Source: Thermoproteota archaeon (GTDB taxonomy: Archaea; Thermoproteota; Nitrososphaeria; Nitrososphaerales; Nitrosopumilaceae). Taken from it: a stretch of DNA of 64,000 nucleotides. A program made the position numbers and the translations under genes. This document shows, piece by piece, positions 1 to 64,000 of the stretch. A model generated the notes under the pieces. It worked only from the letters and a program-made list of their open reading frames with translations. It was not told where the DNA came from and did no database searches. The stretch covers positions 62,001-126,000 of the forward strand of contig QQVN01000002.1 in the NCBI GenBank assembly GCA_003352285.1, in the 5' to 3' direction. Position 1 is the first letter of the stretch, and each line of letters begins with the position of its first letter.

Positions 1-593
1 ACAGAGTATGACTCGCCTTCTTTTTCAGCAACTGCCAAGACTGCTTTTACAATCATATCAGCGAGTAAATCAGAATCTTTTCTAACAAGTTTAGTTTGCA
101 TTGATGTTTTTGCAATTTTGTTTAGTATGTTTTTATCATTAGAGGAAACTTTGTCAGCGATTTCTTGCAAGTAATGTTTTGCTTTCTTTGCTGCCTTTCG
201 ATATCCATCAACAATAATTGTTGGATGAACGTCTTGAAGAACTAGAGATTCTGCACTCTCCAACAGAGCTCCTGCCAAGACAACTGCTGATGTGGTACCG
301 TCTCCAACCTCATTATCAGTAGATTTTGAAATTTCAACCAGCATCTTTGCTGCTGGGTGCTGGACATCAATCTCTTTGAGAATTGTTGCGCCGTCATTTG
401 TAATTGTAACATCACCTAGAGAATCTACTAACATCTTGTCCATTCCACGTGGACCCAAACTTGAGCGGACTAGTTCTGAGACAATTTTGCATGCTTGAAT
501 GTTATTTTTTTGAGCCTCACGACCTTTGGTTTCAGATGCGCCATCCTTTAACAGGACTACTGGCATGTTTCCTTTTGCAATTTGTCCACTCAT
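1..593 (-). CDS. Thermosome (group II chaperonin) subunit, N-terminal part
   Basis: The first 197 residues of a thermosome subunit, cut by the left edge of the window. The family folds proteins in the cytosol as a double ring driven by ATP. The nucleotide-binding loops are visible: LGPRGMDKM at residues 46-54, NDGATIL at 66-72 and GDGTTS at 97-102. The ATG at 593 sits about 25 bp from a TATA box on the same strand, which suits a leaderless mRNA. It is divergent from glyA. Which paralogue (alpha or beta) it is cannot be told from this fragment. Confidence 0.96.
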
Positions 594-612
594 GGCCCAA
601 AGACCTCATATT

Positions 613-623
613 CCCTTTTTATA
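613..623 (-). promoter_or_regulatory. TATA box of the thermosome gene
   Basis: On the minus strand this reads TATAAAAAGGG, a strong archaeal TATA box. Its centre is about 25 bp upstream of the thermosome ATG, so transcription should begin at or beside the start codon. Confidence 0.6.
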
Positions 624-694
624 CGTTGTTTAGATCAGCAGACATTCAAAAAAATAATCGGTGTTTTTAAATTGGGAAAATAGTTTGCCAGAGC

Positions 695-2017
695 ATGGCT
701 GAGACTGCTAACAAAAAATCCTATAAGAAAATCTTCTCACAATTAAAAGACCATAACAAGTGGTTTGAGAACTCCATTCCACTTATTGCTAGTGAGAATG
801 TTCCAAGTCCAGCAGTAAGGGAGGCCATAATATCGGACTTTGGGAATAGATATGCAGAAGGCTGGCCAGGAGAGCGAGTTTATGCTGGATGTATCTACAT
901 TGACGAAGTCGAATTTGAATGCATGAAGCTTGCAAAGAAGCTTTTCAAAGCCGAATTTGCCGATGTTAGAGCTATTTCTGGAGTAGTTGCAAATCTTGCA
1001 ATATACTCTGCATTTACAAATCCTGGAGATGTAATGCTTGCTCCATCAATTCCTGCAGGTGGCCATATCTCTCACGGAAAGAAAGAGCACTCTGGTACTG
1101 CAGGTTTAGTTCATGGTTTAGAAATTGAGTTTTATCCATTTGATGCCGAAGAGATGACTATTGATGTTGATAAAACAAAACAAAAGGTGGAAGAGCTAAA
1201 AAAATCAGGACGACTTCCAAAGATGGCAATGTTTGGAGGCTCATTGTTTTTGTTTCCTCATCCGGTAAAGGAATTAGCTGAGTTTCTTAAAGGACATGGT
1301 ATGCATGTTAATTATGATGCAGCACACGTAGCAGGTTTGATTGCTGGTGGAGAATTTCAAGATCCTTTACGAGAGGGAGCTGATACCATGACAATGAGTA
1401 CTCACAAGACATTATTTGGTCCCCAAGGAGGATTGGTCTTAGGTTCTGAAAAACATGGAGATGCAATCAAGAAAGCTACATTCCCAGGTCTAACAAGCAG
1501 CCATCACATTCATCACATGGCAGCTAAAGCAATTACATTTGCTGAGGCATTAGAGTTTGGAAAAGATTATGCTAAGGATGTGATAAAGAATGCAAAGATT
1601 CTTGCAGAATCACTTAGTGGATTTGGTTTTAAGGTTCTTGGTGAGAGTAGAGGTTTTACAAAATCTCACCAAATTGCTGTAAATGTTTTAGATTATTCAG
1701 ATGGTGGAGAAGTTGAAGCTAATTTGGAAAAAGCAAACATAATTGTCAACAGACAATTAATTCCCGGAGACATTAAAGCTGGTAGAAACTATTTCCATCC
1801 TGGAGGAATTAGATTAGGAGTATCTGAGATTACGAGATTAGGAATGAAAGGTTCTGAAATGAAAGAGATTGCATCATTTATCAAACAGGTCGTTATTGAC
1901 AAGAAAGATCCTAAGAAGATTTTACCCAAAGTAAAATCATTGAGAAAAGATTTCCAAAAGGTGCATTATTGTTTTGATAAAAAACTTGGTGCGTATGAAT
2001 ACGTAAAATTACGCTAG
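695..2017 (+). CDS. glyA: Serine hydroxymethyltransferase (glycine hydroxymethyltransferase)
   Basis: 440-residue fold-type I PLP enzyme that interconverts serine and glycine while loading a one-carbon unit on a folate or pterin carrier. The N-terminal region carries IPLIASENVPSPAVREA, and the PLP lysine lies in STHKTLFGPQGG (Lys238). Length is normal for the family. The ATG is about 27 bp after an AT box near 664-670 (TTTTTAAAT), so it is probably leaderless. The 3' end overlaps the convergent polC gene by 4 bp. The pterin used by this organism is not visible here. Confidence 0.97.
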   Translation: MAETANKKSYKKIFSQLKDHNKWFENSIPLIASENVPSPAVREAIISDFGNRYAEGWPGERVYAGCIYIDEVEFECMKLAKKLFKAEFADVRAISGVVANLAIYSAFTNPGDVMLAPSIPAGGHISHGKKEHSGTAGLVHGLEIEFYPFDAEEMTIDVDKTKQKVEELKKSGRLPKMAMFGGSLFLFPHPVKELAEFLKGHGMHVNYDAAHVAGLIAGGEFQDPLREGADTMTMSTHKTLFGPQGGLVLGSEKHGDAIKKATFPGLTSSHHIHHMAAKAITFAEALEFGKDYAKDVIKNAKILAESLSGFGFKVLGESRGFTKSHQIAVNVLDYSDGGEVEANLEKANIIVNRQLIPGDIKAGRNYFHPGGIRLGVSEITRLGMKGSEMKEIASFIKQVVIDKKDPKKILPKVKSLRKDFQKVHYCFDKKLGAYEYVKLR

Positions 2018-5000
2018 TTGTAATCGGTTAACAAAGCCTGATCTCCGTCACTTTTACCAAATACAAGCTCAATTTCATCAGATAATGCATGTATTCGTCC
2101 TCTTTGATAAACACTCACTTGGTATTTGTCAACTAGTCTTTTTGCAAGTTTTAGATATTTTTCAATGGATGCTCTCGTTATAGTCTGAATGACCTTGTTA
2201 CCACAAATACAATGCTGTAGCAAAGGAGTTCTTCTGTAACTACGTCCACAAGCAGTACATCGAAAACTCTGTCTTGCGTAGGCTCTTAGATTTCCCATAA
2301 TATCTGGCACCAAGTGTGTTGAAATTACGTTTGATACAATTTCAGTAGTATCCACTGCCTCAATGAGATCTGCATTTCGTATTTGCATGTCAAATTTATC
2401 TAGCATTGAACCAAGTGTTGAATATGCACTTCTTGATTTGCTTGTTGTTAAGCTAGAAGTGGAGTGGGTAAAATGATAGTTAAAGAATTGCTCTTCGGTA
2501 TCAAGTCTTGATTTAATTATTTCAACAGAAGTGATGTTTGATGCTTTGGGATTATCCATGGTGGAATCAAAGAAAGTTTTTGGAAAATGTTTTACGACTT
2601 CCAAATTATGTGCTTGGGGTTGAGATTCATGTGGCAAAACTAGTGGTTGTATCAAAAGTGGAGCATCCATCAAGCCGCCAATTTTATCAGACAAAAATTG
2701 TCTTGAAAAATTAAGGAGACTGTCCATTAGTAACATGATTGAATCTGCATCACCATCTGCGTCTCTTCTTTTTGCAGAGTGCCAGTTAGGAGTACCAAAG
2801 CATACATGAGTCTCAGTGTATCCTATCACTCGCCCAACAATCCCTACAGATGTGTGAGGGGCAAGACCTATGATTAGATGTCCAATTAGTTCATCTGTGT
2901 TTTTTACATTGTAAAATCCTGCTCGGTTGTAAAATTTTTCGAGTTCTAAATCGATGTACTTGCAGGTATCAACTAAATATCGTCCACTTTCAAGTGGAAT
3001 GATTACATCCTGCATCATCATCTCAACGATTTGATCTGAATCAGTCAATGGGTTACCATTAATGTCATGTGTGTATCCAAGCTCATTTAGCTTAGAAATG
3101 GATGTGCCAATCCAGGATGGTTTGAAGTGAGTCAAAGGGCAGTTTGTAGCATCGAATCGAATTGTGCCATCTTTAAAGACGGTCAGTCCAAGACTTTGCC
3201 TAATCAGTCCTTTTTCAAGTGGTTCTGCAATTCTGTCTTGATTGATGAGTTCTTTTACTCCTTTGAATGGCTCTTTTGCTCTAAGACCTGTCCTCTCTTG
3301 AGCGACTAAGAGTTTCTCCTTTAATGGAAATTCCTGATATGAGTACGCTAGGGTTTTTCTTTTACATTTTTCACAAAATTCTTCTGCGAGTTTTGATCTG
3401 CATACAGGACATACAAAAACGGTGGAGGTTTTGTTTCCGCATTTTTGGCAACGAATTCCAATTGATGGTTCGTTACAATCTTTGCAAAATCTGTTTGAGA
3501 TCTTTGTGTAAAAATTGGGTGAGTTTATGGCCTTTAACAGATCTCTTGTGATTCCACCCCTCTCATTTACAGGAAATAGAGTATGTATAGGAGGTTTCAT
3601 TTGTCGTGGTGCTGCTTTTTCAGGTCTTCCAATCCTCACTCCGATGGAAGTAGAAAACTTATTTCGAATTTGGATTCCAGATGACGTTGAAATTATTTTT
3701 GGGATTGGTGAGGATTCATCTGGTTCAATCTTATTTCTAAACAACAACGAAAAGAAAACTTCAGCTTCGGTTCCATCTAAAATTATTTTGTTGTTTTGAA
3801 GTTTATGTGGAACCCCAAGTTTCTCCAAAGTTTTTTTACAGGTTGACGAATAAACGATCTGATTGTCTAAAATTTCAAGTGGTTTTAGAACTTGTAGGAA
3901 TTCATTGTTTGTTATCTGATCCCAATAAAAGAGATATTTTGGATGTAGTGGGATTTTGAATTGGATTGATAGCTCTAATGCTTCATCTAATGAGGGAGTT
4001 TCTTTGAGAAACTTTTCTAACCTGTCCTTATCAGATTCGTATTTTTTTATAATTTCTTTTAGTTCTTCATTCCAGTATTCTTCAACATATCCTGAGGGTA
4101 CAAGTTGTGCGTTGTTTTCTAAGAAGTCTCCAAATGAAATTAATACGTCACCAAGATGAAGGATTTTTTCAATTTCGTTTTTGATTTGAATTCCATGTTG
4201 AATGTTTGAAATTTTTACTACATCACCGTTCTTTAAACGAACTATAGGTGTTTCAATGGAGTCAACAAATGCTACAGTAGCTCCCTTACCAGGCATGTCA
4301 ATTTTTACTTGTGTGCCAACGGCAATAGTGTGATCTAAAATTTCAGCAATTACTGGATGAAATCCAATACATGCAAACCCCGTATTACATGCTCGTCCAT
4401 ATCTTAGCCTAAATCCTCCCAATCTGTTTGGCATGGATAGCACAGATCTTCCTGTAATGACTTCACGCATTCTTTTTGAGGCAGCATCTTCTTGACTGTC
4501 TCCAGTTTGGATAGCTCCCTTGAGATCATTAAGCCATTCCCAACCATCCAAGTTGTACTGCTCAATTCTTTTTACTAGTTTTTTTGCTCTACCAATTAAT
4601 CCGTCATTTAGAACCCTAAGTGCACCGCCTCGAACCCTGTCTGTCTTGATTCTTACCATTCCTTTGTGATTTACTACTTCAAATGGATCCGTATCAACTC
4701 CATCAAGCTCAACTGGGAGATTTGAGATTACAGTTACAATATCTTCATCAAGAACATGAAATTGGAAACTGCTTGCTTCGCGTTCATAAATTCTTAATTC
4801 CTCTACAAATCTTCCAGTTTCGTCATCAAATGAATTTGCTTGGTATCTTGATAGGTTAGCTGCTTTTCTTACATGATCTGCTATAAGCATTGTAACAGCA
4901 GACTCTGTACCGCCAGCTGATCTCATCGGACCAGCTATAGATACCGAAAGATATTCTGTTCCATCTTTGTTTTTCTTTATTTTTACTTCAGAAATTCCTT

Positions 5001-5394
5001 GCAGTGGAGCTATTGTCACACCCTCTGTTACTATTGCCAGCCCTACCCTTACTGCAAGGTCCAGTCTCTCCTCAAGTGTAGAATCTGGTGGGAGGTATTT
5101 CCCAAGTGCTATCTCCTTTGAAAGTAAAAGTGCAGATAGTTCTTTACCATTTGTTTTTAGCAGTTCCCTTAGTGGCTCTGAAATATCAATATCGTGCATT
5201 TTTGCAACACGGTCTGCAAGGTCAAATGCAATTTTTGGCTCAATCATTCCAGAAGAATCAACTAGGGATGATTTTGCCAATGCTGCGCTTTCAAAAATTC
5301 TGTATGCTTCGTCTGATAGTTCAGAATAGTATTTCTGATAATTATGAGGCATTTTAAGGCCTTTAATGCGTAAAATTGCGTCGTTTTCTGACAT
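2014..5394 (-). CDS. polC: DNA polymerase D large (catalytic) subunit DP2
   Basis: 1126-residue catalytic subunit of the replicative archaeal polymerase PolD. The signature acidic motif DADGDAD is at residues 878-884, inside RRDADGDADSIMLLMD. Cys-rich zinc modules lie at about 637-680 and 1046-1068. The length fits an intein-free DP2; the common intein position near the active site is uninterrupted. It begins 8 bp after the GGGP synthase stop, so the two are probably co-transcribed. Its partner DP1 lies about 4 kb beyond its start, on the other side of the predicted origin. Membrane-lipid and replication genes sharing an operon is a neighbourhood observation only. Confidence 0.97.
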   Translation of the reverse strand: MSENDAILRIKGLKMPHNYQKYYSELSDEAYRIFESAALAKSSLVDSSGMIEPKIAFDLADRVAKMHDIDISEPLRELLKTNGKELSALLLSKEIALGKYLPPDSTLEERLDLAVRVGLAIVTEGVTIAPLQGISEVKIKKNKDGTEYLSVSIAGPMRSAGGTESAVTMLIADHVRKAANLSRYQANSFDDETGRFVEELRIYEREASSFQFHVLDEDIVTVISNLPVELDGVDTDPFEVVNHKGMVRIKTDRVRGGALRVLNDGLIGRAKKLVKRIEQYNLDGWEWLNDLKGAIQTGDSQEDAASKRMREVITGRSVLSMPNRLGGFRLRYGRACNTGFACIGFHPVIAEILDHTIAVGTQVKIDMPGKGATVAFVDSIETPIVRLKNGDVVKISNIQHGIQIKNEIEKILHLGDVLISFGDFLENNAQLVPSGYVEEYWNEELKEIIKKYESDKDRLEKFLKETPSLDEALELSIQFKIPLHPKYLFYWDQITNNEFLQVLKPLEILDNQIVYSSTCKKTLEKLGVPHKLQNNKIILDGTEAEVFFSLLFRNKIEPDESSPIPKIISTSSGIQIRNKFSTSIGVRIGRPEKAAPRQMKPPIHTLFPVNERGGITRDLLKAINSPNFYTKISNRFCKDCNEPSIGIRCQKCGNKTSTVFVCPVCRSKLAEEFCEKCKRKTLAYSYQEFPLKEKLLVAQERTGLRAKEPFKGVKELINQDRIAEPLEKGLIRQSLGLTVFKDGTIRFDATNCPLTHFKPSWIGTSISKLNELGYTHDINGNPLTDSDQIVEMMMQDVIIPLESGRYLVDTCKYIDLELEKFYNRAGFYNVKNTDELIGHLIIGLAPHTSVGIVGRVIGYTETHVCFGTPNWHSAKRRDADGDADSIMLLMDSLLNFSRQFLSDKIGGLMDAPLLIQPLVLPHESQPQAHNLEVVKHFPKTFFDSTMDNPKASNITSVEIIKSRLDTEEQFFNYHFTHSTSSLTTSKSRSAYSTLGSMLDKFDMQIRNADLIEAVDTTEIVSNVISTHLVPDIMGNLRAYARQSFRCTACGRSYRRTPLLQHCICGNKVIQTITRASIEKYLKLAKRLVDKYQVSVYQRGRIHALSDEIELVFGKSDGDQALLTDYN

Positions 5395-5402
5395 TTAACG
5401 TC

Positions 5403-6158
5403 CTATTTTTTAGCAGTTTTCATTGCTTTTGAGATTTCGGTCAGCTTGCTTAGTTTGCCTCCTTTTTCCAACAAGGTCCCAATCACCAAAGCGTCTGCTC
5501 CTGCTTCGACCAAACTTTTGGCTGTTTTTGCATCTTTTATTCCTCCTCCAACGATAAGAAAACCGTTAAAGAGTTTCCTTACAGTTTTGACCATATCAGG
5601 TTGAACTGTCGTCTTTGCTCCTGACCCAGCTTCAAGATAAACAAAACGCATTCCAAGAAATTGTGCTGCAAGCGCATAGGCTGCAGCAATCTTTGGTTTT
5701 TCAAAGGGAATACCACGTGCAGAACCGACAAACCAGGCTGATGTGCCATCACCTATCACAAGATATGCTGTAGGAAGGGGTTCTAATCCAAATTTTAGTA
5801 CGCTTGGAGCGCCTAATGCCTGGGCTTGGGTAATAAAATATGGGTTTTCAGAGTTCATTAATGAGCTAAACAAAATGGCGTCGGCCTCTGGGACAACACC
5901 AGTAACATTCCCAGGGAATAATATTATTGGAATTTTTATTGATTTTTTAATTGTCTTTACTACTTGAGACATTTCTATTTGATCAGTAGCGGAAGATCCT
6001 CCAACCAGTATGGCAGAAGCCCCTATCTTCTCTACCTGTTTTGCTAGGTTTGCTGAAGAGTTTTGATTAGAAATTTCTGAATCTATAAGTACGAATAGTA
6101 ATGCTTTCTTTTTCTTTAATTCTGAATTTAGGTATGATTCTACCTTGATTTTGGTCAT
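5403..6158 (-). CDS. Geranylgeranylglyceryl phosphate synthase
   Basis: 251-residue TIM-barrel prenyltransferase that joins geranylgeranyl diphosphate to sn-glycerol-1-phosphate, the first ether bond of archaeal lipids. The C-terminal phosphate-binding loops YLEAGSGAKTTV, IVGGGIKDAKTAKSL and ADALVIGTLLEKGG are typical of the PcrB/GGGPS family. Its substrate would come from G1P dehydrogenase, encoded at 48427-49491 in this window. The ATG at 6158 is about 26 bp from a TTTAAA box at 6181-6186. First gene of a likely operon with polC. Confidence 0.95.
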   Translation of the reverse strand: MTKIKVESYLNSELKKKKALLFVLIDSEISNQNSSANLAKQVEKIGASAILVGGSSATDQIEMSQVVKTIKKSIKIPIILFPGNVTGVVPEADAILFSSLMNSENPYFITQAQALGAPSVLKFGLEPLPTAYLVIGDGTSAWFVGSARGIPFEKPKIAAAYALAAQFLGMRFVYLEAGSGAKTTVQPDMVKTVRKLFNGFLIVGGGIKDAKTAKSLVEAGADALVIGTLLEKGGKLSKLTEISKAMKTAKK

Positions 6159-6222
6159 AACTCAGGTTTGATATGAGCTCTTTAAAGTTTAATTGGAATG
6201 CTGTATACAGATTTGTATAGCT

Positions 6223-6585
6223 TTGGCAGACATTGAAGAGTCTAAATTTAATAGAATTATTGAGCAAATTATCAAAAAATCATTGTTTACTGAGCGACAA
6301 ATTGAAATTATTTTAAATCATAAGAATCTTCTAGAATCAGAGTTTAGAATTAGTAAAGGTGCGTATTATCGACAATTAGGCCAATCTAGGCAGAAATTAA
6401 TAAGTTTCTACTATTCTATTGTGTTACTTCGTGGTTTAGGCATACTTCTTCCTGATGATATTGATGTGATGTCAAGACTAGCACAGCAGGTTTCTGTGAT
6501 AAAAGATAGTGATGTTTTCCCAGAAAGAGAGGATGAAGTCATGATGGTGATAGACAGGCTCATTCGGCAGGCGTGTAGTGTGTGA
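6223..6585 (+). CDS. Conserved hypothetical protein with a helix-turn-helix-like core
   Basis: 120 residues from a TTG start; an in-frame TTG at 6193 would add a Cys-rich stretch that looks unlike coding sequence. All-helical. The segment LFTERQIEIILN followed by ISKGAYYRQLGQSRQKL resembles the helix-turn-helix of LuxR or sigma-region-4 type proteins, so DNA binding is plausible. I do not recognise the family. It is divergent from the GGGP synthase gene and is the first of four small genes leading up to the predicted replication origin. Confidence 0.75.
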   Translation: MADIEESKFNRIIEQIIKKSLFTERQIEIILNHKNLLESEFRISKGAYYRQLGQSRQKLISFYYSIVLLRGLGILLPDDIDVMSRLAQQVSVIKDSDVFPEREDEVMMVIDRLIRQACSV

Positions 6586-6713
6586 TTTCCAATCACCATT
6601 TAGTTTGATGTAGTAACGTATGATGTGATGATTTGTATGATGTGTAAGTTATCTATTTGGTGAAATTATGTTGTTCTATCACGATAAATCACAATCCACG
6701 CCTAAATTATGTG

Positions 6714-7301
6714 ATGTTAGTAGAAATTCCTGATCCAGAAGTGATTTTGAGTGGAATTGTTGCATTTTTGGTAGGTTTGTTTGGGTTGTATTTGTATTAT
6801 AAAATTAGACCATACGTAAATTTGAAGAAAAATACGCTTGATCCATCATATGTTGAACGTTTAGAGTACTATGAAAGGCAGTTAATTGACATGAAAATAC
6901 GCATGGATGCTATTGATATGGAGTCATTAAGTGTAAAAATGCCTGAATCCTCTCCACAGATTAAGGATTTTAGTAAAAATACACAGCAAGATGTGCCTAA
7001 ACCTGAGCCTGTAGTTGACATCAAGCCAGCCAGCCACCAAAAACAGGAAATTACGCCTAATTTACCACATGGTGATGTGACAGAATATGTCTTGAAGCTA
7101 ATCACAAGCAAACCTATGACATCACGTGATATTCAAGTCACAATTGATAGGACTAGGGAACATACTTCTAGATTGATGAAGAAGTTATTTGATGATGGAT
7201 ATGTTGATCGTAACACCAACACAAAACCCTACACATATTCAATTACTCCAAAAGGTAAAGAGCGAATTAGTGTTCTGGAAAATAACCCAACTGTGGTATA
7301 G
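6714..7301 (+). CDS. Membrane-anchored winged-helix protein
   Basis: 195 residues from ATG 6714 (GTG 6711 and a TTG at 6657 are less likely because the added residues look non-coding). One N-terminal membrane helix, about residues 9-33 (VILSGIVAFLVGLFGLYLYY), is followed by a short coiled-coil-like segment and a Pro/Lys-rich linker. The C-terminal winged helix covers about 120-190: MTSRDIQVTIDRTREHTSRL reads as a recognition helix and DGYVDRNTNTKPYTYSITPKG as the wing. This suggests a DNA-binding domain held at the membrane. The function is unknown. Confidence 0.8.
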   Translation: MLVEIPDPEVILSGIVAFLVGLFGLYLYYKIRPYVNLKKNTLDPSYVERLEYYERQLIDMKIRMDAIDMESLSVKMPESSPQIKDFSKNTQQDVPKPEPVVDIKPASHQKQEITPNLPHGDVTEYVLKLITSKPMTSRDIQVTIDRTREHTSRLMKKLFDDGYVDRNTNTKPYTYSITPKGKERISVLENNPTVV

Positions 7302-7416
7302 AGTTATCTGAATTTTGTTTTTTTGGGTTTTAGTAATGATTTTTAGTAATTTTTATTATAATTTATAATTTATACATTTTATAAAATTATATATATTATA
7401 AATTAATATTTAATTT

Positions 7417-7587
7417 ATGGCTAGTGAAAATTACGAACATCATGAGATTTTAGTTAAGATTTCTTCGGCAGGGACGATATCTATACCTAAACAGTTTAGA
7501 AAATACATGGAGATGCAAAAGGGTGATTATGTTAAAGTGATTTTGGGTAGAGATAGGCTAATTGTAAGAAAGGTAATGATATCCTAA
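7417..7587 (+). CDS. Small SpoVT/AbrB-type DNA-binding protein
   Basis: 56-residue swapped-hairpin (AbrB) domain protein. The pattern VKISSAGTISIPKQFRKYM followed by GDYVKVILGRDRLIVRKV is the standard AbrB core, in which dimers bind DNA. It could be a regulator or an antitoxin, but no toxin-like gene lies beside it. It starts at ATG 7417 after an extremely AT-rich stretch (about 7330-7416) with several possible TATA boxes. Its stop overlaps the end of the convergent downstream gene by 4 bp. Confidence 0.85.
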   Translation: MASENYEHHEILVKISSAGTISIPKQFRKYMEMQKGDYVKVILGRDRLIVRKVMIS

Positions 7588-7973
7588 GTCCGTTCTTTTG
7601 AGAGTAGTTTTATGGTCTGATATGACCATTCTCTACCTGTTCTTGTACGCTCAATCCTGCCTTTCTGGGCAAACCTGGACAAATATGTTGAGATCACACT
7701 TAGTTTGATGGGCTCGTTATACTCGTCTTCGTATTTCTCTAGGATTGATGTTGATGTGAACTTGCCTATAGGGTAGTTTTTGTCTACAATATTCCATATT
7801 TTTGAGCCAACCGAGTCTAAATTTCGGGCTTCTTGACCTTCTTCAATATTCATCAAGTCCATCATTTCGAAGATTTTTAGGACTTTTTCTCTAGTTACAT
7901 TTCCTTCAAGTTTGATATCATATCTTGCTCCTTCAGAGTCCTCCATATCAATACGAATACGTTTCTTAGCCAT
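7584..7973 (-). CDS. Conserved hypothetical protein with C-terminal winged helix
   Basis: 129 residues. A short basic beta hairpin (MAKKRIRIDM) opens the protein, a helical middle follows, and the C-terminal 60 residues look like a winged helix (SVISTYLSRFAQKGRIERTR, then a beta wing). The layout resembles the 164-residue protein at 38785-39279, which opens MAKIRVKF and ends in a similar domain. The family is unknown to me. It is divergent from cdc6 across the predicted origin; a GTTAAC site (7997-8002) sits where its TATA box would be expected. Confidence 0.8.
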   Translation of the reverse strand: MAKKRIRIDMEDSEGARYDIKLEGNVTREKVLKIFEMMDLMNIEEGQEARNLDSVGSKIWNIVDKNYPIGKFTSTSILEKYEDEYNEPIKLSVISTYLSRFAQKGRIERTRTGREWSYQTIKLLSKERT

Positions 7974-8127
7974 AGAGTGATCAATGAGGATCTGATGTTA
8001 ACTCTTCAATAGATCCGGTCAGTTTTGTTAACTAAGTGGTTTGTTAACATTGACTGCCTAGCCCATGCCTAGGAGGTTTTTTGTTATTAACAATAGATAG
8101 CCTAAACAGCCTTAAGATATGTTTAAT

Positions 8128-8155
8128 TTCACGCCTGGACTGGAAATAAAGGGGT
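8128..8155 (+). repeat. ORB-like element 1 (direct)
   Basis: Begins TTCACGCCT and ends in the core CTGGAAATAAAGGGGT. It is 26/28 identical to the copy at 8189-8216. The core, with TGGAAA followed by a G-string, matches the archaeal origin recognition box bound by Orc1/Cdc6. Confidence 0.8.
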
Positions 8156-8188
8156 AGTTTTTTGATATTAACAATGTTAACATCTATC

Positions 8189-8216
8189 TTCACGCCTAGA
8201 GTGGAAATAAAGGGGT
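8189..8216 (+). repeat. ORB-like element 2 (direct)
   Basis: Core GTGGAAATAAAGGGGT, same orientation as element 1 and 61 bp downstream, close to six helical turns. Both copies would therefore present on a similar face of the DNA. Confidence 0.8.
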
Positions 8217-8280
8217 CATTTAGCGTTCTTTTTGGATTTACTTAACATTTCATTAACTGATTGTTAACATGGAAAACCCA

Positions 8281-8299
8281 CACACCGATATTTCCACTC
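8281..8299 (-). repeat. ORB-like element 3 (inverted, partial)
   Basis: On the minus strand GAGTGGAAATATCGGTGT matches element 2 (GAGTGGAAATAAAGGGGT) at 15 of 18 positions. Its orientation is opposite to elements 1 and 2, and the T-rich tract 8300-8322 starts next to it. Confidence 0.6.
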
Positions 8300-8322
8300 T
8301 TTTTTTCTTTTAATTTTTTTTA
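8300..8322. other. T-rich tract, possible duplex-unwinding element
   Basis: Almost uninterrupted T run (with one C and an AA) next to the inverted ORB-like element. Its position suits a DNA-unwinding element. It could also act as a T-rich terminator for leftward-entering transcription. Confidence 0.4.
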
Positions 8323-8436
8323 AGAGAATCTAACTACTAACTATACTAGAATCCAATATCATTCTAAATTATCCACACTAGAAACAATGGTGTCTGAGTA
8401 TCTTTATGGAAAATATATGCGATCAAAACTGGTCAA

Positions 8437-9726
8437 TTGAAACGATCCTCAATGTTAAAAATAACAATAGGATCCATTGAAGAGTTAATGGATGAAAAAA
8501 TGGATCCCGAGATGAGCGTGACTACATTAGACCCAATAGATAGAATGCTTGATGCAGCAGAAACCGGTAAATCATTAATTAAAAACCGAAACATTCTACA
8601 TTTTACATACATTCCAAATGTAATTCATCATAGGGACTCTGAACAAGAAAAGGTCACCCAATCATTATTACCAATTTTAAAACAATCAAGACCATCAAAT
8701 CTTCTAGTATATGGAAAACCAGGAACAGGAAAAACCCTAGTTGTTAGAAAGGTACTCTCAAAAATACAAGAAAGAGTTGAGAAGAGCAACTTTCCAATTA
8801 AACTAATTTACGCCAACTCAAAAGACGAAACAACACTCTATGGACTTTTAGTAAGTCTAGGAAGGCAACTAAACCTCTCCGAAAAAGAACTTCCTTCCAC
8901 AGGCCTAGCAATTAGCGAAGTCTTCAAACGCCTCTTAAAAAACATCGAAGATGAAAAAATTAATGCGATATTTGTTGTAGATGAGATTGATTACCTAGCC
9001 CAACTGGTATCAAAAACAGGTAAAGACATCCTATACCAACTCACAAGAGCAAATGAGAGAATAAAGTCAGGCTCCCTTACACTAGTAGGCATTTCAAATG
9101 ACCTTACTTTCAAAGAAACACTTGATCCTAGGGTGATTAGTAGCCTTGGTGAGGAAGAGGTAGTATTTACTAACTATTCTGTAGAACAACTAAACAAAAT
9201 CTTAGAGGAGCGAATTAGAGAAGCCTTCTTGGATGACTCTATTGAGGAATCTGCACTCAACCTATGTGCTGCCATGGCAGGTAGAGAACACGGCGATGCA
9301 AGACGAGCAATTGATCTTCTTAGGGTTGCAGGGGAAATGGCTGAAAGAGAACAGGCCAAAAAAGTCACTGAAAAACACATCAGGGAAGCGTCCCAAAAAA
9401 TTGAAGAAAACAAAGAGATCACGGCCCTAAAATCATACCCTTTACATGAAAAATTACTAATTATTGCAGTCATGAAGGCAAACGGAGCATCTACTGGCGA
9501 AATTTATTCAGCATACAAGGATCTCTGTAAAATTATCAGGCAAAAGGAACTAACACAAAGACGTGTTACCCAAATGCTCAGTGAAATAGAAATGTCTGGA
9601 ATAATCACAGGTCGTATAGTGCACCAAGGAATTCATGGAAGAACAAAAAAATTCAAACTAACAATTCCCACCGATATGGTAAAACAAACATTCAGTGACG
9701 ACCTATCACTGGAAGATATTATCTAA
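8437..9726 (+). CDS. cdc6: Orc1/Cdc6 replication initiation protein
   Basis: 429-residue AAA+ initiator that binds ORB elements and helps load MCM. Walker A GKPGTGKT is at residues 93-100 and Walker B VVDEID at about 180-185, followed by the helical lid and a C-terminal winged helix (about 340-420). The TTG at 8437 is about 25 bp after AAATATAT (8410-8417); an ATG at 8452 is the alternative. It lies immediately beside the predicted origin, as is usual. The 3' end overlaps the convergent DP1 gene by 8 bp. Confidence 0.96.
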   Translation: MKRSSMLKITIGSIEELMDEKMDPEMSVTTLDPIDRMLDAAETGKSLIKNRNILHFTYIPNVIHHRDSEQEKVTQSLLPILKQSRPSNLLVYGKPGTGKTLVVRKVLSKIQERVEKSNFPIKLIYANSKDETTLYGLLVSLGRQLNLSEKELPSTGLAISEVFKRLLKNIEDEKINAIFVVDEIDYLAQLVSKTGKDILYQLTRANERIKSGSLTLVGISNDLTFKETLDPRVISSLGEEEVVFTNYSVEQLNKILEERIREAFLDDSIEESALNLCAAMAGREHGDARRAIDLLRVAGEMAEREQAKKVTEKHIREASQKIEENKEITALKSYPLHEKLLIIAVMKANGASTGEIYSAYKDLCKIIRQKELTQRRVTQMLSEIEMSGIITGRIVHQGIHGRTKKFKLTIPTDMVKQTFSDDLSLEDII

Positions 9727-11146
9727 CACTAAAATCCTTAGAATAAACCTTGAAGGTTTTCAAATTAAGAATGATTGCCAGCCCAGGCGTAGGTGTTATC
9801 CCAACACTTGATTGAAAAGGCGTTTGATTCTGCCATGTTCCCGAATTAATCATCAATACTCCACGGTATAGGTCCAAGTCGACTACATGTACGTGCCCCA
9901 CATGGAAAACATCAGGCACTTCATCAATCACCATCATATCTTCTGACTCTGGGGCTATTGGGGTTTGACTTCCATAAACAGGACTCATATGCCTAGCCCT
10001 CAACAAGTGTTTCATTACATTTACCGGCTTGTCGTAACTTAATCCCGGAGTTACCTTCACAATATCATCAATACTCTGACCGTGAAACATCAATACTCTC
10101 ACCCCGTTTAGCGATACCATAGATGGATTTCCTACCATGTGGAAATTTTGAGTCTCCCAAAAAGCTGAATTGTATTTTTTTGGAATAGCTGGCTGAGGAA
10201 GTGCCCGCCTTCCAGGATCGTGGTTTCCAGGCATTATTACAACATGAATGTTTTTTGGGATTTTTGATAAAAGATCATAGGTCTTTGATAGTTGGGATTC
10301 AATTGTTGGAAAATCCAATTCCTTGTCTTGGTTTGGATATATCCCAACACCATCAACCAAGTCCCCACCAATCAAAACAAAACGAGTTTTTCTTGCTATT
10401 GGGTCTGGACTCGATAACCATACGACAAAATCCTCAAACTCTTTTTCCATGAAATACTTACTTCCAATATGCAAATCAGAAAGAAAGACAGCGTACGTAT
10501 CTGTCTCAGACCTGTTTGACGCCTTATCGGGAATATCGGGTAAAATCACATCTTTTATGATATATCCACCTTTTTTTGAGGCAGAGACCTTTAACATAAC
10601 GTACTGATCTATTAGCAACACTTCAGAGACCTGCTGCAAGTCTTTATCAAAAACAATACCCTCTAGCACACCCGTGGGATCCTCCACTGTAATTCTAACA
10701 ACACTTCTCTCTGATGATCTCTCAGTTACAAGCCCTGACACATACATATCATCCTCCGATTTTGTCGCAATTACTGAGGATATCGACTTTAACAACCTCG
10801 CCTCAGGCCTGTTTGATATTATTTTTTTAAGTTTTGCAAGACGGCTTGCAAACAACATGTTATACCCAGATACCCCTTCAGCTGATGTAATCTTTGAAGA
10901 AGGATCTGAAAGTATTCGAAACTCACTTTTTAGAGCAGCATCTTCTTTTATCCCTAAAAACATCTCCAAGTCATCCTGATTTATTAAAAATAATTTTTGC
11001 CGTGTCTTTTGCCTTACCACCTCTTTAATGACATGCTGCAGATCCTCAATCTGAACTCCCTCCAGAATTTTTAATGCATCAGGATGTATCTGGAATCCCT
11101 TGTTTAACGCGTAGTTTAATGCGAGTGAAACTTCTCTATTCAACAT
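9719..11146 (-). CDS. polB: DNA polymerase D small subunit DP1
   Basis: 475-residue DP1, the Mre11-like 3'-5' proofreading nuclease subunit of PolD. An N-terminal helical domain and OB fold precede the phosphoesterase domain. Its metal-binding motifs are intact: SDLHIGSKYF, GGDLVDG, MPGNHDPG, FHGQS and HVGHVH. The ATG at 11146 is preferred over the TTG at 11149 because it lies about 24 bp from the AT box TTTTAATTAAAT. Its partner DP2 is at 2014-5394, so both PolD genes flank the predicted origin. Confidence 0.95.
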   Translation of the reverse strand: MLNREVSLALNYALNKGFQIHPDALKILEGVQIEDLQHVIKEVVRQKTRQKLFLINQDDLEMFLGIKEDAALKSEFRILSDPSSKITSAEGVSGYNMLFASRLAKLKKIISNRPEARLLKSISSVIATKSEDDMYVSGLVTERSSERSVVRITVEDPTGVLEGIVFDKDLQQVSEVLLIDQYVMLKVSASKKGGYIIKDVILPDIPDKASNRSETDTYAVFLSDLHIGSKYFMEKEFEDFVVWLSSPDPIARKTRFVLIGGDLVDGVGIYPNQDKELDFPTIESQLSKTYDLLSKIPKNIHVVIMPGNHDPGRRALPQPAIPKKYNSAFWETQNFHMVGNPSMVSLNGVRVLMFHGQSIDDIVKVTPGLSYDKPVNVMKHLLRARHMSPVYGSQTPIAPESEDMMVIDEVPDVFHVGHVHVVDLDLYRGVLMINSGTWQNQTPFQSSVGITPTPGLAIILNLKTFKVYSKDFSVR

Positions 11147-11230
11147 CAAAAAATCTATGACGTTTTAATTAAATCTGCGCACATTACACACCAACAGGCT
11201 CAAATAGTGTTTGAAAAATTTTTAGTTATT

Positions 11231-11764
11231 ATGAAAAAACGAATATTACTATTTTTTATTTTTATGGCATTATTTTCAGGAGCATATCAACTAGGTTCTA
11301 TGAGTGAAGTAAATGATGAGGAAGCACAAGCATTTTTAGAAGAATTTGAAGAGCTTGTAAAAGACATTGATTCTATTGGAATTTTTATACATAACACGTC
11401 TATTGCCTTACCAATGTTTATCCCTGGGTTTGGTGTGGGCTGGGGACTCTTCTCAGCGTGGTCTACAGGATACGCATTTGCATCAATTGTTGCAGTAACA
11501 CCAATTCTTGCAGGAATGCCCCCATTAGCTCTTCTCTACTTGTCTCCATTTGGCATCATGGAATTAGTGGCTTATTCTCTGGGCATCTCTAGAAGCTACA
11601 TCCTAATTCATGCCATAGTCAAAAAGAATCCTCTCTACCCAATAATGAAACCTACAATAATCGAGATTGGGATAATGATTGGACTTTTGTTAGCTGGAGG
11701 ATTTTTAGAGTTTTACATGATAAGTCTGGTACAAGAAAGTGGATTTGAGCTACCAGGAATCTGA
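11231..11764 (+). CDS. SpoIIM/DUF95-family integral membrane protein
   Basis: 177 residues from ATG 11231; a GTG at 11207 would add eight residues. The protein has an N-terminal membrane helix (ILLFFIFMALFSGAYQLGS), an acidic loop and then several hydrophobic segments with PMFIPGFGVGWGLFSAWSTG and YLSPFGIMELVAYSLG. The GxGxGxG-like and P-H/G-E motifs match the stage II sporulation protein M (DUF95) family, which in archaea has no link to sporulation. Its transport or structural role is unknown. The next gene, at 11844, encodes an exported protein. Confidence 0.8.
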   Translation: MKKRILLFFIFMALFSGAYQLGSMSEVNDEEAQAFLEEFEELVKDIDSIGIFIHNTSIALPMFIPGFGVGWGLFSAWSTGYAFASIVAVTPILAGMPPLALLYLSPFGIMELVAYSLGISRSYILIHAIVKKNPLYPIMKPTIIEIGIMIGLLLAGGFLEFYMISLVQESGFELPGI

Positions 11765-11843
11765 TCATGTTTAGACTAACTATTGATTTAATCTAAAATA
11801 ATTTAGTAGTAAATTATAAACCAAATTAGAACCATCATCAATA

Positions 11844-12833
11844 GTGAAACGTTTCATAATATTATCAATTATAGCATTTTCAGGATTATTACTAGGAGTA
11901 ACCACTAATGAAGCCTCAGGGGCATTAGCATCTAACAATCCATTTGTCTTAGAAGGTTCAGGATATGCGGTAACTGATGATCAAATAAAAATTTCATTGA
12001 TAAATTTTGATCTAACAACAGGTTCGATTGTAAACACCCGAGGTACAATAACAATTGATAATGGTTTTATCACAGTCAATGATGATGATTTCTCTATTGA
12101 CAACTTACGTGGCACAGTTTTACGTGATGGAAGATTTCTAAGAATTTCAGGAACTGCCGATGGTTTAACCGGCGATGATTTATCATTCAGTCTATTTGGG
12201 AAACTAATTCAAGAAACTAACATTGGTTCAATCTACAGCTTTTCAGGAAAAGCAAGTATTGATGACGAAACATACAAAATAGTTTACACTTCACAACTCT
12301 CCAAGTTTACCGCAGTCAAAACCCCAACTACTGTAACACCCGAAAAACAAAACGAAATTACTATTAGGATCTTTAAAGGAGCATCAACTAAAGCAGTTGC
12401 AGCAAACTACATTGAAGCTCTTGGAAGTAAGAGTCTCTCTTCTGGACAAGGCTCACAACAATCATACATCTCAATGGATAGAATTACTATGAAACCAGGA
12501 ACCACAATAAAATGGGTTAATGATGACACAGTGCCTCACAGAATCACAAGCGGTGAGGGATTAGGAAGTAATGCCAGAAGTGCACAATCAAATGTAAAAA
12601 TTTGTGATGAAAGTACAAAATTAAAGGAAGGTTCTAGCTACAAACAATCTGATTGTACATTTACACTTGATGGAAGAATCGACACTGGAGCAATTGCACC
12701 TGGAGAATCATTTAGTGTAACAATCACCGAATCAGGATTTTACCGATTTGCTGATCCTGATTATTTATGGATTAACGGTGTGATCTATGCCTTTGAAAAC
12801 ATTGGAACAAACGTTCTTGGAAGTACAAAATAA
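11844..12833 (+). CDS. Exported protein with a degenerate cupredoxin (plastocyanin-like) domain
   Basis: 329 residues with a signal peptide (IILSIIAFSGLLLGVTTNEASG), a beta-rich N-terminal half and a C-terminal cupredoxin-like domain from about 205. The first copper-ligand His is kept (VPHRI, His232). The C-terminal ligand loop GFYRFADPDYLWINGVI aligns with the usual G-F-C-x2-H-x2-M-x-G loop but has Asp304, Tyr307 and Ile310 in place of Cys, His and Met. The fold is probably kept without a type 1 copper site. Thaumarchaea encode many blue-copper proteins, which is the likely source of this one. Confidence 0.8.
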   Translation: MKRFIILSIIAFSGLLLGVTTNEASGALASNNPFVLEGSGYAVTDDQIKISLINFDLTTGSIVNTRGTITIDNGFITVNDDDFSIDNLRGTVLRDGRFLRISGTADGLTGDDLSFSLFGKLIQETNIGSIYSFSGKASIDDETYKIVYTSQLSKFTAVKTPTTVTPEKQNEITIRIFKGASTKAVAANYIEALGSKSLSSGQGSQQSYISMDRITMKPGTTIKWVNDDTVPHRITSGEGLGSNARSAQSNVKICDESTKLKEGSSYKQSDCTFTLDGRIDTGAIAPGESFSVTITESGFYRFADPDYLWINGVIYAFENIGTNVLGSTK

Positions 12834-12835
12834 AA

Positions 12836-13549
12836 CTAATTCTTCCATTGCCATTTGTAGTTCATGTACGAATCTAACTCTGTTTGATTAAACACCATTA
12901 CAGAAAGATCTGAAAATTCCTTCCCTAGCAAATCCCTAACTGTTCCAACAAAAGACGTTTCTTTTTCTGTAGTTAATGCTTCGAATACATGTACCTTTAT
13001 TTTTGACGTATCAAATCCATTTCTTTCCAAATACAATGAAATCTCAGATGGCATGAAATGTTTTTCAGGCATCTTGGGCCACGGTCTTGGAACTAGAATC
13101 ACACTAAATCCATCAATCAATGCTTTTTGGAGTTCTAATTTTTTCTCCTCAATGGATGATGTTACATGCATGGTGATTACCTTGGATTTATCAAGAGGAA
13201 CTTTTGCTTTTGAAGCTGCTACCTGAATGGAGCTGATACCTGGTACAATCTCAACATCACCAAATATCTCAATTAACCTATCTACCACTTCTGATTCTGA
13301 AAAATTTACATCACCTGTAAATGGCACAACTAAATTTTTTCCTCGTAAATTTATAGCAATTTTTTGATAAACATCTTCTTGATTATTCATTGTAATTTCA
13401 TGAACTTCCTTATCTACCAACAAGTCAGTAATTGTTTGTAGAGTGTATTTGTATCCCGCAATAACATCAGAGTTTTGAATAATTTTTTTTGCTACATCAG
13501 TAACATACTCTGAGGATCCCGGTCCGACACCAAGTGCATACACAGTCAT
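12836..13549 (-). CDS. cbiE: Cobalt-precorrin-7 (C5)-methyltransferase
   Basis: 237-residue SAM-dependent tetrapyrrole methylase of the anaerobic cobalamin pathway. The N-terminal LGVGPGSSEYVTD is the family glycine motif, and VEIVPGISSIQVAASK is the second signature. The partner CbiT (C15 methyl/decarboxylase) is not fused and not adjacent. The start codon abuts the stop of the upstream gene at 13550, so the two are probably co-transcribed. It belongs with cbiH (32832) and bluB (42946) in this window. Confidence 0.9.
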   Translation of the reverse strand: MTVYALGVGPGSSEYVTDVAKKIIQNSDVIAGYKYTLQTITDLLVDKEVHEITMNNQEDVYQKIAINLRGKNLVVPFTGDVNFSESEVVDRLIEIFGDVEIVPGISSIQVAASKAKVPLDKSKVITMHVTSSIEEKKLELQKALIDGFSVILVPRPWPKMPEKHFMPSEISLYLERNGFDTSKIKVHVFEALTTEKETSFVGTVRDLLGKEFSDLSVMVFNQTELDSYMNYKWQWKN

Positions 13550-14041
13550 TTATCTCGTGAGTCTCTGTCCATCTTTAATATATTCCACAAATGGAGCCCA
13601 ATCAACATGCATGTATTTTGTTGGCTCTTTAACAGGATATTTTACCCAGTCTTGTGCAACTGAATACTGAAACTTTTCCTTCTTTCCATTTTTTTGGTAT
13701 TCTAAATTCAAAACACTTCCCCATTCCTTTTCTTCAAAATTTATTTTTGAAATATCATCAAAGGCCAACTCTACATTTTTTTCATTCTTCAAATCTTCAA
13801 CCAAATCTTTTTCATCATATCCATCATGTATATTCATAATATTTTTTGATTTTAATACCATCACTCCTTGTCTTTTTACTATGGCATCCCACCATCTCAT
13901 TTTTGCTTGTGTCTTATGTACAAACATCAAATGTTTGTCAGTTAATACTAACATCCCTTCCCTACCTCCTATTGAAAGAAATTTTTTTGCCTCTCGCCAA
14001 ACTGAAACAACATGAGCTCGAATCTTCTCATCTGAATCCAT
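13550..14041 (-). CDS. Conserved hypothetical protein, PH-like beta-rich
   Basis: 163 residues without signal or membrane helices. The start, REAKKFLSIGGREGMLVLTDKHLMFVHK, resembles bacterial PH-type (GRAM-like) domains: a beta strand pattern ending in LxLTDxxLxFV. The C-terminal half is rich in aromatic residues and lysine. I do not recognise a precise family. It is immediately upstream of cbiE with no gap, the only hint of context, and a role in cobalamin synthesis should not be assumed. Confidence 0.75.
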   Translation of the reverse strand: MDSDEKIRAHVVSVWREAKKFLSIGGREGMLVLTDKHLMFVHKTQAKMRWWDAIVKRQGVMVLKSKNIMNIHDGYDEKDLVEDLKNEKNVELAFDDISKINFEEKEWGSVLNLEYQKNGKKEKFQYSVAQDWVKYPVKEPTKYMHVDWAPFVEYIKDGQRLTR

Positions 14042-14117
14042 GTGGAAATTCCAATTTTACTTGATAAAAACTAATACGTCATTTGGCTTTTATTTGGGTT
14101 AGAACAGTTGTGGTCAA

Positions 14118-15650
14118 ATGATTAAGAAAATTCTTCTTCTTAGCTTTGTGATAATTCTATTTAGTCATGCAAACCAATCATTTGCTGACAATGACAAATT
14201 GGTTATACTGCATACACAATCTGGAGATATTACAATTGAGTTCTTTCCAGAAGATGCACCAAACCACGTTGAGAACTTTATCAAATTAGCTGAAAGTGGA
14301 TTCTATGATAGAACTGTATTTCACAGAGTGATTAAGGATTTTATGATTCAGGGGGGTGATCCAAAAACTACTCCTGGAGGATATCAATCCATTTCTGAGT
14401 GGGGTACTGGTGATCCTGGTTACTCCATTGATGCAGAATTTAATGACATTAAACACAACAGAGGCATTGTCTCAATGGCAAGAGCTATGGATCCAAACAG
14501 CGCAGGATCCCAATTTTTCATTGTTCATAAGGATTCAAACTTTCTTGACGGTCAGTATACTGTATTTGGAAGAATTGTGACACAAGAAAGTTTTGAAACA
14601 CTAGATAAAATTGCCAATCTTGAGACCCCACCTGACGGTTCAATTCCATTTGACTGGGGCAAGGGGGAAATCTTAAGTGCAGAAGTTGTTGAAAGATCGG
14701 AAGTTCCAAATCTATTAACCCTTAGTGAGCCTGAGCGAACTACTGTAGAAAAAACTGAATCTGGGCCATACACGAATAAAAAACTGGGAATATCATTTAT
14801 GGCACCAGAAGGATGGTTGCTCCAAGAACTACAAAAAACATCTCCTAATGTTCCTGACGTTGTAGCTGTTGGTCCAAAAATCAATGGAATGAGTGCAACT
14901 CTAACACTTTCTGTTGTCTATTCAGATGGAAGATCACTTGAAGAGAAAATTACTGAATCTAGAAACAATTTACAATCATCAATAGATGCAGGAGAGCTAC
15001 AAATTATCAGTGAAAAAGAAGGAAAAATTCAAAACAAAGAATCATTCGTTACAGAAGCAATTGGAAAATTCGATGTAAAGAATTCAACAGTGAATGTAAA
15101 ATTCCGAGAAATTGTTATTTCTACACCAGAAAAATTCTATACCTTTACCTATTCAAACTCTGAAGAAAACTTTGATAGATATTTAGAAGAATTTGAAACT
15201 ACAGTTGGATCTTTTAAGATATTAAATGAACCAGAAAAAGAATCAAAATCAGCATATCAAGATTTTGGAGAAAATAACAAAGAAGGCGGAGGATGTCTTA
15301 TCGCAACAGCAGCATTTGGATCTGAACTTGCTCCACAAGTGCAACAGCTACGAGAGGTAAGAGATAATGTTGTTCTAACCACTCATTCAGGTACTGTATT
15401 CATGACTGGATTTAACCAACTTTACTATTCCTTCTCACCCACAGTAGCAGACTATGAGCGAGAGAATTCTATATTCAAAGAGGCAGTAAAGCTTGCAATT
15501 ACTCCAATGTTATCCACACTTTCTATTTTGAATTATGTTGATGTTGATTCTGAAGAAGAGATGCTAGGTTATGGAATTGGAATTATTATGCTAAATGCTG
15601 GAATTTACATTGTTGGACCAGCCATACTCATCTACAGAATAAGAAAATAA
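14118..15650 (+). CDS. Secreted cyclophilin-type peptidyl-prolyl isomerase with CFI-box C-terminus
   Basis: 510 residues. A signal peptide (about 1-23, ILLLSFVIILFSHANQSFA) is followed by a cyclophilin domain at about 28-195 with the active-site FHRVIKDFMIQGGDP and GSQFFIV. A middle domain (about 215-370) has a PsbP/DUF1795-like sequence (NKKLGISFMAPEGW). The C-terminus carries a CFI-box-like motif CLIATAAFGSELAPQVQQL (Cys393), and then hydrophobic helices ending in a basic tail. It probably acts outside the membrane as an anchored foldase. The cytosolic cyclophilin at 40564 is about 158 residues, so the extra domains are specific to this copy. Confidence 0.9.
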   Translation: MIKKILLLSFVIILFSHANQSFADNDKLVILHTQSGDITIEFFPEDAPNHVENFIKLAESGFYDRTVFHRVIKDFMIQGGDPKTTPGGYQSISEWGTGDPGYSIDAEFNDIKHNRGIVSMARAMDPNSAGSQFFIVHKDSNFLDGQYTVFGRIVTQESFETLDKIANLETPPDGSIPFDWGKGEILSAEVVERSEVPNLLTLSEPERTTVEKTESGPYTNKKLGISFMAPEGWLLQELQKTSPNVPDVVAVGPKINGMSATLTLSVVYSDGRSLEEKITESRNNLQSSIDAGELQIISEKEGKIQNKESFVTEAIGKFDVKNSTVNVKFREIVISTPEKFYTFTYSNSEENFDRYLEEFETTVGSFKILNEPEKESKSAYQDFGENNKEGGGCLIATAAFGSELAPQVQQLREVRDNVVLTTHSGTVFMTGFNQLYYSFSPTVADYERENSIFKEAVKLAITPMLSTLSILNYVDVDSEEEMLGYGIGIIMLNAGIYIVGPAILIYRIRK

Positions 15651-15651
15651 T

Positions 15652-17004
15652 CTACCAAACATCATCAACTTCATCCAATTCTTTGTACTCTTTTTCTGGT
15701 GTTCTGGTAACTAACTTCATCCTTGAAATATCTCTATCAAAGAATAAATCGATCGTCCAATCTATTAGAACTCTTAATCTCTTATCTAATTTTGGAATTT
15801 TTGAGAGATACACATTTCTCCATAAGAGCCAAGCCCAAAAACCCGAAATGTTTGAACCAAGAAAAGATGCAATACCTGTCCTCTTACCAATAATTGCCAT
15901 CTGGCCTTTTGATTTGTAAACAAATTTCTGTTTCTCTTTATTTTTAATCAGTGAATGTAAGTTAAAGGCAGCAGTCTTGGCCTGAGCTTCTGCAAGTTGC
16001 GCAGTTGGTGCAAATGGTCTGTTTGATTTAGGATCCATAAATAATGCACAATCCCCAATTGCAAATACTCCTGGAAAGTCACTTACTTCAAGAAAGTCAT
16101 TAACAATTATCTTACCTTTATCTGTCTTAAACAACGATCTCTTAATGGTATTAACAGGTGTAACTCCTGCAGTCCATATCAAAGTGTTTGTTCTTATCAC
16201 ATCAATCTTTGGTTCATCATTGCTTGGTTCTTTTTCTAGTTTCTTTACAGTAACTTCTGTTCCATCAAAACTAGTAACTGCAGTGTTTAGTCGAATCTCA
16301 ATACCATGTTTCAACAATTCATCATGAGAAAACTTTGCAAGCTGCTCACTAAACCCTGGTAATATTGCCGATAATGCTTCTAAGACGATCACACGGATAT
16401 CTTCCTTGTGAATATTTGGATAATGTTTTCTTGCATCTAATAGTAAATCCAATAACTCTCCTGCAGTCTCTATTCCGGCAAAACCTCCACCAACAACAAC
16501 AAACGTCAAAAGACTCTTTCTTAGTACGGGGTTTGTCTCATTTTCTGCTTGCTCAAGCATATCTATGACTCTGTTTCGCAATACCACTGCATCATTGAGT
16601 GTCTTCATAGTGTATGCATGTCGTTCAACATCGTTTAATCCAAAAAAGTTAGTTTGACTTCCTAATGCCACAACAAGAAAATCATAATGAATGGAAATAC
16701 CTCTTTTCTCACTTGTTCCCCATAAAGTTACAAGCTTTCCATATGGATCAATATTTCGTATTCTTCCTTCGTAAAATGTAGTCTTTTCACAAATAGTTCT
16801 TATCGGCATAATGATATGTCTTGTTTCAATCATACCAGATGCCACTTGCGGCAACATCGGAGTAAATAACAGAAAGTTATCTTCACTAATTAGGACAATC
16901 TCAATCTCAGGATCATTTACAAAGTATTTTTCTAACTTTCTGGCACATTCTACTCCAGCAAAACCTCCTCCTAAAATTACAATTTTTTTTCTATTTTTAA
17001 CCAA
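15652..17004 (-). CDS. Type II NADH dehydrogenase-like flavoprotein
   Basis: 450-residue FAD/NAD(P)H oxidoreductase. The FAD-binding motif VILGGGFAGVECARKLE is at the N-terminus and the NAD-binding motif VVVGGGFAGIETAGELL near 170; FAIGDCALF near 310 is the second FAD contact. The C-terminal amphipathic region (GFWAWLLWRNVYLSKIPKL) fits peripheral membrane attachment, as in NDH-2, which passes electrons from NADH to quinone without proton pumping. Sulfide:quinone reductase is less likely because the matching catalytic cysteines are not evident. Stop is 1 bp from the convergent cyclophilin gene. Confidence 0.88.
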   Translation of the reverse strand: MVKNRKKIVILGGGFAGVECARKLEKYFVNDPEIEIVLISEDNFLLFTPMLPQVASGMIETRHIIMPIRTICEKTTFYEGRIRNIDPYGKLVTLWGTSEKRGISIHYDFLVVALGSQTNFFGLNDVERHAYTMKTLNDAVVLRNRVIDMLEQAENETNPVLRKSLLTFVVVGGGFAGIETAGELLDLLLDARKHYPNIHKEDIRVIVLEALSAILPGFSEQLAKFSHDELLKHGIEIRLNTAVTSFDGTEVTVKKLEKEPSNDEPKIDVIRTNTLIWTAGVTPVNTIKRSLFKTDKGKIIVNDFLEVSDFPGVFAIGDCALFMDPKSNRPFAPTAQLAEAQAKTAAFNLHSLIKNKEKQKFVYKSKGQMAIIGKRTGIASFLGSNISGFWAWLLWRNVYLSKIPKLDKRLRVLIDWTIDLFFDRDISRMKLVTRTPEKEYKELDEVDDVW

Positions 17005-17073
17005 TTACTAATCCTTCATTTTTGAGATTATTAGCTGTAATATTAAGAACTGGTATTAATTTGGCTAGTCAAA

Positions 17074-17718
17074 CTATCTTGCGATCTCAGAACGAAGAAT
17101 TTCATATGCTTTGGAGGCATCTTTTTCGTTCAAAATAATGACTATGTTCTCTTGGCCAAAAAAGGCATTTACTAATTCTATCCCATTATTATGGAGTCTT
17201 TCTGCAACATATGAAACCACATCAGATCTGTTTTCATTTCTTGGTACTGAGATCTTTATCTTGGCTAATCCAGTGCTAAACATGTCTTCACTTTGAGGAA
17301 ATGAATCAAATAATCGTCGAATATCCTCAACATCCTCAGTCAAAAACCTAAAGGAATCTGCTAATCTGAAGAACTCATAATCAGATGTAATTTGAGAAAA
17401 TTTTTCCAGAATTGATGAGGGATTATTTCCTAGATCATTGGTTCTAAATCTAATATCCATAATTCCATCTGTCAGTGATAATCTGGCATTTTTTAAAACC
17501 GACATTTCTTTTACATCATCTTTTGTATCAAAAGAATCTGCATATCGTTTAATTGCAACAACTATAGTGTTGAGATTAACACTTCCACCAAGCATTCTCT
17601 CAACTTCACTCTGAATCTTTACAGCTAATGCAGTATAGTTGATCACATCCATTTTCATGCAATCATAGATTGACCGATTGTGAGTGATTATCTCTCTGAC
17701 TGCTTCAGGAACCGACAT
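17074..17718 (-). CDS. Conserved hypothetical protein with ACT-like C-terminal domain
   Basis: 214 residues from ATG 17718; ATG 17733 would add MRAAN. The N-terminal half looks helical and DNA-binding-like (VPEAVREIITHNRSIYDCM, LNTIVVAIKRYADSF). The C-terminal 70 residues (AKIKISVPRNENRSDVVSYV, then GIELVNAFFGQENIVIILN) resemble an ACT/amino-acid-binding domain. A ligand-responsive regulator is plausible. It is divergent from hsp20, with about 120 bp between the start codons. Confidence 0.75.
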   Translation of the reverse strand: MSVPEAVREIITHNRSIYDCMKMDVINYTALAVKIQSEVERMLGGSVNLNTIVVAIKRYADSFDTKDDVKEMSVLKNARLSLTDGIMDIRFRTNDLGNNPSSILEKFSQITSDYEFFRLADSFRFLTEDVEDIRRLFDSFPQSEDMFSTGLAKIKISVPRNENRSDVVSYVAERLHNNGIELVNAFFGQENIVIILNEKDASKAYEILRSEIAR

Positions 17719-17799
17719 GTTTGCCGCACGCATACTAAATATTATATAATGTCAGTTATAATAGGATTTTGTAATAAATCTAACAATATTAAGAAATAC

Positions 17800-17807
17800 T
17801 TATATAA
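17800..17807 (+). promoter_or_regulatory. TATA box of hsp20
   Basis: TTATATAA about 34 bp upstream of the hsp20 ATG. It overlaps the first base of the palindrome at 17807-17824. Confidence 0.6.
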
Positions 17808-17824
17808 TGTAATATATATTACAT
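17807..17824. promoter_or_regulatory. Perfect 18-bp palindrome, candidate hsp20 operator
   Basis: ATGTAATATATATTACAT reads the same on both strands. It begins at the end of the TATA box and covers the region where RNA polymerase would contact DNA just before the start site. A repressor bound here would block transcription, as known for heat-shock operators in other archaea. The regulator is not identified. Confidence 0.55.
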
Positions 17825-17837
17825 ATAGTGAGGAAAT

Positions 17838-18338
17838 ATGACAATGTTCTTTGATGACGAATTTGATAGGCTCTTCAAGAGAATGTCTAGATCATTCTTT
17901 GATGTAGATGAGTTACTTGAAGAAGCAAAAAGCACAGGAAATCTTTCTGGTCCATATTATTATGGATATACAATGACAGTTGGCCCAGATGGAAAACCTG
18001 TAGTAAAAGAGTATGGTAATGTTAGACCAGGACTCTTGCCTACCTCCGATACAAGAGAACCCATCGTTGACACAATAGTTGATGATAAAGAAAAAGTGGT
18101 AAAACTTGTTGCGGAAATGCCTGGAGTAGAAAAATCTGATGTCAAGGTAGTAGTAGACGAAGACATTGTAAAGATTGATGCAGTTCATGGAGAGAAAAAG
18201 TACCATGCATCAGTACCAATCAAGTACATAGTCGACAAGGACTCTGCCAAAGCTTCATACAAAAATGGAATTCTTGAACTAACCTTCAAGCAAATAATTC
18301 CTGAAAAACCAAAGGGCAAAAACGTGGAGGTAGAATAA
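17838..18338 (+). CDS. hsp20: Small heat shock protein Hsp20 (alpha-crystallin family)
   Basis: 166-residue chaperone that holds unfolding proteins without ATP. The alpha-crystallin domain spans about residues 65-150 (VVKLVAEMPGVEKSDVKVVV, then YKNGILELTF). The N-terminal 60 residues contain the FDRLFKRMSRSFFDVDELL amphipathic helix typical of archaeal Hsp20. A strong TATA box and a perfect palindrome precede it. It is followed at 22 bp by the AAA unfoldase Cdc48, so the pair probably forms a proteostasis operon. Confidence 0.93.
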   Translation: MTMFFDDEFDRLFKRMSRSFFDVDELLEEAKSTGNLSGPYYYGYTMTVGPDGKPVVKEYGNVRPGLLPTSDTREPIVDTIVDDKEKVVKLVAEMPGVEKSDVKVVVDEDIVKIDAVHGEKKYHASVPIKYIVDKDSAKASYKNGILELTFKQIIPEKPKGKNVEVE

Positions 18339-18350
18339 CTCCTTTTTTTA

Positions 18351-18356
18351 GGTGAT
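18351..18356 (+). promoter_or_regulatory. Shine-Dalgarno site of cdc48
   Basis: GGTGAT matches the archaeal anti-SD and lies 4 bp before ATG 18361. It includes the GTG at 18352, which is thus unlikely to be the true start. Confidence 0.6.
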
Positions 18357-18360
18357 GATT

Positions 18361-20514
18361 ATGACTGAAACTGAATTAAAGATAGCAGAGATTCCACAGC
18401 AACATGTTGGAAAAGGCAGAGCTATCTTAGATCCTAAAATTCTTGAAGAAACCAAGTGGGGTACTGGACAAATTCTAGAGCTGACATATAATAAAAAAAC
18501 ACATGTTAAACTTTGGCCAGGAAATCCAGAAGATTATGGAACTGGAATTATCAAAATTGATGGTATTACACGACATAACATAGGTGCTGGAATAGGTGAC
18601 AGAATAAAGATTGTACCCGTAGAGGCAACTGAAGCTGAACAGATCACACTATCTCCCACGGAAAAACTATCCATTGATGAAAGACAGCTACATGAAGTAA
18701 TGTCTCATAATTTTCAAAACCATGTATTTACAATTCATGATACTATTGTTTTACCTACTCAAATGGGAGGAAAAATCCAATTCATTATTACAAACACAAA
18801 ACCATCAAAACCCGTCATAGTTACTGAAACCACTTCATTCAAGCTAGGCTCAATGACAAAAGCAATTGATTCATCAATTCCTAGAATTACTTACGATGAG
18901 CTTGGTGGATTAAAAAATGAAGTTCAAAAGATTAGAGAAATGGTTGAATTACCAATGCGACATCCCGAACTATTTGATAAGATTGGCGTTGAAGCCCCAA
19001 AAGGTGTTTTGCTATACGGACCTCCAGGAACAGGTAAAACATTACTTGCAAAAGCAGTAGCAGGCGAAACTAACGCAAACTTCACCTCACTTAGCGGTCC
19101 TGAAATTATGGGAAAATATTATGGTGAAAGTGAGGAACGAATTAGAGAGATCTTCAAGCAGGCTGAAGAGAACGCTCCAAGCATAATCTTTATTGATGAA
19201 ATTGATTCTATTGCTCCAAAACGAGAGGAAGTTACCGGTGAGGTTGAAAAAAGAATTGTTTCTCAATTACTTACTTTAATGGATGGAATGAAAAGTAGAG
19301 GAAAGGTAGTTGTAATTGCTGCAACAAATAGACCTGACTCAATTGATCCTGCCCTTAGAAGGCCAGGAAGATTTGACAGGGAAATTGAAATTGGAATTCC
19401 TGATGAGGAAGGAAGACTAGAGATACTAAACATTCACACACGTGGAATGCCAATTGATGAAAAAGTTGATCTTAAACAAATATCAAAAATTACACATGGA
19501 TTTGTAGGAGCTGATCTTGAAGTATTAGCCAAAGAAGCAGCTATGAGATCCTTAAGACGAATTTTACCTGAAGTTGATCTGAATCAAGAAAAGATCTCAT
19601 CCGATATATTACAAAAAATCAAAGTTACAAAAGAAGACTTTCGCGATGCACTAAAAGAAGTAAGACCATCAGCACTACGAGAAGTACTAGTTCAAGTACC
19701 AAATGTAACTTGGGATGATGTAGGTGGTCTAGATGAACTCAAAGAAGAACTACGTGAATCAATAGAGTGGCCACTAAAATACAAAAATGCCTATGATTAC
19801 GTGGATATCAGCTCTCCAAAAGGAATTCTTTTACATGGACCGCCTGGAACTGGTAAAACCCTTATCGCAAAGGCAGTAGCAAAAATGACTGATTCTAATT
19901 TTATCAGTGTAAAGGGACCAGAACTACTTTCAAAATGGGTTGGTGAGTCTGAGAAGGGCGTTAGAGAAATATTTCGTAAGGCACGCCAAGCAGCTCCTTG
20001 CATTATTTTCTTTGATGAAATCGATGCATTGATTCCAAGAAGAGGTACTGGAAGCTCTAGCTCCCATGTTGCAGAAAACGTTGTATCACAAATTCTTACT
20101 GAAATAGATGGGTTAGAGGAATTACATAATGTGTTGATTATTGGCGCTACAAATAGATTGGATATAGTTGATCCTGCTTTGTTACGACCAGGAAGATTTG
20201 ATCGAGTAATTGAAGTACCAAAGCCTGATGCAAAAGGTAGAAAACACATTCTCAAAATACATACAAAAAACAAGCCTCTATCAGAGACTGTAGATTTGCA
20301 AAAATTAGTGGAATTGACAGATGGATTCAGTGGTGCCGAGTTGGCCGCAATTGCTAATCAATCTGCTATGATTGCATTAAAACGATATGTAGAGACAAAA
20401 TCAAAGGATGTTAAGGAGATAAAAATCACCCAAGATGATCTATTACAAGCCGCAAAAAAAGTACGACCAGATATATCTAAAAAAGAAGAGCCCATAGTAC
20501 CTAATGCAAAATAA
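18361..20514 (+). CDS. cdc48: CDC48/VCP-type AAA+ ATPase
   Basis: 717 residues. An N-terminal double-psi-barrel substrate-binding domain (about 1-175) is followed by two AAA modules: GPPGTGKT at about 220-227 and 493-500, each with an IIFIDEID or IIFFDEID Walker B and arginine-finger regions ([18 protein letters not shown]). The family is a hexameric unfoldase that feeds proteins to the proteasome, whose beta subunit is at 49557. The ATG 18361 is chosen for its SD site; GTG 18352 and ATG 18355 are alternatives. Probably co-transcribed with hsp20. Confidence 0.96.
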
Positions 20515-20556
20515 AATAGTAAAACTAAATATCTATGGAGAAATTTACCAAGTGAA

Positions 20557-20775
20557 ATGAAACTGTATCTGGATTTTGAACCATGTGACGAATGTATTAC
20601 AATGATGAATGAACTTAGTAGTCCTCAAATGCTAATAGTTGATGATAAAACACGTGCTGACGAATCTGCAAAATTTCTCAGACATCTGACGTATAATCAT
20701 TCTGAAGTTGTTCAAGCAGTGATGAAGGATTTGCCAAAACAAAAGCGTAATCAAGAGTATGACTTTTTTAAATAG
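20557..20775 (+). CDS. Small conserved hypothetical protein
   Basis: 72 residues, soluble, no signal peptide. A CxxC pair lies near the N-terminus (EPCDEC), which could bind metal or form a redox pair, then a helical, Lys-rich C-terminus ending in EYDFFK. It starts 43 bp after cdc48 and may be its third operon gene. No family recognised. Confidence 0.6.
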   Translation: MKLYLDFEPCDECITMMNELSSPQMLIVDDKTRADESAKFLRHLTYNHSEVVQAVMKDLPKQKRNQEYDFFK

Positions 20776-20796
20776 GCATCAATCTTTTTGTTAAAC

Positions 20797-20991
20797 TCAT
20801 TCTTTTCTAATAGAATCTCTTGAATGCCCTCTATTAACGATCATTTGAATGACTGCATCTGTAGAATAGTCTATACCATGCTCAGTTTCAAAATGCTCCC
20901 TTAGCTGTTCTATCAAAGAGAGACTCTTTCTGCCCTCTATAGAAAATTCACATTCAAAACCATAATCTTTGCATTCTAATTTTATTGTCAT
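20797..20991 (-). CDS. DUF1059-like small protein
   Basis: 64 residues from ATG 20991; a TTG at 21024 would add a hydrophobic, non-matching leader. The opening MTIKLECKDYGFECEFSIEG, followed by a helix containing EQLREHFETEHGIDYS, matches the pattern of the DUF1059 family of small proteins, a short beta hairpin plus a helix with a conserved EHxxxxHG-like segment. The function of that family is unknown. Monocistronic, convergent with the gene at 20557. Confidence 0.7.
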   Translation of the reverse strand: MTIKLECKDYGFECEFSIEGRKSLSLIEQLREHFETEHGIDYSTDAVIQMIVNRGHSRDSIRKE

Positions 20992-21126
20992 ATTTTGGCT
21001 CAATACAAAACCTATAAAAACCATTTACTAAATTTCGTGACATAAAATCACCCTTCACGCAGGATATATAATTTCAAAACTGGATTATATTATTCGTTAA
21101 TTTCAGTAAAACAACACTTACTGATT

Positions 21127-21435
21127 CTAATTAGAAGAGCTATTGATAATATCTTCTAACGATTTAATGTATTTCTGATTATAATCTACGTATAGTTTTA
21201 TCTTACTTTGAGGCAAGGCCATTGCACCAGGTCTGCTGTTTACCTGTTTTTCTAAGCTTCTTTGATTATTGATGATCTCTTTTAATTCGTCACTAGATAA
21301 GGACTGAATTTTCTGAACCAGCCTTTTGTATTCTTCATCCAACATATTCTCGGTATCTGGGTATGCAGGTGGAATGGAACCAAAAATTTCTCTTGCTCTA
21401 ATATCCCCAAACACTTTCTTGTTTAGATCAATCAA
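21127..21435 (-). CDS. Hypothetical helical protein
   Basis: 102 residues, nearly all helical and charged, with no cysteine or membrane segment. A central coiled-coil-like stretch EEYKRLVQKIQSLSSDELKE is followed by NNQRSLEKQV. I recognise no family. It is divergent from the J-domain gene at 21564, which is the only contextual hint. Confidence 0.65.
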   Translation of the reverse strand: MIDLNKKVFGDIRAREIFGSIPPAYPDTENMLDEEYKRLVQKIQSLSSDELKEIINNQRSLEKQVNSRPGAMALPQSKIKLYVDYNQKYIKSLEDIINSSSN

Positions 21436-21563
21436 GGTTTTTCAATTTAAAAATACACTATAAATTCAATTCTCTATGGAGGTTTTTACTTTAGTGGCAC
21501 TAGGAATTATAATTAATAGAATTAAGTATGTCATAAATTTAGAAAAATTATCGAGGATGAAGA

Positions 21564-22712
21564 ATGGTAGAGAGTAATTATGAAATATTAGGAATTTTTG
21601 ATGGTGCGTCTAAAAGAGAGATCCAAGAAGCCTTTAGAAAACTAGCATTAGAACATCATTCTGATAGGGGCGGCAACGAAGAACAATTTAAGAAAATTAA
21701 GCAGGCATATGAAGATCTAAAGATTGGAAAGAAATACCCTGATTCTGATAAAGAAAAACAACGAAAATCAAAAGTATTCTCCGGTGATGATGAAGAGGAG
21801 ATAAGACGACGTAATAAAATAATTGCAAAAGAGCTTTCTCAAGAAATGAAAGCTGCTGAAGAGTGGGCTGCAGCTCTTAACAGAGTAAATGCAACCGGAA
21901 CTAGATTATTTGGATCAAAAACTGTTGGTGAAATTGAACTCGAAAGAAAAGCAAATGGTGCACTTTCCATAAAAGGAAACTACCTTGCAGGTAGTATAAT
22001 CTATGATGGACCAATAATCATGCAAGGTAACATTACAAGTCCATCTTTTAGTGATGAATACCAGACAAACATAATTCTCACTCAAGGTGATTTCAAATTT
22101 GTAAATCCTCTAGAAAATAAATACAAGATAGATAACGGCGCTAAAATTCTTGCTGAAGACGGAGATATCATAGTTGGAAATGTGTTCGGGCGTAAAGATA
22201 AAGTGCAAGATCCAGACGGAAGGGTTGGAATTTATCTTACAAAAGAACATAGAACTGAATTATCTGCACCAAAAGGAAAAATTGTTCTTGAAAATGCTGT
22301 AAATACAGTTTCACTGAATGCAGATTCCATTGTAGTGTTAAACTTGGAAGATGATGTCAATATCTTTGCAAAGGAGATCCTAATTTATGGAAACAAAATA
22401 ACATATGATGTTAAAATTCATCTTAAAAAAGATGGAATAATCAGGTTCTTTGAGAATTATTCAATCCAAAGTCTTAGTGATGACAGTGTAATTATTTTGG
22501 AAAATGGAAAATCGTTTAGGTTACATGATTTAAAAACAAAAAAAATTCATGATTTACCAGACGAGCTTCTCTCAAACAAAAAAAATTATGATAAAAATGA
22601 TACAATGGTAGGCAAAGGATTTACCATAACCTATTCAATGCTAGATAATTTTCATAAAAAACACTCTGAAAACAAAACTTGGAAAACAAAATTCGGCATA
22701 TTCTCTAAATAA
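21564..22712 (+). CDS. J-domain protein with altered HPD motif and beta-rich C-terminus
   Basis: 382 residues. Residues 4-60 form a J-domain (YEILGIFDGASKREIQEAFR and KQAYEDL), but the invariant HPD that stimulates DnaK is HSD here (EHHSDRGGNEEQ). A Lys/Glu-rich helix follows to about 110, then a long beta-rich region (about 125-330) with repeated short strands (GSIIYDGPIIMQGNI, SAPKGKIVLENAVNTVSLN), suggestive of a beta-solenoid like bactofilins. The N-terminus suggests a DnaK co-chaperone or, if HSD is inactive, a scaffold. The gene is preceded by a GAGGATGA SD-like sequence. Confidence 0.8.
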   Translation: MVESNYEILGIFDGASKREIQEAFRKLALEHHSDRGGNEEQFKKIKQAYEDLKIGKKYPDSDKEKQRKSKVFSGDDEEEIRRRNKIIAKELSQEMKAAEEWAAALNRVNATGTRLFGSKTVGEIELERKANGALSIKGNYLAGSIIYDGPIIMQGNITSPSFSDEYQTNIILTQGDFKFVNPLENKYKIDNGAKILAEDGDIIVGNVFGRKDKVQDPDGRVGIYLTKEHRTELSAPKGKIVLENAVNTVSLNADSIVVLNLEDDVNIFAKEILIYGNKITYDVKIHLKKDGIIRFFENYSIQSLSDDSVIILENGKSFRLHDLKTKKIHDLPDELLSNKKNYDKNDTMVGKGFTITYSMLDNFHKKHSENKTWKTKFGIFSK

Positions 22713-22748
22713 AAATTTTAAAAAGAAATTAAATTGATTGAACTTTTT

Positions 22749-23048
22749 CTAGTCGACTAGTTCAGTCCAACCTTTAACGAAGACTGAGTTCTTGTAGAGT
22801 GGAACTGGTTGTCCAACAGTAAAGTCCATTGGTCTCATCCAGAAAATTGCCTTTGTTGGGCAAACTCCGATGCATGCTCCGTCAGAGATGCATCTTTCTG
22901 GGTAAAAGACAAATGCTTTACCTCTCTTCCAGCCTTCAACTGGTTTTACTCTAAGTACATCAGGTCCGAGAGTTGTGCAGATTTCTACGCAAAGTGCGCA
23001 TCCAATGCACATCTGTTCACCAATGTCTGGTAAAATTGCTACTGGCAT
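22749..23048 (-). CDS. Ferredoxin with one 4Fe-4S and one Asp-substituted cluster motif
   Basis: 99-residue electron carrier. The first cluster motif is complete (Cys14, 17, 20, 24 in CIGCALCVEIC). The second is CISDGACIGVCP (Cys53, 59, 63), where the usual second Cys is Asp56. In ferredoxins of other archaea this change gives a 3Fe-4S or an Asp-ligated 4Fe-4S cluster. A basic and aromatic insertion, GWKRGKAFVFYPER, separates the motifs. Redox partners are not evident from the neighbours. Confidence 0.9.
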   Translation of the reverse strand: MPVAILPDIGEQMCIGCALCVEICTTLGPDVLRVKPVEGWKRGKAFVFYPERCISDGACIGVCPTKAIFWMRPMDFTVGQPVPLYKNSVFVKGWTELVD

Positions 23049-23153
23049 TACGAAGTGAGTTCGTTGTGGATCTTAATATAACTTACCCAAAAACTTCGAA
23101 TTATAACGGCGTTAGTAATTTGTATAACAGTGTTTAATTTTTTGATCGCAAGA

Positions 23154-23759
23154 TCAGGAATCTTTTCTAACAGAAAATTTTCTTAGATAATTTTCATGTG
23201 TAACCTCTAGAACAAGATCCACATTATTTTCAGTAACAAAAATTTTGAGAATTTTTCCTGAATCAACAATATGCCTATTTGTAGGTGAAAGTACCCACAT
23301 ACCATCCTTTTTCTTTGCAACACTAGAAAAAATAATTTTTGAATTTGATTGCTCTGATATACTTGCTAACAGCATCAAGTATGCGTTTAGTATTCTACCA
23401 GAATCCTTACCGCTAAAGAAATTTGACAGAACATTCAATGAATCAATTATTACAATTGTTTTTTTATCAACTACCTGATAAATTACTTCATTGATCACAT
23501 TTTCTAAATTGTCAAGTGTTGGTTTAACTATTGTAATATTATCCCCAGGTGATTCAATTGTTTTTGATACAACATATCCACTAAATAATAGATCAAAATC
23601 AAGATAAACCACTGGAAATTTAAGCTCGTTAACTAATCTTGATAGAAATTTAATTTTGATTTGCGCATTTTCAAATAATAATGAATTTAACAAGGAATCA
23701 TCCACAATTTCTCCTAATTTTGAAAATGTAATCAATTCATGATGATTTTTATTCAACAC
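23154..23759 (-). CDS. RecA/KaiC-fold-like protein lacking a P-loop
   Basis: 201 residues. The segment VDKKTIVIIDSLNVLSNF looks like a Walker B strand with its acidic residue and KaiC-like context, and SKIIFSSVAKK resembles the next strand. There is no GxxxxGKT/S loop near the N-terminus, so ATP hydrolysis by the usual mechanism is doubtful. It may be a regulator or scaffold descended from KaiC/RadA-type ATPases. The start codons of this gene and the divergent aminotransferase are only 26 bp apart. Confidence 0.65.
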   Translation of the reverse strand: MLNKNHHELITFSKLGEIVDDSLLNSLLFENAQIKIKFLSRLVNELKFPVVYLDFDLLFSGYVVSKTIESPGDNITIVKPTLDNLENVINEVIYQVVDKKTIVIIDSLNVLSNFFSGKDSGRILNAYLMLLASISEQSNSKIIFSSVAKKKDGMWVLSPTNRHIVDSGKILKIFVTENNVDLVLEVTHENYLRKFSVRKDS

Positions 23760-23785
23760 ATAGCAAGTTCAATTCTGATATAAGA

Positions 23786-24937
23786 ATGAACATGAACTCT
23801 GATTTTTCAAATGATTTTCCAACTGGCGGGAAAATTTATCTAAACAATGCCTCCGTATCAATCAATCCATTAGATTGTATTAACTCCATGCATGATTTCT
23901 TAGTATCATATAATGCTCTAGGACCAGATTCTCTGGAGTCTCAACCATTTGTAACCAATCAATTACGTGACACTAGGAAGATAATCTCACAAATAATCAA
24001 ATGTCAGCCAGAGGAAATTATCTTCACACAAAGTACTACTGATGGAGTTAACGCAGTTGCAAACGGAATGAATTTTCAACCATCATCAAATCTAATTATT
24101 CGTGGTTTATCACATGAGCATCACGCAAATTATTATCCTTGGTTAAGATTATCTAAAAAATTAGAAATAAAAAACTTGAAAGTTGATAATAATGGATTTT
24201 TCCAAATAAATGAGCTTAAACATCTTATCGATAATAACACAAGCTTAGTAGCTTTGAGTCATGCTCTGTATAATACTGGAACAATTCTTCCTGTAGAAGA
24301 AGTCGGGGAAATTTTAGATAAACAAAACATCCCATATTTTCTTGATACTGCACAAACAATTGGATGTATTGGAGATTTTGACGTTAGTAAAACTAAATGT
24401 AACTTTATGTCATTTAATGGCTCAAAATGGTTATGCGGACCGATGGGTACAGGATTATTTTACTGTAGAAAAGACTCTGCACAGTTGTTAGAACCCATGA
24501 ACATAGGTGGTGAATCTGTAATGATTTATGATGAAACCAAACTAGCATTCAAAGACATTCCTGATAGGTTTCAAACAGGATTTCGTAATTATGTGGGAAT
24601 GGCAGGTCTTGAGGCATCAGCAAAATATCTCATAGGATTCGGTATGGAAAATATCCGTAAGAAGGTCATGAATCTAGCAAACCAACTCCGCACAGAACTT
24701 AGTAAAATTCCAAATGTTACACTATATGGTCCAAATGAAACCGAACAAAGGACAAGCATTGTTTCTTTTAATATAAAAAATCAGGAACCCTCATTGATTG
24801 TAGAAAAATTAGAAAAAAAGAACATTATTCTTGCAGTTCGTGAAATCTCTGAGGAAAAACTAATTCGGGCTTCGCCTCATTTTTTTAACTCTGAAGAGCA
24901 AATAGAAATTTTGTTGAATGAATTACGAAAATTATAG
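23786..24937 (+). CDS. Class V aminotransferase (cysteine desulfurase-like)
   Basis: 383-residue PLP enzyme. The PLP-binding region FNGSKWLCGPMGTGLFY is at about 205-225, with the upstream His-rich GLSHEHHANYYPW and Asp in FLDTAQTIG, typical of the SufS/CsdA/isopenicillin epimerase-like group. A clear active-site Cys loop for desulfurase activity is not evident, so the substrate is open. ATG 23792 (MNSDFS) is an alternative start. The 3' end overlaps the convergent Lrp-type gene by 6 bp. Confidence 0.88.
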   Translation: MNMNSDFSNDFPTGGKIYLNNASVSINPLDCINSMHDFLVSYNALGPDSLESQPFVTNQLRDTRKIISQIIKCQPEEIIFTQSTTDGVNAVANGMNFQPSSNLIIRGLSHEHHANYYPWLRLSKKLEIKNLKVDNNGFFQINELKHLIDNNTSLVALSHALYNTGTILPVEEVGEILDKQNIPYFLDTAQTIGCIGDFDVSKTKCNFMSFNGSKWLCGPMGTGLFYCRKDSAQLLEPMNIGGESVMIYDETKLAFKDIPDRFQTGFRNYVGMAGLEASAKYLIGFGMENIRKKVMNLANQLRTELSKIPNVTLYGPNETEQRTSIVSFNIKNQEPSLIVEKLEKKNIILAVREISEEKLIRASPHFFNSEEQIEILLNELRKL

Positions 24938-25192
24938 GTTCTCTTGTTCTTCTATAACCATCATAGTTAGGGTTGATTGAACCTTACCTATCTTTCTGAT
25001 CTTATTTGTAATAATTGATCTTAAGATGTCAGTATCGTCGGCAGAGATCTTCAAAACAATGTCATATACGCCATAGACGCCCTGAATCTCATACTGGATT
25101 CCTTTTTCTTGATTTAGAATGTTTTTTACTTCTGATATAATTGACTCATCAGAACCCAAATCGGAATTTAATAACACGTATGAAGTAGGCAC
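24932..25192 (-). CDS. Stand-alone Lrp/AsnC ligand-binding (RAM) domain protein
   Basis: 86 residues matching only the C-terminal RAM domain of Lrp/AsnC regulators: an alpha-beta fold with GVYGVYDIVLKI in the strand that forms the amino-acid pocket and IGKVQSTLTMMVIEEQ at the end. It has no helix-turn-helix. Such free-standing domains can form multimers with full Lrp proteins, such as the tandem Lrp at 63025, or sense amino acids alone. AT boxes on both strands near 25212-25235 could serve it and the divergent cyclase gene. Confidence 0.88.
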   Translation of the reverse strand: MPTSYVLLNSDLGSDESIISEVKNILNQEKGIQYEIQGVYGVYDIVLKISADDTDILRSIITNKIRKIGKVQSTLTMMVIEEQENL

Positions 25193-25251
25193 ATTCCAGA
25201 TTTCTAACTACGATATTTAACCTTTGATTAAAATTCTCAAAAACTGATTAA

Positions 25252-25914
25252 TTGGAACTAATCAGATTATTTGTGAAACCAATTGATCTTTCTTTAACAA
25301 TCTCTGAAGGCATACCGAACTTCCCTGGTTCGCCAAATCCAAAGATGATACAATGGTCAAATCTTCAAAAAGACGGTTATAACTTGGAACTTCTTTTTAT
25401 GAGCTCACATACAGGGACTCATTTGGATGCCCCCTTTCATTTTGCAAATAATGGCATAAAGATTCACCAGATTCCATTGGAAAGATTATCCGGAAAGGCT
25501 CATCTAATCAGAATCAAAAAAAATGAAAATGAACCCATTTCGCTTAATGATGTAAAGACTTTTGAAAATAAAAATGGCAAAATTGGAAAAAACGCTATTG
25601 TCATTTTTGCCACCGATTGGGATAGAAAAATCCACAAATCAAATTATTTTACAAATAATCCTGGCTTATCTACCGCTGCAGCAAAATATCTGGCATCAAA
25701 AAAAGTAAATCTCGTGGGGATTGATTCTCCAAGCATCGATCTTGGTAACAACCCACAATTTCCAGTACACCGGATTTTTGCTAAAAATAATGTCTTGATT
25801 GTAGAGAATCTAACTAATCTTAAAAAAATTAAAAAATCACCATTTAATTTCTCAGCATTCCCTCTGAAAATTCAAAATGCTACTGGCTCACCTGTACGTG
25901 CCTTTGCATCTTAA
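25252..25914 (+). CDS. Cyclase-family (KynB-like) metal-dependent hydrolase
   Basis: 220 residues. The motif HTGTHLDAPFHF (about residue 52) is the metal-binding signature of the cyclase family, which includes kynurenine formamidase and polyketide cyclases. Also visible are FPGSPNP near the N-terminus and GIDSPSIDLG in the active-site end. TTG at 25252 is the likely start. No kynurenine-pathway genes are nearby, so substrate is unknown. Its 3' end overlaps the AmrS-type gene by 4 bp. Confidence 0.85.
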   Translation: MELIRLFVKPIDLSLTISEGIPNFPGSPNPKMIQWSNLQKDGYNLELLFMSSHTGTHLDAPFHFANNGIKIHQIPLERLSGKAHLIRIKKNENEPISLNDVKTFENKNGKIGKNAIVIFATDWDRKIHKSNYFTNNPGLSTAAAKYLASKKVNLVGIDSPSIDLGNNPQFPVHRIFAKNNVLIVENLTNLKKIKKSPFNFSAFPLKIQNATGSPVRAFAS

Positions 25915-26969
25915 TCAACGAACTGAAATCTATCTGCCTTGTAATTTTTTGCAAGATGTCCTGTAATTGGAATTCTATTATTACAATTGATGCATTGATT
26001 TTTTTCATCCAAATTCCATTCTTTAATGGCAAAACCAAACCTGTTGATTACAACATTTTTGCATTCTGGACAATATGTGTGCTCTAAAGGATGTCCTGGA
26101 ACGTTTCCAAGATATGCATAGTTTAAACCAACATCTTTTGCAATTTTATGATGTTTTTCTAAAGTTTTAACTGGAGTTGATGGAAACTCCATCATTTTAT
26201 AATCTGGATGAAATCTCAGAAAATGTATTGGCATATCGGGACCGAATTCATCATAAACAAACTTACAAAGTTTTTTTGCATGTGATAGATCATCTCCAAC
26301 CTCTGGCACAATCAAATCAGTGATCTCAACATGTATCTTGGTTTTATCGTGAATTTCTGTTAGTGTGTCAAAGATTGGTTTTGGATCTGGTACACCGATA
26401 TATTTCCGTGTAAAATTTGGTTCTGCACTTCCTTTGAAATCCACTGTGATGCAATCAAGAAACTCATCCATCATTTTCACAGTTTCTGGAGTGTCGTATC
26501 CATTTGATACAAAAACATTGTAGAGTCCCCTTTTCCTAGCTATGACGGCACAATCTCTAGCAAATTCAATGAAGATTGATGGTTGATTGTATGTGTATGC
26601 AATTCCATCTGCGCCATGATCAAGTGTGGTCTGAACTACTTGCTCTGGGGTCATATCTACTCCCTCTACTTTTCTTCTCTGGCTTATGTCATAATTTTGG
26701 CAATATTTACAAAGCCAATTACATCCCGTGGTGGCTATTGAAAATACCTTGGAGCCTGGTCTGTAATGAACTACTGGCTTTTTTTCTATTGGATCTACAT
26801 TACCAGCAATTACTTTGCCATAAACAAAGAGCTCTAACTTACCATCTGTGTTACCCCTGATTCCACACAATCCAATCTGATTCTTTCCAATTTCACAATA
26901 CCTTGCACAAGCAGTACATCGTACTTTCTCTTCAGGTAGCTTTTCATACAAAATGGCCTCTTTTCCCAT
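25911..26969 (-). CDS. amrS: AmmeMemoRadiSam-system radical SAM enzyme
   Basis: 352 residues from ATG 26969, about 26 bp from a TATA box at 26991-26999. The N-terminus has CTACARYCEIGKNQIGLCG and the radical SAM motif CNWLCKYCQ (CxxxCxxC), and the C-terminus a Cys4 zinc ribbon (CPECKN, CINCNN). These match the radical SAM member of the AMMECR1/Memo/radical SAM trio. Family members have been linked to methyl or pyruvate-activating chemistry, but its reaction is unsettled. Memo and AMMECR1 are not in this window. Confidence 0.88.
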   Translation of the reverse strand: MGKEAILYEKLPEEKVRCTACARYCEIGKNQIGLCGIRGNTDGKLELFVYGKVIAGNVDPIEKKPVVHYRPGSKVFSIATTGCNWLCKYCQNYDISQRRKVEGVDMTPEQVVQTTLDHGADGIAYTYNQPSIFIEFARDCAVIARKRGLYNVFVSNGYDTPETVKMMDEFLDCITVDFKGSAEPNFTRKYIGVPDPKPIFDTLTEIHDKTKIHVEITDLIVPEVGDDLSHAKKLCKFVYDEFGPDMPIHFLRFHPDYKMMEFPSTPVKTLEKHHKIAKDVGLNYAYLGNVPGHPLEHTYCPECKNVVINRFGFAIKEWNLDEKNQCINCNNRIPITGHLAKNYKADRFQFVD

Positions 26970-26990
26970 AAGCAATATTGGAAATTTTTC

Positions 26991-26999
26991 TAATATAAG
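26991..26999. promoter_or_regulatory. Shared divergent TATA element
   Basis: TAATATAAG lies midway between ATG 26969 (minus) and ATG 27026 (plus), about 26 bp from one start and 31 from the other. It is the only TATA-like box in the 56-bp gap, so it could serve both genes. Confidence 0.45.
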
Positions 27000-27025
27000 G
27001 AAAAAGTATCAGCAATGCTAAAACA

Positions 27026-27541
27026 ATGGAAAAAATTAGTTATGACATGAGCAAACCTGGTAATATTTGGCGAAAGGTTCATGGGAGAATAACAAAGAGA
27101 CCTACCAACTTTTCATGGGTACTGGATTCAAAATTAGCAGGTTCTGGAATGCCAACGTCATTTGAAGAATTTGAATGGATTATGAATCAAGGTGTTAAAT
27201 CAATAGTAACTATGACTGAGAATTCATTACCTGATACTTGGGTAAAAAATATCAATTATTTACATGTGCCAACTCCAGATCTTACTGCACCTGAGATTGA
27301 ACAAATAGATCTCGCTGTTGATTTTATTCATGAAAAGATAACTGGTAAAGAACCTGTGATGGTTCACTGTGCTGCAGGCCTTGGTAGAGCTGGGACTATA
27401 CTTTCATGTTATCTAATCAAATATCAGAAATTTTCAGCAGTGGAAGCAATTAAAAAAATTAGAAAAGAAAGACCGGGTTCTGTTCAATCAGAAATTCAAG
27501 AAGTAGTTATTTCATTATATGAAAAACACATTCGTAGTTAA
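27026..27541 (+). CDS. Dual-specificity-type protein phosphatase
   Basis: 171 residues. The signature HCAAGLGRAGT, with catalytic Cys115, belongs to the Cys-based phosphatase superfamily; the preceding HVPTPDLTAPE would carry the general-acid Asp. The closest type is an archaeal dual-specificity phosphatase, so it may dephosphorylate protein Ser/Thr/Tyr or small phosphates. The ATG at 27026 is leaderless. It is convergent with the tandem 50-residue protein genes, ending 1 bp before the first stop. Confidence 0.9.
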   Translation: MEKISYDMSKPGNIWRKVHGRITKRPTNFSWVLDSKLAGSGMPTSFEEFEWIMNQGVKSIVTMTENSLPDTWVKNINYLHVPTPDLTAPEIEQIDLAVDFIHEKITGKEPVMVHCAAGLGRAGTILSCYLIKYQKFSAVEAIKKIRKERPGSVQSEIQEVVISLYEKHIRS

Positions 27542-27694
27542 TTACTCTGGTATAGATTCTGAAACTAGTTTCCCGTCTACAACTCTAATCTTTAAGAGAT
27601 GATCATCTTTGAACACTAGAGTAATTCCTCCTTCGGAATCTGGGTCTTCAACCTTTACAAGATCCTGCATTCGAATTCCATCAAATTTTGCCAT
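27542..27694 (-). CDS. Small 50-residue protein, tandem copy A
   Basis: 50 residues beginning MAKFDGIRMQDLVKVEDPD and ending VDGKLVSESIPE. It is 28/50 identical to copy B just upstream, with a shared EGGIT-F-KD core. The pattern is all-beta, soluble and acidic. No family is recognised, but conservation between the copies shows that both are real genes. It follows copy B by 8 bp, so the two are probably one transcript. Confidence 0.75.
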   Translation of the reverse strand: MAKFDGIRMQDLVKVEDPDSEGGITLVFKDDHLLKIRVVDGKLVSESIPE

Positions 27695-27702
27695 ACAATC
27701 AC

Positions 27703-27855
27703 CTATTCTGGAATTGAGACCGTTTCGATCTTTCCATCCACAGCTTTGATGAAAAGGAATCTATTGTCTTTAAAGATCACAGTGATTCCTCCTTCTTTGT
27801 CTGGTTCTTCGACTTCAAGTACTGGTTGTCCAAGTAGCCCGTCATATTTTGCCAT
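27703..27855 (-). CDS. Small 50-residue protein, tandem copy B
   Basis: 50 residues beginning MAKYDGLLGQPVLEVEEPD and ending VDGKIETVSIPE. Conserved with copy A: MAK-DG, VE-PD-EGGIT, FKD, VDGK and SIPE. The equal lengths and absence of gaps point to a recent duplication or strong constraint. Function unknown; both might be beta-barrel RNA- or protein-binding units, but that is a guess. Confidence 0.75.
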   Translation of the reverse strand: MAKYDGLLGQPVLEVEEPDKEGGITVIFKDNRFLFIKAVDGKIETVSIPE

Positions 27856-27885
27856 GATAATCGTTTGAAAAAGTACTTTATATCC

Positions 27886-28422
27886 CTAATTGATCTGAAT
27901 CTCGATCTCTTTTGCCTGGTTCTTTACATTAGATGGCTCTGTATAGAGATGTTTTTGCCAAGAGGCAAAAGCTTCTGCTCCTATCTTGTGTTTACCCGGC
28001 CCAAGGTCTGATGCTTTGAAAATAATCTTCTCTTCAAAATCAAACAATTCTTGTCTTACTTCCTCTTCTGTTAATCTAATAAATGGCTCAAAATTTTTTG
28101 CCACTTGAACCCAAATTCGTCTGTCTTTCATTGGATTGACTAACTTTGGATTACGAGTCCAAAAAATTGATGCCTTTCTATAACTATCAATTGGGGTGCC
28201 AAGCACTTTTCTTCTTAATCCTCCAGAAACAAGCTTTACCCCATATTTCATCTTGAAATAATTGTCATTTTTGTTATATGCCTCAGTCCAATTCTTTTCA
28301 TTAAAAGAATCCCTAATGCTTCCCTGAACTGAAAATTTGACATTAATTACAATATTTTCGTCTGAAGCAAACTCTGTCTTCTCAGAAATCAATTCAATGC
28401 CTGAAATTTCACTATTACTCAT
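27886..28422 (-). CDS. Hypothetical beta-rich protein
   Basis: 178 residues, soluble, no signal or cysteines. The N-terminal half alternates strands (GIELISEKTEFASDENIVIN), like an arrestin- or immunoglobulin-type fold, and the C-terminal part (FEEKIIFKASDLGPGKHKIG) resembles an Ig-like strand pair. Several aromatic residues lie in the middle (KNWTEAYNKNDNYFKMKYG). No known family is apparent. It is divergent from rpoL, 50 bp apart. Confidence 0.65.
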   Translation of the reverse strand: MSNSEISGIELISEKTEFASDENIVINVKFSVQGSIRDSFNEKNWTEAYNKNDNYFKMKYGVKLVSGGLRRKVLGTPIDSYRKASIFWTRNPKLVNPMKDRRIWVQVAKNFEPFIRLTEEEVRQELFDFEEKIIFKASDLGPGKHKIGAEAFASWQKHLYTEPSNVKNQAKEIEIQIN

Positions 28423-28439
28423 GTTAATACTGGATATTG

Positions 28440-28447
28440 ATTTATAT
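28440..28447 (+). promoter_or_regulatory. TATA box of rpoL
   Basis: ATTTATAT-type box centred about 28 bp before the rpoL ATG at 28473. It supports ATG 28473 over upstream in-frame starts. Confidence 0.5.
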
Positions 28448-28472
28448 CCACAATAAGTTCTTTTTCGAACAC

Positions 28473-28751
28473 ATGGAAGCTCAGGTACTAAACTCGTCCC
28501 AGAAAGAGATCAACCTTTCTATCACAAAATCCGACATAGGCACTTTGTATATCATACAACATGAGCTACTTCAGGGCTCCAATGTTGATTTTGCAGGTGT
28601 AATCGTTAAACACCCACTAACAAACGAATGCTGGATGAAAGTAAATTCTGCAAAAGGCAACCCTATCAAAGAAATTTCTGCAGCTGCAGATTCTGCAATC
28701 AAGACCGCTGATGAATTAAAAAAATTATTTAATTCGAAAATCAAAGGTTAA
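28473..28751 (+). CDS. rpoL: DNA-directed RNA polymerase subunit L (Rpo11)
   Basis: 92 residues; Rpb11-like subunit that pairs with subunit D in the assembly platform of archaeal RNA polymerase. The conserved segment IGTLYIIQHELLQGSNVDFA and the C-terminal helix (IKEISAAADSAIKTADELKK) are typical. ATG 28473 is chosen from a TATA box 28 bp upstream; an in-frame upstream start at 28437 gives a non-homologous leader. First gene of a cluster with tfs, pcna and lysC. Confidence 0.92.
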   Translation: MEAQVLNSSQKEINLSITKSDIGTLYIIQHELLQGSNVDFAGVIVKHPLTNECWMKVNSAKGNPIKEISAAADSAIKTADELKKLFNSKIKG

Positions 28752-28753
28752 TC

Positions 28754-29068
28754 ATGAAATTTTGCCCCAAGTGTGAGATACGTCTCAAAAAGACTGATTC
28801 TGGATTAAAATGTACAAAATGTAATTATGTCGAAGGTGGAAACATTGAATCATCAAAACAGATTCAAGAGGAACAAGAGGTTTCAGAATTTAATGTCCTA
28901 GAAGAGAACGAGGGTTCTGAAACTTTACCTACAATTAAAATCGATTGTGAGAAATGTGGTCATGACGAAGCAGTTTGGTGGATGTTACAAACACGAAGTG
29001 CAGATGAGCCCACTACCCAATTCTATCGATGTTCAAAATGTAATCATACATGGCGAAATTACGCATAA
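28754..29068 (+). CDS. tfs: Transcription factor S (TFIIS/RpoM-like)
   Basis: 104 residues with an N-terminal zinc ribbon (CPKC, CTKC) and a C-terminal TFIIS-type ribbon. The C-terminal hairpin RSADEPTTQFYRCSKC contains the acidic Asp-Glu pair that triggers RNA cleavage in backtracked polymerase. The start lies 2 bp after the rpoL stop, so both are translated from one mRNA. Its size and two-ribbon build match archaeal TFS rather than RpoM of RNAP. Confidence 0.93.
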   Translation: MKFCPKCEIRLKKTDSGLKCTKCNYVEGGNIESSKQIQEEQEVSEFNVLEENEGSETLPTIKIDCEKCGHDEAVWWMLQTRSADEPTTQFYRCSKCNHTWRNYA

Positions 29069-29097
29069 CGTTTAACTGGAACATTACAAACAAATGA

Positions 29098-29850
29098 TTG
29101 AACTTGGTGTTTTCAGCTAAAACAAGTGGATCTGATGATCTCAAAGCCATAATATCTGCAATATCTACTCTTGTCGAAGAAGCCACCTTTGTTGCATCTG
29201 CAGAAGGAATAACATTCAGAGGAATGGATCCATCCCATGTTGCCTTGATAGATATATCGTGGCCAAATTCTGCTTTTGAAAAATACGAATGTGATAGTGA
29301 TATTAAATTTGGTGTTAGAATTGATGAATTCTCAAAACTAATCAAACGAGCTGACAAAAAAGATGCAATAGAAATCAGTATCTCTGATGATAATATGTTA
29401 CTTGTAACTATTGGAAATAACAAGAAATACAAAATACGATTAATTGAAAGCTCAGCTACTGATACTCCATTACCAAAAATTCCTTATGATGCTACGATTG
29501 AAATATCATCATCAATTTTTGATAAAATTCTTGGAGACGTACAAGTTGTCTCTGATTATCTTACAATACACGCTATTGAAGGAAAAGCAGATTTTTCTGG
29601 AAAAGGCGATTCCGGTGAAGTAGTAATTGAGCTTGATAAAACAGGTCAAGACCTGCAAAACCTATCAGTTAAAGAAGAAAGTATCGGCACATACAGTCTT
29701 GAGTATCTTAACCCTGTAGTAAAAGCCGTGGGTACTACAGCCAACACTATTACTTGTGAGTACTCTAGTGCAAAACCACTCCGAATAGAGTTTAAAGTTG
29801 CCAATATAGGCAGAATTCACTTCTACTTGGCTCCAAGAGTAGAAAGTTAA
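29098..29850 (+). CDS. pcn: DNA polymerase sliding clamp (PCNA)
   Basis: 250-residue clamp that tethers PolD, ligase and Fen1 to DNA. It has the two-domain repeat, the TAITFRGMDPSHVALID-like loop (ITFRGMDPSHVALIDI) and the C-terminal IGRIHFYLAPRVES tail. TTG 29098 is used; GTG 29107 is an alternative. It follows tfs by 29 bp. Together with PolD and cdc6, three replication functions lie in this window, though this one is about 20 kb from the origin. Confidence 0.95.
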   Translation: MNLVFSAKTSGSDDLKAIISAISTLVEEATFVASAEGITFRGMDPSHVALIDISWPNSAFEKYECDSDIKFGVRIDEFSKLIKRADKKDAIEISISDDNMLLVTIGNNKKYKIRLIESSATDTPLPKIPYDATIEISSSIFDKILGDVQVVSDYLTIHAIEGKADFSGKGDSGEVVIELDKTGQDLQNLSVKEESIGTYSLEYLNPVVKAVGTTANTITCEYSSAKPLRIEFKVANIGRIHFYLAPRVES

Positions 29851-29885
29851 AGCATTTATTGTAATATTGAAAGAGGTATACTGAC

Positions 29886-31289
29886 TTGAGACTAATCGTA
29901 AAGTATGGTGGAACATCATTATCATCTGCAAAACAAATCAAAGATGTTGCAAAGTTTGTTACATCTTTATCAAAAGAGAATGAAGTTGTAACTGTATGTT
30001 CTGCAATTAAAGAAACCACTGATGACTTGATCGAAATCATACAACTCATCAAAAAAGGAAACAAAAAGAAAGCAAAACAAGTTACTGCAAAAATAATCAA
30101 TCAACACAAGCAGCTTGCTGAACAAACAATTTCAAAATCACAAAACAAGAAAAAACTACTAGAGATGCTTGAAAAAGATTTTTCTGAGCTATCTGATTTA
30201 GTTGATGGTATAGTTCTACTTGGTGAGATGACACCCCGTTCTTCTGACTATCTACTATCGTTTGGAGAACGATTATCCATAAAATTTGTATCACACGCAA
30301 TAACTGACCTTGGCAAAAAATCATTTGCATATACTGGAAAGGAAGTGGGAATAGTTACTGATTCTAATTTTGGAGAATCGAAACCACTCATGGATACTAC
30401 TAGGTTAAGAGTTGCAAAAACATTGGAGCCCTTACTCTCAGACAAATCTCTTCCGGTGATAGGTGGATTTGCAGGAGCTGATCAACATGGTAGCATCACG
30501 ACATTTGGCCGTGGAGGCTCTGATTATACTGCAACAATCATTGCCACATGCATAAAGGCCGACGAAATTTGGTTAATGAGTGATGTTGATGGACTAATGA
30601 CAGCTGATCCAAAAATCGCAAGTAATGCAAAGGTACTCAAAGAAGTCTCTTATGTTGAAGCAATTGAAATGGCATTGTTTGGTGCAAAACAGATTCATCC
30701 AAGAACGTTTGAACCGATTTTATCCAAAAAAATTCCAATGAGAATTAGAAATACTTTCAATACAAAAAACATGGGAACTTTGGTAACTGCATCACCTGGA
30801 CCTGAAACTAAAAAAACTGTAAAATGTGTTAGTGTGATTCGTCACAATGCACTCATAGATGTTCGTGGAGGAAGTATGGTTGGAGCACCTGGTACTGCAG
30901 CTAAAATCTTTACAACTTTGGCAAATGCCGGAGTAAATGTAATGATGATATCCCAAAATCCTTCTGAATCTAGCATCACTGTAGTTGTCAAGAACGCTGA
31001 TCTTGATAGGGCAGTCAATGCCTTGGAGATGGAACTATTGGGAAAGATTATCAAAAAATTGGAAGTAACTACAGATGTAGCAATAATTGCACTGATCGGT
31101 TCTGGAATGAGAGGTACAGTAGGTGTAGCGTCAAAAGTCTTTACCGCTACTGCAAAAAAGAAAGTCAACGTAGTAATGATTACTCAAGGTTCATCCGAAC
31201 TCAACTTGGCATTTGTAGTAAAGGACTCTGACTCTAAATCAGTCGTACAATCACTACACGATGAATTTGAATTGGCAAAGATAAACTAG
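29886..31289 (+). CDS. lysC: Aspartate kinase
   Basis: 467 residues. The kinase domain opens with LIVKYGGTSLSSAKQ and has GFAGADQHGSITTFGRGGSDYTA near 185-215. Two ACT domains (about 310-467, VIRHNALIDVRGGSMVGAPG and VAIIALIGSGMRGTVGVAS) suggest allosteric control by lysine or threonine. Catalyses the first step of Asp-family amino acid synthesis. TTG 29886 is the likely start, close to the pcna stop. Clusters with pcna and rpoL by position only. Confidence 0.95.
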   Translation: MRLIVKYGGTSLSSAKQIKDVAKFVTSLSKENEVVTVCSAIKETTDDLIEIIQLIKKGNKKKAKQVTAKIINQHKQLAEQTISKSQNKKKLLEMLEKDFSELSDLVDGIVLLGEMTPRSSDYLLSFGERLSIKFVSHAITDLGKKSFAYTGKEVGIVTDSNFGESKPLMDTTRLRVAKTLEPLLSDKSLPVIGGFAGADQHGSITTFGRGGSDYTATIIATCIKADEIWLMSDVDGLMTADPKIASNAKVLKEVSYVEAIEMALFGAKQIHPRTFEPILSKKIPMRIRNTFNTKNMGTLVTASPGPETKKTVKCVSVIRHNALIDVRGGSMVGAPGTAAKIFTTLANAGVNVMMISQNPSESSITVVVKNADLDRAVNALEMELLGKIIKKLEVTTDVAIIALIGSGMRGTVGVASKVFTATAKKKVNVVMITQGSSELNLAFVVKDSDSKSVVQSLHDEFELAKIN

Positions 31290-31327
31290 TAAAATTAGTG
31301 CAAAACAATTTAAAGAAATAAACAGTT

Positions 31328-32797
31328 TTGAATCCATTGAAAAAGTCAGTAACAATTTTAATCATTGTTGTAGCTGTTGCCGGAATCATAATAATTCCAA
31401 ACTTGTCTGAAGAATTTGTCAACGCCAAAACTCTTAGAAAAATTGAATTTACTAAAACGGTTACATCCTCACAGGATCCAGGAATAGGACATGAAAGTCA
31501 TCAATTTGCCCTCATTCTTTCACCCAATGAGGGGACAATATACGATGGCTCAATAACATATACTGCTAGTGCCCCAATAGAGCTTGCAGTTTTACACGAA
31601 ATTCGTAAGGAAGATGCAAAAGGCCAACCTACATGGAGTGTTGATGGAAACAAGATCTACGGATTATCTCTAATTGATCAAAATTCAAACTCTGGCTCAC
31701 TTGAATTCACGGGTGCGGCATTGGCCTTACATTCACCATCCCAAGCATTTTCTGCCACAGTTAGCGTAGATGGTTGGGTTAGGGGAGAACCAACTGAAAT
31801 TATACAGCAAACAATTGAGGTAAAGACTGGGGACAACTCAATTACTTTAGCCCGTGCAAACGTTCCTGCAGTTATTCCTTTACACGCTGGTGTCTATGAT
31901 GAAAATGAACTCTATTACATTATTACCGATTCAAATAATGAAGAGCTTGCAAAATCCATATCTACAAAACAAGAATGGAAGGTTGAATTTGCACCAACAC
32001 TTTCGAATGCTCCAAAAGAATCTCTTTCAGATATCTATGTATTCAAAAATGGTTTAGGAGGAAGGGGAATTCATGGATACCAAGTAGAAGTATTCTCTGA
32101 TACACCTTCTCAAATAAACGAGTACAGTGCATTAAGAACTGTATCAGAAGTTAGCTGGAAAACAGGACAAAAACCCCAGATCCTAGAATCTGTCAAAGAC
32201 ATCTTACAAGCAAAAGAAGACGGAAAATTACAACTTGAAAAAACTGAGATGATTCTCAATGTTCCGCAAATTAAATGGCCAGACGGTCAAATGAAAGTAA
32301 ACGAAAACAAAACAATTAGTGATGACATGGAATATGGTGATAGCCAAATCCTTGACATAAATCTTGATGAGATGTCAGTTACTTTTATTGCCCACAGGGG
32401 ATGGGGCCCACAAGGACAGACAATCTACTATATTGTAACTGATGCCACTCCATCTGGACCTGCAGAAATGATGGGAGTTGTAGATTCTCCAACATCTGCA
32501 AATTTAATCGCAAGTGCTGCAGCAGTTGATCTTTTTCAATTCAAAAATGGAATTAAGAGTACTGGTCCTATAGGATTTCAGCCTGGTATAGCTTCGGCTG
32601 CACCAGGAGACAAGAACTATTCACCCATGTGGAGAATCTATACTGTTGAGTGGGTTGAACCAAGCGAGGCCACATTATTACAGACTAAAAGTGATATCGA
32701 TGCACTAGAATCAAAGGGAGAAGTGTTAGTAGAAATAGCACGGCCTCTAAGTAGCGATCATATCGTAAACTGTCCCTTTATTGACCCATTTCAATAA
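31328..32797 (+). CDS. Membrane-anchored exported protein with an internal duplication
   Basis: 489 residues from a TTG. An N-terminal membrane helix (VTILIIVVAVAGIIIIPNL) is followed by a long extracytoplasmic region. Two similar segments, about residues 186-315 and 356-480, share ELYYIITDS/TIYYIVTDA, DIYVFKNG/DLFQFKNG and a final helix VSWKTGQKP/VEWVEPSEA, consistent with a repeated domain of about 130 residues. This resembles the DUF7482-type families of archaea, but that name is my best guess. Role unknown; probably on the cell surface. Confidence 0.75.
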   Translation: MNPLKKSVTILIIVVAVAGIIIIPNLSEEFVNAKTLRKIEFTKTVTSSQDPGIGHESHQFALILSPNEGTIYDGSITYTASAPIELAVLHEIRKEDAKGQPTWSVDGNKIYGLSLIDQNSNSGSLEFTGAALALHSPSQAFSATVSVDGWVRGEPTEIIQQTIEVKTGDNSITLARANVPAVIPLHAGVYDENELYYIITDSNNEELAKSISTKQEWKVEFAPTLSNAPKESLSDIYVFKNGLGGRGIHGYQVEVFSDTPSQINEYSALRTVSEVSWKTGQKPQILESVKDILQAKEDGKLQLEKTEMILNVPQIKWPDGQMKVNENKTISDDMEYGDSQILDINLDEMSVTFIAHRGWGPQGQTIYYIVTDATPSGPAEMMGVVDSPTSANLIASAAAVDLFQFKNGIKSTGPIGFQPGIASAAPGDKNYSPMWRIYTVEWVEPSEATLLQTKSDIDALESKGEVLVEIARPLSSDHIVNCPFIDPFQ

Positions 32798-32831
32798 TTC
32801 ACTAAACGGATAAATTATCTTAAAAAATTTC

Positions 32832-33635
32832 TTGATAGTATTGGCAGGCAAACTTTTCATTGTTGGTGTCGGTCCTGGCCACCATGATCATATGACATTT
32901 AGGGCTAAACAAGCAATCGAAGAAAGTGATACGATTGTTGGTTATGAGACTTATGTCAATCTAGTTCAAGATCTAATTGACGGTAAGGAAATTTACAGAT
33001 ATGCAATGACGCAAGAAGTTGAACGAGCTCATCAATGTATAGATCTTGCAAAATCTGGTAAAATTGTATCTCTAGTCTCAAGTGGAGATCCTGGAATTTA
33101 TGGCATGGCGGGTCTTATCTATGAGACATTAGCAGAACAAGGATGGGATCCAAAAAGCGGACTCTCTGTTGAAATAATTCCTGGCGTATCAGCATTGAAC
33201 TCATGCGCATCAATCATTGGTTCTCCACTAATGACAGATTTTGCTGTAGTTAGTATGAGTGATCTCTTGGTTCCTTGGGAAATAATTGTAAAACGGGTAG
33301 AGGCAGCAGCCCAAGGCGATTTTGTAATCGTAATCTATAATCCATCTAGCAAAAAAAGAATTCACCAGTTACAAGATACAAGAAAAATTTTGTTAAAACA
33401 TAGAAAGCCATCAACGCCGGTTGCAATCATTAAGGGTGCGTTTAGGGAAACTCAATCAATAGTTTTAACTGATCTGGATAAGATGGAAAATTATGCAGAT
33501 AAGCTTGGAATGATCAGTACTGTTATTGTTGGTAACTCTTCAACTTATAATTACAAAGACTTGATGATAAACCCAAGAGGATACAAATCAAAGTACAATC
33601 TCAAGGAACAAACAAATCCGGAACTCAAAGTCTAA
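32832..33635 (+). CDS. cbiH: Cobalt-precorrin-3B C17-methyltransferase
   Basis: 267-residue SAM tetrapyrrole methylase. The opening GVGPGHHDHMTFRAKQAI, VSLVSSGDPGIYGMAGLIYE and VEIIPGVSALN motifs match CbiH/CobJ. It performs ring contraction and C17 methylation in cobalamin synthesis. TTG 32841 is an equally good start. The stop overlaps tyrS by 4 bp on the opposite strand. CbiE is at 12836 and BluB at 42946, so pathway genes are dispersed. Confidence 0.92.
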   Translation: MIVLAGKLFIVGVGPGHHDHMTFRAKQAIEESDTIVGYETYVNLVQDLIDGKEIYRYAMTQEVERAHQCIDLAKSGKIVSLVSSGDPGIYGMAGLIYETLAEQGWDPKSGLSVEIIPGVSALNSCASIIGSPLMTDFAVVSMSDLLVPWEIIVKRVEAAAQGDFVIVIYNPSSKKRIHQLQDTRKILLKHRKPSTPVAIIKGAFRETQSIVLTDLDKMENYADKLGMISTVIVGNSSTYNYKDLMINPRGYKSKYNLKEQTNPELKV

Positions 33636-34675
33636 ACACTGTTCTTTATTGCAGCTGACAAATTATCATCAATTGCTATTTTCTCCCTTATGGGCTCAAT
33701 TATCTTTATCAAATATTTAGAAACAGTTTGTTTTAGATCTGTAGGGTGAAGTTGTTTCTTTGCAAAATCTTCCTCAAGCTGTGAATAGCTAGAATAGGTT
33801 ACATTTCCTCCAAACTTTTCTGGTCTTTCAACTGAGATCTCATCAAACTCATGATAAATTACATGCCTTGCAATTTCTAGCAGTGGATTACTTTCGGTGT
33901 TTGCCTCTTCACACCAGGCTTTTTTTATCTTTGATGTAATGACATCATTTGAATCGTGGATAAATATGCCTGAGTTTGGGTTAGACTTGCTCATCTTTCC
34001 TAGAGCCTTTGCATCCCCTTCTGTTGGCTGGGATAATCCCGGTAAAAGTCTATGATGAACGGCAACAGGCACTTTCCATTTCATCTTTGGGAACAACTCT
34101 CGTACAAGCATGTGAATTTTTCTCTGATCCATTCCTGCATGTGCAATATCTACCTCAAGTGAGTGAATGTCAACTGCCTGCATTGGTGGATACAATAATT
34201 TTGCAAGGTCAATCTTTTCCTCATTTTCAGATCTTCCCATAATGGTAAGAGTTCTCATGGTTCTTGCCAGTGACATATGTTTTGTAAATCTGACAAATTC
34301 TGCCCAGTATTCTTTTTTAGAATCATACAGCTCAGAACCCATCACAATGTTTACTCCAGGGCAAACAAGCTTGAATGCTTGAGCATAATATTTTGAAACT
34401 TGGGAAATCGTTTCCCAGTTTCCTCCTAATTTATCATTGATTAGCGTGTGCCAGTCTGCAAGAAAAACTGTACAGTTTACACCCGCTTTGATAAAATCAT
34501 TAATTTTGAATCCTGTGCTGATTAGACTTCCTAAATGTAAAAAACCAGAAATCTCAAGACCTATGTAGTGTCTTGGGCTGGAATTTGTTTTGAATAATTC
34601 AACCAACTCTTCTCTTGTTACAATCTCTTCTGTTGGCGGTTTTGCAATCAGATCTACTTTTTCTAAAACATCCAA
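33632..34675 (-). CDS. tyrS: Tyrosyl-tRNA synthetase
   Basis: 347-residue class I synthetase. The archaeal HIGH-like motif is GFLHLGSL (about residue 43-50) and the KMSKS motif sits in GKMSKSNPNSGIFI. It lacks the long C-terminal domain of bacterial enzymes, as expected for archaeal TyrRS. Cytosolic. It is convergent with cbiH and codirectional with the membrane protein upstream (34709). Confidence 0.95.
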   Translation of the reverse strand: MDVLEKVDLIAKPPTEEIVTREELVELFKTNSSPRHYIGLEISGFLHLGSLISTGFKINDFIKAGVNCTVFLADWHTLINDKLGGNWETISQVSKYYAQAFKLVCPGVNIVMGSELYDSKKEYWAEFVRFTKHMSLARTMRTLTIMGRSENEEKIDLAKLLYPPMQAVDIHSLEVDIAHAGMDQRKIHMLVRELFPKMKWKVPVAVHHRLLPGLSQPTEGDAKALGKMSKSNPNSGIFIHDSNDVITSKIKKAWCEEANTESNPLLEIARHVIYHEFDEISVERPEKFGGNVTYSSYSQLEEDFAKKQLHPTDLKQTVSKYLIKIIEPIREKIAIDDNLSAAIKNSV

Positions 34676-34708
34676 ACTGATTACACCTTACCAAAAGTTC
34701 CTATAAAG

Positions 34709-35281
34709 TTACGTCTCATGATCATCCAAACTCTTTCTTGGTCTAGTACTGAGATAAAATGCATGTGCGCTAATTACGAATCCCACTAGGAAAATCTTTG
34801 TACTAAATATGAGATTCCATGGCCTGTCTGGATCTGGATAAGCAACCGTAAGCCTATCAATATCTGGAACATTTCCATCAACAATTCCTGCAGTGATCTG
34901 CGCATTTAGTACGGTAAAACTCCACAAAACCTCATACAAACAAATTATTGCAAAGCCTAACAACATCAATTGCAGTAAGGCCATTCTGGTAGAGCCTATC
35001 TTTCCTTTGGTGGTTCTCTTCCAGCCTATTCTTGATACACAATACCATCCAATTATACAAGCAAAGAACAACCATGTGATGAGCTTGGCAAAGTTCTCAA
35101 AGGGAATTTCTGTATCTACTAAAACTTCGCCCATGACATAGGTTCCGTTTTCTTCCCATTCGGTGTACATTGCATAGGCACCATATGCAGTGATTGATAA
35201 CATGATGAATGCGCAGACATAAAAGATGTACAAAAAGACCTTGTATCCTCGATCAGTCTCTTGCAGGTGACGTTTCTCCAT
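34709..35281 (-). CDS. Four-helix membrane protein, unknown
   Basis: 190 residues from ATG 35281, which lies about 25 bp from an AT box near 35303-35309; ATG 35290 would add three residues. Four hydrophobic segments are visible: VFLYIFYVCAFIMLSITAYG, FAKLITWLFFACIIGWYCVS, MALLQLMLLGFAIICLYEV and FSTKIFLVGFVISAHAFYL. The first loop (EENGTYVMGEVLVDTEIPFE) and the loop between helices 3 and 4 are polar and hydrophilic. No known family identified. Confidence 0.75.
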   Translation of the reverse strand: MEKRHLQETDRGYKVFLYIFYVCAFIMLSITAYGAYAMYTEWEENGTYVMGEVLVDTEIPFENFAKLITWLFFACIIGWYCVSRIGWKRTTKGKIGSTRMALLQLMLLGFAIICLYEVLWSFTVLNAQITAGIVDGNVPDIDRLTVAYPDPDRPWNLIFSTKIFLVGFVISAHAFYLSTRPRKSLDDHET

Positions 35282-35356
35282 TATGCACATGCAGAAGCTT
35301 GCATTATAAAATTTGATTCTTGAGAGTTTATTAGAGAAACCCTATCCATCCCATTT

Positions 35357-36439
35357 GTGCCTGTGCCAATAAACATCCCAATTATCGGTAAAGAGGAGAT
35401 AAAGGCTGTAAATCAAGTCCTAAAGAGTGGAGTTTTAACATCTGCTGCAAAAAATGGGGGAAAAAACGTTCAGGAATTTGAAAAACTTGCTTGCAAGTAT
35501 GTAAAATCAAGATATGCTGTATCAGTAAACTCTGGTACAGCGTCCCTACAAGCAGCGTTACTAGCCCTTGATGTACAGAAAGGAGACGAGGTACTATTAC
35601 CATCATTTACATTTGTTGCAACTGCAAATGCTGTTGTATCGACCGGTGCAAAACCTGTCTTTGTTGATATTCTACAGGATAACTATACAATGGATCCAGA
35701 AGATCTTGCAAAAAAGATTACAAAAAAATCCAAAGTGATAATACCAGTCCATCTTTATGGAAACGTTGCATACATTGATAGAATAAAAGAGATCGCCAGA
35801 AAAAATAATCTAAGAATAATTGAGGATGCGGCACAATCTCTGGGTTCCACACTAAAGGGAAAACACACTGGAACATTTGGAGACATTGGCAGTTACAGTC
35901 TGTATCCTGCAAAGGTTATGACAGCAGGGGAGGGAGGATTTCTTGTAACTGATGACAAGCAGCTACATGAAAAATTACTAATGATTAGAAATCACGGAAT
36001 GGTTCATGGTTATGATACAAAAATTTTGGGATTGAATCTACGATTACCAGAAATCTCAGCTGCAATTGCAAAGGAGCAGATAAAAAAACTGCCAAAGTTT
36101 CTGGCAAAGCGAAGAAAAAACTCACAGCAACTATCAAAGCTATTAGCTAAAACAGACCTTACATTACCACATGAAAGAAAAAATGAAAGAGTAAACTGGT
36201 ATCTATACACTATAGCAGCTAAAAACCGCGATAAATTACTCAAAGCGCTAAACTCCAAAGGAATTGGCGCAGTTGCATATTATCCGATTCCTGTTCATAA
36301 AACACCATACTATCACTCCAAAACAACACTGAAAACAACTGAATGGGCAGCTCTGCACGTATTGTCACTGCCTGTCCAGCCTCAGGTTACTCCTCAAAAC
36401 TTATCACAGACAGCATCTGTAATCAAATCGCTATTATGA
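35357..36439 (+). CDS. DegT/DnrJ/EryC1/StrS-family aminotransferase
   Basis: 360-residue PLP enzyme of the sugar aminotransferase group. The lysine is Lys186 in SLYPAKVMTAGEGGF; VEDAAQSLG-like IIEDAAQSLGSTLKGKHTG is the substrate loop. Family members transaminate nucleotide-sugar ketones for surface polysaccharide or amino sugars. GTG 35357 is about 26 bp from a TTTATTAGA box. Its last four bases are the start of the MtrA-like gene (ATGA overlap). Confidence 0.9.
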   Translation: MPVPINIPIIGKEEIKAVNQVLKSGVLTSAAKNGGKNVQEFEKLACKYVKSRYAVSVNSGTASLQAALLALDVQKGDEVLLPSFTFVATANAVVSTGAKPVFVDILQDNYTMDPEDLAKKITKKSKVIIPVHLYGNVAYIDRIKEIARKNNLRIIEDAAQSLGSTLKGKHTGTFGDIGSYSLYPAKVMTAGEGGFLVTDDKQLHEKLLMIRNHGMVHGYDTKILGLNLRLPEISAAIAKEQIKKLPKFLAKRRKNSQQLSKLLAKTDLTLPHERKNERVNWYLYTIAAKNRDKLLKALNSKGIGAVAYYPIPVHKTPYYHSKTTLKTTEWAALHVLSLPVQPQVTPQNLSQTASVIKSLL

Positions 36440-36912
36440 ATTCTCTAGAGTATGTTTTTGGTGAAGTATGCAAGATATTACTTCCTATCCCAGAAGAGGT
36501 CTACTTTGGAAACCAAAAATCTTCCATCGCAATCTGTACACTTTCTAGTATATCTTTACTCAAAGAAATTGCAGAGTCTAACTTGCTTGATAATGTAGCA
36601 ATTGTAGGACGATTATTTTCTGAAAACAAAGGCATTGATGCATTAGTTAGATTCGTAAACTCTAATCCAAACATTAAGACACTAATCTTATGTGGCAAAG
36701 AAGTCTGGGGACATAAAGCAGGAGAATCTCTACTAGCATTGTATGAAAATGGAATTGATTCTGACGGAAGAATAATTGGCTCACACAGTCCGGATCCCAT
36801 ATCACAACTATCAAACTCTGAAGTGCAGAAATTTCAAAATCAAATTACAATAATAAACAAAACTGGCGAAACAGATCCTCTAATTATCAAACAAACTGTA
36901 GATTTAGTTTAG
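36436..36912 (+). CDS. MtrA-like corrinoid-binding protein
   Basis: 158 residues from ATG 36436, overlapping the upstream stop by 4 bp. SSIAICTLSSISLL, NPNIKTLILCGKEVWGHKAG and SDGRIIGSHSPDPI match the soluble corrinoid domain of MtrA, subunit A of methanogen methyltetrahydromethanopterin:CoM methyltransferase. His93 in the VWGHKAG motif is a candidate for the cobalt-binding histidine. The C-terminal membrane helix of methanogen MtrA is missing. Methyl transfer to coenzyme M cannot occur here, so its partner is unknown. Confidence 0.8.
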   Translation: MNSLEYVFGEVCKILLPIPEEVYFGNQKSSIAICTLSSISLLKEIAESNLLDNVAIVGRLFSENKGIDALVRFVNSNPNIKTLILCGKEVWGHKAGESLLALYENGIDSDGRIIGSHSPDPISQLSNSEVQKFQNQITIINKTGETDPLIIKQTVDLV

Positions 36913-37259
36913 TATCCATTTCTCTGTCTTTCTCTATTAATCTCGTTTTTGCGCTTGTATTCTTCTAAGATATCATCTGGCGTTAGATTGAGCTCTAGAG
37001 AAGCCTGCACAACAAAATGCCAAATATCGATTAGCTCCTCTCTTGCATCTGCTTCATTAAATGGAGTTGGTTTTTTCCACCACTTCCAGTTTGTAGTCAT
37101 CTGTAGTTCCACTGCTTCATGCATTATAGCTGTACAAAGTGCAGAAACTCTACCTTCTTTGTCATCGGGGTATCGTGACAAATCCATCATCTCAGATAGT
37201 CCTTTTTGCAACTCAAAGATTGAAACCAATCTGTCCTTTTCAGAAACTTCCTGAGTCAA
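36909..37259 (-). CDS. All-alpha NTP pyrophosphatase, dUTPase-like
   Basis: 116 residues, all helical. The metal-binding pattern appears as ALCTAIMHEAVELQ and AREELIDIWHFV (ExxE/ExxxD), and a downstream NRERQRNGY tail resembles the dimeric dUTPase group. This superfamily also includes MazG and dCTPases, so the nucleotide specificity is open. It would clear unwanted dNTPs. Convergent and overlapping by 4 bp with the MtrA-like gene. Confidence 0.78.
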   Translation of the reverse strand: MTQEVSEKDRLVSIFELQKGLSEMMDLSRYPDDKEGRVSALCTAIMHEAVELQMTTNWKWWKKPTPFNEADAREELIDIWHFVVQASLELNLTPDDILEEYKRKNEINRERQRNGY

Positions 37260-37293
37260 TAATTTGATTGAACAGGGAATTGAACTTAAGTCT

Positions 37294-38187
37294 TTAGAAA
37301 CGAATCATCTTTTCGTAAATCTTTACACGTTTTTCAATATCTGATTTCTTTACCTTTGTTAATCCATCAAGACCATATCTCTCAACAGCAAACGAACCCA
37401 AAACATTACCATACACAACGCCTTTCTTGATGGCTGAAAGGGTGGTGGAGTTTTTACTTGCTAAATAGCCTATCATTGCACCTGCAAAAGAGTCTCCAGC
37501 GCCGGTTGGATCTACTACATCCTCTAATGAAAAGCCAGCAGATGGGAATATGACATCATCAAAAAACATCAATGAACCATGTTCACCTTTTTTGATTATC
37601 ACATATTTTGCCCCCCAACTCATCATCTTTTTTGCACATTTTATCAGGTTGTGTTCTTTTGTGAGCAGTTTTGCCTCTTCATCGTTAATTACAATGGCAT
37701 CAACGGATTTTATCATCTTGATTACTGCGTTTCTTTTAGTTGCAATCCAAAATTCTATAGTATCACACATTGAAAATTTCACATTATCAAATTCTTTTAT
37801 CAAACTAGCATTTTGCTCGGGATCATTATTTGCAAGATACACAAATCGAGATTTTTTATATTCTTCAGGAACAGTAGGCTTGAAATTTGCCAACACATTT
37901 AGCTCAGTCTTTAGAGTCTCTCTAGTGCTTAAGGTTTCATCGTATTTTCCATCATATCGAAATGTCTTGCCTTTGGCAATGTGCAATCCTTTAAGATCCA
38001 TATGTTTTGCTAAAAGATCATGGTGTTTTTTTGGGAAATCTTTTCCTACTACTGCTATCAAACCCGTATCAACAAAAAAACTAGCAGATACACCTGCAAA
38101 TGTTGCTGCACCACCAAGGACATCTTTTAGAGTTTTTGTTGGAGTTCTAATGGTATCTAATGCAGTTGAACCAAAAACTGTGAGCAC
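37294..38187 (-). CDS. PfkB-family carbohydrate kinase
   Basis: 297 residues. The C-terminal signature DPTGAGDSFAGAMIGYLA holds the catalytic Asp and anion-hole GAGD, and the N-terminal GGAATFAGVSASFF is the substrate-binding end. Substrates in the family include ribose, fructose and nucleosides; no close neighbour tells which. Monocistronic as far as visible. Confidence 0.88.
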   Translation of the reverse strand: MLTVFGSTALDTIRTPTKTLKDVLGGAATFAGVSASFFVDTGLIAVVGKDFPKKHHDLLAKHMDLKGLHIAKGKTFRYDGKYDETLSTRETLKTELNVLANFKPTVPEEYKKSRFVYLANNDPEQNASLIKEFDNVKFSMCDTIEFWIATKRNAVIKMIKSVDAIVINDEEAKLLTKEHNLIKCAKKMMSWGAKYVIIKKGEHGSLMFFDDVIFPSAGFSLEDVVDPTGAGDSFAGAMIGYLASKNSTTLSAIKKGVVYGNVLGSFAVERYGLDGLTKVKKSDIEKRVKIYEKMIRF

Positions 38188-38196
38188 AGTGAAAAT

Positions 38197-38652
38197 CTAG
38201 TTTTGATGTATAAATTCCCTTGCTTGGACTTCTGTTGGATAGTATACAAATGGAACATCTATTTTTGTAAATAGAACATCATATTGTGTAACTCCTGTTA
38301 TTCTGATAGTTTGAGTGTCATCTGATTTCTGATCAGAATATGTTAGAAACACTCCATCAACTTTGGCTTTGCTCATTGGAGGAAGTACGAATGATTGTAA
38401 TTCACCTTCTCCAATTTGTTTTTCATCTGCAGTAATGATGAAATCTGTTTCACCAGCAGTAAGTAACAGCAAAGACGGATTATCAAATTCTAACTGAATG
38501 TTATGTGCAGAACCTCTCTCATTTTCCTCCAACAAACTGCTCTCAGTGATAATGGCGTTAATCTGAGATGCTGAAGCATACTGAGAATAACCAAAAAAGC
38601 CCACGCCTACAACCAATAAAATCAATAATGTTGCTTTTCGTGACTTTTGCAT
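38197..38652 (-). CDS. Membrane-anchored WHy/LEA14-like protein
   Basis: 151 residues from ATG 38652 (ATG 38667 adds five residues). An N-terminal membrane helix (ATLLILLVVGVGFFGYSQYA) is followed by a beta-rich outer domain with FDNPSLLLLTAGETDFII, typical of LEA14/WHy strands. The PS-rich FDNPSL segment matches the conserved NP/S pattern. Related in form to the protein at 43812-44303. The role may be stress protection or surface binding; unknown. Confidence 0.7.
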   Translation of the reverse strand: MQKSRKATLLILLVVGVGFFGYSQYASASQINAIITESSLLEENERGSAHNIQLEFDNPSLLLLTAGETDFIITADEKQIGEGELQSFVLPPMSKAKVDGVFLTYSDQKSDDTQTIRITGVTQYDVLFTKIDVPFVYYPTEVQAREFIHQN

Positions 38653-38784
38653 GCCTGTAAATCTCAAATTTCCATTTTAATCCCGAAGGGAAAAAAAACC
38701 AAATAATGTGTGTAAAAGTTTTGATCTATTCTTAAACCTACTTAGAGCTAACAGAATAAATCAAAATCAACCAAGATATTCTAG

Positions 38785-39279
38785 TTGGCAAAAATTAGAG
38801 TAAAATTTGGACATAATGAAATTGAGATAGACTCTAGAGATTTTTACGTTGATAATCAGACTATTGGTGAAGTAATTGATAAAGTAACTAAGCATATGCA
38901 AGAGAACAAAGCTAGAATTATTTTTGATGATCGTTCTCTTGAACAACTAGAAAAAATGACTGATGTTTACAAAGAAAATCTTGAAACTTTAAACGGTTTG
39001 GAAGATGCAGAAACGCACGAACCAGAGTTTTCAGAACCTATACCAATTTCTCAAAATGAAATTAGAGAAAAACTTGAGACTTTAGCTTCAAAATCATTCT
39101 TTGATACTCCTAGAACTGTCTCTGAAACTGTAGAGGAATTGCGAGAATATGGATGGAGTGCTAGTCTTTTGGATGTATCAAAAACTCTTGCAAAAATGGC
39201 ATTTAATAGAGAAATTCTAAAAAACTCTAGGGATCACAGAAGCTATTATTTTGTAAAAGAAGCATTACTAGCTAACTAG
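38785..39279 (+). CDS. Conserved hypothetical protein with C-terminal winged helix
   Basis: 164 residues from a TTG start. The opening is a basic beta hairpin (MAKIRVKFGHNEIEIDS), the middle is an acidic linker (EDAETHEPEFSEP), and the C-terminal part resembles a winged helix (LREYGWSASLLDVSKTLAK, then a beta wing). Comparable with the 129-residue protein at 7584-7973. A DNA-binding regulator is plausible; family not recognised. Confidence 0.75.
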   Translation: MAKIRVKFGHNEIEIDSRDFYVDNQTIGEVIDKVTKHMQENKARIIFDDRSLEQLEKMTDVYKENLETLNGLEDAETHEPEFSEPIPISQNEIREKLETLASKSFFDTPRTVSETVEELREYGWSASLLDVSKTLAKMAFNREILKNSRDHRSYYFVKEALLAN

Positions 39280-39457
39280 TTTTGTAGCTGCAAATATCAC
39301 ACGAATCAAAAGTATCTCCTTCTAGATGGTCAAAATGCGTATTGCATTCTCCACAGGTGTGATGCATATCAAAATACCCGTCATCTTCTGTTTTCCCCAC
39401 CTGCTTCGTTTCTAACTTTGTACTCCCACATTTTATACAATGACACCCACATTCCAT
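39272..39457 (-). CDS. Small zinc-ribbon protein
   Basis: 61 residues with CxxC-type pairs (CHCIKCG, CGEC, CDIC), likely two zinc sites. HTCGECNTHFDH lies in the centre. It overlaps the 3' end of the gene at 38785 by 8 bp (convergent). It may be a nucleic-acid-binding adaptor; the family is not identified. Confidence 0.7.
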   Translation of the reverse strand: MECGCHCIKCGSTKLETKQVGKTEDDGYFDMHHTCGECNTHFDHLEGDTFDSCDICSYKTS

Positions 39458-39510
39458 TTATCAAAAAATGATTAACAATCTATTATAGTTGTATTGAATA
39501 TTTTTTCTAG

Positions 39511-39666
39511 ATGGACAAAAAGCGAAAGATTCCAATAGAGATTGATGATCATTTCAGGCTTTTTGGAAAAGAGCCATGGGAAGTAGAATATGGTGAAAAA
39601 TGCCCCGTCTGTAATGTCAGAATTGATGAATATGGTTTTTGTTCATGTGGTTCTAGCGGTGAATGA
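39511..39666 (+). CDS. Small zinc-finger protein
   Basis: 51 residues starting MDKKRKIPIEIDDHFRLFGK, with a single CxxC...CxC finger (KCPVC and FCSCG). It is basic at the N-terminus, so it may bind nucleic acid. The 3' end overlaps the exported-protein gene at 39653 by 14 bp (convergent). Codon use looks like that of its neighbours. Confidence 0.65.
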   Translation: MDKKRKIPIEIDDHFRLFGKEPWEVEYGEKCPVCNVRIDEYGFCSCGSSGE

Positions 39667-40555
39667 TCTTTGCTCTATACTGAAGTCCAACCACCATTAC
39701 TATTCCTAATACTAGAGGTATCAACAAAGAGAATTCAGGAACTACTGAGGTTCCAATAATTTGAACAGTTCCAGTTGCTTTTGGTTTCACACTTATCCAT
39801 ACATGAGATTCTGTTTTTAGAAATTCATGTTTTAGGATTTTTTGGTCATCAAGAAAAACCGTATATGGGTTCCATAATAATTCTAAAGGAATAATCAAAG
39901 TTACCAATTGATTCTCTTTTTTTAGATCAAAACTAATGCTTTTTGATGGTTGATCAAAAACTAGTTTTACGTCCTCAACACTTCTAATTCCAACATCAAA
40001 TTCTTTTCCTTCCCAAACAATCTTCTGCATCTTTGTTTCTTCATTTGGAACATATTCTATTAGTACTTCACATCCATGACATCCTATCTTGTGAATATCT
40101 TGTAATAAAACGGGATTTGCATTTACAAAAACTAGATCAACTTCATCTGGAAAATGAAAAACTGATCTTTCTGTATCCGCATAAATATATTGCCATGACC
40201 ATAACCCATTCTTCTCTTTTAATACCTCAGAGAGATCATATTCGATCAGGATTCCTGTTTTGCTAGGAAAAATTGACAAAACAATATTTTGTTCACCCTC
40301 TGAAATTCCGTGCTCCTTTTTTTCTCCTTCTAGATCTGTTACTTTGAGATTGGTAATCTCTCCATCAATGGTAGTAAGTGATGTAGGTCTGCTGTTTGGA
40401 TATAATTCATGAACTACGTGCACTTTTCCATCCGCTCCAATGGTAATATCCAATGATTTTTGATATGCTTTTTCACCTATTCCTAACTGTGAAAATGATT
40501 GAGGTATAACTGAGATAATCATAATAAAAACAAAAACAGCAAGTAATTTTTTCAA
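39653..40555 (-). CDS. Exported protein with PEFG-like C-terminal sorting signal
   Basis: 300 residues. A signal peptide (LLAVFVFIMIISVIPQSFS) is followed by a long beta-rich domain (about 25-270) and a C-terminal motif VPEFSLLIPLVLGIVMVVGL followed by basic residues, which resembles the PEFG-CTERM sorting signal cut by archaeosortases. PEFS replaces PEFG. Two Cys (IGCHGC) could form a disulfide. It is probably a cell-surface protein. Overlaps the 51-residue gene by 14 bp. Confidence 0.8.
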   Translation of the reverse strand: MKKLLAVFVFIMIISVIPQSFSQLGIGEKAYQKSLDITIGADGKVHVVHELYPNSRPTSLTTIDGEITNLKVTDLEGEKKEHGISEGEQNIVLSIFPSKTGILIEYDLSEVLKEKNGLWSWQYIYADTERSVFHFPDEVDLVFVNANPVLLQDIHKIGCHGCEVLIEYVPNEETKMQKIVWEGKEFDVGIRSVEDVKLVFDQPSKSISFDLKKENQLVTLIIPLELLWNPYTVFLDDQKILKHEFLKTESHVWISVKPKATGTVQIIGTSVVPEFSLLIPLVLGIVMVVGLQYRAKIIHR

Positions 40556-40563
40556 GTTAATCC

Positions 40564-41040
40564 TTACTCGATTTTTACACTATTCATCTTTGCTTCTTGT
40601 AATGGACAATCATTATTGTCCCTTTGTAGATTTACAATTTTGTCGGCTACTTCCATTCCTTCGGTTACTTCCCCAAATACAGTGTACTGACCATCTAGGA
40701 AGGTACTATCTGTAGTAACAATGAAGAATTGTGAGCCTGCACTATCGGGATCCATTGCTCTAGCCATTGAAACAATGCCTCTCCTATGTGATCTTGAATT
40801 AAACTCCGCCTTTACAGTATAACCTGGTCCACCCATGCCCCACTGACTCTTATCTGATTTTTTTGTATTAGGGTCTCCCCCTTGAATCATAAAGCCAGGA
40901 ATAACCCTATGAAATAGTGTACCGTTGTAAAAACCAGAATTAGCTAGTTTTTGAAAATTTCTAACGGTTTCAGGTGCGATATCAGGCAATAAACGAAAAC
41001 TAATAGTTCCAAAATTTGTATCAATTATGACATTCGTCAT
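40564..41040 (-). CDS. Cytosolic cyclophilin-type peptidyl-prolyl isomerase
   Basis: 158 residues, a single cyclophilin domain with no signal peptide. FHRVIPGFMIQGGDP and SAGSQFFIVTTDSTFLDGQY are the active-site regions. It catalyses proline isomerisation. Lies directly upstream of the PEFG-type protein gene (8 bp apart on the same strand), so the two could be co-expressed. A 275-bp gap without other genes precedes its start. Confidence 0.92.
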   Translation of the reverse strand: MTNVIIDTNFGTISFRLLPDIAPETVRNFQKLANSGFYNGTLFHRVIPGFMIQGGDPNTKKSDKSQWGMGGPGYTVKAEFNSRSHRRGIVSMARAMDPDSAGSQFFIVTTDSTFLDGQYTVFGEVTEGMEVADKIVNLQRDNNDCPLQEAKMNSVKIE

Positions 41041-41285
41041 TTCTGAATTTCAACAGTATTATCATAAGAGTCTTTTGTATAATTTATTCAAAAATGTCTA
41101 GTTTACACTAAACCATATACTTGTACCCCAAAGTAACTCCAATTGGGCTTTAACTTTTTTGGTTAGTATGTAATTCTTAGAAAGTTTTTGCGACTTTGAT
41201 AGAAATTATTAATTTTCAAAAATTTACAAGCCGATTGATTTTCTAAACTTTGAATTGTATGAAGTATCAAATGGAAAGTAATAGT

Positions 41286-41295
41286 CTTATATAGA
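41286..41295 (+). promoter_or_regulatory. TATA box of the 41316 gene
   Basis: CTTATATAGA centred about 26 bp before GTG 41316, giving a leaderless transcript. The rest of the 41041-41315 gap holds no ORF or RNA that I can identify. Confidence 0.55.
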
Positions 41296-41315
41296 ACAAC
41301 TAAAATTTAGATTTC

Positions 41316-41546
41316 GTGAATCGTACAAATCAGAGCACAGTTATCAAAGAAGCAATCAACTCTTATCTTGATAAAGGTCTTACAGACAAACAAGACATCT
41401 ATACAAAAGTGGTAGATGAATTAGGTGTTCCAAGACCAACTGTACGTAGAGTTGCAAGAGATCTTAGAAACGAGTTGTTAGAGAAAATTAAAATTTTACA
41501 GTCTGAAGTTCAAAAACCGACTCTCATCGAAGAAGAGACTTCTTAG
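41316..41546 (+). CDS. Small helix-turn-helix-like protein
   Basis: 76 residues, all helical, from a leaderless GTG. The middle ELGVPRPTVRRVARDLRNEL reads as a helix-turn-helix with a recognition helix PTVRRVARDL; the tail ends in acidic residues (IEEETS). A transcription regulator or replication-associated factor is plausible. No family recognised. Confidence 0.7.
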   Translation: MNRTNQSTVIKEAINSYLDKGLTDKQDIYTKVVDELGVPRPTVRRVARDLRNELLEKIKILQSEVQKPTLIEEETS

Positions 41547-41628
41547 CCTCTCTTTTCTTTTTAATTATTAATATCAGTTTACGGTATCGACATTACTAAT
41601 ATAAGCAACCAACTTTTTGATCTAAAAT

Positions 41629-42114
41629 ATGGGTTATTTACGTAACCATTTGGCTACCGTTGTCTGTGGTACTTTTGCTGCAGTATTGACAGGATTATGG
41701 CCAATTTTTATCGACTTTGCACCACTACTAAATTTCATCTTTATTATGGCAGTACCAATCACTTGGTTTCTAACCTTCACATGTTGGATTGCCCAAAAAA
41801 GTACTGATTTTATGAAAAACTATCATGGTGGAGAATCTCATCATGAAAAAAAAAGCTTGAGTAATACACAAGCAACCGTTCAAGTCTATAAATCAGATGG
41901 GAAAGTAGCAAGTCCTAGTCAGATAAATGAAGCAAGATTAGAACTAGGCGATGATTTAGAAAAGTTACGAGATACTGTCAAAATCAAAGATTCTGAGATT
42001 GAACGCCTAAAACAAGAGATTGCAAACCTAGAGACACTCGTTCAAATTGAATCTCTAAAGACCGAATTAGCAAATCTTAAGGCATTAGCTTCTGAACGAA
42101 AATCAAAAAGATAA
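41629..42114 (+). CDS. Membrane protein with C-terminal coiled coil
   Basis: 161 residues. Two hydrophobic helices at the N-terminus (VVCGTFAAVLTGLWPIFIDF and IFIMAVPITWFLTFTCWIA) are followed by a polar linker and, from about residue 105, a coiled coil (LEKLRDTVKIKDSEIERLKQ, then EIANLETLVQIESLKTEL). A tethered scaffold is plausible. Function unknown. Confidence 0.75.
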   Translation: MGYLRNHLATVVCGTFAAVLTGLWPIFIDFAPLLNFIFIMAVPITWFLTFTCWIAQKSTDFMKNYHGGESHHEKKSLSNTQATVQVYKSDGKVASPSQINEARLELGDDLEKLRDTVKIKDSEIERLKQEIANLETLVQIESLKTELANLKALASERKSKR

Positions 42115-42119
42115 CTGAA

Positions 42120-42248
42120 TTATTTTTTGCAGTGTTCACACTGAACTATCTCATGCTTATCCTTACATCCAGGACAGCTCACAGCCCCTCCAAAATGACA
42201 TTTACATTCACATGAGTGGTTAGTATCTTCTTTAGTGTAATTATCCAT
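42120..42248 (-). CDS. Small Cys-rich protein
   Basis: 42 residues with six Cys and several His (HSCECKCHFGG, CPGCKD, CEHC), likely one or two zinc sites. It lies 2 bp downstream of the flavodoxin-like gene on the same strand, so the two are probably co-transcribed. Too short to name. Confidence 0.6.
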   Translation of the reverse strand: MDNYTKEDTNHSCECKCHFGGAVSCPGCKDKHEIVQCEHCKK

Positions 42249-42250
42249 CT

Positions 42251-42787
42251 CTAATCCTTTCTTACAATGACTTTATTTGCCAAAACAAGCGTTTCATCAA
42301 CTAACTCTTTTAATCTTGTTTCATTTACTGAGTCAATAACCTTGTTTTCACCAAACATATCTGCAGTCATATACACTGCTTTTGGATTAGTTATCACTCG
42401 AAAATAAGACATTAACTGAGTTAACATTGTCTGAACATCTGTAAAACCAATATTTCCCGATGCTAAAATTGCTAAACCGGCTACTTTTCCTGCAGTTGAT
42501 CTATAATTGATAAATTCAAATAGATTTTTCAACGCTGCACTGAAAAACGAATTATAAATTGGTGAACCAATTATCCAAACATCTGCTTCAGTAATGTCTT
42601 TTGCAGCTTGTTTTGTTGTTTCATTATATTCTACATCGGGACCTCTGTAGTAATCGATTTTTCCTTCTGATAGATTGATGAATTTAACATCGTGATTTTT
42701 TGTTTTTACATAATCAAAAACAAATTTCATCATCACTTGTGTAACTGCATTTTTTCTAGGACTACCAGAAATTACAACAATTTTCAT
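42251..42787 (-). CDS. NADPH-dependent FMN reductase-like protein
   Basis: 178-residue flavodoxin-fold protein. VVISGSPRKNAVTQVMMKF is the FMN phosphate loop, and WIIGSPIYNSFFSAALKNL the second FMN contact. Typical for quinone/azo reductases and SsuE-like enzymes. The C-terminal helices are conserved. The Cys-rich 42-residue gene follows immediately. Electron donor and acceptor are unknown. Confidence 0.88.
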   Translation of the reverse strand: MKIVVISGSPRKNAVTQVMMKFVFDYVKTKNHDVKFINLSEGKIDYYRGPDVEYNETTKQAAKDITEADVWIIGSPIYNSFFSAALKNLFEFINYRSTAGKVAGLAILASGNIGFTDVQTMLTQLMSYFRVITNPKAVYMTADMFGENKVIDSVNETRLKELVDETLVLANKVIVRKD

Positions 42788-42828
42788 AATGACTCTGATT
42801 TTGAATTATATTTAAATTAAAATTAAAG

Positions 42829-42921
42829 CGGGCTCGGAGGGCTTCGATCCCTCGACCTGTAACTTAGGAGGCTACCGCGCTATCCATGTTTCGCGTCATT
42901 AAGACTCTGCGCCACAAGCCC
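42829..42921 (-). tRNA. tRNA-Arg(CCT) with a D-loop intron
   Basis: 93 nt. Acceptor GGGCTTG pairs CGAGCCC, the anticodon arm GTAGC-CTCCTAA-GTTAC gives CCT (Arg), and the T arm GAGGG-ATCGAAG-CCCTC is intact. The D loop is too long by about 17 nt, which reads as an intron at 42890-42906. Spliced length would be 76 nt. T54 is A. No encoded CCA. Confidence 0.85.
42890..42906 (-). other. Proposed intron in the tRNA-Arg D loop
   Basis: On the minus strand AGTCTTAATGACGCGAA. GTC pairs GAC around TTAAT, CGC pairs GCG, and 3-nt bulges AGA and AAA hold the expected cut sites, a relaxed bulge-helix-bulge. Removal gives the normal-size D loop AGACATGGATA. Exact cut sites are inferred. Confidence 0.6.
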
Positions 42922-42945
42922 AGCAAAAAAAATGTACTTAATTAT

Positions 42946-43656
42946 TTAAGCGTAATCAAGATTTGCTTTGATTAATCTTTCAATTTTATTCCAATCAGAA
43001 TTTTCTTTTCCTTCCCATTTCTCATAAAATACTACATCTTTTAGATCCAATCGTGGCAACCATCCTGCAGTCTCAAGATCTGGTTTAGAAGAGAACTCTT
43101 CTACATAACCTAAACAAAGGTAAGCTACTGGAATTACATGTTCAGGAAGATCTAATGCCTCTTTTAGTACCTCATTAGAAAGAATACTTACCCATCCTAA
43201 ACCAACACCCTCTGTTCTAGCGGCTAACCACAAATTTTGAACTGCACAACACACGCTGTATATCCCAGTCTCTGGAATACTGGAACGACCAATTACAAAT
43301 GGACCAAATCTAGATGGATCATAGGTGACACAAATGTTTACAGGAGATTCTATAATTCCCTCAAGCTTTAATGAAAGATATTTTGAGCGCTTTGGATCAT
43401 CAATTAACTGAGATGTCTTTTCTCTTTCCTCATCAAATGACTGTTTAATCTTCTTTTTAGTCTGATCATCTTTAATCAAAATAAAATTCCAAGGCTGTGA
43501 AAATCCTACCGATGGCGCATGATGAGCAGCATTCAAAACTCTTGTTAGAATTTGTTCATCAATAGCTTTTGAAGTAAATCGGGAACGAACATCTCTTCTT
43601 GAAAAGATCGCCTTGTAGAGACCATCCTTTTCTTCATTAGAAAATTCATCGTTCAT
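42946..43656 (-). CDS. bluB: 5,6-dimethylbenzimidazole synthase (BluB)
   Basis: 236-residue flavin enzyme of the nitroreductase fold. The signature AIFSRRDVRSRFT and the lid AAHHAPSVGFSQPWNFILI are typical of BluB, which fragments FMN with O2 to make the lower ligand of cobalamin. Its presence implies the organism can make true B12 rather than pseudo-B12. It is flanked by two tRNAs; other pathway genes are elsewhere. Confidence 0.88.
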   Translation of the reverse strand: MNDEFSNEEKDGLYKAIFSRRDVRSRFTSKAIDEQILTRVLNAAHHAPSVGFSQPWNFILIKDDQTKKKIKQSFDEEREKTSQLIDDPKRSKYLSLKLEGIIESPVNICVTYDPSRFGPFVIGRSSIPETGIYSVCCAVQNLWLAARTEGVGLGWVSILSNEVLKEALDLPEHVIPVAYLCLGYVEEFSSKPDLETAGWLPRLDLKDVVFYEKWEGKENSDWNKIERLIKANLDYA

Positions 43657-43724
43657 CTATTAGGATACTAATTCTTCCTTTTGTTAAACGTTAATAATGT
43701 CTGCAGGGAGCTTTCTAGTTTAGT

Positions 43725-43798
43725 GGGCCGGTAGTCTAGCTGGTTAGGATACCGCCTCGACACGGCGGTGATCGTGAGTTCGAATCTCTCTCGGCCCA
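43725..43798 (+). tRNA. tRNA-Val(GAC)
   Basis: 74 nt cloverleaf: acceptor GGGCCGG/TCGGCCC, anticodon arm CCGCC-TCGACAC-GGCGG with GAC, T loop TTCGAAT. Two oddities: the base before the anticodon is C rather than the near-universal T33, and the T stem has a T:T mismatch (GTGAG/CTCTC). No CCA is encoded. Confidence 0.85.
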
Positions 43799-43811
43799 TT
43801 TTTTAAAATTT

Positions 43812-44303
43812 CTAGTTTGACTTGAACTCTTTCTCAATAAGACTCCAAGCCGATTCTACAACAACTATCCCACTTGCACTAAAATCTAATTCTTCACCAT
43901 TAACTATGGCATTGTATTGTTGTGCATTTTGATCAGTCAATGTAAGGTAGAACATATTCTTTAACGGAATCTCTGCACCGGGATAGAACGCTGCTCGTCC
44001 AGGCATTGCAATATCTTCCGTTGAATACTGTCCTGCTCCAATTAGAACATCATCAGCGTATAGATCGTAACTGATACTTGGAATGGTAAACGTCTTTTCA
44101 CTTGGATTCTTTACTAGAAACATAACCTCTAATGAAACCCGATTCTCAATATTATTTACATCAATCACTTGTACATCAAACAAATCGATTTCTATCTTGT
44201 CTAATTCTGGATTATCAAGACTTGCATAAAACACAAAACCACCCATCATTGCAAGTAATCCAGCAATGGCTGCATAGACAGTCATCTTACTTTGTAGTCC
44301 CAA
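43812..44303 (-). CDS. Membrane-anchored WHy/LEA14-like protein
   Basis: 163 residues. N-terminal membrane helix (TVYAAIAGLLAMMGGFVFYA), then a beta domain with VKNPSEKTFTIPSISYDLY, the LEA14/WHy pattern (NPS motif then alternating strands). Comparable with the protein at 38197. It faces outward on the membrane. The family is sometimes linked to desiccation or stress, not shown here. Confidence 0.75.
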   Translation of the reverse strand: MGLQSKMTVYAAIAGLLAMMGGFVFYASLDNPELDKIEIDLFDVQVIDVNNIENRVSLEVMFLVKNPSEKTFTIPSISYDLYADDVLIGAGQYSTEDIAMPGRAAFYPGAEIPLKNMFYLTLTDQNAQQYNAIVNGEELDFSASGIVVVESAWSLIEKEFKSN

Positions 44304-44383
44304 GTTATTTTATCCAATTTTGGACAACTAAAAAACGTTATCAAAAACCAAATACCTAAAATGTATTTGATGGTATCTACGAT

Positions 44384-44884
44384 ATGCCTCTTGAACAAAC
44401 AATTATCACTTGGATACACCTTGTATCTGCTGCAATCTGGGTAGGAGGCTCTCTTTTCATTGGCGTAGTGTTAGCACCAGTATTAAAAAAATCATCAATG
44501 TCACTTGAAGAGAGATTACAAATGATGATTACTGTTGGAAGGAGATTCAATCGAATTGCAGTTCCGTCATTAATTTTGTTAATTGCTACTGGAATATACA
44601 CATCTCAAAATTTTCTCACGGAAAATTCGTACCAATTATTATTTTCAACTAGTTATGGAAATTTCCTACTAATCAAAATTTTTTTGGTTGTTCTACTTTT
44701 AGTAACATTTGCAATTCATGTTAGAATTATTCGAAAAGACGTGGAAGAAAAAATTTTATCAAAAAAACTATCTCCTCAACAAATTCAATCATTAAGAAAA
44801 AAAATTATCATTTTAGGTGAAATAACAGTCGTAATTTCAGTTGCAATATTATTTTTTGCAGCATTATTAGATTCTGGAGCATGA
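44384..44884 (+). CDS. CopD-like membrane protein
   Basis: 166 residues, four hydrophobic helices. The first, WIHLVSAAIWVGGSLFIGVVL, carries the WxH and WvGG motif of the CopD/DUF4149 superfamily, which includes copper resistance D proteins. Heme or copper transport is suggested, but the specific metal ligands of CopD are not all apparent. The 3' end overlaps rtcA by 18 bp. Confidence 0.75.
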   Translation: MPLEQTIITWIHLVSAAIWVGGSLFIGVVLAPVLKKSSMSLEERLQMMITVGRRFNRIAVPSLILLIATGIYTSQNFLTENSYQLLFSTSYGNFLLIKIFLVVLLLVTFAIHVRIIRKDVEEKILSKKLSPQQIQSLRKKIIILGEITVVISVAILFFAALLDSGA

Positions 44885-45892
44885 AATACCCTCAATTCTT
44901 ATCTCAAACCCTCCATCGATTCTTCCAATTCCATATTTACAACCTGTAATCTTTGATGTAACATACAGATTTGTCTCCAAATGCTTTGTGATGGTATTTA
45001 TCCTAAATACTGAAATGCCATCTGCCAACGCTGCAGGGATAACTATCATATCTGCAAGGTGGGAATCTACTCCTAGATTACATTCAATAAAGTTTTGAGC
45101 AATATCTGAAAATCTGAAATTTTTTACATTAAGTAATTCATCTATTCCAATTATTGATTTTGAATCTTTACTAGAGATCAAAATACTTGCCCCTTTGTCA
45201 AGTGCATCTTCATTTCTTATCTTTAATTGAGTAACAAAATTTGCTTTTTCCAAATTTCTAGAAATTTTGTTTACTTCAGTTTCAATAATACTGCTAGGAA
45301 TTTTGGAGTAAGTACAATGTATGTCTGCTTCCTTAATTTCTCTTTTTGTAAATGATACAGTACTTAATTTATTTGCAGGTAAAACATTTAGTCTTACAAT
45401 TCCATTTCCTTTAGGATAATACCCTCTCTGTTCTACATCCAAAGAAAAAGATATTCCAAATCTTCTATAAGCTTCTTGTAAAACAATTTTTGTGTAGTCT
45501 ATTGTTGGACTCCAAGATACGTCAGTTCCTCCTTTAATGTTTAATTCAAGATTTTTTCTTGATATAGAAACTACAGGTATCAGTACTTGTGCAATTAATG
45601 ATATACTTCCTGCAGTACCAACATTTTCAATAATTTTCTGGTCCTGAATTAGACCCGGGACAAATTTTATACAAGTTGAACCAATTTCCAATCCATGTAC
45701 TTCTGCATTACAAATTTTTGCTAATATTCTAATTGAAGTCAAATGTTGTGCGCTCAATCCTGGAGTTTTTCGTTTTGCTCTAATATTGTTAATCTGAATC
45801 GGTTTCTGTGTTATACATGATAATGATATTGAACTACGAAGTATCTGTCCTCCACCTTCACCATACGAACCATCTATCTCAAAAAAATCCAT
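44867..45892 (-). CDS. rtcA: RNA 3'-terminal phosphate cyclase
   Basis: 341 residues. GSYGEGGGQILRSSISLS is the N-terminal signature and TKHLETNLYVTSK near the C-terminus holds the catalytic His (HxxT in KHLET). The enzyme adenylylates RNA 3'-phosphate to make a 2',3'-cyclic end. ATG 45892 is about 33 bp from the TTTAAA box at 45923-45928. Overlaps the CopD-like gene by 18 bp (convergent). Confidence 0.92.
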   Translation of the reverse strand: MDFFEIDGSYGEGGGQILRSSISLSCITQKPIQINNIRAKRKTPGLSAQHLTSIRILAKICNAEVHGLEIGSTCIKFVPGLIQDQKIIENVGTAGSISLIAQVLIPVVSISRKNLELNIKGGTDVSWSPTIDYTKIVLQEAYRRFGISFSLDVEQRGYYPKGNGIVRLNVLPANKLSTVSFTKREIKEADIHCTYSKIPSSIIETEVNKISRNLEKANFVTQLKIRNEDALDKGASILISSKDSKSIIGIDELLNVKNFRFSDIAQNFIECNLGVDSHLADMIVIPAALADGISVFRINTITKHLETNLYVTSKITGCKYGIGRIDGGFEIRIEGISCSRI

Positions 45893-45922
45893 ACTTTACG
45901 ATATTATCAATAATGATAGTTT

Positions 45923-45928
45923 TTTAAA
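45923..45928. promoter_or_regulatory. Shared divergent TATA element (TTTAAA)
   Basis: Palindromic TTTAAA in the 57-bp gap between rtcA and nadM. It lies 25 bp before GTG 45950 and 34 bp before ATG 45892, and no second box is seen, so it may serve both directions. Confidence 0.45.
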
Positions 45929-45949
45929 CAATTCACCTCAAATGCAATC

Positions 45950-46444
45950 GTGAATGGATTACTAATTGGAAGATTCCAACCATTTCATTTAGGTCATCTT
46001 GAGGCAATAAAATTTGCATTATCAAAAGTTGATAAATTATGGTTAGGTATTGGAAGCTCTAACAAACCTATTGGAAAAGAAAACCCCTTTCTTGCAGATG
46101 AGAGACGCAAGATGATTGAACATTCCATCGATAAAAATTTTTTATCAAAAATTCAGATCTTTGACATTCCTGATTTTGATAATCATCAAAAATGGATGGA
46201 AAATATTGAAAAAACCGTTCCTCACTTTGATATTGTATTTTCTAATGACGAAATGACAAGAAAGATGTATCATAGGCACGAAATTATAACTTCTGAAATT
46301 CCTTTCATTAAGAGAGAAAAATTTAGTGGTACAAAAATTAGGGAAAAAATCAAAACCAATCAAAACTGGAAAGATTTAGTTCCTTCTGGAACACAAAAAA
46401 TCCTTGATGAAATAAAGGTAAAAGATCGGCTCTCTAGTCTTTAA
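45950..46444 (+). CDS. nadM: Nicotinamide-nucleotide adenylyltransferase
   Basis: 164 residues. IGRFQPFHLGHLEAIKFAL is the nucleotidyltransferase HxGH motif and FSGTKIREKI the SxTxIR motif. It makes NAD from NMN and ATP. GTG at 45950 is the start, leaderless. Typical archaeal NadM length (about 165). Confidence 0.92.
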   Translation: MNGLLIGRFQPFHLGHLEAIKFALSKVDKLWLGIGSSNKPIGKENPFLADERRKMIEHSIDKNFLSKIQIFDIPDFDNHQKWMENIEKTVPHFDIVFSNDEMTRKMYHRHEIITSEIPFIKREKFSGTKIREKIKTNQNWKDLVPSGTQKILDEIKVKDRLSSL

Positions 46445-46484
46445 TTATAAATAATCCCCGTAAAGATTGCTTACAGGGAATTAT

Positions 46485-47630
46485 TTGGAATATCTTGTAA
46501 TGTTACCAGGACCAACAAACGTGCCAGAAAGAGTGACACGTGCTATGTATACTTACATGATTAACCATCGTAGTGATGATTTTGTTAAATTGTATGAGCC
46601 ATGTGTTGAAAAGACAAAAAAAGTTTTTGAGACAAATGGTGAAGCAGTCTGTTTATCTGCTTCGGGAACTGGTGCAGTAGAAGCAAGTGTTGTTAATCTA
46701 ATCAAAAAGGGCGATAAGGTAATCATTCCAGTGAATGGTGAATTTAGTGGTAGATTGTCTCAAATGTTATCATGGGCAGGAGCTGAAGTTATCAAGCTTG
46801 AATCTCCACCTGGTGAGAATGCTAGCTTTGATAAAGTAAAAGAGGCGTTTGATAATAATAAAGACGTAAAGGCATTCTATTGTGTTTGGAACGAAACATC
46901 TACTGGTACTATGCTCAATTATCTTGATAAAGTAAAAGATCTTACCTCAAGAAACGATTCGTACTATGTGGTTGATGGAGTATCAATCGTAGGTGGCGAA
47001 GAATTCCACATGGATAAGTGGGGTGTAGACATAGCAATGACTGGAGCACAAAAAGCATTTGCTGCTCCTCCGGGAATTTCTCCAATCTGTGTCAATGAAA
47101 GAACCAAAAAATACATGAATGCTAATCCACCAAATACAATGTACTTCAATTTACCTAGATATTTCAAATATTATGAAGAAGCAAAACATACTCCATTTAC
47201 TCCAGCTTTACCTTTACTGTATGCATACAATGAAGCAATGGACATAATTTTAGAAGAAGGAATGGATGCACGAGTTAAACGTCACAGAACATGTTCACAA
47301 GCATTGTATTCAGGTCTTAATGCGATTGGTTTAACTCCATTTGCAAAAGAAGATGCTCGCTCTACTGTTGTGATTGCATTAAATTATCTTGATGGATTAG
47401 AAGACAAAACATTCAGAAACACATTAGCAAATAAATTCAGAGTTTTAGTCGCTGGCGGATTTGGAAATTTGAAAGGCAAAGTTTTCAGAGTTGGATGCAT
47501 GGGAGAAGTAAATCGATATCATGTAATGAGAACTATCTCATCAATATCTTCTGCATTAGCAATGATGGGATATGAGACTGATACTCAAGCAGGACTCAAA
47601 GCTGCTGAAGAAAAATTAAAGTCACTCTAA
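46485..47630 (+). CDS. Class V aminotransferase (alanine-glyoxylate/serine-pyruvate type)
   Basis: About 381 residues from TTG 46485; an upstream TTG at 46467 would add six. LPGPTNVPERVTRAM is the family opening, and the PLP lysine is in TGAQKAFAAPPGISP (about Lys190). FCVWNETSTGT-like YCVWNETSTGTML is the substrate region. Serine-pyruvate, alanine-glyoxylate or phosphoserine roles are possible. It may act with glyA (695) in serine-glycine metabolism, by inference. Confidence 0.9.
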   Translation: MEYLVMLPGPTNVPERVTRAMYTYMINHRSDDFVKLYEPCVEKTKKVFETNGEAVCLSASGTGAVEASVVNLIKKGDKVIIPVNGEFSGRLSQMLSWAGAEVIKLESPPGENASFDKVKEAFDNNKDVKAFYCVWNETSTGTMLNYLDKVKDLTSRNDSYYVVDGVSIVGGEEFHMDKWGVDIAMTGAQKAFAAPPGISPICVNERTKKYMNANPPNTMYFNLPRYFKYYEEAKHTPFTPALPLLYAYNEAMDIILEEGMDARVKRHRTCSQALYSGLNAIGLTPFAKEDARSTVVIALNYLDGLEDKTFRNTLANKFRVLVAGGFGNLKGKVFRVGCMGEVNRYHVMRTISSISSALAMMGYETDTQAGLKAAEEKLKSL

Positions 47631-47674
47631 AAATTCATGTTAACTTAATATAAGGAATTTCGAGATCGATCTCA

Positions 47675-48430
47675 TTGACTTTCAGTAAGGGTTCACTAAT
47701 CTTAGTTGATTATTCAGCTAAAGTGAAAGATTCTCAGGATGTTTTTGAAACAACAATCGAAGAAGAAGCAAAGAAGCATTCAATTCATGAACCAAATGTC
47801 AAGTATCAACCAAAGTTGGTTTCTGTAGGAGAATCATGGGTTCTAAAAGGATTAGATGAAGCACTTGCAAATACAAAAGTTGGAGATAAATTAACAGTAG
47901 AAGTTCCACCCGAAAAAGGATTTGGTGCAAGAGATTCTGGAAAAGTTAGAATGATTCCATTAAGAAAATTAGGTGAAGATGCAGACAAAGTATCAGTTGG
48001 TGATTCAATTGAAATTGATGATAAACGAGGAATCATTAGGTTCATTGGTTCTGGAAGAGTCCAAGTTGATTACAATCATAGATATGCTGGAAAAACAATC
48101 CTTTATGATGTTAATGTTGTAAAATCACTTGATACTGATGAAGATAAAATTTCAGGTATACTAAAACGACATATGCCCGTTGAAGATTCAAAACTTTCCT
48201 TTAAGAAAAACGCTAACGTGTTAGATATAACAATTCCAGAAGAAATTTTTCGAGCCGATGGCCTTCAAATTATGAAACATTTCATCCAAGTGGATTTGTT
48301 CAAATTCATACCTAATCTTGAGAAAATTAACTACGTTGAAACACATGTAAACAAACAATCTAAAAAACAAGATAAAAAAGAATCAAACACAGAAAAACAG
48401 GAAAAACCTGTCAGTCCAAAAACAAATTAA
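47675..48430 (+). CDS. FKBP-type peptidyl-prolyl isomerase with C-terminal extension
   Basis: 251 residues from TTG. The FKBP domain (about 5-150) contains an inserted chaperone flap as in SlyD (VPPEKGFGARDSGKVRMIPL). A basic C-terminal region with a helix and a Lys-rich tail follows (KQSKKQDKKESNTEKQEKPV). This is the third PPIase in this window besides two cyclophilins. Overlaps the convergent G1PDH gene by 4 bp. Confidence 0.88.
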   Translation: MTFSKGSLILVDYSAKVKDSQDVFETTIEEEAKKHSIHEPNVKYQPKLVSVGESWVLKGLDEALANTKVGDKLTVEVPPEKGFGARDSGKVRMIPLRKLGEDADKVSVGDSIEIDDKRGIIRFIGSGRVQVDYNHRYAGKTILYDVNVVKSLDTDEDKISGILKRHMPVEDSKLSFKKNANVLDITIPEEIFRADGLQIMKHFIQVDLFKFIPNLEKINYVETHVNKQSKKQDKKESNTEKQEKPVSPKTN

Positions 48431-49491
48431 ATTACGTTAGTACTTTTTGCTAGCGAGATAGCCTTCTTTTTAGTCATTGATTTCTCTTTTAGAATTGTAT
48501 ATCGCTCAGGTCTTAGATCTTGTGCTATGACTATTGCTTCTGCAAGGACATCCTCATCTAACCCTATTTGCTTTGCTGTTGTAGGTGCTCCTACATTCTT
48601 TAGAGTCTGTGCAATGTTTTTCCAATCCTGTCCTTGCAGTTTTGCCATCATAATTGAACCAATTCCACATTTTTCTCCATGCAGCCCTACTCCTGGTGCT
48701 AGTTTGTCTAATGCATGAGAAAACAAATGCTCAGCTCCTGAACATGGCCTACTACTTCCTGCAATACATGATGCAACTCCTGCACTGATCAAGGCTTCAA
48801 CGATGACCCTTACATCAACACCACTTTTTGCAAATGTTGAGGAGTTCTCAATTACGATATTTGCACTCATTAATGCTAAATCAGCTGCATATCTTCCGTA
48901 ATACTCCCCTGTTTTATCACGTCCTAATTTCCAATCTTTTACAGCAATGATATTTGCAATAAGGTCTCCACACCCACTTGCTAAAAGTCGCTTAGGGGCG
49001 CTTTTGATGATATCAATGTCTACAAATACCCCTAAAGGAGCTGTTGCCACAATTGAATGGGGCTTATCTCCTTTAATTGAGACAAATGGACTTGCAATAC
49101 CATCATGTGATGCAGCAGTAGGAACGCTCACAAATGGTTTTTTGAGATTAAAACCCACCATCTTTGCTGCATCAACAGCTCTGCCTCCGCCAATTCCTAC
49201 TATTAGACTACTTTTATCCTGCCTAACCTCCTTTTCTAGGATTTTTAGATTTGAAATTTCATTACTACTTGCAACATGCCATGCATAACGAATCTTTGCA
49301 GATTCCAATGATCGCTCAATTTTTTTTTGTACTACTTTTCTGACATTTGAGCCTGAAATCAAAGAAACCTTCCTTGGCTTATCTAATCCTTTAAAGAAAT
49401 TACCAATATCCTTGATGTTTCCTTCGCCTACAACAATCTGTCTGGGCAGTTCCATAGTATGGGAAGGCATGGAATCTTGATTTTTTGTCAT
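48427..49491 (-). CDS. egsA: Glycerol-1-phosphate dehydrogenase
   Basis: 354-residue NAD(P)-dependent enzyme that reduces DHAP to sn-glycerol-1-phosphate, the archaeal lipid backbone. IVGIGGGRAVDAAKMVGF is the nucleotide loop, and the zinc ligands are in SRPCSGAEHLFSHAL and GLHGEKCGIG. Its product feeds GGGP synthase at 5403. ATG 49491 lies about 31 bp from the AT box at 49516-49525. Confidence 0.94.
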   Translation of the reverse strand: MTKNQDSMPSHTMELPRQIVVGEGNIKDIGNFFKGLDKPRKVSLISGSNVRKVVQKKIERSLESAKIRYAWHVASSNEISNLKILEKEVRQDKSSLIVGIGGGRAVDAAKMVGFNLKKPFVSVPTAASHDGIASPFVSIKGDKPHSIVATAPLGVFVDIDIIKSAPKRLLASGCGDLIANIIAVKDWKLGRDKTGEYYGRYAADLALMSANIVIENSSTFAKSGVDVRVIVEALISAGVASCIAGSSRPCSGAEHLFSHALDKLAPGVGLHGEKCGIGSIMMAKLQGQDWKNIAQTLKNVGAPTTAKQIGLDEDVLAEAIVIAQDLRPERYTILKEKSMTKKKAISLAKSTNVI

Positions 49492-49515
49492 TATTTATCA
49501 TTTGAGGAACAAAAA

Positions 49516-49525
49516 GTTATTTAAA
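49516..49525. promoter_or_regulatory. Shared divergent TATA element
   Basis: GTTATTTAAA in the 65-bp gap between egsA and psmB; the TTTAAA core is symmetric. It lies about 32 bp from the egsA ATG and 35 bp from the psmB GTG. Confidence 0.4.
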
Positions 49526-49556
49526 AGGGTGAGATGCCTTTTAGAGTATCTCTTAG

Positions 49557-50198
49557 GTGTATTTTTTGTCAAACAACGTTGAAGAAAAAATTCTGCATGG
49601 AACGACCACAGTAGGTATTCAAGCAAAAGATGGTGTAGTTCTCTGTGCCGATATGAGGGCCAGTGCTGGATATTTCATAGCCAACAATAATACCATGAAG
49701 ATTCAAAAACTCGACGATCATGCAGGACTCACACTAGCAGGAGGAGTTGCAGATGCACAAAATATTACCGATATACTCCGATATCACGCTAGTTTACATA
49801 GAATTCAAAAACAAGAACCCATTCCAATAAAATCCCTTACAAGGTTAACCTCTTTAATTTTCCACCAAAATCGTGGATATCCTTTCATCGCTGATATCTT
49901 AGTTGGTGGTTATGATAATAATGGACCAGCTTTGTTTAACATAGATATGTTTGGCTCCACTGAAAAGAAACTGTATGTCACAACTGGTAGTGGCTCACCT
50001 GTTGCATATGGTTTGTTAGAAGAAGAATATAGAGAAGATCTTACAGTGGAAGAAGCAAAGGTGATAGCTCTACGAGCAGTAAAAGCAGCTATTACAAGAA
50101 ACATCGGAACAGGCGATGGAATCAATGTTGCCATCATCGATAAAGATGGATTCCGACTTTTAACAAAAGAACAGAAGAAAGCCATCATCACACTTTAG
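49557..50198 (+). CDS. psmB: Proteasome beta subunit
   Basis: 213 residues. A short propeptide precedes the catalytic Thr16 in ILHGTTTVGIQAKDG; cleavage after Gly15 exposes the N-terminal nucleophile. GVVLCADMRASAGYFIANN and the Lys (MKIQKL, about Lys48) match the family. The start could be GTG 49557 or TTG 49566. Seven bp before aCPSF1, so the two are probably co-transcribed. Confidence 0.95.
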   Translation: MYFLSNNVEEKILHGTTTVGIQAKDGVVLCADMRASAGYFIANNNTMKIQKLDDHAGLTLAGGVADAQNITDILRYHASLHRIQKQEPIPIKSLTRLTSLIFHQNRGYPFIADILVGGYDNNGPALFNIDMFGSTEKKLYVTTGSGSPVAYGLLEEEYREDLTVEEAKVIALRAVKAAITRNIGTGDGINVAIIDKDGFRLLTKEQKKAIITL

Positions 50199-50205
50199 TG
50201 ATTTA

Positions 50206-52143
50206 ATGCAAAGAAAACAACAACAAAAGGAAGTACTATCAGGCCCAAATATCATGGCTACCATACTGCAAAGTATTCCTAAAGATGCAAATGTTACAAA
50301 AATAGAATATGAAGGCCCACGTATTGCATTGTATACAAACACTCCTAGATATTTGATGGAAAATAACGAAATTATCTCAAATCTTGTTAATGTAATCAAA
50401 AAAAGAATTGTAGTTAGAACCGATGAATCCATTCGTAAATCAGAAGAAGATGCAAGAAAGATCCTAAATCAAATTGTTCCCAAGGATGCAAAGCTGGAAA
50501 ATACTTTTTTTGATACAGCCACAGGTGAAGTATCATTAGAAGCAAAAAGACCTTGGCTTTTACAACGTAACGCTCAAGAATTCAACCATGCAGAAGTCAC
50601 TGAGCAAATTGGATGGAAACTAAGAATTCGTAAAGCTACGACTACCCCTTCAAGTACTATTCAAATGATAAATTACAATCTTAAAATCTCATCAGCAGAA
50701 CGTGGAAAACAACTAAGACAGATTGGAGATGAAATCTTTAGACCTAGACTTGCCCAAAAATCCGAAGTATCTTTACTCACACTTGGAGGCTTTGGCCAGG
50801 TTGGACGTTCCTGCATGCTGCTATCTACAACAGAAAGTAAAATTCTCATAGATTGTGGAATTAACCCTGGAGCTGCTAGTCCTGCAGAATCTTTCCCAAG
50901 ACTTGATTGGGCAAATATTACACTTGATGAATTAGATGCAATAGTTATAGGTCATGCACACCTTGATCATACTGGATTTTTACCTGCACTTTGTAAATAT
51001 GGTTACAAAGGACCCATCTATTGCACAGAGCCTACCCTGCCGATGATGAACTTAATTCAATTAGACGCAATTAAGGTAGCTGCTGCTCAAGGAAGAACTC
51101 CAATGTATGGTGAAAGAGATGTCAAACAGATTATGAGACAAGCAATAACAATTCCATATGGTACGGTTACCGATATTTCCCCTGACATTAAACTTGTTTT
51201 AGCTAATGCAGGTCATATCCTAGGTTCTGCATTATGCCACTTTCATATTGGAAACGGTGATCATAACTTTGTTTATTCTGGAGATATTAAATTTGCAAAA
51301 AGTATTCTCTTTGAGGCTGCTAATTGGAATTTCCCTAGAGTAGAAACCCTTTTGGTTGAAAGCACTTATGGAGCCAAAGAAGACATTCAACCTTCAAGGC
51401 AAGAAGTAGAGTCTGCATTCATCAATGCAGTTAACAACACACTAGCTGATGGTGGTAAAGTACTCATACCAATTCCGGCAGTTGGCAGAGCACAAGAAAT
51501 TATGATGGTAATTGATCACTATATGAAATCAGGAGAGATGGTTGAAGCACCAGTCTTTACCGAAGGCATGATATCTGAAGCTTCAGCAATTCATGAAGCA
51601 TATCCTGAATATCTTGCACGTGAACTAAAACAAAAAATTCTAGAGACCGATGATAATCCATTTGATTCTGAGTACTTTACAAATGTAGAACATGCTGATG
51701 CAAGAGAAGAACCGATGCGTGAAGATTCACCATGTATTATTTTAGCAACATCTGGAATGCTAGAGGGCGGACCTGTACTGGAGTACTTTAAGAATATTGC
51801 ACCAGATAAAAAGAACAAGATACTTTTTGTTTCATACCAAGTTAATGGAACTCTTGGTAGACGTGTATTAGACGGTGCAAGACAGGTTTCATTACTAGGA
51901 AAAGAAGGAAAAGTTGAAGTTGTTAACATCAATTGTGGAATGGAAAAATTAGACGGATTTAGTGGACACAGTGATTATAACCAACTAATGTCATTTGTAC
52001 AAAAAATGAGGCCAAAACTTAGACGGGTTTTGGTTAATCATGGTGAGAGAAGAAAATCTGAAAACCTTGCAATGTCGATTCGTAGAATGTTTAGAGTACC
52101 TGCTCATTACCCGCAAATTCAAGAAGCAATAAAATTATTTTAG
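50206..52143 (+). CDS. aCPSF1, KH-domain beta-CASP ribonuclease
   Basis: 645 residues. Two N-terminal KH-type domains (about 1-170), a metallo-beta-lactamase core with LTLGGFGQVGRSCMLL, IVIGHAHLDHTGFLPAL (HxHxDH), and a beta-CASP region with ESTYGAKE and GFSGHSDYNQL. Archaeal CPSF1 is known to cut RNA 3' ends and to promote transcription termination at U-rich sites. The protein is full length. It overlaps sepF by 9 bp on the opposite strand. Confidence 0.94.
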   Translation: MQRKQQQKEVLSGPNIMATILQSIPKDANVTKIEYEGPRIALYTNTPRYLMENNEIISNLVNVIKKRIVVRTDESIRKSEEDARKILNQIVPKDAKLENTFFDTATGEVSLEAKRPWLLQRNAQEFNHAEVTEQIGWKLRIRKATTTPSSTIQMINYNLKISSAERGKQLRQIGDEIFRPRLAQKSEVSLLTLGGFGQVGRSCMLLSTTESKILIDCGINPGAASPAESFPRLDWANITLDELDAIVIGHAHLDHTGFLPALCKYGYKGPIYCTEPTLPMMNLIQLDAIKVAAAQGRTPMYGERDVKQIMRQAITIPYGTVTDISPDIKLVLANAGHILGSALCHFHIGNGDHNFVYSGDIKFAKSILFEAANWNFPRVETLLVESTYGAKEDIQPSRQEVESAFINAVNNTLADGGKVLIPIPAVGRAQEIMMVIDHYMKSGEMVEAPVFTEGMISEASAIHEAYPEYLARELKQKILETDDNPFDSEYFTNVEHADAREEPMREDSPCIILATSGMLEGGPVLEYFKNIAPDKKNKILFVSYQVNGTLGRRVLDGARQVSLLGKEGKVEVVNINCGMEKLDGFSGHSDYNQLMSFVQKMRPKLRRVLVNHGERRKSENLAMSIRRMFRVPAHYPQIQEAIKLF

Positions 52144-52413
52144 ATCGTATTCAGGCTTCCAGATCTTTACATTAGTTGGAGCAACAATTATTCTCTCTTC
52201 GCCTAATCTTGCAATATCTGAACCAGAGTTCTTGGCAATAGAATACAACTCTTCGACCACTTTACGCAGCTGCTCAACATCTTTCTGTGCTAATGGCGTA
52301 ACACGTAGAATCAAAATCATATTTTTTTTGATGTCCTCTTTTATGGAATGAACATCACTAGGATCTCTGATTGTAATGGCCTTTAGATATGTTGGACTCT
52401 CTTGTTTTTGCAT
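52135..52413 (-). CDS. sepF: SepF-like cell division protein
   Basis: 92 residues with the SepF/DUF552 pattern: KKNMILILRVTPLAQKDVEQ, a helix, and IVAPTNVKIWKPEYDL at the end. The bacterial homologue anchors FtsZ to the membrane; archaeal SepF does this in FtsZ-bearing lineages. Thaumarchaea divide mainly with Cdv, so its partner here is open. The first 12 residues are polar, without an obvious amphipathic anchor. Confidence 0.85.
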   Translation of the reverse strand: MQKQESPTYLKAITIRDPSDVHSIKEDIKKNMILILRVTPLAQKDVEQLRKVVEELYSIAKNSGSDIARLGEERIIVAPTNVKIWKPEYDLK

Positions 52414-52486
52414 CTAGCTGAAAAGAGCGATCTACTCCTTCAAAAACTCTTCTTTGTAGGGATAAATTACAGACACTTTTTCATGC

Positions 52487-53497
52487 CTAGATTCTATACT
52501 TGATGTATGTCTCTTCTTTTGCACATTCTGCAGTAATTTCAGACTCTAGTGTGTTCTGACGAATTTTTACAGTATGAGCTTCACAATCTGATGCATCTGC
52601 ATATCGAAGAGTTACAGAAGCTGCTAGTTGCTTAAACTCTGAACATGTATCTCCACGTAACAGTGATGTTGGACCAACATGATCTTTTGCCTCAAGTATG
52701 ATATCTTTTGGAAGCGCCAATGCGCTTATCATGTTGTTTTCATCATGATTTCTACCAACAATTAATTTTGTTTTTTCATCTAATCTAAAATGTCTTCCAA
52801 TCTTTAACAGATCAATATCATTAGTTGTTGGTGTTTCGACATGATTAAAAAGATCTTTTGCACGTAAACCAAATGAAGGATCTGTTAGCAAACAACCTCC
52901 ACCAGCATTTGGAGGATTTTCAATTCCAAATTCTTTTGCCATATCTAATTGTGCTCTTCTTGTTCTACCTCTAATCATTCCCAAGTTCTCTCTTTTGATT
53001 AAACCACTTTTCTCTGCATCGGTAGGAGGTAGTAATCTTGCTGATAACGGACGTAAAATTTTTCCTTCAAGTCCAGATTCTTTTTCAATTGTTTTTAATG
53101 CAGGTCGATGTTGACTCATTGGTCTTTGACCGACCACTTCTCCAGAAATAATAAACTCTGCACCAATCTCCTCCATGTGTTTCTTTGCAGCATCAAACAT
53201 CATTGCTCTACAATCAATACAAGGATTCATCCCTGCCCCAAAACCATGTTTTGGATGTTTTAGCATCTCGATGTATTCATCACCCAAGTAAACTGTTTTT
53301 AAATTCACATTAAGATCATCAGCTCTTTCCCTGATCTCAAAACCACAACCTCTACCACAATCAAAATCACAAAATGGCGTTTTAATGGCCACTGCAGAAA
53401 CCTCAAATCCTTCTTTTTGCATCATTTTAACAGCTAATTGACTGTCTAATCCACCTGATAACAAAGCAACAACTTTCTTTTTTGGTTCATCTGCCAT
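52487..53497 (-). CDS. PP-loop tRNA thiolation enzyme (MnmA/ThiI-like)
   Basis: 336 residues. The P-loop motif ALLSGGLDSQLAVKMM is at the N-terminus, followed by Cys-rich segments FCDFDCGRGCGF and NPCIDCRAM and a C-terminal GGGCLLTDPSFG. Such archaeal proteins resemble 2-thiouridylase and ThiI enzymes that load sulfur on tRNA wobble or position 8 bases. Which site it modifies is uncertain. ATG 53497 is 26 bp from GTATAC at 53520-53525. Confidence 0.82.
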   Translation of the reverse strand: MADEPKKKVVALLSGGLDSQLAVKMMQKEGFEVSAVAIKTPFCDFDCGRGCGFEIRERADDLNVNLKTVYLGDEYIEMLKHPKHGFGAGMNPCIDCRAMMFDAAKKHMEEIGAEFIISGEVVGQRPMSQHRPALKTIEKESGLEGKILRPLSARLLPPTDAEKSGLIKRENLGMIRGRTRRAQLDMAKEFGIENPPNAGGGCLLTDPSFGLRAKDLFNHVETPTTNDIDLLKIGRHFRLDEKTKLIVGRNHDENNMISALALPKDIILEAKDHVGPTSLLRGDTCSEFKQLAASVTLRYADASDCEAHTVKIRQNTLESEITAECAKEETYIKYRI

Positions 53498-53519
53498 TTG
53501 TTCATAAAATTATTAGCCT

Positions 53520-53525
53520 GTATAC
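53520..53525. promoter_or_regulatory. Symmetric shared TATA element (GTATAC)
   Basis: Palindromic GTATAC, centred 25.5 bp from ATG 53497 (minus) and 26.5 bp from ATG 53549 (plus). It is the only TATA-like box in the 51-bp gap. Confidence 0.55.
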
Positions 53526-53548
53526 AAACTTTGCATCATACATAAATT

Positions 53549-54634
53549 ATGAAAAAGAAAATTCTCAATATGAAGGATAGACGATCTAATCTTGTCAAAT
53601 TTACAAAAAAAATTGATTGTGATACTCTCATAACATTTGAGCCTGAAAACTTGTTTTATCTAACAGGTTTTTGGGGTGAGGCAATTGGAATTTTAGAAAA
53701 AAATGGAAATACTACAATTATTGCTCCAGAGCTAGAAGTTGGTCGAGCAAAGGATGAGTCTATTGATACAAAAGTGGTGACTTCTGAGCGTGGAACTGCA
53801 TTAATTTCTGAACTTGTCAAGAAAGTAAGAGGAAAAAACCCCTGTACAGACTGCCAGAATTATTCAGTCATGCAATCCCTCAAAAAATCAATTCCAAAAA
53901 TTAAGCACTCTTCTGAGCCATTTGAAAATTCCAGACTCATCAAAGATTCTACAGAAATTAAAATTCTAAAAAAAGCATCTAGAATTATTGATGAAATGTT
54001 TGAACTATGTACAAAAAAAATTAAGGAAGGACAAAAAGAATCAGAGCTGCAAGCATTACTGATGGGCTATGCAATTGAGCAAGGAATGTTTGATACTGGC
54101 TACAAATCAACTCTTAACCCATTAATTATTGCTGGCGGACCAAATGGTGCACTGCCTCATGCGCAGGTTACTAATAGAAAATTCGCCAATGGTGATCTAA
54201 TTGTAGTTGATCTTACCTTGCGATACAAGGGCTATGTTTCTGATTCAACTAGGACTTTTGGATTGGGAAAAATTTCAAAACAGGCACAAGAAGTGTATGA
54301 AATTGTTAAGGAATCACAAGAACTTGGATTAAAAGCTGTAAAACCAAATGTCACATGCAAATCAGTTGATGATGCATGCCGAGACTACATCAATGAAAAG
54401 AATTATGGGAAATACTTTATCCATTCCACTGGCCATGGAATTGGTCTTGATGTTCATGAACTCCCAACAATTTCATATAGAAGCAAAACAAAACTTGCAA
54501 AAAATATGGCTATAACTGTTGAACCAGGAATTTACATTCCAAACAAGTTTGGTGTCAGAATTGAAGACTCGTTAATTGTAGATAAAAAACCAATTGTAAT
54601 GCACAAGTTCACAAAAGAACTTTTAGTATTATAA
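53549..54634 (+). CDS. M24-family peptidase (Xaa-Pro aminopeptidase-like)
   Basis: 361 residues. Creatinase/aminopeptidase P fold with metal ligands visible in VVDLTLRYKGYVSDSTRTFG, HSTGHGIGLDVHE, ITVEPGIYIP and GVRIEDSLIVD. It removes N-terminal residues before proline or dipeptides. ATG 53549 is leaderless. The two-domain length is normal for the family. Confidence 0.92.
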   Translation: MKKKILNMKDRRSNLVKFTKKIDCDTLITFEPENLFYLTGFWGEAIGILEKNGNTTIIAPELEVGRAKDESIDTKVVTSERGTALISELVKKVRGKNPCTDCQNYSVMQSLKKSIPKIKHSSEPFENSRLIKDSTEIKILKKASRIIDEMFELCTKKIKEGQKESELQALLMGYAIEQGMFDTGYKSTLNPLIIAGGPNGALPHAQVTNRKFANGDLIVVDLTLRYKGYVSDSTRTFGLGKISKQAQEVYEIVKESQELGLKAVKPNVTCKSVDDACRDYINEKNYGKYFIHSTGHGIGLDVHELPTISYRSKTKLAKNMAITVEPGIYIPNKFGVRIEDSLIVDKKPIVMHKFTKELLVL

Positions 54635-54640
54635 AAAAAA

Positions 54641-55504
54641 TTATTTTTTTGCAGTTAATACTATAACTTCCCAAGGAAAAACTATCTTTTCATTCTTTTT
54701 TGTGTAACGTGAAACATTTTGTTTCACAAGCTCTCTTAGTTCAGCTCTTTTTTTTGTAGGTAGCTTGTCAAGCTTTTCTTTGAGTGGTTTTGCTACATAC
54801 TTTAGATAATTATTCCAGTAATCACTAAATTTTCCTGGACTGTACTTGAAGACAAATGTCTTGGCCTTGATATTTGAAAAACCAGAATTTTTTATCTCAG
54901 CTTTTAGTGCTTTTTGAGAACCAAATCTATCCAAATTAGGTGCACCGGGTGGTACATAATCAGGAATGAATTTCATTACCGCATCTAAAATGCAGCTAAA
55001 AAATGGAGTATTGTGACCGTGAACAGATACTGCTAGAATTCCGTCTTTTTTTAAGACGCGCTTTGCATTACACAAAGCCTTTTTGGAATTTGGAAAAAAG
55101 AATAATGCATATTGACATGTTATGACATCAAATTGATTTTTTAGAAATATAGTTTCAGCATCTGCTTGAATAAACTCTATGTTCTTTTTTGCTGAATTGA
55201 ATTTTTTTGCAATACTTAGTGCTTTATTTGAAATATCAAAGCTTACTATTTTTCCACTGTTTCCAACTCTAGAAGAAATCTTTTTTGTTACAACTCCTGT
55301 ACCGCATGCAATATCTAAAACCTGATCGCCTTTTTTGATACCTGCTAGGGTTACAAGCTTTTGTGTACTCTGGAATGGTCCAGCATTGGTACTTGCCCAA
55401 CGCTTATGATATCTTGGTGCAACCTCATTCCAAATTGTTATTGTTCTTTTTTTGTACTCTTTTGGTTCAAACTCTCCCAAAGCAAATAGAATTTTCTTCA
55501 CCAA
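54641..55504 (-). CDS. Class I SAM-dependent methyltransferase (UbiE-like)
   Basis: 287 residues. QVLDIACGTGVVTKKISSRV is the SAM-binding glycine loop, with IEFIQADAETIFL for motif II. Quinone or lipid methyltransferase similarity is plausible, but the substrate is not certain. Single gene, convergent with the M24 peptidase. Confidence 0.88.
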   Translation of the reverse strand: MVKKILFALGEFEPKEYKKRTITIWNEVAPRYHKRWASTNAGPFQSTQKLVTLAGIKKGDQVLDIACGTGVVTKKISSRVGNSGKIVSFDISNKALSIAKKFNSAKKNIEFIQADAETIFLKNQFDVITCQYALFFFPNSKKALCNAKRVLKKDGILAVSVHGHNTPFFSCILDAVMKFIPDYVPPGAPNLDRFGSQKALKAEIKNSGFSNIKAKTFVFKYSPGKFSDYWNNYLKYVAKPLKEKLDKLPTKKRAELRELVKQNVSRYTKKNEKIVFPWEVIVLTAKK

Positions 55505-55714
55505 GTATTATTTCTTGATTAAGTTGTCACGAATCTAGAGGTCTGCATGCTGTTAGCGGAAATCAGTAAATTGATTCTCATTATAGTATAGATTGTATTG
55601 TTTTAAAAGATATTGAAATGTACTGATCCAGTAGGATTCCAACTCAAATTAGAAAAAATGTCTGTTACTTGATTACAAACAATCAGATATCTAAATAATA
55701 TTTGAAGGAAACAT

Positions 55715-56098
55715 GTGGTACGTGTTTTAGTGGTAGATGATGATCCCGACACCGTGGAGATTTTCTCAGAATATCTTTCCATAAGGGGTGTGCAGGTAGT
55801 TGGTACTGGATATAATGGCAAAGAAGCAGTTGAACTATATCAAAAATACAGACCAGATGTTGTCTTTTTGGATTGTATGATGCCAGAGTTTGATGGATTT
55901 TATGCGTTAGGAAATATCCAGCAGATTGATCCCTCCGCCAAGACGATTATGGTCACAGGAGATCTCACACAAAAAACAAAGATGCTCTTTGAGAAGATGG
56001 GAGTATCTGGTGTTATATTCAAACCTTATGAGATAGATGATGTAATTAAAATTCTAAATGATGTAGTTTCTGGGAAAATAATTCTACCTACTGTTTGA
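55715..56098 (+). CDS. Stand-alone response regulator receiver protein
   Basis: 127 residues, one CheY-like domain: acidic cluster VVDDDPD, phosphoacceptor Asp53 (VFLDCMMPEFDGF), and Lys about 103 (VIFKPYE). There is no output domain. GTG 55715 is the start. No histidine kinase is in this window. The downstream gene overlaps its stop (TGATG), so it may be the output partner. Confidence 0.92.
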   Translation: MVRVLVVDDDPDTVEIFSEYLSIRGVQVVGTGYNGKEAVELYQKYRPDVVFLDCMMPEFDGFYALGNIQQIDPSAKTIMVTGDLTQKTKMLFEKMGVSGVIFKPYEIDDVIKILNDVVSGKIILPTV

Positions 56099-56484
56099 TG
56101 AGGACTGAGTTGAAACACAATCTTACCAGATTGGAATATTATTTTACAGATTTTTCCACGATACTATTAGGTAATAGTGACAAAATATTATTGAAGTCAA
56201 TGAGCGAGTATGAAACGCAGTTGTACAGGGATGTAATCTCCTCATTGCTAGAGAAATCTCTATTGGAACTGGACTCCAAGATGTTATCCAAGACTGAAAA
56301 TCACCTTAAAAAACACAACCTATCATTCAATGATGCATTGGAATACCCAGAGGTGATATTTACAGCACTACAAAAGACCGTAGGTAAAAGATATCCCGAA
56401 CTCATTCGTTTAATCAACGATGAGATGAGATCTGTTTCAAAGAATCCTGCATTTGAGAAATTTGTCACAGTCTTGAACAAATAG
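56098..56484 (+). CDS. Helical protein translationally coupled to the response regulator
   Basis: 128 residues from ATG 56098, which overlaps the regulator stop by one base; a TTG at 56095 is an alternative. All-helical with charged ends (LKHNLTRLEYYFTDFSTILL, then LLEKSLLELDSKML). It resembles the domain of unknown function seen as an output domain in Thaumarchaeota (NitrOD type), but I am not certain of that. It could act as a partner of the receiver. Confidence 0.7.
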   Translation: MRTELKHNLTRLEYYFTDFSTILLGNSDKILLKSMSEYETQLYRDVISSLLEKSLLELDSKMLSKTENHLKKHNLSFNDALEYPEVIFTALQKTVGKRYPELIRLINDEMRSVSKNPAFEKFVTVLNK

Positions 56485-56558
56485 GAACGTATGTGTTCAT
56501 TTGTTGTGCGATATGAACATCACTAGTCTTTTGTTGAAATTTATTAAAACAGCAATAA

Positions 56559-56792
56559 ATGCAGAGAAATCCCCCTAGTGAAAACAAGATTGGAACAGAT
56601 GAGATCGAATGTGAAGAGGCCATTATGAAAGACAAACAAAGATTTGGAAGGGTAAGAACCAGCCTCATGCGGCATCTCCGATCTGAATATGGCTCGATTA
56701 CTGCAGATAGGGCTCTTTCAAGAATTAACAAAAGGGCATCAAATGGTTCCCTGCGAGCAAAATATCATCTAAAGGAATTTTCATTGGAATAG
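56559..56792 (+). CDS. Small basic hypothetical protein
   Basis: 77 residues from ATG 56559. Basic and helical (RFGRVRTSLMRHLRSEYGS, then ITADRALSRINKRA). No family is recognised; the charge suggests nucleic-acid binding. It lies about 75 bp after the response-regulator pair. Confidence 0.65.
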   Translation: MQRNPPSENKIGTDEIECEEAIMKDKQRFGRVRTSLMRHLRSEYGSITADRALSRINKRASNGSLRAKYHLKEFSLE

Positions 56793-56793
56793 A

Positions 56794-56904
56794 TCACAGT
56801 TCATTTATTTTCCCAAATCTTCTTGCAACTTCTTTAATACTCGTTTTTGCGTTTAATGGTTCGTTCAGAAAAACATCGTCATGATTATGAGTAAAAATCC
56901 TCAT
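56794..56904 (-). CDS. Possible 36-residue small protein
   Basis: ORF of 36 residues starting MRIFTHNHDDVFLNEPLNA and ending SIKEVARRFGKINEL, on the minus strand in the otherwise empty 56793-56915 gap. The end resembles the start of a helix-turn-helix. It would be divergent from the DUF5011-type gene by 11 bp. Supported only by its reading frame. Confidence 0.35.
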   Translation of the reverse strand: MRIFTHNHDDVFLNEPLNAKTSIKEVARRFGKINEL

Positions 56905-56915
56905 TTCTTTTTTCA

Positions 56916-57644
56916 ATGACAACAAAACTCGCAATAACTGCAGTCTTTATGTTTGCAGTAGTGCTTGGCGTAGGCGCAATTGCTCCAGCTATGGCAGCAA
57001 AGGCAGATGCACCAGGACAAAACAAAGTGACAATATGTCATTTTGATGAAGAGGAAAACAAGTTTGTACAAATTACCGTTCCTCCTCATGCTGCTGAAAA
57101 ACATAAGGCAAAACACGGTGATGTTGATCCAGTAGATGGGAGCTGCCCAATAATTGATACAACTGCTCCTGTAATTACTCTTAATGGGGACAATCCCGTA
57201 ACCATTGAGCTTAACACAGAAGTATACATCGAAGATGGTGCAACCGTTACTGATGATGTTGATGGAGACATAACTACCTCATTGATCATAGGTGGGGACG
57301 TAGTTGATGAATCCACTCTTGGAACATATGTAATTACATATGATGCAGTAGATTCTTCAGGAAATACTGCAACACAGATTACCAGAGATGTAAACGTAGT
57401 TGATACAACAGCACCGGTAATTACTCTGTCAGGATCAGATATTTTGAATCTCATGATAGATGAAGAATACATTGAGCAAGGAGCAACAGTTACTGATAAT
57501 GATCCCAGTACACCAAGTGATGCCGTAGTTGGTGGAGATCTAGTAGACACATCATCTCCTGGAACATACATTGTAACATATGATGTAACTGATCCATCAG
57601 GAAACAACGCAGTACAAATTACAAGAACAGTTAATGTTAGCTGA
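56916..57644 (+). CDS. Exported protein with two DUF5011-like Ig repeats
   Basis: 242 residues. A signal peptide (LAITAVFMFAVVLGVGAIAP, cleavage near Ala-Met-Ala) precedes a small Cys-His motif region (TICHFDEEEN, with HAAEKHKAKHGD downstream, about 36-70). Two Ig-like repeats follow at about 84-163 and 164-242: TAPVITLNGDNPVTIEL versus TAPVITLSGSDILNLMI, both ending in QIT-RxVNV. Such repeats occur in surface adhesins. No C-terminal anchor is evident, so it may be released. Confidence 0.85.
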   Translation: MTTKLAITAVFMFAVVLGVGAIAPAMAAKADAPGQNKVTICHFDEEENKFVQITVPPHAAEKHKAKHGDVDPVDGSCPIIDTTAPVITLNGDNPVTIELNTEVYIEDGATVTDDVDGDITTSLIIGGDVVDESTLGTYVITYDAVDSSGNTATQITRDVNVVDTTAPVITLSGSDILNLMIDEEYIEQGATVTDNDPSTPSDAVVGGDLVDTSSPGTYIVTYDVTDPSGNNAVQITRTVNVS

Positions 57645-57706
57645 AAAAGTTAACTAAACTTTTTTATTTTTTTAAGGTATGAATTACTTAGTTTCTAAGT
57701 TTGAAT

Positions 57707-58951
57707 CTATTTAGATTTGAACTCTTTTTCTATTTGCTTTCTAATGAATTTTGCAATCTTTTCTTTTTTTTGCCGTCTTGACCAAACTTTACCATTAGAG
57801 CTAACTACAAGAACTTGATTATTTTCAGAATTTTTGGCATACGCTGCGCCAATATCATTTGCAACAACCATGTCTGCCCCAGTTTCTTGAATCTTCTTAA
57901 TAGCTTCTTTCTCTAATGCATTCTTTGAGAGGTTGGTTTCTGCCTTGAATCCCACCAGAAATGTATCTTTCTGAATTTTTTTAATTTGGTTGATAATCTT
58001 TGGTGATTTTACTAATTTTATTGAGATATTCTCTTTGGTACTCTTAATTTTGGATTTGCTTGGATTCTTTACTGTATAATCAGAGGCAGCTGCTGCCATA
58101 ATTACAATATCAAACTTTTTCTTTAGCTCTCTTTGAATGGCATTTTTCATCTCAGCAGTTGTCTTTACAGGAATGTGTTTTATGCCATCAGGCACCGTTT
58201 CTCTTCCCGGACCATACACCATAGTTACCCTTGCGCCTGCTGATTGCATCTCTTTTGCAAGTAAAACCCCGGTTTTTCCCGTACTTTGATTTGTAATTAC
58301 TCTTACGGGATCGATATATTCAATGGTTGGCCCTGCTGAAATCAAAACTTTTTTCTTATCAAGTATAGATGAATGACCAAATCGTTTTAGAACATAATCT
58401 AATACGTCTTCAGGTTCTGGGGCCTTTGCTTTTCCCTCTATCATTTGTGGTGATAAAAACTCAATCTTCTTTTCTAGGAAACTGATATTTTTTTTGACTG
58501 CAGCATTCTCATACATTGATGCATGCATTGCAAGGCACATTAGAATTGGAATCTTGGAGCCAAATCCAACAGTAAGTATAGTAGAAATTGGTGTGTCATC
58601 AATGCCGTTTGCAAGCTTTCCCAAAGTATTTGCAGTTGCAGGAAACACTATGATTAGATCAGATTTATTATAATCAGCTAAACGAATATGCTCCAATTCA
58701 CCTGTTAGCTTTGTAATTACCTCATTTCCCGTTGCCCACTTGAAATAATCAGGCTGTACAAGTTTTGTAACTGCATTACTTGCAACACAGATCACATCTG
58801 CACCATGTCTCATTAACAGTCTTCCTAATTCAATTGCCTTGTATGCTGCAACACTTCCTGCGACACATAGAACAATTCTTTTCCCTGAAAGCTCTCTTCC
58901 ATAGGATTCTACTATATCTAAGGAAGGATGATTATTTTTTTTAACTCCCAA
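57707..58951 (-). CDS. coaBC: Phosphopantothenoylcysteine decarboxylase / phosphopantothenate-cysteine ligase
   Basis: 414-residue bifunctional enzyme. The CoaC flavoprotein part (about 1-185) has VLCVAGSVAAYKAIELGRLL, TANTLGKLANGIDD and PAMHASMY-like LAMHASMYENAAV, and CoaB (about 195-414) has SAGPTIEYIDPVRVITNQS and VIMAAAASDYTV. It turns 4'-phosphopantothenate into phosphopantetheine. Last gene of the four-gene CoA operon; overlaps panB by 11 bp. Confidence 0.94.
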   Translation of the reverse strand: MGVKKNNHPSLDIVESYGRELSGKRIVLCVAGSVAAYKAIELGRLLMRHGADVICVASNAVTKLVQPDYFKWATGNEVITKLTGELEHIRLADYNKSDLIIVFPATANTLGKLANGIDDTPISTILTVGFGSKIPILMCLAMHASMYENAAVKKNISFLEKKIEFLSPQMIEGKAKAPEPEDVLDYVLKRFGHSSILDKKKVLISAGPTIEYIDPVRVITNQSTGKTGVLLAKEMQSAGARVTMVYGPGRETVPDGIKHIPVKTTAEMKNAIQRELKKKFDIVIMAAAASDYTVKNPSKSKIKSTKENISIKLVKSPKIINQIKKIQKDTFLVGFKAETNLSKNALEKEAIKKIQETGADMVVANDIGAAYAKNSENNQVLVVSSNGKVWSRRQKKEKIAKFIRKQIEKEFKSK

Positions 58952-59780
58952 TCTTCTTCCTCAATTTTTCTATTTCTTCATTATCCATTTGAAAACAGTT
59001 TTCATTTGCGGGAAACACACCTTCTTGTATTTCTGTTTTGTATTTTTTTATGGCATCAACTATGTCCTCTGATAAATTCAAATATTTTTTAACAAACTTT
59101 GGTTTAATTTTATCATACATGCCTAATAGATCCTGTATGACCAATACTTGTCCATCACAATTTTTTCCTGAACCAATTCCAATTGTTGGAATACTTACAG
59201 TATCAGAAATTATTTCTGCAACCTCTTGAGTTACCATCTCTAATGCAATACTAAACACTCCTGCTTCTTCTAGTGCCTTTGCATCTTCAATTAATTGCAT
59301 TGCAGAATCAGCTGTTTTTCCTTGAACTTTGTATCCTCCTGATAACATTGTTGTCTGTGGTTGAAGACCAATATGACCCATTACTGGAATTCCCACTTGG
59401 ACAATCTCGTTTATTGTCTCAGCCATTGGCATTCCTCCTTCTAATTTTACTGCGTCAGCGCCTGATTTGATTAGTCTTCCAGAATTTTCTATTGCATCAG
59501 TGATGCTTGCCTGATATGACATGAATGGCAAATCAGCTACAATGAGTGTATTTTCTCTTGCTCTACTTACTGCCTCTGTAAACAAACACATTTGTTCCAT
59601 TGTAACCGGTATTGTGTTCTCGTAACCAAGCATTACCATTCCAGCACTATCACCAACAAGCAGAATGTCTATGCCAGCTCTATCGCAGAGTGATGCTAAC
59701 GTAAAATCATAACTCGTAAGTACAGAAATTTTTTGCCGAGATTTCTTCATTGAAATGATATCTGCAACAGATTTATGCAT
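58941..59780 (-). CDS. panB: 3-methyl-2-oxobutanoate hydroxymethyltransferase
   Basis: 279 residues, bacterial-type PanB. KISVLTSYDFTLASLCDRAG, DILLVGDSAGMVMLG and GADAVKLEGG, then VMGHIGLQPQ, mark the barrel and active site. It makes ketopantoate from 2-oxoisovalerate using a methylene-pterin, linking it to glyA. Overlaps the PPS gene by 8 bp and coaBC by 11 bp. Confidence 0.94.
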   Translation of the reverse strand: MHKSVADIISMKKSRQKISVLTSYDFTLASLCDRAGIDILLVGDSAGMVMLGYENTIPVTMEQMCLFTEAVSRARENTLIVADLPFMSYQASITDAIENSGRLIKSGADAVKLEGGMPMAETINEIVQVGIPVMGHIGLQPQTTMLSGGYKVQGKTADSAMQLIEDAKALEEAGVFSIALEMVTQEVAEIISDTVSIPTIGIGSGKNCDGQVLVIQDLLGMYDKIKPKFVKKYLNLSEDIVDAIKKYKTEIQEGVFPANENCFQMDNEEIEKLRKKIGS

Positions 59781-60537
59781 TTTTTGCCCTCCTAGAAAGA
59801 TTAGACTTTATCTCAATAACATTATGCGTTAAATTTTTCTTATTATCAAAATTATTAATAATTTTTTCAAGCTCAGAACTCTTTTTCGTTGATAGTCTAT
59901 TACATTCTGTAATTAGTTCTACAATTCCCCTTACAACATTATCAATAATTGAAATATTTGCTGTTTGTGCAGTTCTTGAAAGAGGATTGAGATCAAAAGT
60001 AATGACTTGCTTTTTCGCTTTCCTTAAGGCTAAAGTTCTATCTCCATCTTCCAACGGTACTATGACTAGATCTGAAGCAAAAATACCGTTCTTATCAACA
60101 ATTCTCCTTGAAGAATCTATCCCGATTAACCGTGTAGCATTCTTTTTTAAAACACCAAAAATTTCTTTTGCTCCATTTTTTTTGAGAATTTTTACAATTT
60201 TTTCCTTCCTTTTCTCATTGGCATAGAACAAATTAACTTCAATTTTTGCTTTTGATACTTTTGATAATCTTACTATCTCGTTTGGGCATAATGCTGCAAC
60301 ATTACCATTCACAGAAATTACAGGGTTCTTAGCTAATAGTATTGATGCCGCTGCAGCCTTTATCGCTTTTTTAGCTGTCTTCAAAGTTTTTTCTCCTAGA
60401 ATATAATCAAACGCCTCCCCACGACCATGAGCTAATAGTCCTTCTTTTGCTACTAGTCCGTCATCAAAACCCTTGACCAGTTTTTCTCTAATTAATAATG
60501 ATTGAAAACGAGGATGACTTTTAGGAATTAATGCCAT
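59773..60537 (-). CDS. 4-phosphopantoate-beta-alanine ligase (phosphopantothenate synthetase)
   Basis: 254 residues. The archaeal PPS replaces bacterial PanC. HGRGEAFDYILGEKT near the N-terminus and VIVPLEDGDRTLALRKAKKQ in the middle match the family. It joins phosphopantoate to beta-alanine. Overlaps panB by 8 bp; 14 bp downstream of the pantoate kinase gene. Confidence 0.85.
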   Translation of the reverse strand: MALIPKSHPRFQSLLIREKLVKGFDDGLVAKEGLLAHGRGEAFDYILGEKTLKTAKKAIKAAAASILLAKNPVISVNGNVAALCPNEIVRLSKVSKAKIEVNLFYANEKRKEKIVKILKKNGAKEIFGVLKKNATRLIGIDSSRRIVDKNGIFASDLVIVPLEDGDRTLALRKAKKQVITFDLNPLSRTAQTANISIIDNVVRGIVELITECNRLSTKKSSELEKIINNFDNKKNLTHNVIEIKSNLSRRAKNA

Positions 60538-60551
60538 TTTATTCTAAATCT

Positions 60552-61445
60552 TTATTGTAGTCTAGCACCAGAATTATCAATTTTTGATTTTATGATAATC
60601 CCTTCTGAATATTTTTCTAGTATTTTCATAACTTTTTCTTCCATATTTTTTGGAATTAATGTAAAAATTGTTTCTCCAAATAATGCAACTCCACACTTAA
60701 TTCCATTGTTTTGTAAATCATTAATTACTAAATCCATTCTTGGAGTCATCACTTTGACATATTTTGCAAATTCTAAAGACATATCTTGAAAATCGTCATA
60801 ACTTTTTGATTTGATTAATTTAGAAACCATCTTCCCACCAAGACCGTTAATGGTTTCTAATTTTTCATCAATGAATTTTTTTGTTGAGATTGGGGCAAAA
60901 CAAATCAAAATCACATTTGAATCAGTTGTTATTTTTTCAATTGAGCCAATTCCAGGCGCACCAGACTTTGTTCTTATTTCAAAACCTCCATGATATGATG
61001 CTAATACATCACCTAATCCAGTTTTACAATTAATTTCAGCAACATGTGCAATCTTACCTACCACTTCTTTTGGTAAGTTTGTGTTAAGTGCTTGATTAAG
61101 TGCCATTGCTAAAGATAATGCAACTGCACCACTGCATCCTAAACCATATCCAACCGGAACTGAAATCTCATGTTGTACATCTACAAAGAATTTATTATCT
61201 TCACAATTTTTCAAAAATTCTTTTATGACAAATTCTGATACTAGAATATTCTCTGATTTGTAGCCTAACACAGAAACCCTAAAATCAAAATCTTTTGCTT
61301 TTTTTACAGTTACCCGTGTAGTAACACCTTTTTCAATTGAAAAACCAGCACCTAAGGATCCTAGACTTTCTGGGTTTGTGTTGCCCTCAAATTCAGCTTT
61401 AAAAAAACCAGTTACATGAGCAGGACAGAATGCCTCACCTTTCAT
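60552..61445 (-). CDS. Pantoate kinase (GHMP family)
   Basis: 297 residues. The ATP loop PVGYGLGCSGAVALSLAMAL is the GHMP signature, and FEGNTNPESLGSLGAGFSIE is the N-terminal substrate region. It phosphorylates pantoate, the archaeal entry to CoA. First gene of the operon with PPS, panB and coaBC. ATG 61445 is about 28 bp from an AT box at 61470-61477. Confidence 0.9.
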   Translation of the reverse strand: MKGEAFCPAHVTGFFKAEFEGNTNPESLGSLGAGFSIEKGVTTRVTVKKAKDFDFRVSVLGYKSENILVSEFVIKEFLKNCEDNKFFVDVQHEISVPVGYGLGCSGAVALSLAMALNQALNTNLPKEVVGKIAHVAEINCKTGLGDVLASYHGGFEIRTKSGAPGIGSIEKITTDSNVILICFAPISTKKFIDEKLETINGLGGKMVSKLIKSKSYDDFQDMSLEFAKYVKVMTPRMDLVINDLQNNGIKCGVALFGETIFTLIPKNMEEKVMKILEKYSEGIIIKSKIDNSGARLQ

Positions 61446-61509
61446 GATCGATGTTTAAACTTTAAGAAAAATATAAGAATATGGCTTAAATAATTTAAAT
61501 TAATATAAA

Positions 61510-62493
61510 TTGACTAAATTCATTCGACGCCTACAAAGAATTGGAAGTAGCATACTTGTATCCCTGCCAAAAGAATGGGTTGACCAGCATAATCTTGATA
61601 AAAATATGGAAGTCGAATTGGAAACAGGACAAAATACCATATCTATAACTGCAGACAAAGAATCACGTCCTTCAAAAGAAGTGACAATTTCGTATCCATT
61701 ACCTAAAGAAGAAAACATTGTAGCAGATATCACTGGAGCATATCTATTGGGATATGATGTAATAATTGTTCAAGGAAAATCCACAATTCCTGTAGAAGAC
61801 AGAGAAAAAATAAGAAATTCAATGCGTCGATTAGTTGGCATGGAAATAGTTGAAGAAGATGCATCAACAATCAATGTTCAATTTTTACTTGATGCAACTA
61901 CAATTAATCCACAAAAAATCCTCAAACGTATGCATACCATTGTATTGGCAATGTTTAGTGATGTAATGACAGCATTATCTACATATGATAAATCAAATCT
62001 TCAAACATTAGCTAACAGAGACGACGAAGTTAACAGGCAATATTTCCTTTTAGTACGATTGATCCGAAGTACAATGATTGATAATAGATTAGTTGATATG
62101 TTTAATCTTGAAAAAATTGATGTACTCGATTATCGAATAGCTGCAAACCTTCTAGAAAGTGCTGGAGATACAATTGTTGAGCTTGCAAACTCAATTTACC
62201 TATCAACCCTTTCTAAAATAGATCTAAAGAAAATTCACGATATTGTAAAAAATTTTGGAAAAATGCAAGAGAAATCGATTGATGCTTTTATAAAAAACGA
62301 TAGAAGTATTGCTATTGAAGCAATTTCTTTGCATAAGGAAAATCAGAAAAAAATGTCTTTACTTAGATCATCCCTTGATTCAAAAAACCAACTTCCTATT
62401 GATTTCTTAGATCTTATACATATGTTTGAACGTGTAGAACGTTCTTGGGCAGATATTGCTGATTTAGTAAAACCGATATATTCAAAACAATAA
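61510..62493 (+). CDS. PhoU-domain protein with N-terminal SpoVT/AbrB domain
   Basis: 327 residues from TTG. An AbrB hairpin occupies residues 1-50 ([20 protein letters not shown], then VELETG), and two PhoU-like helical bundles follow ([27 protein letters not shown], then ALESAGDT-like [14 protein letters not shown]). PhoU proteins control phosphate uptake; the DNA-binding AbrB end suggests direct gene control. It overlaps the NUDIX gene by 12 bp. No Pst transporter genes are nearby. Confidence 0.87.
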
Positions 62494-62997
62494 TTTTTTC
62501 TTTGCTGCATAAGTTAATACTGCACAAATAGTTTTTGAATCAATAATTTTACCTTTCTTAATCATTGTAATTAATTTCTTCAAATCAATCTTTACAACTG
62601 AAATGAATTCATCATTATCTGGATCTAAATCTCCAACTTTCTTAAGGTCTTTTGCTACAAAACAATGAATTACTTCTGAATTATATCCAACTGACGGATA
62701 ATATGATAGTAAATGAACCATCTTTTTTGCCTTGTATCCTGTCTCTTCAATTAACTCTCTGTAGGCACATTTTTCAGGTTTTTCACCTTTTTCTAACGTC
62801 CCGGCTGGAATTTCTAAAATGTATCCATGTGGATATCTATGCTGTTTTACAAGAATTACTTTATTTTCTTCATCAAAGGCTAACATCGCAGCAGCTCCTC
62901 TATGTTCAATAATCTCTCGTCGTACTTTACGACCCTCGATTTTTAGATCATATAATGATAAACCTAATACTTTACCTTGAAAGATCTTTTTCTTCAT
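62482..62997 (-). CDS. NUDIX hydrolase (ADP-ribose pyrophosphatase-like)
   Basis: 171 residues. The Nudix box is complete in [20 protein letters not shown] followed by EETGY. Family members cleave ADP-ribose or other nucleoside diphosphates; the preceding [14 protein letters not shown] matches ADP-ribose-type enzymes. It overlaps the PhoU-like gene by 12 bp, convergent. Confidence 0.9.
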
Positions 62998-63024
62998 TAT
63001 TTTTTAAAATTTAATGCAACTATT

Positions 63025-63948
63025 TTAGTGTGTTTGATACATCAAATGCAGTGTTGGAGATCTTTGAGCATCTTTAATAGCATTAAATATCCATTTTTGA
63101 GGAAATGTGATTCGTTTTGGAATAAAAAGATCAGCTGAACCCACTCCTTCTACTTCCCTAACTCTTTGAGTTAGCTCATCAAGCTTGAAAATATTATCAC
63201 TATGCATGAATAACACAATTTGATTTTTTGCAATAAATGGACGCTGAAGAAAATTTTCAGCAAATTCTTTTTCTAATCGCTTTAAGGTTGTTTGTAATTC
63301 ATCTGTAATCCAAGTCAATATTGCATGTGGAATATATCCTTCAAGTTTTGTTGGCTCATAAACAAGAGTAAATTGTATTGCCTCATCACTTTGCAGTTTT
63401 TCAATTGAACGTGTTACTGTTTTTGTTGATAATCCGGTAGCTTTTGCAATTTCTTCAATTTTTTCTCTAGGATCCTTCATTAACTCGTTAATGATTTCTA
63501 AATCAGTTTTAGTTAAATTAGAATTCATTCCAGGATTTTCTGCTTCAAATATTGTAAGTACTCTTACATCTTTCATCAAATTTTTTGCAAGCTCAATCTT
63601 TTGTTGAACGTTTTCTTTTACAACAATTCCACATACGGTGACTCCTCCCACGCATGGAACTATGAGAAACGGCTCCCCTACCAGCTTGACTTGTTGTAAA
63701 ATTTCATCTGAATCTCTGCCAGAAACTACAATGTAAAAAATGCCATATCCTAACACAGGTGGTTCTATTTTTAATGCAAAATACTCTATTGTACCTTTTT
63801 TCATCATTTTTTTTATTCTAGATTTTACAGCACCACCGGAAATACCGACCGCTTTCCCAATTTGTCTGTCTGACTCTCTACAATTGTTTAGTAGTCTGCT
63901 TAAGATTTGTATATCTAAATTGTCTAATTTATCACTTTTATTAGCCAC
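63025..63948 (-). CDS. Tandem Lrp/AsnC-family transcriptional regulator
   Basis: 307 residues, about twice the usual Lrp size. The N-terminal HTH (NLDIQILSRLLNNCRESDRQ) and ligand region are followed by a second HTH at about 147-195 (LEIINELMKDPREKIEEIAK, then TGLSTKTVTRSIEKL) and another C-terminal segment. Both HTHs look intact. It could bind paired sites as one chain. Feedback on amino-acid genes is inferred from the family. The 52 bp beyond its start, to the window end, hold only an AT-rich stretch. Confidence 0.88.
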   Translation of the reverse strand: MANKSDKLDNLDIQILSRLLNNCRESDRQIGKAVGISGGAVKSRIKKMMKKGTIEYFALKIEPPVLGYGIFYIVVSGRDSDEILQQVKLVGEPFLIVPCVGGVTVCGIVVKENVQQKIELAKNLMKDVRVLTIFEAENPGMNSNLTKTDLEIINELMKDPREKIEEIAKATGLSTKTVTRSIEKLQSDEAIQFTLVYEPTKLEGYIPHAILTWITDELQTTLKRLEKEFAENFLQRPFIAKNQIVLFMHSDNIFKLDELTQRVREVEGVGSADLFIPKRITFPQKWIFNAIKDAQRSPTLHLMYQTH

Positions 63949-64000
63949 TGATTTTCTATAATATCCTAATTATTTATAAAAATGTCGTAAGTATTGTTCA

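Follow-up and report, generated by a model that had tools for sequence, protein, structure and literature searches.

In this 1.69-Mb Nitrosopumilaceae genome, chromosome replication very probably starts in the non-coding gap at positions 7974–8511 of the analyzed window, which would be its oriC and probably its sole origin. The window comprises 64,000 nucleotides, corresponding to positions 62001–126000 of contig C2 (1–266192), and the gap is flanked by a leftward gene (7584–7973, minus strand) and by orc1/cdc6 (8512–9726, plus strand), the genome's single copy, with ORB elements located upstream of the latter. This reading is based on three agreeing lines, namely strand asymmetry, conservation in relatives, and the literature on N. 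maritimus. The original prediction of a replication origin beside cdc6 was borne out by a skew inflection, by the confinement of the ORBs to this site, and by their conservation in related genomes; it was incomplete in that it overlooked GTTAAC elements, a fourth ORB-like element, and a conserved divergent gene. The origin is not new in kind but a further case of the known ORB-origin type, since the single N. maritimus origin has already been mapped in vivo, reportedly by Pelve et al. 2013. Our result is an element map of the origin across the whole family, and for this ammonia-oxidising archaeon the origin is now located to within a few hundred bases.

The Orc1/Cdc6 protein matched PF22703, PF09079, and TIGR02928 above cut-off and combines an AAA+ ATPase, a Cdc6 lid, and a C-terminal winged helix; its closest PDB entries are Aeropyrum Orc1 (2v1u) and Sulfolobus Orc1-1 (2qby). 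The longest cdc6 reading frame begins with TTG at 8437, and the region of the original prediction ended at 8436. Relatives begin next to the DPIDR motif, at residues corresponding to ATG 8512. We therefore prefer ATG 8512 over TTG 8437 as the probable start, with the first 25 codons from TTG 8437 probably being non-coding, and the gap probably extends to 8511. The next gene after cdc6 encodes DP1 (9719–11149, minus strand), and both this gene and the one for PolD DP2 (2014–5394, minus strand) lie within ~6 kb of the origin.

Two direct ORB-like elements, ORB1 (8128–8155, plus strand; TTCACGCCTGGACTGGAAATAAAGGGGT) and ORB2 (8189–8216, plus strand; TTCACGCCTAGAGTGGAAATAAAGGGGT), are identical at 26 of 28 positions and lie 61 bp apart from start to start, as predicted. 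The predicted inverted partial copy, ORB3, is likewise real and was placed at 8282–8300 (minus strand), where it is 84% complementary to 8198–8216. Alignment with relatives revealed a degenerate fourth ORB-like element (8380–8400, plus strand; AGAAACAATGGTGTCTGAGTA), giving the element order direct, direct, inverted, (direct). At least two elements are thus found near orc1/cdc6. A search of the window with the 28-mer (≤3 mismatches) returned just two matches, with 0 expected. The exact 14-nt core TGGAAATAAAGGGG occurs twice in the entire genome, both times at the origin, and the wider 22-nt ORB (≤3 mismatches) has one additional genome match, with three mismatches. ORB copies, which had to be more frequent here than elsewhere in the genome for the original prediction to stand, are thus confined to this site. 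Looser matches to the 14-nt core were rejected as evidence, since about seven copies with three mismatches are found per window by chance, and the inverted copy is therefore unremarkable by itself. The count of TGTTAACA with one mismatch was at chance level across the whole window.

The common ORB motif has been given as TCCA[CG]T[TG]GAAA[TC][GA]AAGGGGT (PMC4164010). Its right part is fitted by TGGAAATAAAGGGGT, so that the predicted match of the core to the archaeal initiator box holds for this part, but the TCCA half is replaced by TGGA in ORB1 and ORB2 of Nitrosopumilaceae, and by TAGA in ORB2 of this genome. This deviation of the left half from the published motif counts against the origin reading. 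Most other Nitrososphaeria families retain TCCA or a near form. Within Nitrosopumilaceae, the consensus is GCCTGGAnTGGAAATAArGGGGT for ORB1 and ORB2, and the family consensus of ORB3 is AGAGTGGAAAkATwGGTGTGTG; the right end GGTGTGTG is common to ORB3 and the fourth element, unlike ORB1 and ORB2.

The AT content of the gap peaks in 8300–8339 (85%), and the T-rich tract of the original prediction proved to be real and to mark the beginning of this peak. We regard the T-rich/AT-rich tract at 8300–8345, the AT maximum of the gap, as a candidate unwinding element, which together with ORB3 provides the combination of inverted ORBs and a putative AT-rich unwinding region; an AT-rich tract is located at the corresponding place in relatives, too. 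The gap is further bracketed by an imperfect 57-nt inverted repeat (left arm 7998–8054, plus strand; right arm 8432–8488, minus strand), whose arms are 70% complementary. Its right arm lies in DNA that is absent from, and unaligned to, the other family members shown, and the repeat was therefore set aside as an origin feature and considered a probable lineage-specific duplication. The extra DNA that sets the fourth element apart from cdc6 contains this inverted, partly decayed copy of 7998–8054.

All 79 named relatives compared carry the ORB pair, spaced by 61 or 62 bp, as well as an inverted element at the equivalent position. The counts stem from related genomes and hence are not independent observations; the loci include MAGs, where assembly errors are possible. 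The fourth element is intact in 66 of the 79, and there it reaches into the cdc6 start or lies directly next to it. ORB-like pairs are also present in other Nitrososphaeria families. In one locus (L030, G192), the fourth ORB-like element occurs twice upstream of cdc6, at a distance of 227 bp, which would fit a tandem duplication of the part of the origin nearest to cdc6 but may be an assembly artefact.

Strand asymmetry was analyzed on the whole 266-kb contig, on which the extreme of the nucleotide-disparity curve lies at the site: cumulative GC skew reaches its maximum at C2:69624, ~0.5 kb from the ORBs. A change-point analysis of plus-strand G minus C at fourfold-degenerate sites placed the break in the gap separating the divergent gene from cdc6, and not one of 5000 permutations was equally extreme. 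Both results agree with the inflection that the original prediction had called for. As the switch is seen on genes of both strands, it does not merely reflect gene orientation. In a closed relative, sampled in spaced stretches, the skew switches near cdc6 and returns roughly opposite. The polarity of the skew is opposite to the bacterial norm, with the leading strand C-rich at fourfold sites, which weighs against the origin reading. Since the analysis covered one whole contig and spaced stretches elsewhere, a weaker second origin may exist in another part of the genome. On contig C3, the sign of the third-position skew flips back between sampled stretches at ~535–600 kb, a candidate terminus region.

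Interleaved with the ORBs are five exact GTTAAC palindromes (7997–8002, 8027–8032, 8043–8048, 8176–8181, and 8263–8268) and several one-mismatch forms. The second is the most conserved (exact in 24 of 26 aligned relatives) and lies 16 bp from the third; the fourth is located between ORB1 and ORB2, and the fifth between ORB2 and ORB3. The total number of GTTAAC sites in the window is at chance level and was discarded as evidence, leaving their clustering at the origin as the informative feature. Among the 64 palindromic hexamers, GTTAAC is the most clustered on the contig, with its peak at the origin, and never exceeds two per 540-bp window elsewhere. Across the 79 relatives, the stretch of 620 bp upstream of cdc6 holds 7.08 sites/kb, compared with 0.06/kb for the remainder of the loci, i.e., ~100-fold more at the origin than in flanking DNA, and 4.4 sites per region compare to 0.24 in shuffles. 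GTTAAC is also the top repeated palindrome in many loci of other Nitrososphaeria families, but three families of the class lack it in the loci sampled; outside the class, it reaches low counts, though often above shuffled expectation. A literature search with partial coverage returned, as judged by title and abstract, no paper on GTTAAC at origins of this kind. We infer that the palindromes form a second, separate class of origin element, with a dimeric protein that functions at the origin as the binder we favor.

The best candidate for such a binder would be the uncharacterized 129-aa protein encoded divergently from cdc6 (7584–7973, minus strand), as its gene tracks the origin. The protein is present in 118 of 120 genomes of the class, and its gene is located divergently beside cdc6 in 99 of 104 compared class pairs, with a gap of 339–807 bp. 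Outside the class, it is divergently adjacent to cdc6 in 25 of 71 genomes, from nine families, and unlinked in the rest. The protein had no match in Pfam, no sequence family above cut-off, and no significant hit in a PDB sequence search. An AlphaFold2 model (mean pLDDT 79, pTM 0.53) predicts a beta-beta-alpha part followed by a C-terminal winged helix, with helices at residues 55–66, 74–85, and 91–103 and strands at 107–112 and 115–120, i.e., a three-helix bundle with a beta hairpin. In structure comparison, residues ~47–124 group with many winged-helix regulators (VIA Z up to 10.8 over ~70 residues; Foldseek E not below 0.001), and the core of the recognition helix, STYLxR, is kept in most sampled members. 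As the winged-helix arrangement is too common, no function can be assigned from the fold. Gene and palindrome both look like old components of origins of this kind, and we propose a role for the protein in origin function, perhaps through GTTAAC. The link between the two is a correlation among genomes that share a genealogy. Two further ORFs lie nearby: a small 56-aa ORF of the AbrB/MazE type just left of the divergent gene (7417–7587, plus strand), and a 214-aa ORF (6657–7301, plus strand) whose C-terminal part matches the winged-helix model PF13463 and whose N-terminal part includes a hydrophobic stretch.

Two other explanations for the palindromes have to be weighed, each of which we consider less likely than not without dismissing it. 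GTTAAC could serve as an operator, either for the cdc6 promoter or for the winged-helix gene, instead of being an origin element. Regulators with a winged helix commonly recognize palindromes close to the promoter of their own gene, and the gene lies directly beside the sites. However, the sites are interleaved with the ORBs, 250–500 bp from the cdc6 start and not at the core promoter, and three genomes in which the winged-helix gene is ~3 kb from cdc6 keep all GTTAAC sites in the ORB-bearing cdc6 gap. The latter finding lowers the probability of a simple self-operator, whereas an operator for cdc6 is unaffected by the argument. To a similarly limited degree, an unlinked nucleoid-type protein could bind the palindromes, or they could be methylation sites timing initiation, with the divergent gene being unrelated. 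GTTAAC is self-complementary and contains an adenine, and could thus be read by a methylase. Moreover, two families (f6 and f3) keep GTTAAC though their winged-helix protein differs much, and Sulfolobus offers a precedent with UBP on ucm, a non-ORB origin motif for which the binder gene was found by purification (PMC12141716). Against an unlinked binder stands the finding that, of the uncharacterized genes tested, the winged-helix gene alone tracks the cdc6 gap.

Far less probable is an explanation that concerns all elements, according to which they are mainly operators, with Cdc6 on the ORB-like boxes and another factor on GTTAAC regulating the divergent promoters of cdc6 and the winged-helix gene, while replication starts elsewhere. 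The elements do sit between two divergent promoters, and the fourth one abuts the cdc6 start in relatives. Yet the strand-asymmetry switch falls exactly at the gap, the orthologous single origin of N. maritimus was mapped in vivo (PMC4010727), and autoregulation and origin function can coexist. That the repeats arose by chance or by a lineage-specific duplication without function, as the imperfect inverted duplication bracketing the gap might suggest, is refuted with near certainty by their order and spacing, kept in 79/79 relatives, and by the lack of further genome copies equal to the ORBs.

Taking the gap as the origin, we infer the following steps of binding, unwinding, and loading. Orc1/Cdc6, encoded next door and homologous to DNA-binding Orc1 proteins, would bind ORB1, ORB2, and the inverted ORB3 and distort the DNA. 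By analogy to the Sulfolobus model of Cdc6 on ORBs and MCM loaded at adjacent AT-rich DNA (PMC12141716), it would recruit MCM to nearby AT-rich DNA, most likely at 8300–8345 or at 8217–8281 between ORB2 and ORB3, and two forks would then depart in opposite directions. Since relatives have the fourth element at the start of cdc6, Cdc6 may use it to regulate its own expression. GTTAAC would be occupied by a dimeric protein, with the divergently encoded winged-helix protein as the candidate. Extended to the class, this leads to a tentative proposal, which we regard as possible rather than probable: Nitrososphaeria-type origins may carry a second, ancient cis-element, GTTAAC, together with a divergently oriented neighbor of cdc6 whose winged-helix product is dedicated to reading it. 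Such a pair would add a further player to initiation, or to the control of initiation, besides Orc1/Cdc6 and MCM, and one unlike Sulfolobus ucm/UBP. With GTTAAC and the cdc6-linked winged-helix gene occurring across many families, the question of what proteins other than Orc1/Cdc6 work at archaeal origins would become open to direct testing.

Compared to known systems, the origin most directly resembles that of N. maritimus, a member of the same family, whose chromosome has a single origin mapped in vivo (PMC4010727, PMC5333045), with ORB repeats before a cdc gene (PMC5797428); it differs in that, in the genus analyzed here, the fourth element is degenerate and cdc6 is preceded by ~110 bp of additional DNA. 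With the Orc1-1-bound Ori1 of Aeropyrum pernix and oriC1 of Sulfolobus, it shares an AT-rich tract, an adjacent orc1 gene, and several ORBs whose cores read TGGAAA...GGGG, whereas the order direct, direct, inverted, (direct) and the replacement of TCCA by TGGA/TAGA set it apart. The proximity of PolD genes resembles the linkage of the PolD small-subunit (DP1) gene to cdc6 in euryarchaea (PMC2643942), as DP1 follows cdc6 and DP2 lies within 6 kb, but here the arrangement is found in a Nitrosopumilaceae genome. Regarding the palindromes, the closest parallel is Sulfolobus ucm/UBP, i.e., a conserved non-ORB motif inside the origin for which the candidate reader is a small protein, either basic or DNA-binding. 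However, ucm is an 11-bp sequence within the DUE, whereas GTTAAC is a multi-copy palindrome, and UBP, a saddle-shaped dimer with stirrup loops (PMC12141716), is set apart by description from our candidate, which was modelled as a winged helix.
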